DNA from: a virus
Virus record (IMG/VR): IMGVR_UViG_3300011113_000750
Span: 1 to 20,725 of that record
DNA: 20,725 bases
Reading direction: 5' to 3' (one strand)
Shown: positions 1-20,725 of the stretch, one piece after another
Layout: every line of letters starts with the position of its first letter
How positions within the stretch are numbered: the first letter of the stretch is position 1
Made by a program: the position numbers and the translations under genes
Notes under the pieces: model-generated
The model's database searches: none
What the model saw: the letters and a program-made list of their open reading frames with translations, nothing else
What the model was told of the DNA's origin: nothing

Positions 1-2
1 TG

Positions 3-47
3 AGTTCCGAGGTTACATTTGATCCCGATTCTAACTTTATTGTCTGA
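3..47 (+). CDS. Possible C-terminal tail of an upstream gene (partial)
   Basis: The frame that begins at base 3 is open for 14 codons and ends in TGA at 45-47, giving a C-terminus that ends in PDSNFIV. The stop overlaps an ATG at 47 as TGATG, an arrangement common between phage genes. The stretch is too short to recognise or to prove coding. It is listed because genes here are tightly packed and something upstream must end near this point. Confidence 0.3.
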   Translation, partial: SSEVTFDPDSNFIV

Positions 48-88
48 TGATTGCCCTTCCTAAGCCACACTCAAACTCCGACAATTCT

Positions 89-262
89 ATGAACCGCCAA
101 GAACTGCTAGAAGCATACATCGACCGTATTCTTGACAACATGAGCACTAAAGATCTGATGCGACTTGTAGGAGATCAGATCGAAGAAAATCTGCAAGGTT
201 ATACTGACGAGGAACTAATCGCTGAGGTTGAGGAATACTATCCTGAACTTCTTGAAGGTTGA
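89..262 (+). CDS. Small acidic cyanophage protein, 57 aa, unknown function
   Basis: The protein starts MNRQELLEAYIDRILDNM and ends YTDEELIAEVEEYYPELLEG. It is acidic and should be almost wholly helical, with no membrane segment or catalytic motif. From memory of cyanophage genomes, short proteins of this '(M)xxxQLLExYID...YTDEELIxEV' type recur; their function is unknown. I chose the ATG at 89 because the similarity I recall starts there. An in-frame ATG at 47 would add 14 residues and would overlap the preceding TGA. No clear Shine-Dalgarno sequence precedes either start. Confidence 0.7.
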   Translation: MNRQELLEAYIDRILDNMSTKDLMRLVGDQIEENLQGYTDEELIAEVEEYYPELLEG

Positions 263-291
263 TTTCTAACACAAACACCGCACATCTTACC

Positions 292-411
292 ATGACTCGC
301 AAACAATTTTTCATTCAAGTCCTGGATCAATTCTCTACCACTGGCAACGATCTATTGCAACTGCTGGATGATATTGAATCTGGTGAGATTGAATGTTACA
401 TTGAAGAGTAA
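292..411 (+). CDS. Tiny acidic protein, 39 aa, 'MTR' start
   Basis: The frame runs from ATG (MTRKQFFIQVLDQFSTTGND) to TAA and encodes 39 residues ending in a very acidic stretch with SGEIECYIEE. It sits 29 bases after the previous gene, and its upstream TTTCTAACAC (263-272) recurs before the gene at 2227, which also begins MTR. The two small proteins share a hydrophobic helix followed by an acidic helix (LLQLLDDIESGE here, EILSILESIATEE there) and may be distant paralogues. No function can be assigned. The coding call rests on packing and on this resemblance. Confidence 0.5.
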   Translation: MTRKQFFIQVLDQFSTTGNDLLQLLDDIESGEIECYIEE

Positions 412-420
412 TCCTGTACC

Positions 421-443
421 ACTGGGCCCAGTCAAACTACTGG
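421..443 (+). repeat. Overlapping dyads between genes (ACTGGGCCCAGT and CCAGT...ACTGG)
   Basis: A perfect 12-base palindrome, ACTGGGCCCAGT, occupies 421-432. Its right half can instead pair with ACTGG at 439-443 (CCAGT, six-base loop, ACTGG). The two foldings exclude each other. The site lies 10 bases after a stop codon and just before a predicted promoter, so it may be an operator or a weak transcript end. There is no T-run after it. Confidence 0.35.
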
Positions 444-454
444 CACAAGCCCCC

Positions 455-483
455 TTGTAAGGAGCCCCTGGCCGTCGTATATT
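455..483 (+). promoter_or_regulatory. Sigma-70-type promoter TTGTAA-N17-TATATT
   Basis: The -35 element TTGTAA (455-460) matches four of six consensus bases. A 17-base spacer separates it from TATATT (478-483), which matches five of six. A start near 490 would give a leader of about 50 bases for the gene at 542. The bases around the -10 (TAT-A/C-T-GGCCACA) recur at the promoter at 1949. Confidence 0.55.
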
Positions 484-492
484 GGCCACATC

Positions 493-514
493 GGAAGGGG
501 GTTGCACCCCTTCC
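493..514 (+). promoter_or_regulatory. GC-rich 5' stem-loop in the mRNA leader
   Basis: GGAAGGGG (493-500) pairs perfectly with CCCCTTCC (507-514) around a six-base loop. It lies just downstream of the start expected from the 455-483 promoter, so the transcript would begin with this hairpin. A 5'-terminal stem-loop can protect mRNA from decay. It is less likely a terminator, because a mixed C/T tract follows instead of a pure T-run. Confidence 0.5.
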
Positions 515-541
515 TCCCCCCAACCCTTTCTCTTTACTCTC

Positions 542-856
542 ATGCGGAAAATCGAACGCCAGATGAACAATGCCATCACCAAGGGCATTGACTTCAAGTG
601 TGCAAACACTGAGGTGATTTCTTATACCAACTCTAGCGATGTGTATCTGCACGGTCATCTGATCGCTCGCATTGGTGAGACCTGGATTGAACTTGACTCC
701 TGTGGCTATCGCACTGCTACCACAAAGTCCCGTCTCAATGCTATTCTCGCTGAGCATGGCTGCCCTGGTGAGCGTATCTTCCAAAAGAACTTCGAGTGGT
801 TCATTAACTACAATGGTTCTGCAATTCCTTTCTTCGATGGTATGCGCCTGAACTGA
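542..856 (+). CDS. Conserved cyanophage protein, 104 aa, unknown function
   Basis: Starting at ATG 542, the protein begins MRKIERQMNNAI and contains VYLHGHLIARIGETWIELD (about residues 37-55) and TTKSRLNAILAEHG (about 62-75), ending near FFDGMRLN. The 'VYLHGxLIA...TTKSRLNAIL' pattern is one I recall from many marine cyanophage and pelagiphage small proteins, none with known function. The beta strands followed by a helix suggest a small alpha/beta fold. The frame is also open further upstream, to a TTG at 482, but that codon lies inside the predicted promoter, so the first real start is 542. It is the first gene after the promoter at 455-483 and leads a packed series running to 1690. Confidence 0.8.
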   Translation: MRKIERQMNNAITKGIDFKCANTEVISYTNSSDVYLHGHLIARIGETWIELDSCGYRTATTKSRLNAILAEHGCPGERIFQKNFEWFINYNGSAIPFFDGMRLN

Positions 857-862
857 ACTTAA

Positions 863-1048
863 ATGAGAATGATGATGACTGACGCACAAAAAGTTGAGGC
901 ACTGACTAACCTTCTTTCTGATGTGATTCATTCTCTGGAAATGACAAAGTATGAGATTGAAGATGTATCTGAGGCAGCAAATGTGATTCGTGAGGCAGAC
1001 AAGTTTCACCAACAAATGCTAGACATTCTTCACTCTGATGCTGAATGA
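863..1048 (+). CDS. Small helical protein, up to 61 aa, unknown function
   Basis: The frame begins six bases after the preceding stop, with ATG codons at 863, 869, 872 and 875; the last gives MTDAQKVEALTNLLSDVIH and is the start I find most natural. The product is acidic and predicted fully helical, with hydrophobic positions spaced as in a short coiled coil (VEALTNLLSDVIHSLEM, then VSEAANVIREADKFHQQM). Its TGA overlaps the next ATG (ATGA at 1045-1048), which implies translational coupling. No enzymatic motif is visible. Confidence 0.7.
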   Translation: MRMMMTDAQKVEALTNLLSDVIHSLEMTKYEIEDVSEAANVIREADKFHQQMLDILHSDAE

Positions 1049-1173
1049 AAAAGATCAATTTTCTCCCTTACATTGCCCTTCTGTTCTTTATACTCTCCCC
1101 AACTCTAAGGTATAACACAGGGGAACTCTTCCATCTCATTGGTAACACAATCCAATCGACAGTAAATGACTAA
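1045..1173 (+). CDS. 42-aa single-helix membrane peptide
   Basis: This gene is nested between its neighbours: its ATG overlaps the previous TGA, and its TAA (1171-1173) lies inside the next gene. The N-terminus is MKKINFLPYIALLFFILSP: a positive start and then about 15 hydrophobic residues, as in a membrane anchor or uncleaved signal. The short tail, TLRYNTGELFHLIGNTIQ, should face the periplasm if the positive N-terminus stays inside. Tiny membrane peptides like this occur in early regions of T4-like cyanophages; I know no tested function. The strict ATGA coupling and the clear hydrophobic block support it as real. Confidence 0.65.
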   Translation: MKKINFLPYIALLFFILSPTLRYNTGELFHLIGNTIQSTVND

Positions 1174-1321
1174 CACCGTCCGCATCATTGACAAACTCGG
1201 ATTATTCCCAGAGACCAAAGGTAAGGCACGTTATGTAACAGTCAAGACTTACAATCATGCGATGGAAATTGTAGATGAACAAAACAAACTTGGCAACATT
1301 GCTACCATTGTCTTCTGGTAA
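1166..1321 (+). CDS. 51-aa basic-acidic protein, unknown function
   Basis: The gene starts at ATG 1166, overlapping the end of the preceding gene by eight bases, and ends at TAA 1319-1321. The product begins MTNTVRIIDKLGLFPETKGK, continues with ARYVTVKTYNHAMEIVDEQN and ends in a hydrophobic IATIVFW. The alternation suggests a small beta-alpha unit. No family is recognised. Its last part overlaps an alternative long start (1275) of the next gene, which argues that the next gene really begins after this stop. Confidence 0.6.
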   Translation: MTNTVRIIDKLGLFPETKGKARYVTVKTYNHAMEIVDEQNKLGNIATIVFW

Positions 1322-1325
1322 TTCA

Positions 1326-1496
1326 ATGACTGACTTTACATCTCATAAACTCGATCTTGCAATCTCCACACTCACTGAAGCACTAGAGTTTGTATCATCC
1401 AAGAAGAATGAATATGAGCGTCTCGGTTATGCCAAAGCAGCAATCAGTTTAGCACTCTCTGATCTCCAAGCCATCACCACTCAGGTAGAACAATGA
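1326..1496 (+). CDS. 56-aa helical protein coupled to a HicA-like gene
   Basis: From ATG 1326 the protein is MTDFTSHKLDLAISTLTEAL followed by EFVSSKKNEYERLGYAKAAISLALSDLQAI, helical and slightly amphipathic. An upstream in-frame ATG at 1275 exists but lies entirely within the preceding gene, so 1326, four bases after that gene's stop, is preferred. The TGA overlaps the next ATG (ATGA at 1493-1496), so the two products are probably made in coupled amounts. It does not resemble a HicB antitoxin, which is larger and has an RNase H-like fold, so any partnership with the next gene is only suggested by position. Confidence 0.65.
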   Translation: MTDFTSHKLDLAISTLTEALEFVSSKKNEYERLGYAKAAISLALSDLQAITTQVEQ

Positions 1497-1690
1497 GCAG
1501 CAGAACATTCAAGAAAGAACTTACTGTCCTGATGGAATCGTACCAGTTCAAGTTACAGCGTACATCGAAACATCTAGTGTGGCAGCATCCTTCAGGTCTT
1601 AAGATCTTCACCAGTGCTACACCCTCTTGTCGCCATGCATTGAATCAAATTGAACGTGATATTCAGCGTAAAATGGTTAAAAATGGATAA
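1493..1690 (+). CDS. HicA-like small protein (65 aa)
   Basis: The sequence shows the layout of the HicA mRNA-interferase fold: an N-terminal helix (FKKELTVLMESY), a strand with FKLQRTSKHLVWQHPSGLKI, another strand (FTSATPS) and a closing helix (ALNQIERDIQRKM). HicA proteins are about 60 residues, fold like a double-stranded-RNA-binding domain, and carry the active histidine in an S-x-H context; here S25-K26-H27 fits. Against an active toxin, no HicB antitoxin follows (296 bases without a gene come next) and the usual conserved PxH segment is altered to ATPSCRH. It could be an RNA-binding relative that helps control host transcripts. The fold assignment is moderate; the activity is unknown. 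Confidence 0.6.
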   Translation: MSSRTFKKELTVLMESYQFKLQRTSKHLVWQHPSGLKIFTSATPSCRHALNQIERDIQRKMVKNG

Positions 1691-1725
1691 AAAAGCCTTT
1701 TTTTAATTAAGCTGAAATGTTTTGA

Positions 1726-1781
1726 TTATTCTCAATAAGTGTTAGTAATTGAGAATCATTTAGGGTCATTGTTGAGAATAA
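1726..1781 (+). repeat. Three copies of a TTGAGAAT element
   Basis: TTATTCTCAA (1726-1735) is the reverse complement of TTGAGAATAA (1772-1781), and a third copy, ATTGAGAAT (1748-1756), forms a perfect nine-base inverted repeat with 1728-1736. The two forward copies are 23 bases apart. The cluster lies just after the HicA-like gene in a gene-free stretch, which is the usual setting of an operator. ATTGAGAATCATT also resembles part of a Fur box, but there is no direct evidence of Fur binding. Confidence 0.45.
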
Positions 1782-1846
1782 AGCCCCTTAGAAACCTTCA
1801 CTCTTATAGCGATCTTAGCCCGCAGGCTACCACAACCGCGCAGAAA

Positions 1847-1931
1847 TGTCAAGACCTCGGAGATTACCAAATCCCCACAATCCTCCCAAATCTTATAAGG
1901 CACGCTGATAAATACTCCACAGGTCTTGACA
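1847..1931 (+). repeat. 11-base inverted repeat that ends in a -35 box
   Basis: TGTCAAGACCT (1847-1857) and AGGTCTTGACA (1921-1931) are perfect reverse complements separated by 63 bases. The right arm contains the whole -35 element TTGACA of the promoter at 1926-1954. A protein binding both arms could loop the DNA over the promoter. The stretch 1691-1986 otherwise holds no gene that I can support. Confidence 0.5.
1907..1914 (+). promoter_or_regulatory. Late-promoter-like GATAAATA
   Basis: GATAAATA matches the NATAAATA motif described for late promoters of T4-like cyanophages. It lies just before the sigma-70-type promoter, so the gene at 1987 might be read both early and late. An eight-base match can easily occur by chance. 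Confidence 0.3.
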
Positions 1932-1954
1932 CTTTCCCTCCTGCATCTTATACT
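1926..1954 (+). promoter_or_regulatory. Strong sigma-70-type promoter TTGACA-N17-TATACT
   Basis: The -35 TTGACA (1926-1931) is a perfect consensus, the spacer is exactly 17 bases, and the -10 TATACT (1949-1954) matches five of six. Transcription should start near 1961 and reach the ATG at 1987 after about 26 bases. The -10 and what follows (TATACTGGCCACA) nearly repeats the promoter at 478. Confidence 0.75.
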
Positions 1955-1986
1955 GGCCACAGTTAGTTCTTCGCGCCACTAATCCC

Positions 1987-2154
1987 ATGTCAGTTTCTTA
2001 TCTTCAAGCCCAGAAAAAGAATGTGCGTGTGACACTGGATCTTTCCGTATACAGTGACTTTGATGCACGACAGATTGATTGGCGTAAGTTATTCCAACTC
2101 GATGGTGATGAGACCGTGGAGGCTTATGTGGAAGACCTTGATGTAGACTGGTAA
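1987..2154 (+). CDS. Conserved small cyanophage protein, 55 aa
   Basis: The gene starts MSVSYLQAQKKNVRVTLDLS, continues VYSDFDARQIDWRKLFQLDG and ends in an acidic tail, AYVEDLDVDW. I recall closely similar small proteins ('MSVxYxxAQKKNVRVTLDLxVYxDF...QIDW') in several marine T4-like cyanophages; none has a known function. It follows the strongest promoter in the window, with a leader of about 26 bases and no clear Shine-Dalgarno site, so high early expression is likely. The strand-rich N-terminal half and acidic C-terminus would suit a small protein-binding factor, but that is a guess. Confidence 0.7.
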   Translation: MSVSYLQAQKKNVRVTLDLSVYSDFDARQIDWRKLFQLDGDETVEAYVEDLDVDW

Positions 2155-2226
2155 GAGTATAACCGTAGAGAGAATGAGATGCGCTCTAAAGACACTCACA
2201 GAACACACAGTTTCTAACACTTTATC

Positions 2227-2361
2227 ATGACTCGTTCGATTGCACTTTCCCTGCTCGCACAAGGTAACACTGGTGCCGAGATTCTGAGCATTCTCGAATC
2301 CATCGCTACCGAAGAAGCTGAGCAGTCCTCATGTACACCTATTGACGTGATTGAGTTCTGA
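2227..2361 (+). CDS. 44-aa protein, 'MTRSIALSLLAQGNTG' type
   Basis: The sequence MTRSIALSLLAQGNTGAEIL followed by SILESIATEE is of a kind I recall from cyanophages and marine cyanobacteria, where short 'MTRxIALSLLxQGNxGxxIL' proteins recur without known function. The two helices separated by a QGNTG turn suggest a helix-turn-helix-sized unit, but there is no proof of DNA binding. It is preceded at 2211 by TTTCTAACAC, also found before the gene at 292. A predicted promoter for the next genes overlaps its last codons (2342-2370). Confidence 0.65.
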   Translation: MTRSIALSLLAQGNTGAEILSILESIATEEAEQSSCTPIDVIEF

Positions 2362-2370
2362 TGGTATAAT
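2342..2370 (+). promoter_or_regulatory. Strong sigma-70-type promoter TTGACG-N17-TATAAT
   Basis: The -10 TATAAT (2365-2370) is a perfect consensus, the -35 TTGACG (2342-2347) matches five of six, and the spacer is 17 bases. The -35 lies within the end of the 44-aa gene and the -10 just after its stop codon. Transcription should start near 2377, some 187 bases before the next gene. Confidence 0.75.
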
Positions 2371-2376
2371 CTACTG

Positions 2377-2563
2377 AGTGGTGCTGCGGTTATACGTGGC
2401 ACCCACACTATTCGTGGCTGCAGTTATTCGTGATGGCAGTATGTGGCCCTTGACGGTTGTGCGGTCGGCGGGCGAAGGCGGTTATAAAAATCGATAAGTC
2501 CCTAACCTACAGAGGTGACAATTCGACCGAGCTTTATAAAATCTAAAAAAAATTCCGGAGAGT
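2377..2563 (+). ncRNA. Long structured leader or small RNA before the zinc-ribbon gene
   Basis: No gene is supportable here. The predicted transcript begins with a nine-pair stem, GGTGCTGCG (2380-2388) against CGTGGCACC (2395-2403), with two central G-U pairs and a six-base loop. TAT(A/T)CGTG then occurs three times (2391, 2409, 2425). A longer-range pairing, CGGTCG near 2462 with CGACCG near 2524, is possible. The stretch ends in the GGAG at 2557-2560 before ATG 2564. It may be a regulatory leader or a separate small RNA; I recognise no known riboswitch class in it. Confidence 0.4.
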
Positions 2564-2818
2564 ATGGCACGTCGGCAAAGTACTTATAGACCGCAGAACG
2601 TATGTCATTCTTGTGGATATACATGGTATCCGAGGGGGAAGAATGTTTCTCTAAAATGCCCCTGCTGTGGAAGCTATGAGACTGGAATTGATTTCTCAGG
2701 ATACATAGTGTTTTTACTTTTGATTGGATTGTGTGTGGGACTCGCAGTTGCTCAGTGGAGTATACCGATCATTATAATTTCGTATTTGGTTTATAAATTA
2801 ATTAAGGTTCTCAAATAA
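2564..2818 (+). CDS. Zinc-ribbon protein with membrane anchor, 84 aa
   Basis: The N-terminal half is a zinc ribbon: C14-x2-C17 and C32-x2-C35 (CHSC and CPCC), spaced by 14 residues. The C-terminal half (about residues 45-82) is strongly hydrophobic, with room for two short membrane helices separated by AQWS and ending in basic KLIKVLK. The ribbon should lie in the cytoplasm. Small zinc-ribbon membrane proteins are known in bacteria and phages, but function cannot be inferred from the fold. The start is supported by GGAG three bases upstream, an unusually short spacing. The following gene has a nearly identical ribosome-binding context. Confidence 0.75.
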   Translation: MARRQSTYRPQNVCHSCGYTWYPRGKNVSLKCPCCGSYETGIDFSGYIVFLLLIGLCVGLAVAQWSIPIIIISYLVYKLIKVLK

Positions 2819-2836
2819 AAATTCCCGGAGAAAAAA

Positions 2837-2920
2837 ATGGGCGTCAAATGGATTCACAAAGATGGTTATTCAAGACCCGATAAGCGTACACTTCCTAAGA
2901 AAGGAGGAAAGAAAAAATGA
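2837..2920 (+). CDS. Tiny 27-aa basic peptide
   Basis: The frame MGVKWIHKDGYSRPDKRTL ends in a lysine-rich tail, PKKGGKKK. It has a well-placed GGAG (2827-2830) six bases before the ATG, and its TGA overlaps the next ATG (2917-2920). Its final codons also encode AAAGGAGG (2900-2907), a strong Shine-Dalgarno site for that next gene. It may be a nucleic-acid-binding peptide or mainly a coupling leader. It is short, so confidence is modest. Confidence 0.5.
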   Translation: MGVKWIHKDGYSRPDKRTLPKKGGKKK

Positions 2921-3216
2921 GCGAAAAATTTCCCCCATGGGATACAGATGAAAAACAATTTCCTTCATGGATTCAACAAGGAAAAAACCTAAAAAAATCC
3001 GCTGATGGTATAATCAGAGCAGTAGTAAGTAACAGAGAGACTCTTCTAGTTCCTGATCACATAAAGAATGAAAGATTGGAAATATGTTCAACTTGTGAAT
3101 GGATAAGTAAAAATAAATCCAGATGTAAATCTTGTGGATGTATTCTTAAGCTAAAAACATCTTTTGCAATTAATGCTTGTCCAGAAGGAAAATGGGGAGA
3201 GTGGGAAGATAAATAA
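2917..3216 (+). CDS. Cysteine-rich, zinc-binding-like protein, 99 aa
   Basis: The C-terminal half carries C57-x2-C60 (CSTC), C70-x2-C73-x-C75 (CKSCGC) and C88 in ACPEGKWGEW, a set that can bind one zinc ion. I recall the 'C..C...RCK.CGC.l..K....CP.gkW' pattern in cyanophage proteins of unknown function. The first half (KFPPWDTDEKQFPSW) is rich in aromatic residues and proline and may be flexible. The start is fixed by the strong AAAGGAGG at 2900-2907 and the ATGA overlap with the preceding peptide. This is the second putative zinc protein in a row, which suggests that the two work together, although that is inference. Confidence 0.7.
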   Translation: MSEKFPPWDTDEKQFPSWIQQGKNLKKSADGIIRAVVSNRETLLVPDHIKNERLEICSTCEWISKNKSRCKSCGCILKLKTSFAINACPEGKWGEWEDK

Positions 3217-3240
3217 TCAAGTTGAGCGCGAAAAAATACC

Positions 3241-3426
3241 GTGCAAAAAATTTATCACATTTACGCAAAGGATAAGTGCATTTTCCATTCGATTCGAGAA
3301 GAAGAGTTCCAAGTGACGTGGGACACCTTGAATCGAATGGTTGGCATTATGAAAACCGAGTATTCTACAAAGGATCTTTCCTACGAAGAACTAATTTTTT
3401 CAAAAGAAACTGAAGCATCATATTAA
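3241..3426 (+). CDS. Conserved small cyanophage protein, 61 aa
   Basis: The protein reads MQKIYHIYAKDKCIFHSIRE, then EEFQVTWDTLNRMVGIMKTEY and DLSYEELIFSKE. I recall near-identical patterns ('KIYHIYAKDxCxFHSxxExEFxxTWxxLxxMVGxMKTxYxxxDLSYEEL') in many T4-like cyanophages, so the gene is almost certainly real; no role is known. The start is a GTG, with no in-frame ATG before the conserved block and no Shine-Dalgarno site. A beta hairpin followed by two helices is the likely fold. It ends four bases before the next gene. Confidence 0.75.
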   Translation: MQKIYHIYAKDKCIFHSIREEEFQVTWDTLNRMVGIMKTEYSTKDLSYEELIFSKETEASY

Positions 3427-3430
3427 AAAA

Positions 3431-4105
3431 ATGAAATTTTTATTTGGTATTCCGTATTATCATAATCAAATTGATCCGACATCCTATCAAAAAGAAAAAA
3501 TTGTTTCAATTATTGAAGAGAATTACCGGAGATCTTCATTAAGAAATAGTTGGGAAGCAAATATTGATCATAAGATTCATCAAAGTTATCAAGATGAACA
3601 GAATGAGAAATTTTTATCAATTGATTATAGCGAACTAATTCCAATTTATAAACAAGAAGTAGATAAATTTTTACATCAACTTCCACTTAAAAATCCTTTA
3701 CCATATAGATTGGAAGTTACTAATTACACTGCTACAAAAAATGATCAAAGTTTGTTATTCCATCATCACATACCTTCATTATTTTATTGTATACATTACT
3801 TAAAATTTGATCCAGAAGTTCATAAACCAACATTACATCAAAATAGTCATCGTTTTGCAGATTATTTAAGTGTAATGTATTCAAAAGAATTGTTTAATAT
3901 ATTTGATGACAGTTATGTTGAAAATTCTTGGTTGTATACTGAATATTCTTTAAACACTCAAGAAGATGATTTTTTGATCGTACCAGCTACAATTTTTCAT
4001 AAAATTAAAGAATCATCCTCTGATTTATTGCGTTGCACTATTGCTATGAATGTTTATTTGGATACATCTGAGCAATCGATGATTCAGATGTATAGTAGTT
4101 CTTGA
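3431..4105 (+). CDS. Histidine-rich possible 2OG-Fe(II)-oxygenase-like protein, 224 aa
   Basis: This is a medium-sized soluble protein. Its middle and end suit a double-stranded beta-helix: RLEVTNYT leads to HHH at 111-113, then FYCIHYLKF (H122), H131, and near the C-terminus FLIVPATIFHKIKES (H190) followed by LLRCTIAMNV (R201). In 2-oxoglutarate/Fe(II) oxygenases a distal histidine is followed about ten residues later by an arginine that binds 2-oxoglutarate; H190 and R201 have that spacing. The near HxD/E motif is not clear, so it may be a divergent or non-catalytic relative. It has very AT-rich codons, unlike the next gene. Its end overlaps the promoter at 4102. Confidence 0.55.
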   Translation: MKFLFGIPYYHNQIDPTSYQKEKIVSIIEENYRRSSLRNSWEANIDHKIHQSYQDEQNEKFLSIDYSELIPIYKQEVDKFLHQLPLKNPLPYRLEVTNYTATKNDQSLLFHHHIPSLFYCIHYLKFDPEVHKPTLHQNSHRFADYLSVMYSKELFNIFDDSYVENSWLYTEYSLNTQEDDFLIVPATIFHKIKESSSDLLRCTIAMNVYLDTSEQSMIQMYSSS

Positions 4106-4130
4106 CATCACCATATATAGATGGTAAAAT
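4102..4130 (+). promoter_or_regulatory. Sigma-70-type promoter TTGACA-N17-TAAAAT
   Basis: TTGACA (4102-4107) is a perfect -35 and includes the stop codon of the preceding gene. The 17-base spacer leads to TAAAAT (4125-4130), five of six. Transcription from about 4137 gives a leader of about 17 bases before ATG 4154. The spacer holds the small dyad CCAT...ATGG (4111-4124), a possible operator. Confidence 0.7.
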
Positions 4131-4153
4131 TGATCTGAAAGTTATTTTCTCTT

Positions 4154-4933
4154 ATGGCAAAAGGATTTACTGTTAAGGCTCCTGCTCCAAAGGTATCTGA
4201 ACCTGAGTGGGATTATGAAAAAATTAAAGAAAGAATGCGAGGTAAGTCAATCGTATTCTGTCTTCCAGGCCGTGGTTGTTCATATCAGTTTCTGAAGTCA
4301 TTCGTACAACTGTGCTTTGATATGGTACAGAATGGTATGAGTATTCAGATTTCTCAAGATTATTCTTCCATGGTAAACTTTGCACGTTGTAAGTGCTTAG
4401 GTGCAAATGTACTGCGTGGACCAAAGCAGATTCCCTGGGATGGTAAACTGCAATATGATTATCAACTGTGGATTGATAATGACATTGTGTTTAACACAGA
4501 AAAGTTCTGGCAACTCTGTGATTTGGCTCTGAGTGAAGACAGCGAAGGTAATCTCGTTGACAGAGAAATCACCGCTGGTTGGTATTGCACAGAAGATGGT
4601 CACACGACCTCAGTGGCTCACTGGTTGGAAGAAGATGACTTCCGTAAGAACGGTGGAGTTATGAATCATGAAACGTTGACCACCATGGAAAAGCGTCGTA
4701 AGCCTTTCACCGTAGACTACACTGGTTTTGGTTGGGTGATGATTAAGAACGGTGTTTTTGAGAACCTTGAGTACCCCTGGTTTGCTCCGAAGATGCAAGT
4801 ATTTGAATCTGGGAATGTTCAGGATATGTGTGGAGAAGACGTGTCATTCTGTCTCGATGCTAAAGAAAAAGGCTTTGAGATCTGGTGCGACCCTCGCATT
4901 CGTGTGGGGCATGAAAAGACTCGTGTAATCTGA
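4154..4933 (+). CDS. GT-A-type glycosyltransferase-like protein, 259 aa
   Basis: The protein has the layout of a compact GT-A glycosyltransferase. A beta strand (SIVFCLPGRG, residues 32-41) starts a nucleotide-binding half, YQLWIDNDIVF carries a DND triplet at 108-110 that corresponds to the metal-binding DxD, and GFGWVMIKNGVF (191-202) is followed by GEDVSFCLDAKEKGFEIW (227-244) and H253, as in family-2-like enzymes where a D/E acts as base. There is no membrane segment. It should move a sugar from a nucleotide donor; the acceptor is unknown. It has its own early promoter and richer G/C codons than both neighbours, which hints at separate origin. Its TGA overlaps the next ATG (TGATG). Confidence 0.75.
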   Translation: MAKGFTVKAPAPKVSEPEWDYEKIKERMRGKSIVFCLPGRGCSYQFLKSFVQLCFDMVQNGMSIQISQDYSSMVNFARCKCLGANVLRGPKQIPWDGKLQYDYQLWIDNDIVFNTEKFWQLCDLALSEDSEGNLVDREITAGWYCTEDGHTTSVAHWLEEDDFRKNGGVMNHETLTTMEKRRKPFTVDYTGFGWVMIKNGVFENLEYPWFAPKMQVFESGNVQDMCGEDVSFCLDAKEKGFEIWCDPRIRVGHEKTRVI

Positions 4934-5082
4934 TGTTGGATATCGTATACCGAGGGAGAGTCTTATACCGCAATCTCACACATGAAGAATGTGCTGAGAT
5001 TCTGGATGAACTCTCTCAGAAGTATTATGAGAATGAAGAGTTTGATGTAAATGAATTAGAATTAAGACCATGCAGTTTATAG
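4933..5082 (+). CDS. Small acidic protein between the two transferases, 49 aa
   Basis: The gene starts within the stop of the glycosyltransferase (TGATG) and ends 13 bases into the carbamoyltransferase gene. The product MLDIVYRGRVLYRNLTHEEC continues AEILDELSQKYYENEEFDVN and ends ELELRPCSL. I recall similar 'YRGxxxYRNLxxEExAEILxELxxK(Y/F)Y' proteins in cyanophages, with no known role. Its strand-strand-helix form and acidic tail suggest a small partner protein, and the overlaps on both sides make coupled expression likely. The overlap with both genes supports it as a real coding region. Confidence 0.65.
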   Translation: MLDIVYRGRVLYRNLTHEECAEILDELSQKYYENEEFDVNELELRPCSL

Positions 5083-6566
5083 GATTAAGATTATGTGCTC
5101 ATGATTCTAATATTTCATATTCAAATAATACACAAGTAAAATATTATAAATCCGAAAGAGATTTACAACAAAAACATCACGGATTCAAAGATCTTAATCA
5201 ATGGAAAAAAATCATTGATCAATGGAATATCAATCCTTCTGAAATTGATGCAATCGGTATTGTTATTGATTGTTTTGATTATCCACATTTAAAATGTGAT
5301 GAGTCAAAACTTTATGAAATCATTGATATTCCCCTATTCAAATTTATGGGGTTTGACTGTCCAATTTTTAGAATTGACCATCACTATGCTCACGCATTAA
5401 GTGGTTGGCCATTAGGAGTTGATTCTTCAATACAATTCGTATTTGATGGTTTTGGTGATGATAAAACTATACATTCTCTTTTTAGAAATAATCAAAGAAT
5501 TTTAAATTACAAATTAACTGATGGAGAATCTCTTGGAAGAATTTTGGGCACTGTTGGCAATATTCTAGGATTTAATGGATTAACAATAGATCATGCTGGA
5601 AAACTTATATCCTTAAATGGGTATGCCAATCCACAAACAAAAATTTCTTATGAATCGAATTCTTATTCTATTCTTTCTCTAAAGGAATTATGGAATTTTG
5701 AGCATATTAAATCAATTAAAAATAATCATCAAGAGTTATTTGATTATATTCGAGATTGTCACGAAGAAACTGAAAGAATATATGTAAAACATTTTGAAGA
5801 ATATTCAAATGAAAATGATACAATTTTTTATTCTGGAGGAATTGCTCAAAACATCGTTATTAATTCTAAAATTAAAGAAATAAGACCAAATTTACATATT
5901 CCTCCTCATTGTAATGATGAAGGATTATCTTTGGGAATAATTGAGTTTCTTCGTCAATACTATAACCAAAAATCTTTTGATACAACAGGATATCCTTATT
6001 GGCAATCTGATCAAGCACCAAAAACAAGACCATCAAAAGAAACGATCAAACAAACTGCAGAGCATTTAGCAAACGGTAAAATTGTTGGATGGTATCAAGG
6101 TTATGGTGAAGTTGGATCTAGAGCATTGGGAAATCGAAGCATTTTAATGAATCCTTCTGTAAAAAACGGAAAGGATATTCTCAATCAAAAAGTTAAACGT
6201 CGTGAGTGGTTTAGACCTTTCGGCGCTTCTATTCTTGAAGAAGAAACTCAAAATTACTTTGAATGGCAAGGTACTTCTCCATATATGTTATATACTATGA
6301 ATCTTTTAAACAAAGATTTATTCCCAGCTATTACTCATGTTGATGGCACTTGCAGAATACAAACTGTTTCTCAAGAATTGGAAGATTATTATTCTCTGAT
6401 TGAAGAATTTAAAAATATTACAGGAATTCCAATGTTATTGAATACTTCGTTAAATAATGGTGGAAAACCAATCTGTGCAACACCATACGAAGCATTTGAA
6501 CTTTTAACTTCAACAGATCTGGATATTCTAATTGTAGGGAATGCAGTTTACGAAAAAAATTACTAA
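5070..6566 (+). CDS. NodU/CmcH-family carbamoyltransferase, 498 aa
   Basis: This family joins a carbamoyl group, from carbamoyl phosphate through carbamoyl-adenylate, to a hydroxyl on a sugar or antibiotic. The N-terminal Kae1/ASKHA-like domain shows LRLCAHDSN (residues 7-14), metal-ligand histidines in IDHHYAHAL (102-110), FVFDGFGDD (123-131), YSGGIAQN (254-261) and PHCNDEGLSLG (279-289). The C-terminal domain has GEVGSRALGNRSIL (346-359), FRPFGASIL (381-389) and LLNTSLNNGGKPI (456-468). At 498 residues it is shorter than the usual 550-600, the shortfall lying in the middle. NodU-like enzymes occur in several T4-like cyanophages; the natural acceptor is unknown. It follows a glycosyltransferase, so a sugar acceptor is likely but unproved. 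Confidence 0.92.
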   Translation: MQFIGLRLCAHDSNISYSNNTQVKYYKSERDLQQKHHGFKDLNQWKKIIDQWNINPSEIDAIGIVIDCFDYPHLKCDESKLYEIIDIPLFKFMGFDCPIFRIDHHYAHALSGWPLGVDSSIQFVFDGFGDDKTIHSLFRNNQRILNYKLTDGESLGRILGTVGNILGFNGLTIDHAGKLISLNGYANPQTKISYESNSYSILSLKELWNFEHIKSIKNNHQELFDYIRDCHEETERIYVKHFEEYSNENDTIFYSGGIAQNIVINSKIKEIRPNLHIPPHCNDEGLSLGIIEFLRQYYNQKSFDTTGYPYWQSDQAPKTRPSKETIKQTAEHLANGKIVGWYQGYGEVGSRALGNRSILMNPSVKNGKDILNQKVKRREWFRPFGASILEEETQNYFEWQGTSPYMLYTMNLLNKDLFPAITHVDGTCRIQTVSQELEDYYSLIEEFKNITGIPMLLNTSLNNGGKPICATPYEAFELLTSTDLDILIVGNAVYEKNY

Positions 6567-6578
6567 TGAGAGACTATT

Positions 6579-6728
6579 ATGGCTAAACCAAAAGGTTCAA
6601 TGAATAAGGTCATGCATGTTCCTGGCTCACCGAAAAAAACTCGGCAAGGGCATAGCAAATTGACTCTAACTTCTGCTACTTCTCGTAATGGAAAAACAAA
6701 AAAATATAGAGGTCAAGGAAAAGGGTAA
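6579..6728 (+). CDS. Very basic 49-aa protein
   Basis: The sequence begins MAKPKGSMNKVMHVPGSPKK, continues TRQGHSKLTLTSATSRNGKT and ends KKYRGQGKG. It is rich in lysine, arginine and glycine, has no predicted fold and should bind nucleic acid or acidic partners. I recall a nearly invariant 'MAKPKGSxNK...PGSPKKTRQGxSxxTxxxATSRNxxKKxYRGQGK' protein in T4-like cyanophages, usually near tail or baseplate genes, of unknown role. It ends two bases before the next ATG. Synteny and conservation from memory support it. Confidence 0.75.
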   Translation: MAKPKGSMNKVMHVPGSPKKTRQGHSKLTLTSATSRNGKTKKYRGQGKG

Positions 6729-6730
6729 TC

Positions 6731-7405
6731 ATGTATATCTTTGAAGGTAATGATGAATGGAATCAGATACATTCTGAAGACCTTTGGATCTACAATAAAT
6801 TATGTTTAAGTCGGGTTTTGGGTTATACTTGTGGTCCTGTTGGGACTACAGTTCCCAAGCCTGACTTTTATATTGTCCGTCCTGTGATGAATTTACTCGG
6901 AATGGGACGTAAAGCTCGGATTGAATACATCTCAAAGTACACAGATCGATATCATCCTGCTGAATTCTGGTGCGAAATCTTTGAAGGAGATCATATCAGT
7001 GTCGATTTTCAACATCAAGAACCGAAATTGGTTGTTTTAGGCACTCGTGATGAAGAAGATCCTCTTTATCGATGGGAAAAATGGGAGAAAGTTGACTTAA
7101 AAGTTAAGTTTCCTCCAATTCTACACACTCTGAAGGGTGAATATGAGTGGATTAACTGTGAATTTATTGGTGGAAAACTAATCGAAGTGCATTTTCGTCA
7201 AAATCCAGACTTTCGATACGGGAATTCTGTTGCAATTCCAGTCTGGAATGACCAAAAAGTTGGGCATATAGATAATTTAGAGTTCGTGAATGACTCTGAC
7301 TACCTTCGAAAAGGTTTTTATATTGATTCTCGGGATAGCAACCCCGTAAAAAGTTCTGATTTTAACAAATCAGGAGCTAAAAACGATGGCAAATTCACCA
7401 GTTGA
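6731..7405 (+). CDS. Conserved cyanophage protein with ATP-grasp-like signatures, 224 aa
   Basis: Signatures that suit an ATP-grasp ligase appear in order: YIVRPVMNLLGMGRKA (47-62), like the lysine/arginine-P plus glycine-rich loop that grips ATP; WCEIFEGDHISVDF (80-93), like the 'EE(F/Y)ixG.e.svd' strand; and INCEFIGGKLIEVHFRQNPD (141-160), like the metal-binding 'E...iE.N.R' segment, with E144, E152 and R156 as candidate ligands. ATP-grasp enzymes join carboxylates to amines or thiols using ATP. At 224 residues it is short for the family, so it may be a trimmed or degenerate version. I remember the protein as conserved but unnamed in cyanophages near gp25. It lies directly after the carbamoyltransferase and the basic protein, and its end overlaps the next gene. 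Confidence 0.6.
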   Translation: MYIFEGNDEWNQIHSEDLWIYNKLCLSRVLGYTCGPVGTTVPKPDFYIVRPVMNLLGMGRKARIEYISKYTDRYHPAEFWCEIFEGDHISVDFQHQEPKLVVLGTRDEEDPLYRWEKWEKVDLKVKFPPILHTLKGEYEWINCEFIGGKLIEVHFRQNPDFRYGNSVAIPVWNDQKVGHIDNLEFVNDSDYLRKGFYIDSRDSNPVKSSDFNKSGAKNDGKFTS

Positions 7406-7580
7406 CAAAGGAAATGACTTTATGAAGTCAGGAATGACTCTCATTACTGAGTTATCTTCCGAAAAATACCTTCAAAAAATGAAAAAAACTCAAAAATATC
7501 AAATTCCAGACGACCGATACTCAAGACCTTGTGGTGGAGTTGGAGGATTTGACGATTTTGTTGAAAGGTGGCACGAATAA
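7386..7580 (+). CDS. Small protein before the baseplate genes, 64 aa
   Basis: The product starts MANSPVDKGNDFMKSGMTLI, has lysine-rich YLQKMKKTQKYQIPDD and ends GGVGGFDDFVERWHE. It overlaps the previous gene by 20 bases, and a good Shine-Dalgarno site, GGAG (7373-7376), lies inside that gene at suitable distance. No known family is recognised. It is the last gene before the late promoter at 7594, so it closes the accessory block. Confidence 0.65.
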   Translation: MANSPVDKGNDFMKSGMTLITELSSEKYLQKMKKTQKYQIPDDRYSRPCGGVGGFDDFVERWHE

Positions 7581-7593
7581 TCGATAAAATTGC

Positions 7594-7602
7594 GAATAAA
7601 TA
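7594..7602 (+). promoter_or_regulatory. T4-like late promoter (GAATAAATA)
   Basis: AATAAATA at 7595-7602 fits the NATAAATA late-promoter motif of T4-like cyanophages, recognised in T4 by gp55 and gp33 with the sliding clamp. It stands 21 bases before the ATG of gp25, in the only clear gap (7581-7623) before the structural genes. No -35 box is required or seen. Confidence 0.65.
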
Positions 7603-7623
7603 AGATAGATTTATTACATCTTC

Positions 7624-8025
7624 ATGCCTGTCGAAAGGGTAAGTAAAGGTTTTAAGGACATTAGTGCTTCCTTTCAGGTAAGTGCATTGAATTATGACCT
7701 AATTGCACTCAAAAATGAGAGTGCGATTGCCCGTTCAATTCGAAATTTGGTACTTACTCTTCCAGGAGAAAAGCCTTTTAATGAAGATTTGGGTTCTGGT
7801 GTCTCAAAATCAGTTTTTGAGAACATGGATAACATTTCTACAACAATTATAAAGGAAGAAATTGAAAATACAATTAATAATTTTGAACCAAGAGTCAGAT
7901 TAATTGATGTGAATGTAGAACCAAATTATGATGGCAACGATTTATACGTTACAATTCAATATGAAATCATTGGAATTGATGTTTTACCGCAGCAATTGGC
8001 ATTTGCATTACAACAGACACGATAA
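7624..8025 (+). CDS. 25: Baseplate wedge subunit gp25
   Basis: This is the small wedge protein of contractile tails (GPW/gp25 family), which in T4 joins gp6 and gp53 around the hub and helps start sheath assembly. The length of 133 residues matches T4 gp25 (132). Recognisable parts are ALKNESAIARSIRNLVLT (about 28-45), the PGEKPFNEDLGSGV loop (47-60) and the diagnostic NNFEPRVRLIDVNVEP (85-100), where the EPR at 88-90 is the most conserved motif of the family. The start lacks a Shine-Dalgarno site. The TAA touches the ATG of gp6 directly. It should be expressed late, from 7594. Confidence 0.93.
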   Translation: MPVERVSKGFKDISASFQVSALNYDLIALKNESAIARSIRNLVLTLPGEKPFNEDLGSGVSKSVFENMDNISTTIIKEEIENTINNFEPRVRLIDVNVEPNYDGNDLYVTIQYEIIGIDVLPQQLAFALQQTR

Positions 8026-9939
8026 ATGACACTAGTAAATTTTAGCAATCTCGATTTCGATCAAATTAAGAGTTCTCTCAAAGAATATCTGAGAGCAAAC
8101 TCGAATTTTACTGACTATGATTTCGAAGGTTCTAATTTATCAACGATTATTGATACTCTTGCATATAATACTTACATTACTTCATATAATGCTAACATGG
8201 TTAGCAATGAAGTTTTTATTGATTCTGCAACTTTAAGAGAAAATGTCGTTTCTCTCGCAAAAGCAATTGGGTACATCCCAAGATCAAAGAAGTCATCAAT
8301 CGCAACCGTTTCATTTTTTGTTGACACGTCTTCTTTAGCAATTGCGCCATTAACATTAACTCTTCAGAAAGGACTTGTTTGTACAAGTTCTACAACTTTT
8401 CAAGGACTAAGCTATAGTTTTAATATTATTGATTCTGTCACGAAACCAGTTATTGATAATATTGTAACATTTGACGCAATTCAGGTTTATGAAGGAACAC
8501 ATCTTACTCAAACATTTACTGTAGATACAAATAATTTAAATCAAAAATTCATACTATCAAATGCTGGTATTGACGTAAGTTCAATACGAGTTACAGTTAG
8601 AAATACTCAAAATAGTACTGTGACTCGTCAATTTAGTCTTTCTGAAAATTTGATTGATATTGGACCAACATCAAAAGTCTTCTTTATTCAAGAAATTGAA
8701 GATCAAAGATACGAACTTATTTTTGGTGATGGAATTTTTGGAGTAAAACTTGAGAATCTCAATTTTATTGAAGTTTCTTATGTTGTAAGTAATGGAGAAA
8801 ATGGAAATGGCATATCCAACTTCGTATATGCGGGAAGACTTTTAGACAATAATGACGTTCCGGTTGTAGAATCAATTTCAGAAATCACAACTGACATTTC
8901 ATCAAATAATGGTCAAGATTTGGAGTCTGTAGATTCTATTAAAAAATTTGCTCCAAGAATCTATGCTTCACAAAACAGAGCCGTAACCGCGGCTGATTAT
9001 GAAGCAATTGTTCCTACGATATTTCCAGAGACAGAATCCATCTCTGTATATGGTGGTGAAACATTAAATCCACCCAGATATGGAAAAGTATTCATTTCAA
9101 TCAAACCTTATAATGGAGACTTTTTATCAAGTATTATTAAGGATCAAATTAAAACACAATTAAGAAAATATACCGTCGCGGGAATTGTTACTGAGATTAT
9201 TGATCTCAAGTACATATTTGTCGAATATGAATCGACAGTTTATTACAATGCTAATTTATCTCCTGGCGCTGGAAATGTAAAGTCAATTGTTGAAACAAAT
9301 CTTTCAAGATATTCCGATTCAACAGAGCTGAATCGATATGGATCAAGATTCAAATATAGCAAATTCCAAAAAATAATAGACGATAGTCATCCATCAATTA
9401 CGTCAAACATTACAAAAATCACAATGCGCCGTGATTTAAGTGCAAAAGTAAATGTTCTTGCAGATTATGAATTGTGTTTTGGAAATCAATTTCATATTAA
9501 AAATTCAAGAACCGGATATAATATTAAATCCTCTGGATTTAACGTTGACGGAATTGTGGATCAAGTTTATTTTGGAGATTTACCGGGATCAAATGAAAAG
9601 ACTGGAAGCATATTCTTATTTAAATTAAATTCTCTTACAGAGCCAGTTATTGTTAGAAACAATGTTGGATCTATTGATTATGAAAGAGGTGAAATTAATT
9701 TATCTCCAATCAAAATTACAAACACGACAAAAACGAAAAATGGATTAAAGATTGTTGAAATTTCAGCAATTCCTAAATCAAATGATGTCATCGGAAAAGA
9801 AGATCTTTATTTGCAACTAGATATTAATAACAGTATCTTAAATATGCAAATAGATGATATTTCATCTGGTGCAAATATTTCGGGATCAACATATACTGTA
9901 ACATCCAGTTATACAAACGGTAGTTTAATCAGATCGTAA
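8026..9939 (+). CDS. 6: Baseplate wedge subunit gp6
   Basis: At 637 residues it is close to T4 gp6 (660). The N-terminal part, MTLVNFSNLDFDQIKSSLKE and then DTLAYNTYITSYNANMV with FIDSATLRENVVSLAKAIGY, is the gp6 signature that forms the helical inter-wedge contact. The middle carries the baseplate-J-like core: NRAVTAADYEAIVPTIFP (about residues 316-333) and PPRYGKVFISIKP (about 349-361). In T4, gp6 forms the ring that joins neighbouring wedges and changes shape on infection. It begins with no gap after gp25 and ends one base before the giant gene, so the three are probably one late transcript. Confidence 0.93.
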   Translation: MTLVNFSNLDFDQIKSSLKEYLRANSNFTDYDFEGSNLSTIIDTLAYNTYITSYNANMVSNEVFIDSATLRENVVSLAKAIGYIPRSKKSSIATVSFFVDTSSLAIAPLTLTLQKGLVCTSSTTFQGLSYSFNIIDSVTKPVIDNIVTFDAIQVYEGTHLTQTFTVDTNNLNQKFILSNAGIDVSSIRVTVRNTQNSTVTRQFSLSENLIDIGPTSKVFFIQEIEDQRYELIFGDGIFGVKLENLNFIEVSYVVSNGENGNGISNFVYAGRLLDNNDVPVVESISEITTDISSNNGQDLESVDSIKKFAPRIYASQNRAVTAADYEAIVPTIFPETESISVYGGETLNPPRYGKVFISIKPYNGDFLSSIIKDQIKTQLRKYTVAGIVTEIIDLKYIFVEYESTVYYNANLSPGAGNVKSIVETNLSRYSDSTELNRYGSRFKYSKFQKIIDDSHPSITSNITKITMRRDLSAKVNVLADYELCFGNQFHIKNSRTGYNIKSSGFNVDGIVDQVYFGDLPGSNEKTGSIFLFKLNSLTEPVIVRNNVGSIDYERGEINLSPIKITNTTKTKNGLKIVEISAIPKSNDVIGKEDLYLQLDINNSILNMQIDDISSGANISGSTYTVTSSYTNGSLIRS

Positions 9940-9940
9940 T

Positions 9941-12900
9941 ATGACACAGACAAGGGTAAAGACGAGTTTAATTATTGAAAATCAGGTTCCCTCTTACATA
10001 AGAGATGAATTTCCCCTGTTTGTTGAGTTTTTATCTCAATATTACAGATCTTTGGAATATCAGAGTGGCCCATCTGATATTTTACAAAATATAGATCAAT
10101 ATGTAAAATTAGAAAATCTTACAAATTTAATTGAATCTACTACTTTATCTGCAGACGTTGAGTTTTTTGATAAAACAATATCCGTTGATTCTACAAGTGG
10201 ATTTCCTGATTCATATGGATTACTTTTAATTGATAATGAGGTCATTACATATAAATCAAAAACATCGACAACATTCGTCAATTGTATTCGAGGATTTGTA
10301 GGAACTACATCATATCAAGATCCTGCAAATTATGATCAACTTGTTTTTTCAGATTCTGAAGTAGCAGAGCATTCTTCTGGAGAAACTGTTACAAATTTAA
10401 GTGTTCTTTTCCTAAAAGAATTTTTTACAAAGGTTAAAAAACAAGTCTCTCCTGGATTTGAAGTTAGAGAATTATATTCCGAATTAAACGAATCCTTTTT
10501 TATTAGTCGTATAAAAGATTTTTATTCTTCCAAAGGATCTGATAAGTCTTTTAAGATTCTTTTCTCAGCTCTCTATGGGGAATCTGTATCTGTAATTAAA
10601 CCAAGAGATTATTTAATTCAACCATCAGATGCTCAATATTATATTACCAAAGATCATGTTGTAGAGGCAATTTCTGGTGATCCTATGAGTCTTTCTGGAT
10701 CGACTTTGATTCAAGATGAAACAAATTTTATTGCTGGAGCTAAAAGAACAATTTCAAAAGTAGAAAGAATACTCAGAGGTGAAAAAGAATATTATATTAT
10801 TAGTCTTGATTACGATCAAGACAAGGATGTTAACGTTTCCGATTATAATTTTGGAGAATTTACAATTCATCCAAAAACTCAAATAGTAACAACAGCAGGA
10901 ATTGGTGTTACAATACTTGATGTGGATTCTACCGTAGGATTTCCAGAATCTGGAATATTGACGGCGCTGGTTGCGGATGATACCACGATTTCGATTACTT
11001 ATAGTGAAAAAACACTCAATCAATTTTTAGGGTGCTCTGGAGTAACTTCAGAACTCTCAGCATCTCAAGAAATTGCTCTTGATGCATATGCTTATGGAAT
11101 GGTCGGCATTTCAACAGATAATGTGGTCAAAGTTAGAATCACTGGCGTATTGTCAGATTTGCAAATTTTAGATGATAATTACTATCAAGAAAAAAATGAT
11201 ACAATTCAAATTAAAACATTAGGATCAAAACTGGATTCATTTAAAGCAAATAATTGGTTTTTTAATGTATCCACACGATATGATGTTAAAAGTTTAGAAT
11301 TACTTGATATTTCAAATTTTACGTATAAAGTAAATCTTTTCGATGAGCACGATTTTGTAATTGGCGATTCAATTACCCTTATTTCTTCAGATAGTAGAGA
11401 GTTTTATGGAAGTATAATTCCAGAAAATATCACTTCAATTTTTACTTCCAATGTTTCTGGATTTGATAATAAAACTTCATTTAATATTTCTGGCCAGGGT
11501 CAATTAAGCACAAATTCTTTTTACACTGTTAGAAAAAATATTTCAAAGGTATCTACAGCAAATTATGCGGAAATTGAAAGATTTTCGTCAAATGTTCAAA
11601 ACATTTACACAGACTTGAATAATTCTTTATATCTAGCTGCAAATTCTTTACCAACATATTTCAATAGACCATTAACAATTACCGATCGTGTAATTACTTT
11701 TTCTGGAACTTTTTCTGGAACTCAATTAGTAATTGGAATTCACGGACTATTAACTGGTGATGCAATTGTTTATAATCCTATTGATAGTTCAAATAAATTG
11801 GATTTAATTAAAGGGATTTATTTTGTAAGAAGAATTAATTCTACAACAATATCCCTTGCAAGAAGCCGTCAAAATATTTACACTCAAAATTATATTTCAA
11901 TAACGGGAACAGTTACTAATAACAAATTTTTCCTCTTTGAGTTTTCTGATAGATCTTTAAATCTTGAAAGAGTAAAACCACAAAAACTCATTCGTAAATT
12001 ATCAACTCCAATTAATGATGGTTTGGAATATGAAACGGAAGGACATACTGGAATTTTTGTCAATGGTGTAGAATTATCAAATTATAAATCAAAAGATTTA
12101 ATTTACTATGGTTCGATTTTAAGAATAGTACCAACTTCTCCAGGATCTGGATATGATCTAATGAGTCCACCAGTTTTAACAATTTCTGATGAGTTGGGAA
12201 CTGGGGCTGTTGCAATTTGTACAGTAACTGGTGCATTGAATCGAGTCGATATTGTTGATCCGGGGTTTGATTATCTGGAAGATCCAATTATCACTATTAC
12301 TGGTGGTGGAGGAACAGGTGCAATCGTAAAACCAAATCTAATCGAATTTGATCATTCCGTAACATTTAATTCATCCGCTTCTTCTTCACAAGTTAATATC
12401 ACAAATGATACTATTGGGTTTGGAACTTTTCATAAATTTAGAGACTCTGAAGAAGTCATTTATGATACTCAAGGAGAAAGTAATGTTGGCGGTATTACAA
12501 CCGGAGCAAAATATTATGTTTCCGTTCAAAATGCAACCACAATCAAATTACATAATACTTTGACAGATGCTTCTGTAGGCATCAACACAATTAATTTATC
12601 CTCTTTTGGAACTGGAAATCATAGATTCTTATCAGTAAATAAGAAAAAGAAAATTGGATCAGTATCAGTAATAGAAAGTGGTACTGGATATGTAAGTAGT
12701 GGATCATCAATCCAATTAACAATTAAAGGTAGAATTGGCGTTTCGACCCTAACAGGACAAAATTTCAATGCAGTTTTAAAACCGATTTTTAGAGGGGAAA
12801 TCACCTCAGTTTCTGTTATTTCTGGTGGATCAGAATATGGTGATGAAGAAATCTTAAATTATCAAAGACAACCAACATTCACGTTAAACAGTGGATCTGG

Positions 12901-15900
12901 AGCTCAGTTGGTAACGGTTGTATCTGATGGAAAAATCAAACAAGTGTTTGTAACCAATACTGGAAGCGGTTATAATTCTCCTCCAAATTTGGTTATTAAT
13001 AGTACTACTGGATCTGGTGCTGTTCTTACACCAATTATTAATAATGGTCAATTAGTTGAAGTAAAAGTTATATTTGAAGGAAACGGATATTCTGAAGGAA
13101 CGGATATTGATGTTATACCTGCTGGAGCGGGAGCATTATTTGAAGCATCTTTAACATCTTGGAGAGTCGATACTGTACAAAGATTATTACAATCAAACCA
13201 AATACCATCCGATGATGGAATTCTTCAAAGATCATTGAAAGATTCTTATGGACTTCAGTATACTCATTCATATGCCGCAAGATCTTTAAGAATCTCCTCA
13301 CTTGCAACACAATTTATTGCAGAAACTCCAATTTTCGTATCAGACTTACAAACTTCTGCAGGAGCTGAAATTGAATCATCCACGCACTCTCCTATTATTG
13401 GTTGGGCATATGATGGAAATCCAATTTATGGACCATATGGATTTGATTCCTCTGGTATTGTTAAGAGAATGGTTTCTGGATATACTGTATCATTAAGTCC
13501 AGATAGACCAAGCACTTTATTATATCCTTCCGGATATTTTGTTGAAGATTATGTTTTTACAAATAGTGGAGATTTGGATGAACACAATGGAAAATTTGGA
13601 CCAACCCCAGAATTTCCAGATGGAGTCTATGCCTATTTTGCTACTATAAATTCTATAAATGATTCGACAGGACCATTCGCATCATTTAGAAGACCAATAT
13701 TCCCATATATTATTGGAAACACTTATAAATCAAAACCAATAGCGTTTAATTATTTGGCTTCATCAAATCAAGATGAAATCGATATAAATGCTCAAGGTTG
13801 GAGTAGAAACACATATCCATATCACTTTACTAATGCTAGAAGTTATTATGATTTTGTCATAGACTCAAATAGAATTAAAAAACAATTGTCGATTGTAAAA
13901 AATACAACAAGATCTGGAATTGATTCTATTGGTATCGTAACTGGAGGGACAAACTATCAAGTCGGCAATCAAATTGTTTTTGACAATACTGGAACTGGTG
14001 GTTTTGGAATTTCTGCAGAAGTTTCTTTCCTTGAAGGAAAAGAAGTAAACAATGTTGGAATTGCAACTTCTGTAATTGAAGGAATTCAAATGATTCCCGC
14101 ATCTGACGGAAAGCAATTTATTGGATATGCGACAAATCCTCATACTTACAATAACAATGATTTAATAACTTTTGCATCAACTGGAATTAGCACCAGTGGA
14201 AAAATAAAAGTAGTTATCAATGAATTGTTGTTATCTACCGGAGTTGGTTCTACAGGGTATACTGGAATTATAACATATTTCAATGTAAATGGAAATTTAA
14301 ATGTTGTAAAGGAAAATGATATATACCAAATTCTTGGTGAGCAAGTAAAAATTCTTAACGTAGATACTATTTCATCAAGAGTTAGGGTTTTACGCAGTTA
14401 TAATGACACCCAAGGTATAACAACAATCGCTGCTGGAGTAGCAATTACTGAAAGAACTAGAAGATTTGAATTGCCATTTGGAATTTCAACTTCTACGTTT
14501 AACTTGCAATTAAATAAACAAATATATTTTGATCCAAAAGAAACTGTTGGATTGGGAACAACTGCTGGCCCTGGAATAGGATATAGTTTAAGTTTTACAA
14601 ATCCTGGAGCTGGAATAACTCAAATTAATATTCCAACTAGATCTCTATGGTTACCAAAACATGGTTTGGAAACAGGAACAGAATTGATATATTCTGATAA
14701 TGGCGGAACTGCAGTTTCAATATCTACAGATGGGGTATCAAGTTATCAACTTTCAAATAATTCTTCAGTTTATGTTGCAAGACTTGGAGATAATTTGATT
14801 GGCATATCAACAATTAAAGTTGGACTTGGAACTACCGGTTCTTTTGTAGGAATTGCAACAACCGCTTCTTTACTTTATTTCACAAATGTTGGAACTGGAA
14901 ACTCTCATAGTTTTACCACAAACTATCAAAATACTTTAAAGGGAACAGCGACTAGAAATTTAGTCACAGTTTCTCTTGCTGCAACTCATGGACTTGAAAT
15001 AGGAGATTCTGTTAAAGTTTCAGTTCTTCCTGGAGTTGTAACAAGTTTATATTCTGGAACCTATGATATTGTTTCAACATCATCTACTCAGTTTTCATAT
15101 ACAATTTTAAGTTATCCAGAGGCATCAAGTTATTCATCCTCTAATGGAGAATTAAAATATCAAACTACATCAGGAACTGCTTATGGTCCAATTCATCAAG
15201 TGAAATTAAAATCAAAAGGATTATCATATAGAACTCTTCCATATGTCAAATCAATATCAACTGGTATTGGAACAAATGCAGTTTTAGTTCCATATGGTAT
15301 TGGCATTGGATCTATTAATAGTGTTCAAATTCAAGATATTGGATTTGACTATCCCTCAGATTTAAGCCTAAGACCAACAGCAAAAATTCCAGAAATTTTA
15401 GAATTAAATAATTTATTTTCGATTAAATCGATAGGAGTTACTTCAGTCGGAAGAAACTATATTGTAGCACCCGACTTAATTGTTATTGATCGTTTAACAA
15501 GAGAAATTGATCAAAGTGTTGATTTGGAATATAATCTTGGAGATACTCAAGTTTCTATTCTAAAAAATTCAAGATCTGTCAATAAAGAAACTTCAATAGT
15601 TTTTCCAATAAACAATAGTAATGGTGTTGGAATCAGTACGATTAGATTTATTTCTGCAAGTAAAGATGTTGTCGTAACACTTGGATCCAGTTTTAGTAAT
15701 GCCGCAGATTTCCCCTTTGCAATTGGAGATAAAATTTTAATTGAAAATATTAGTGTTGGTATTGGATCGACTGCCAAAGGATATAATTCAGAAGCCTATG
15801 GATATGAGTCCTTTACAATTGTCAATATAGATCCAAACATTGGTGGAATTGGAGCAACAGTTTCCTACAATTTAACTGGAAAACTATCTTCAACAGAAAT

Positions 15901-18900
15901 TCCAGGAAACTACGATCCAATTAATTCTGCAGGAAGAATAATTGCGGAAAGAGATCTTCCATCATTTTCAATTGAATATCAAAGAAATGAATTTTTTGAT
16001 GGAGAAAATGTATTTTCACAATCATCGACTGGAGTTATAGAAAATTGGAATAAAAATAATAATACTGTAAGAGTTTCCACAAGTCAAGGATTTGTACAAG
16101 GTGATACTTTAGTCGGTGAATCTTCTAAAACCGAAGCTGTAATTAATCGAGTAATTGGTTTTGATTCAATTTATAATGTTAAATCAAATTCAATAGTTAA
16201 AAAGGGTTGGCAACAGCAAACGGGATTTTTAAATAATGATCTTCAAAAAATTGCAGATAATGATTACTATCAATATTTTTCATATTCTATCAAAACAAAC
16301 ACTCCATTTAGTGACTGGGATGATGTAGTAGATGATTTAAATCACCCAGCAGGATTTAAAAAATTTGCAGATCTTCAAGTTGTATCTTCTCCAGATTCAA
16401 TTGGAATTGGAACAACTGCAGAAATGGAAATTGCCACTTTGGCTGAATTAGATTCTACAATCGATACTCACTGCATATCAGATTTTGATCTTGTAACAGA
16501 AAATAATATTTTTGTTGGAAATAGATTTGCTTCCAATCAAATTAATTTCAATTCAGTAATTTTACAAGATTATTTTGAGTCGGTTGGAAATAAAGTTCTT
16601 AATATTGATGATCTTTCTCCACAATTTAATAGTAATCCTAGATCAACTCCGTTTTCAACGATTGATGCATTTACATTATCTGATAATCGTTATAGAAAAT
16701 ATATTACATTTGTGAGGGATTTAGTTCTTCCAGATCAAAATCAAGTTTTACTGACATCATTACTTCACGACAGTAATTTCGGTTATTTGAATCAATATGG
16801 AAAAATTTTCAATCAAGATGATTTGGGAACCTTTGATTTTAATATCGCTGGTACTGAAGGTGCTTTAGTATTTTATCCTGTTTTTTCAGAAGAAAATAAT
16901 TATGATGTTTCATTCTCAAGTATTAACGTTTCTGACGTAGTTTCATCCACTGGAGAATATAACCTCGGAGATATTGTTAATATTAAATCTTCAACTGTAA
17001 CGATTCCTGTTGGTGTGAGCACTGCGACTACAATTGTTGGTATTGCATCTACGTATAGAGCTTCTAAAGTTTATGTTGTAATTGGAGCAACGGATGGTTC
17101 TTTCTATGAAGTCGATGAAATTAGTGTTCTTCATAATGGAACTGATGTAGAGTTCTTAGAATATGGACAATTAACAACTGGTAACTTATCTTCTTTTAGT
17201 TCACCAGGAATTGGAACATATAATGCATATTTGTCTGGATCCAATTTAAACATTGATTTAACTCCAGATGTTGGATTATCTACAGAACACTTTGTAAATA
17301 CTGTTCGTGTTTCAATTGCAAATTCATCCGCAGTTGGAGTTGGAACAACTACCATGTATGATAGTTTCCTTACCTCAACATTGACAAGTATTGCTTCATC
17401 AACAGCACCAGGAGTTTCTACTGTTTCTGAATTCTCGTTGACCGGCGATGCTGCATATTATATTGCTGTTGTTGAGGATTTGACTAATCAACAATATCAA
17501 ATGTCTGAGTTAGTTTCTCTCAAAAATCAATCAAACGCTTATGTGTCAGAATTTGGTTTTGTGCAAACCAATGGGTCTCTTGGGAGTTTTGGAATTGAAA
17601 GAGTTGGAGACAACACCAGACTGCACTTTACTCCAAATGCAAACATTGAAGCACAAGTAAGAGTCTTCCAGCAGTCGGTTCATTCATCTGAAGGAAATAA
17701 TTTTACCAGAGAAATATCACTGAATAATGCATCGATTGCCGCTGGAAATGGTTTTTACGAAGGAACTTTAGTTTCTACAAAAAAAGAATTTAATCTTACA
17801 AGTAATCAACTGCCAATTTTCGAAAGATATGCATTGGGGTCCGATTCGAGTATTGTTGATTTAAGTTTAAATGCCGTTAAAATTCCTGGACATTTCTTTG
17901 TAACTGGTGAGGAAATTTCTTATGCTTATACTTACTCAGATACAACTTCTGTTAATGCCATTGGAATTGCAACCACTTCCGTTGGTGTTGGAACAACAGA
18001 TAAACTTCCAAGAACCATATATGCTGTCAAGTCCGACAACTTATATGTAAAATTTGCAAAATCTGCAGCTGATGCTTTATCAACACCACCGGTAACTTTT
18101 GATATTACAAGTGTTGGAATCGGAACTTCACACGTCTTCAGATCCAAAAAACAAAATGCAAAAACTTTAATATCAATCGATAATGTTATTCAATCTCCTA
18201 TCGTATCAACAGCGGTAACAACGATAACTTCCAGTTTCGTTGGAGAAATAACCAATTTAGTGACATTATCTGGAATTACATCATTCTTTACAGGAGATAT
18301 GATAAAAATTGGTAATGAAATTATGTTGATTGAAACCCTTGGATATGGTTCCACAAATGTTGCAATTGTTCAACGAGGATGGTTGGGAACTGGAATTGCT
18401 ACACATGGTATTGGTAGCCTCATTACAAAACTCAATGGAAATTATAATATTGATAACAATACCATTTATTTCTCAACTGCTCCATATGGACAAGTTCCAT
18501 TCACTAGTGTATCTGATAGGGGAGATGAGCAAGATTATGTTGGATTGATTACTGGATCTACATTTAGTGGAAGGGTTTTCTTAAAATCTGGTAATGCTAA
18601 CTCAGTTGATGATACTTATTTTTATAATAAAGTTTTTGATGATATTTCTGGATCATTTAATGGTTCAAATAGTGTTTTTACATTAAAGTCTGATGGATCT
18701 AATATTACTGGAATTAGTACATCAAATGCAATCGTTTTAGTAAATCAAATTTTCCAAGGTCCAGAAAGATCCACAGGATCGGTTTTAGTTTCTGGAAATT
18801 ATGATTTTTCTGAGTCTGCTGGTATTACTTCAATTACTTTCACAGGAACTCAAACTCAATCTTATGATATTAATGCGTCATCTTTACCAAGATCCGGTAT

Positions 18901-20725
18901 TATTGTTTCAGTTGGATCCACTGCTGGATTTGGTTATCAACCATTAGTAAGTGCTGGAGGAACGGCCATTGTTTCTGTTGCTGGAACTATTCAATCTATT
19001 AGCATTGGAAATAGTGGTTCTGGATATAGATCAGGATCTCAACCAACGGTTCGAGTTGGAGTTATTACACAAAGCACAGGAACTCCAAATATTACTTTCG
19101 TTGGTGTTGCTTCAATCGGAACATCTGCAACAAATAAAGGCAGAATTGTAAGTATCGCCATTACAAATCCCGGTGTTGGTTACACTTCAACAAATCCACC
19201 ATTAGTCGTTATTGATGCTCCATTATCATACAGCAATATTCCTTTAGTTTATAGTTCTTCATCTCCAACTGGATTTGGAAGTGGAGCAACCGTTGATATT
19301 GTCGTTGGTCAAGGATCAAGTATAATTAATTTTGAAATTAAAAATACTGGATATTCTTATGGTCAGGGACAAATTCTTACTGTTGGAGTTGGAGGAACTG
19401 TAGGAATTCCTACAGATATTGCTCTAACATTCAGCGAGTTTCAAATTACTGTGGATAGAACTTTCACAGATAGTTTCTCTGGATTCTCGATTGGAGACCT
19501 TCAAGTAATAGATCCTCTTGATTCGTTATTTGATGGTGAAACCACCGTATTTCCACTAAAAATTAACGATACTTTAACTTCTATTAAATCTAAAGTTGGT
19601 TCTGGAATTGATATTCAATCTACATTATTGGTTTTCATTAATGATATTTTACAAGTTCCCGGAAAAGGATATCTATTTTCTGGTGGAAGTTCGATAACTT
19701 TCCCAGAACCACCAAAACCAGAGGATACTTCAAAGATTCTTTTCTATAAAGGTAATGGTGAAACTGATGTAATTTTCGTTGACATTATAGAACCAATTGA
19801 AGTTGGAGATGGATTAACAATAATTGATGATACTATAGATAAAACTCAAAATGAGAGAATAGTGTCAGATATTCTTTCTAGCAATGATAGTAAGACAAAT
19901 ACTTATTTTAACCCAGGACTTAGTTTAAACCAAAGTCTAATTAGACCAGTTACATTGTGTTATCAAACTCAAGATAAAATTATTGATGGAGTTGAAGTAG
20001 GAAAAAATAGAGTTCTTTACGAACCAGTTATTCAACCAACTACAAATATTATTCAAAGTGTTGGAATTACTTCTTCTGTAATTTTTGTAGAGAGTGTCAA
20101 GACATTTTTTGATAGTGCCAATGAATATGCTTCTACAAACACCGATCCAAAGAAAGTAATTATAACATCTCAGGATACCTTAGTGGCCGCCGCTGCAACC
20201 GCTGTTGTATCTGCTGCAGGTACGATTTCTTCAATTGTTATTAGTAATGGTGGAAAGGGATATTCTACCGCTCCAGAAGTAACGATTTCAAATCCAGTTG
20301 GACTTGGAACTACATTTAGAGCTTCTGGATCAGCATCTATAACCAGCGGTATCATAACTTCTATTAGTGTTGTAAATTCTGGTAGTGGATATACCTCAAC
20401 AAATCCACCACAAGTTTTGATTGAATTTCCATCAGTAACTAGTGAGTTAATTACAAATGTTGCATATTCGGGAGACTTTGGAGTTATTACTGGAATTAAA
20501 ACAACATCAGTTGGAGTTGCTTCAACTGGAATTATTCTTGACTTGTTTATTCCTACAAATTCATTCTTGAGAAATTTAAATATCAATTCTGTTGGAATTG
20601 CAACTACTGGAGTGAGTGGAATTCAAACCGGTTATTATTTTAAAGTCTTTAATTCTAATGTTGGTAATGGTGTCACATCACGTCGATCAGATGGTACTAT
20701 AGTTGGATTTGGCAGCACATTTATT
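9941..20725 (+). CDS. Giant virion structural protein, incomplete (first 3595 codons)
   Basis: The frame starts one base after the gp6 stop and stays open to the end of the window. The N-terminus (MTQTRVKTSLIIENQVPSYI, then FPLFVEFLSQYYRSLEY) and FYSSKGSDKSFKILFSALYG (about 191-210) are typical of T4-like cyanophage tail proteins. After about residue 300 it becomes a Gly/Ser/Thr-rich chain of beta repeats: H..TG(D/E)..Y modules at 590-667, 828-897, 1568-1660 and 2648-2735; GxGY repeats at 728-1080 and 3010-3500; a YHYH domain at 1125-1275; a conserved WDDVVDDLNHPAG segment near 2120; and three tandem modules at 2248-2580. There is no signal peptide or membrane helix. Its place after gp6 is that of T4 gp7 (1032 aa), so a peripheral wedge or tail-fibre-anchoring role is inferred. 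It is translated as one very long polypeptide unless cut. Confidence 0.9.
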   Translation, partial: MTQTRVKTSLIIENQVPSYIRDEFPLFVEFLSQYYRSLEYQSGPSDILQNIDQYVKLENLTNLIESTTLSADVEFFDKTISVDSTSGFPDSYGLLLIDNEVITYKSKTSTTFVNCIRGFVGTTSYQDPANYDQLVFSDSEVAEHSSGETVTNLSVLFLKEFFTKVKKQVSPGFEVRELYSELNESFFISRIKDFYSSKGSDKSFKILFSALYGESVSVIKPRDYLIQPSDAQYYITKDHVVEAISGDPMSLSGSTLIQDETNFIAGAKRTISKVERILRGEKEYYIISLDYDQDKDVNVSDYNFGEFTIHPKTQIVTTAGIGVTILDVDSTVGFPESGILTALVADDTTISITYSEKTLNQFLGCSGVTSELSASQEIALDAYAYGMVGISTDNVVKVRITGVLSDLQILDDNYYQEKNDTIQIKTLGSKLDSFKANNWFFNVSTRYDVKSLELLDISNFTYKVNLFDEHDFVIGDSITLISSDSREFYGSIIPENITSIFTSNVSGFDNKTSFNISGQGQLSTNSFYTVRKNISKVSTANYAEIERFSSNVQNIYTDLNNSLYLAANSLPTYFNRPLTITDRVITFSGTFSGTQLVIGIHGLLTGDAIVYNPIDSSNKLDLIKGIYFVRRINSTTISLARSRQNIYTQNYISITGTVTNNKFFLFEFSDRSLNLERVKPQKLIRKLSTPINDGLEYETEGHTGIFVNGVELSNYKSKDLIYYGSILRIVPTSPGSGYDLMSPPVLTISDELGTGAVAICTVTGALNRVDIVDPGFDYLEDPIITITGGGGTGAIVKPNLIEFDHSVTFNSSASSSQVNITNDTIGFGTFHKFRDSEEVIYDTQGESNVGGITTGAKYYVSVQNATTIKLHNTLTDASVGINTINLSSFGTGNHRFLSVNKKKKIGSVSVIESGTGYVSSGSSIQLTIKGRIGVSTLTGQNFNAVLKPIFRGEITSVSVISGGSEYGDEEILNYQRQPTFTLNSGSGAQLVTVVSDGKIKQVFVTNTGSGYNSPPNLVINSTTGSGAVLTPIINNGQLVEVKVIFEGNGYSEGTDIDVIPAGAGALFEASLTSWRVDTVQRLLQSNQIPSDDGILQRSLKDSYGLQYTHSYAARSLRISSLATQFIAETPIFVSDLQTSAGAEIESSTHSPIIGWAYDGNPIYGPYGFDSSGIVKRMVSGYTVSLSPDRPSTLLYPSGYFVEDYVFTNSGDLDEHNGKFGPTPEFPDGVYAYFATINSINDSTGPFASFRRPIFPYIIGNTYKSKPIAFNYLASSNQDEIDINAQGWSRNTYPYHFTNARSYYDFVIDSNRIKKQLSIVKNTTRSGIDSIGIVTGGTNYQVGNQIVFDNTGTGGFGISAEVSFLEGKEVNNVGIATSVIEGIQMIPASDGKQFIGYATNPHTYNNNDLITFASTGISTSGKIKVVINELLLSTGVGSTGYTGIITYFNVNGNLNVVKENDIYQILGEQVKILNVDTISSRVRVLRSYNDTQGITTIAAGVAITERTRRFELPFGISTSTFNLQLNKQIYFDPKETVGLGTTAGPGIGYSLSFTNPGAGITQINIPTRSLWLPKHGLETGTELIYSDNGGTAVSISTDGVSSYQLSNNSSVYVARLGDNLIGISTIKVGLGTTGSFVGIATTASLLYFTNVGTGNSHSFTTNYQNTLKGTATRNLVTVSLAATHGLEIGDSVKVSVLPGVVTSLYSGTYDIVSTSSTQFSYTILSYPEASSYSSSNGELKYQTTSGTAYGPIHQVKLKSKGLSYRTLPYVKSISTGIGTNAVLVPYGIGIGSINSVQIQDIGFDYPSDLSLRPTAKIPEILELNNLFSIKSIGVTSVGRNYIVAPDLIVIDRLTREIDQSVDLEYNLGDTQVSILKNSRSVNKETSIVFPINNSNGVGISTIRFISASKDVVVTLGSSFSNAADFPFAIGDKILIENISVGIGSTAKGYNSEAYGYESFTIVNIDPNIGGIGATVSYNLTGKLSSTEIPGNYDPINSAGRIIAERDLPSFSIEYQRNEFFDGENVFSQSSTGVIENWNKNNNTVRVSTSQGFVQGDTLVGESSKTEAVINRVIGFDSIYNVKSNSIVKKGWQQQTGFLNNDLQKIADNDYYQYFSYSIKTNTPFSDWDDVVDDLNHPAGFKKFADLQVVSSPDSIGIGTTAEMEIATLAELDSTIDTHCISDFDLVTENNIFVGNRFASNQINFNSVILQDYFESVGNKVLNIDDLSPQFNSNPRSTPFSTIDAFTLSDNRYRKYITFVRDLVLPDQNQVLLTSLLHDSNFGYLNQYGKIFNQDDLGTFDFNIAGTEGALVFYPVFSEENNYDVSFSSINVSDVVSSTGEYNLGDIVNIKSSTVTIPVGVSTATTIVGIASTYRASKVYVVIGATDGSFYEVDEISVLHNGTDVEFLEYGQLTTGNLSSFSSPGIGTYNAYLSGSNLNIDLTPDVGLSTEHFVNTVRVSIANSSAVGVGTTTMYDSFLTSTLTSIASSTAPGVSTVSEFSLTGDAAYYIAVVEDLTNQQYQMSELVSLKNQSNAYVSEFGFVQTNGSLGSFGIERVGDNTRLHFTPNANIEAQVRVFQQSVHSSEGNNFTREISLNNASIAAGNGFYEGTLVSTKKEFNLTSNQLPIFERYALGSDSSIVDLSLNAVKIPGHFFVTGEEISYAYTYSDTTSVNAIGIATTSVGVGTTDKLPRTIYAVKSDNLYVKFAKSAADALSTPPVTFDITSVGIGTSHVFRSKKQNAKTLISIDNVIQSPIVSTAVTTITSSFVGEITNLVTLSGITSFFTGDMIKIGNEIMLIETLGYGSTNVAIVQRGWLGTGIATHGIGSLITKLNGNYNIDNNTIYFSTAPYGQVPFTSVSDRGDEQDYVGLITGSTFSGRVFLKSGNANSVDDTYFYNKVFDDISGSFNGSNSVFTLKSDGSNITGISTSNAIVLVNQIFQGPERSTGSVLVSGNYDFSESAGITSITFTGTQTQSYDINASSLPRSGIIVSVGSTAGFGYQPLVSAGGTAIVSVAGTIQSISIGNSGSGYRSGSQPTVRVGVITQSTGTPNITFVGVASIGTSATNKGRIVSIAITNPGVGYTSTNPPLVVIDAPLSYSNIPLVYSSSSPTGFGSGATVDIVVGQGSSIINFEIKNTGYSYGQGQILTVGVGGTVGIPTDIALTFSEFQITVDRTFTDSFSGFSIGDLQVIDPLDSLFDGETTVFPLKINDTLTSIKSKVGSGIDIQSTLLVFINDILQVPGKGYLFSGGSSITFPEPPKPEDTSKILFYKGNGETDVIFVDIIEPIEVGDGLTIIDDTIDKTQNERIVSDILSSNDSKTNTYFNPGLSLNQSLIRPVTLCYQTQDKIIDGVEVGKNRVLYEPVIQPTTNIIQSVGITSSVIFVESVKTFFDSANEYASTNTDPKKVIITSQDTLVAAAATAVVSAAGTISSIVISNGGKGYSTAPEVTISNPVGLGTTFRASGSASITSGIITSISVVNSGSGYTSTNPPQVLIEFPSVTSELITNVAYSGDFGVITGIKTTSVGVASTGIILDLFIPTNSFLRNLNINSVGIATTGVSGIQTGYYFKVFNSNVGNGVTSRRSDGTIVGFGSTFI
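11708..11941 (+). repeat. H..TG(D/E) module, copy A (giant protein 590-667)
   Basis: HGLLTGDAIVYNP begins at residue 601, followed by GIYFVRRINSTTISLARSRQ and ending at NKFFLF. The order H-x3-TG(D/E)-x-I-x-Y, then a YFV strand, then L/A-R/H, is shared with copies B to D. This copy is the most divergent at its end. Confidence 0.6.
12122..13150 (+). repeat. GxGY beta-repeat cluster 1 (giant protein 728-1070)
   Basis: At least five units of the form 'I.sV.v...G.GY...PP.l.I....G.GA' occur here, for example PGSGYDLMSPPVLTI, DPGFDYLEDPIITI, SVSVIESGTGYVSSG, VFVTNTGSGYNSPPNLVI and VKVIFEGNGYSEG. Copy B of the H..TG module is inserted between them. Such repeats usually build elongated beta structures. 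Confidence 0.65.
12422..12631 (+). repeat. H..TG(D/E) module, copy B (giant protein 828-897)
   Basis: HKFRDSEEVIYDT starts at residue 831, with TGAKYYVSVQNATTIKLHN in the middle and FGTGNHRFL at the end. The turn is DSE instead of TGE, but the Y, YYV, KLH and G-N-H-x-F positions align with the other copies. Confidence 0.65.
13313..13765 (+). other. YHYH-family domain within the giant protein (about residues 1125-1275)
   Basis: GWAYDGNPIYGPYG (1154-1167) and DLDEHNGKFGPTPEFPDG (1211-1228) followed by VYAYFAT and FPYIIGN are the hallmarks of the YHYH domain family, found alone in bacterial secreted proteins and embedded in cyanophage virion proteins. The family's namesake tyrosine/histidine motif is replaced here by YAYF, so metal or ligand binding by those histidines may be lost. 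Confidence 0.75.
14642..14920 (+). repeat. H..TG(D/E) module, copy C (giant protein 1568-1660)
   Basis: KHGLETGTELIYS starts at residue 1573, continues with SSVYVARLGDNLIGIST and ends VGTGNSHSFTTN. The flanking block (IPTRSLWLPKHGLETG) is, from memory, the most conserved part of this protein family among T4-like cyanophages. Confidence 0.7.
16682..17700 (+). repeat. Three tandem ~125-residue beta modules (giant protein 2248-2587)
   Basis: The copies align as YITFVRDL...LTSLLHDSNFGYL...LGTFDF...LVFYPV (Y2254), VYVVIGAT...EISVLHNGTDVEFLEYG...IGTYNA...IDLTPD (Y2378) and YIAVVEDL...LVSLKNQSNAYVSEFG...LGSFGI...LHFTPN (Y2507). The spacing is 124 and 129 residues. They are strongly diverged in sequence but share the same pattern of strands, so this is an ancient internal triplication. 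Confidence 0.65.
17882..18145 (+). repeat. H..TG(D/E) module, copy D (giant protein 2648-2735)
   Basis: GHFFVTGEEISYAY begins at residue 2650, followed by LPRTIYAVKSDNLYVKFAKS and ending GIGTSHVFRS. It has the clearest H-x3-TGE-x-I-x-Y form and the G-T-x-H-x-F ending of the module. Confidence 0.65.
18968..20440 (+). repeat. GxGY beta-repeat cluster 2 (giant protein 3010-3500)
   Basis: Units include SISIGNSGSGYRSGSQPTVRV, AITNPGVGYTSTNPPLVVI, FEIKNTGYSYGQGQILTV, IVISNGGKGYSTAPEVTI and VVNSGSGYTSTNPPQVLI. Two units share GYTSTNPP exactly, which suggests recent duplication. A VFINDILQVPGKGYL unit sits between them near residue 3220. Confidence 0.65.

Follow-up and report, generated by a model that had tools for sequence, protein, structure and literature searches.

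The protein encoded by an open reading frame at 6731-7405 (+; ATG start, 224 amino acids) of a cyanophage sequence is predicted with high confidence to adopt the ATP-grasp fold, and is quite probably a minimal ATP-grasp enzyme with a single module of about 200 residues, the core making up the whole protein. The sequence analysed (hereafter the window, meaning the whole stretch of viral DNA) is 20,725 nucleotides long. Given the predicted fold, the product would probably be a small ATP-using enzyme that joins a carboxylate to another group. The superfamily and the enzyme class are well known, and the window protein would be a divergent, minimal and unannotated member. An unannotated family, found on several hundred cyanophage contigs of freshwater and marine origin, thereby gains a predicted fold, a probable chemistry and site residues that can be tested; if the protein is active, a protein- or peptide-modifying ligase would join the cyanophage gene set.

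Protein family

The window protein matched phrog_3577 (E 1.4e-51, spanning residues 9-198), a family whose function is given as unknown in PHROGs and which numbers several hundred cyanophage loci. Its homologues in phage records (50 records, all from Synechococcus phages) are labelled 'hypothetical protein'. The window protein is thus a member of a family for which ATP-grasp annotation is absent from both PHROGs and the phage records, a case of probable superfamily membership missed by sequence profiles.

Scans of viral contigs for the family gave 229, at least 582 and at least 494 confirmed stretches, in overlapping sets; with the BUCT-ZZ01 protein as sole query, such a scan gave no matches. 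Conservation was counted in 41-42 homologues, the diverse set being composed of 42 members that were 33-75% identical to the query. Homologues are typically 196-199 amino acids long, versus 224 for the window frame. The original prediction had treated 6731-7405 as one protein: this stands for residues 1-200 (6731..7330, +), the conserved core delimited by the AlphaFold2 model, the Foldseek PDB matches and the phrog_3577 match, but not for residues ~200-224, which lie outside the conserved protein.

Cellular relatives were sought by a peptide-pattern scan of GTDB species genomes and by profile in 291 cyanobacterial genomes, and none was found in either; because neither search had a positive control, restriction of the family to phages is provisional. 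A literature search, with subscription journals mostly outside its reach, found no description of the protein. In phage S-SRM01 (L082, 8001-8598), the homologue is split across two frames (tblastn recovered it in two pieces) and its N-terminus is missing from the annotated CDS; the cause is either a frameshift or a sequencing error.

Predicted structure

Two AlphaFold2 models were obtained from different alignments. The first, based on 41 rather similar sequences, had a mean pLDDT of 72, with a confident C-terminal lobe and residues 37-80 below pLDDT 50; all 50 PDB matches listed by Foldseek were ATP-grasp enzymes, RimK among them. The second, built for residues 1-200 (without the tail) from the diverse 42-sequence alignment, reached a mean pLDDT of 91.5 and a pTM of 0.86, and its best-ranked 50 PDB matches were all ATP-grasp proteins (probability 0.98-1.00). 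The top matches were PylC (4ffl, E 3.7e-6), 3df7 (E 1.2e-5) and PsnB (7dro, E 7.3e-5); further matches included ArgX (3vpb, E 1e-3), with the ArgX/LysX range at E 1e-3 to 1e-2, and D-Ala-D-Ala ligases, L-amino acid ligases, PurP, PurK and biotin-dependent carboxylases were found lower among the best-ranked 50. TM-scores against the full enzymes were moderate (0.34-0.56 by query length). In a viral structure library, another phage member of the family, uncharacterised and 52% identical, ranked first, and the named matches among the first 30 were nearly all ATP-grasp, D-Ala-D-Ala ligase or TupA-like.

The ATP-grasp reading of the original prediction was therefore upheld by the confident second model, by its uniformly ATP-grasp best-ranked matches and by the fitting motif order described below. 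A check for the outcome named as refuting it, a confident model without the ATP-grasp fold, gave the reverse in both models. Most, but not all, members of the ATP-grasp superfamily carry a pre-ATP-grasp domain at the N-terminus. In the second model this domain is absent, with ~20 residues ahead of K23.

Conserved residues of the putative ATP-grasp site

The three strings on which the prediction had been built, RPVMNLLGMG, CEIFEGDHISVD and CEFIGGKLIEVHFR (residues 143-156), are present as quoted within 6731-7405 (+). Conservation in the family is highest in these strings, which are its conserved heart and not chance strings: across the 42 homologues, the invariant residues include D17, W19, Y21, K23, P51, F79, W80, D92, N142, E144 and R156, and R50, N54, G57, G59, E82, G86, E152, H154, N158 and D160 are conserved in at least 90%.

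From their positions, K23, R50, GMG, E144, E152 and R156 may be read as an ATP-grasp site. K23 (6797..6799, +), in the motif WxY(N/D)K and invariant in 42/42 homologues, would be the linker lysine, that is, the candidate first ATP-phosphate-binding lysine ('DK' lysine). RPVMNLLGMG (residues 50-59; 6878..6907, +) would provide the second basic residue, R50 on strand 2, and the glycine-rich loop, GMG; position 50 is R in most members and K in the L156/L160 group. CEIFEGDHISVD (residues 81-92; 6971..7006, +) would form the hinge region and the first strand of the C-terminal lobe (88-94 in the second model), with the invariant D92. NCEFIGGKLIEVHFR (residues 142-156; 7154..7198, +) would form the metal-ligand strands (140-146 and 149-154 in the second model), with E144 as the fourth-strand acidic residue and E152-x-H154-x-R156 as the ExN strand; E144 and E152 are expected to be metal ligands.

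A cyanobacterial sequence (L335), presumably the large subunit of carbamoyl-phosphate synthetase, was aligned by eye with the window protein, its segments LVRPSYVIGGRGM, IDQYIEGKEVELD and MNIQFV..YVIEVNPR being set against IVRPVMNLLGMG, CEIFEGDHISVD and INCEFI..LIEVHFR of the window; RPVMNLLGMG resembles LVRPSYVIGGRGM, also by eye. The residue order DK - (K/R)P - GxG - ExxxG...D - N.E - ExHxR follows the published ATP-grasp template (PMC4431377), with two departures: the presence of histidine where ExN has asparagine, and the absence of the pre-ATP-grasp domain. At the ExN position, the glutamate is E152 in at least 90% of homologues and the asparagine is replaced by H154, or by Q in some members (e.g. 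L189, L207); occasional polar substitutions of this asparagine are known (PMC4431377).

Sequence-profile searches

The window protein had no significant match in Pfam or NCBIfam, and was matched neither by the RimK profile PF08443 nor by the R2K_3 profile. When all 42 members were searched against Pfam, the best result was ATP-grasp_3 for 1/42 members (E 0.043, not significant). The family profile had no significant match among PDB sequences; the PDB sequence matches that were seen (antitoxins, a kinetochore protein, a multicystatin) were short and were rejected, the relation being unconvincing. The profile-profile search proposed as a check in the original prediction, carried out as an HMM-HMM comparison against 30 cyanobacterial ATP-grasp_3 matches, was not significant. 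A regular-expression motif test matched family members alone and 0/30 known ATP-grasp proteins, and is uninformative on the superfamily because the known proteins were missed as well. The putative superfamily assignment thus rests on the predicted structure and on the order of the conserved residues.

Gene neighbourhood

The gene order glycosyltransferase - basic peptide - ATP-grasp - gp25 - gp6 is conserved on about 100 distinct contigs. Neighbours were counted over distinct loci, upstream in the 48 with more than 3 kb of upstream sequence and downstream in the 97 with enough sequence. Upstream, the constant neighbours are a glycosyltransferase-like protein of phrog_1574 (4154..4933, +; 47/48 loci) and a 49-aa basic peptide of phrog_516 (6579..6728, +; E 1.2e-14; 47/48 loci), the latter lying within 400 bp of the ATP-grasp gene in 100/102 loci. 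Downstream, they are the baseplate wedge proteins gp25 (7624..8025, +; PF04965, E 9.2e-16) and gp6 (8026..9939, +; phrog_219, E 1.8e-193), both at 96/97 loci.

Between phrog_516 and gp25, before the baseplate module, lies a slot with variable cargo. In other phages it holds a ferredoxin-family gene (S-SM2) or a 2OG-oxygenase (S-SCSM2R), or is empty (S-RIM8, S-SSM5), and phrog_516 was found in 417 phage records, most of which lack the ATP-grasp gene. In S-SRM01 (L082), an adenosylmethionine decarboxylase follows the ATP-grasp gene in this slot.

The phrog_516 peptide is highly basic (PKKTRQG...SATSRN..KKYRGQGKG) and is nearly always encoded directly upstream of the cargo slot or of gp25. The phrog_1574 protein is unusually conserved, being 74-87% identical across loci where gp6 is only about 45-66% identical. 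Elsewhere in the window, 2917-3216 encodes a zinc-ribbon-like protein (DUF6171, E 1.3e-7; also phrog_13558).

Proposed chemistry and alternative explanations

Carboxylate-amine ligation is the likeliest chemistry to be expected from the modelled fold. As we infer catalysis and the residue roles, ATP and Mg would be bound between the two lobes, with the phosphates contacted by K23, R50 and the GMG loop and the metals held by E144, E152 and H154; a carboxylate would then be activated as an acyl phosphate, which would be captured by an amine (or a hydroxyl) to give an amide-like bond.

PylC, PsnB, ArgX/LysX and Ddl are for the most part enzymes that ligate amino acids, or that modify peptides and small proteins such as carrier proteins. 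On the strength of these closest structural matches, and of the gene's place in the baseplate module, the reading slightly favoured over a free-metabolite ligase is that the enzyme joins amino acids or peptides and works on a protein or peptide of the phage or its host. PylC (4ffl/4ffm), the best structural match, shares the two-lobed ATP-grasp core at 14% identity, but has ~350 residues and an N-terminal pre-ATP-grasp domain, whereas the phage protein has ~200 residues and no such domain; nothing suggests that the latter uses lysine or ornithine. PsnB and the graspetide (omega-ester/amide peptide) ligases form the second structural group (best E 7e-5, 14-18% identity), and a further likeness is that a small peptide gene, phrog_516, adjoins the phage ATP-grasp gene. 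As a dedicated graspetide precursor the phrog_516 peptide was rejected, since it is alike and present in phages that lack the ATP-grasp gene. ArgX, LysX and RimK share the ATP-grasp core, but the phage protein has neither the RimK Pfam match nor the pre-ATP-grasp domain.

ATP-grasp proteins of the R2K clade (CDC123, DUF4343) occur in some phages (PMC4431377, PMC7824862) and resemble the window family in being divergent, phage-encoded and proposed to modify proteins. The R2K clade has no linker lysine, carries its second lysine in a loop that follows strand 2 and lacks the ssxGbGl glycine-rich loop (PMC4431377), whereas the window family keeps the invariant K23 and the GMG loop. It is conceivable, if doubtful, that the family forms a phage-only ATP-grasp class, with no pre-ATP-grasp domain and a histidine at the metal site, whose role, late in infection, is to add an amino acid or a peptide to a protein of the baseplate or the host.

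The main rival reading, though improbable, is an ATP-grasp pseudoenzyme, in which the fold would be kept for a structural or regulatory part (e.g. in baseplate assembly) and no ligation would take place. The constant position beside gp25 and gp6 would suit such a role, as would the change of the metal-site Asn to His, the missing pre-ATP-grasp domain and divergence of the sequence beyond Pfam recognition. A structural role, however, would not need the charged site residues, which show no variation (K23, E144 and R156) or almost none (R50, E152 and H154) across 42 diverse sequences; moreover, the gene is missing from most phrog_516-bearing cyanophage records (50 versus 417 records) and is therefore not a core structural part.

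An ATP-grasp-type phosphotransferase, or other non-ligase chemistry on the same fold, is very unlikely: every ATP-grasp protein has a kinase-like C-terminal lobe (PMC4431377), and the family departs from the usual ExN motif, but carboxylate-amine ligases dominate the best structural matches and kinases account for 0 of the best 50. That the protein is not ATP-grasp and that the motif likeness arose by chance is scarcely credible, for although the sequence profile comparisons were not significant, two AlphaFold2 models from different alignments both had exclusively ATP-grasp top matches.

An equally remote proposal, that the ATP-grasp protein and the neighbouring carbamoyltransferase are partners in one pathway, was rejected on the gene-neighbourhood count. 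The carbamoyltransferase is of the NodU/NolO type (5070..6566, +; PF16861 (Carbam_trans_N), E 3.2e-58; PF02543 (Carbam_trans_C), E 1.5e-9) and also matches phrog_1601 (E 8.5e-186). The original prediction had placed the ligase beside it, and in the window the two are indeed near neighbours, with one short peptide gene between them; phage S-T4, which infects Synechococcus WH7803, also has both genes, far apart. The functional pairing was not supported: a carbamoyltransferase was found near the ATP-grasp gene in 0/48 related loci whose upstream sequence exceeds 3 kb, and relatives of the carbamoyltransferase, found in 137 phage records, come, among the matches listed, mostly from phages without the ATP-grasp gene.

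C-terminal tail and nucleic-acid element

Residues 201-224 (7331..7402, +) are not conserved protein and are the in-frame read-through of a nucleic-acid element: they are encoded by NGGGATAGNAACCCCNTNAAAAGTTCT and the hairpin behind it, residues 205-224 were below pLDDT 50 in the first model, and most homologues end before the tail. The conserved element, NGGGATAGNAACCCCN'TNAAAAGTTCT (7331-7357, +; hairpin to about 7378), is followed by a CTGATTT/AAATCAG hairpin and then by GGAG, ahead of a short gene that precedes gp25.

The element was present as a single copy per contig in 251 loci, about a third of which had been gathered with the element's own pattern, which inflates its apparent constancy. 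The closing pair of the first stem was C-G in 120, A-T in 54, G-C in 4 and T-A in 2 of 183 distinct sequences; this covariation is independent of the collection pattern, because the pattern leaves those two bases free. The loop AAC is able to pair with a downstream GTT, in the geometry of an H-type pseudoknot.

The gp25 start lies 230-390 bases downstream of the element in 188/192 distinct loci with room for it, whereas the ATP-grasp gene is upstream of the element in only 96/176 loci; the element therefore belongs to the short pre-gp25 gene and not to the enzyme. An Rfam search with the element gave no family match, and it is possibly a new cis-regulatory RNA of cyanophages.
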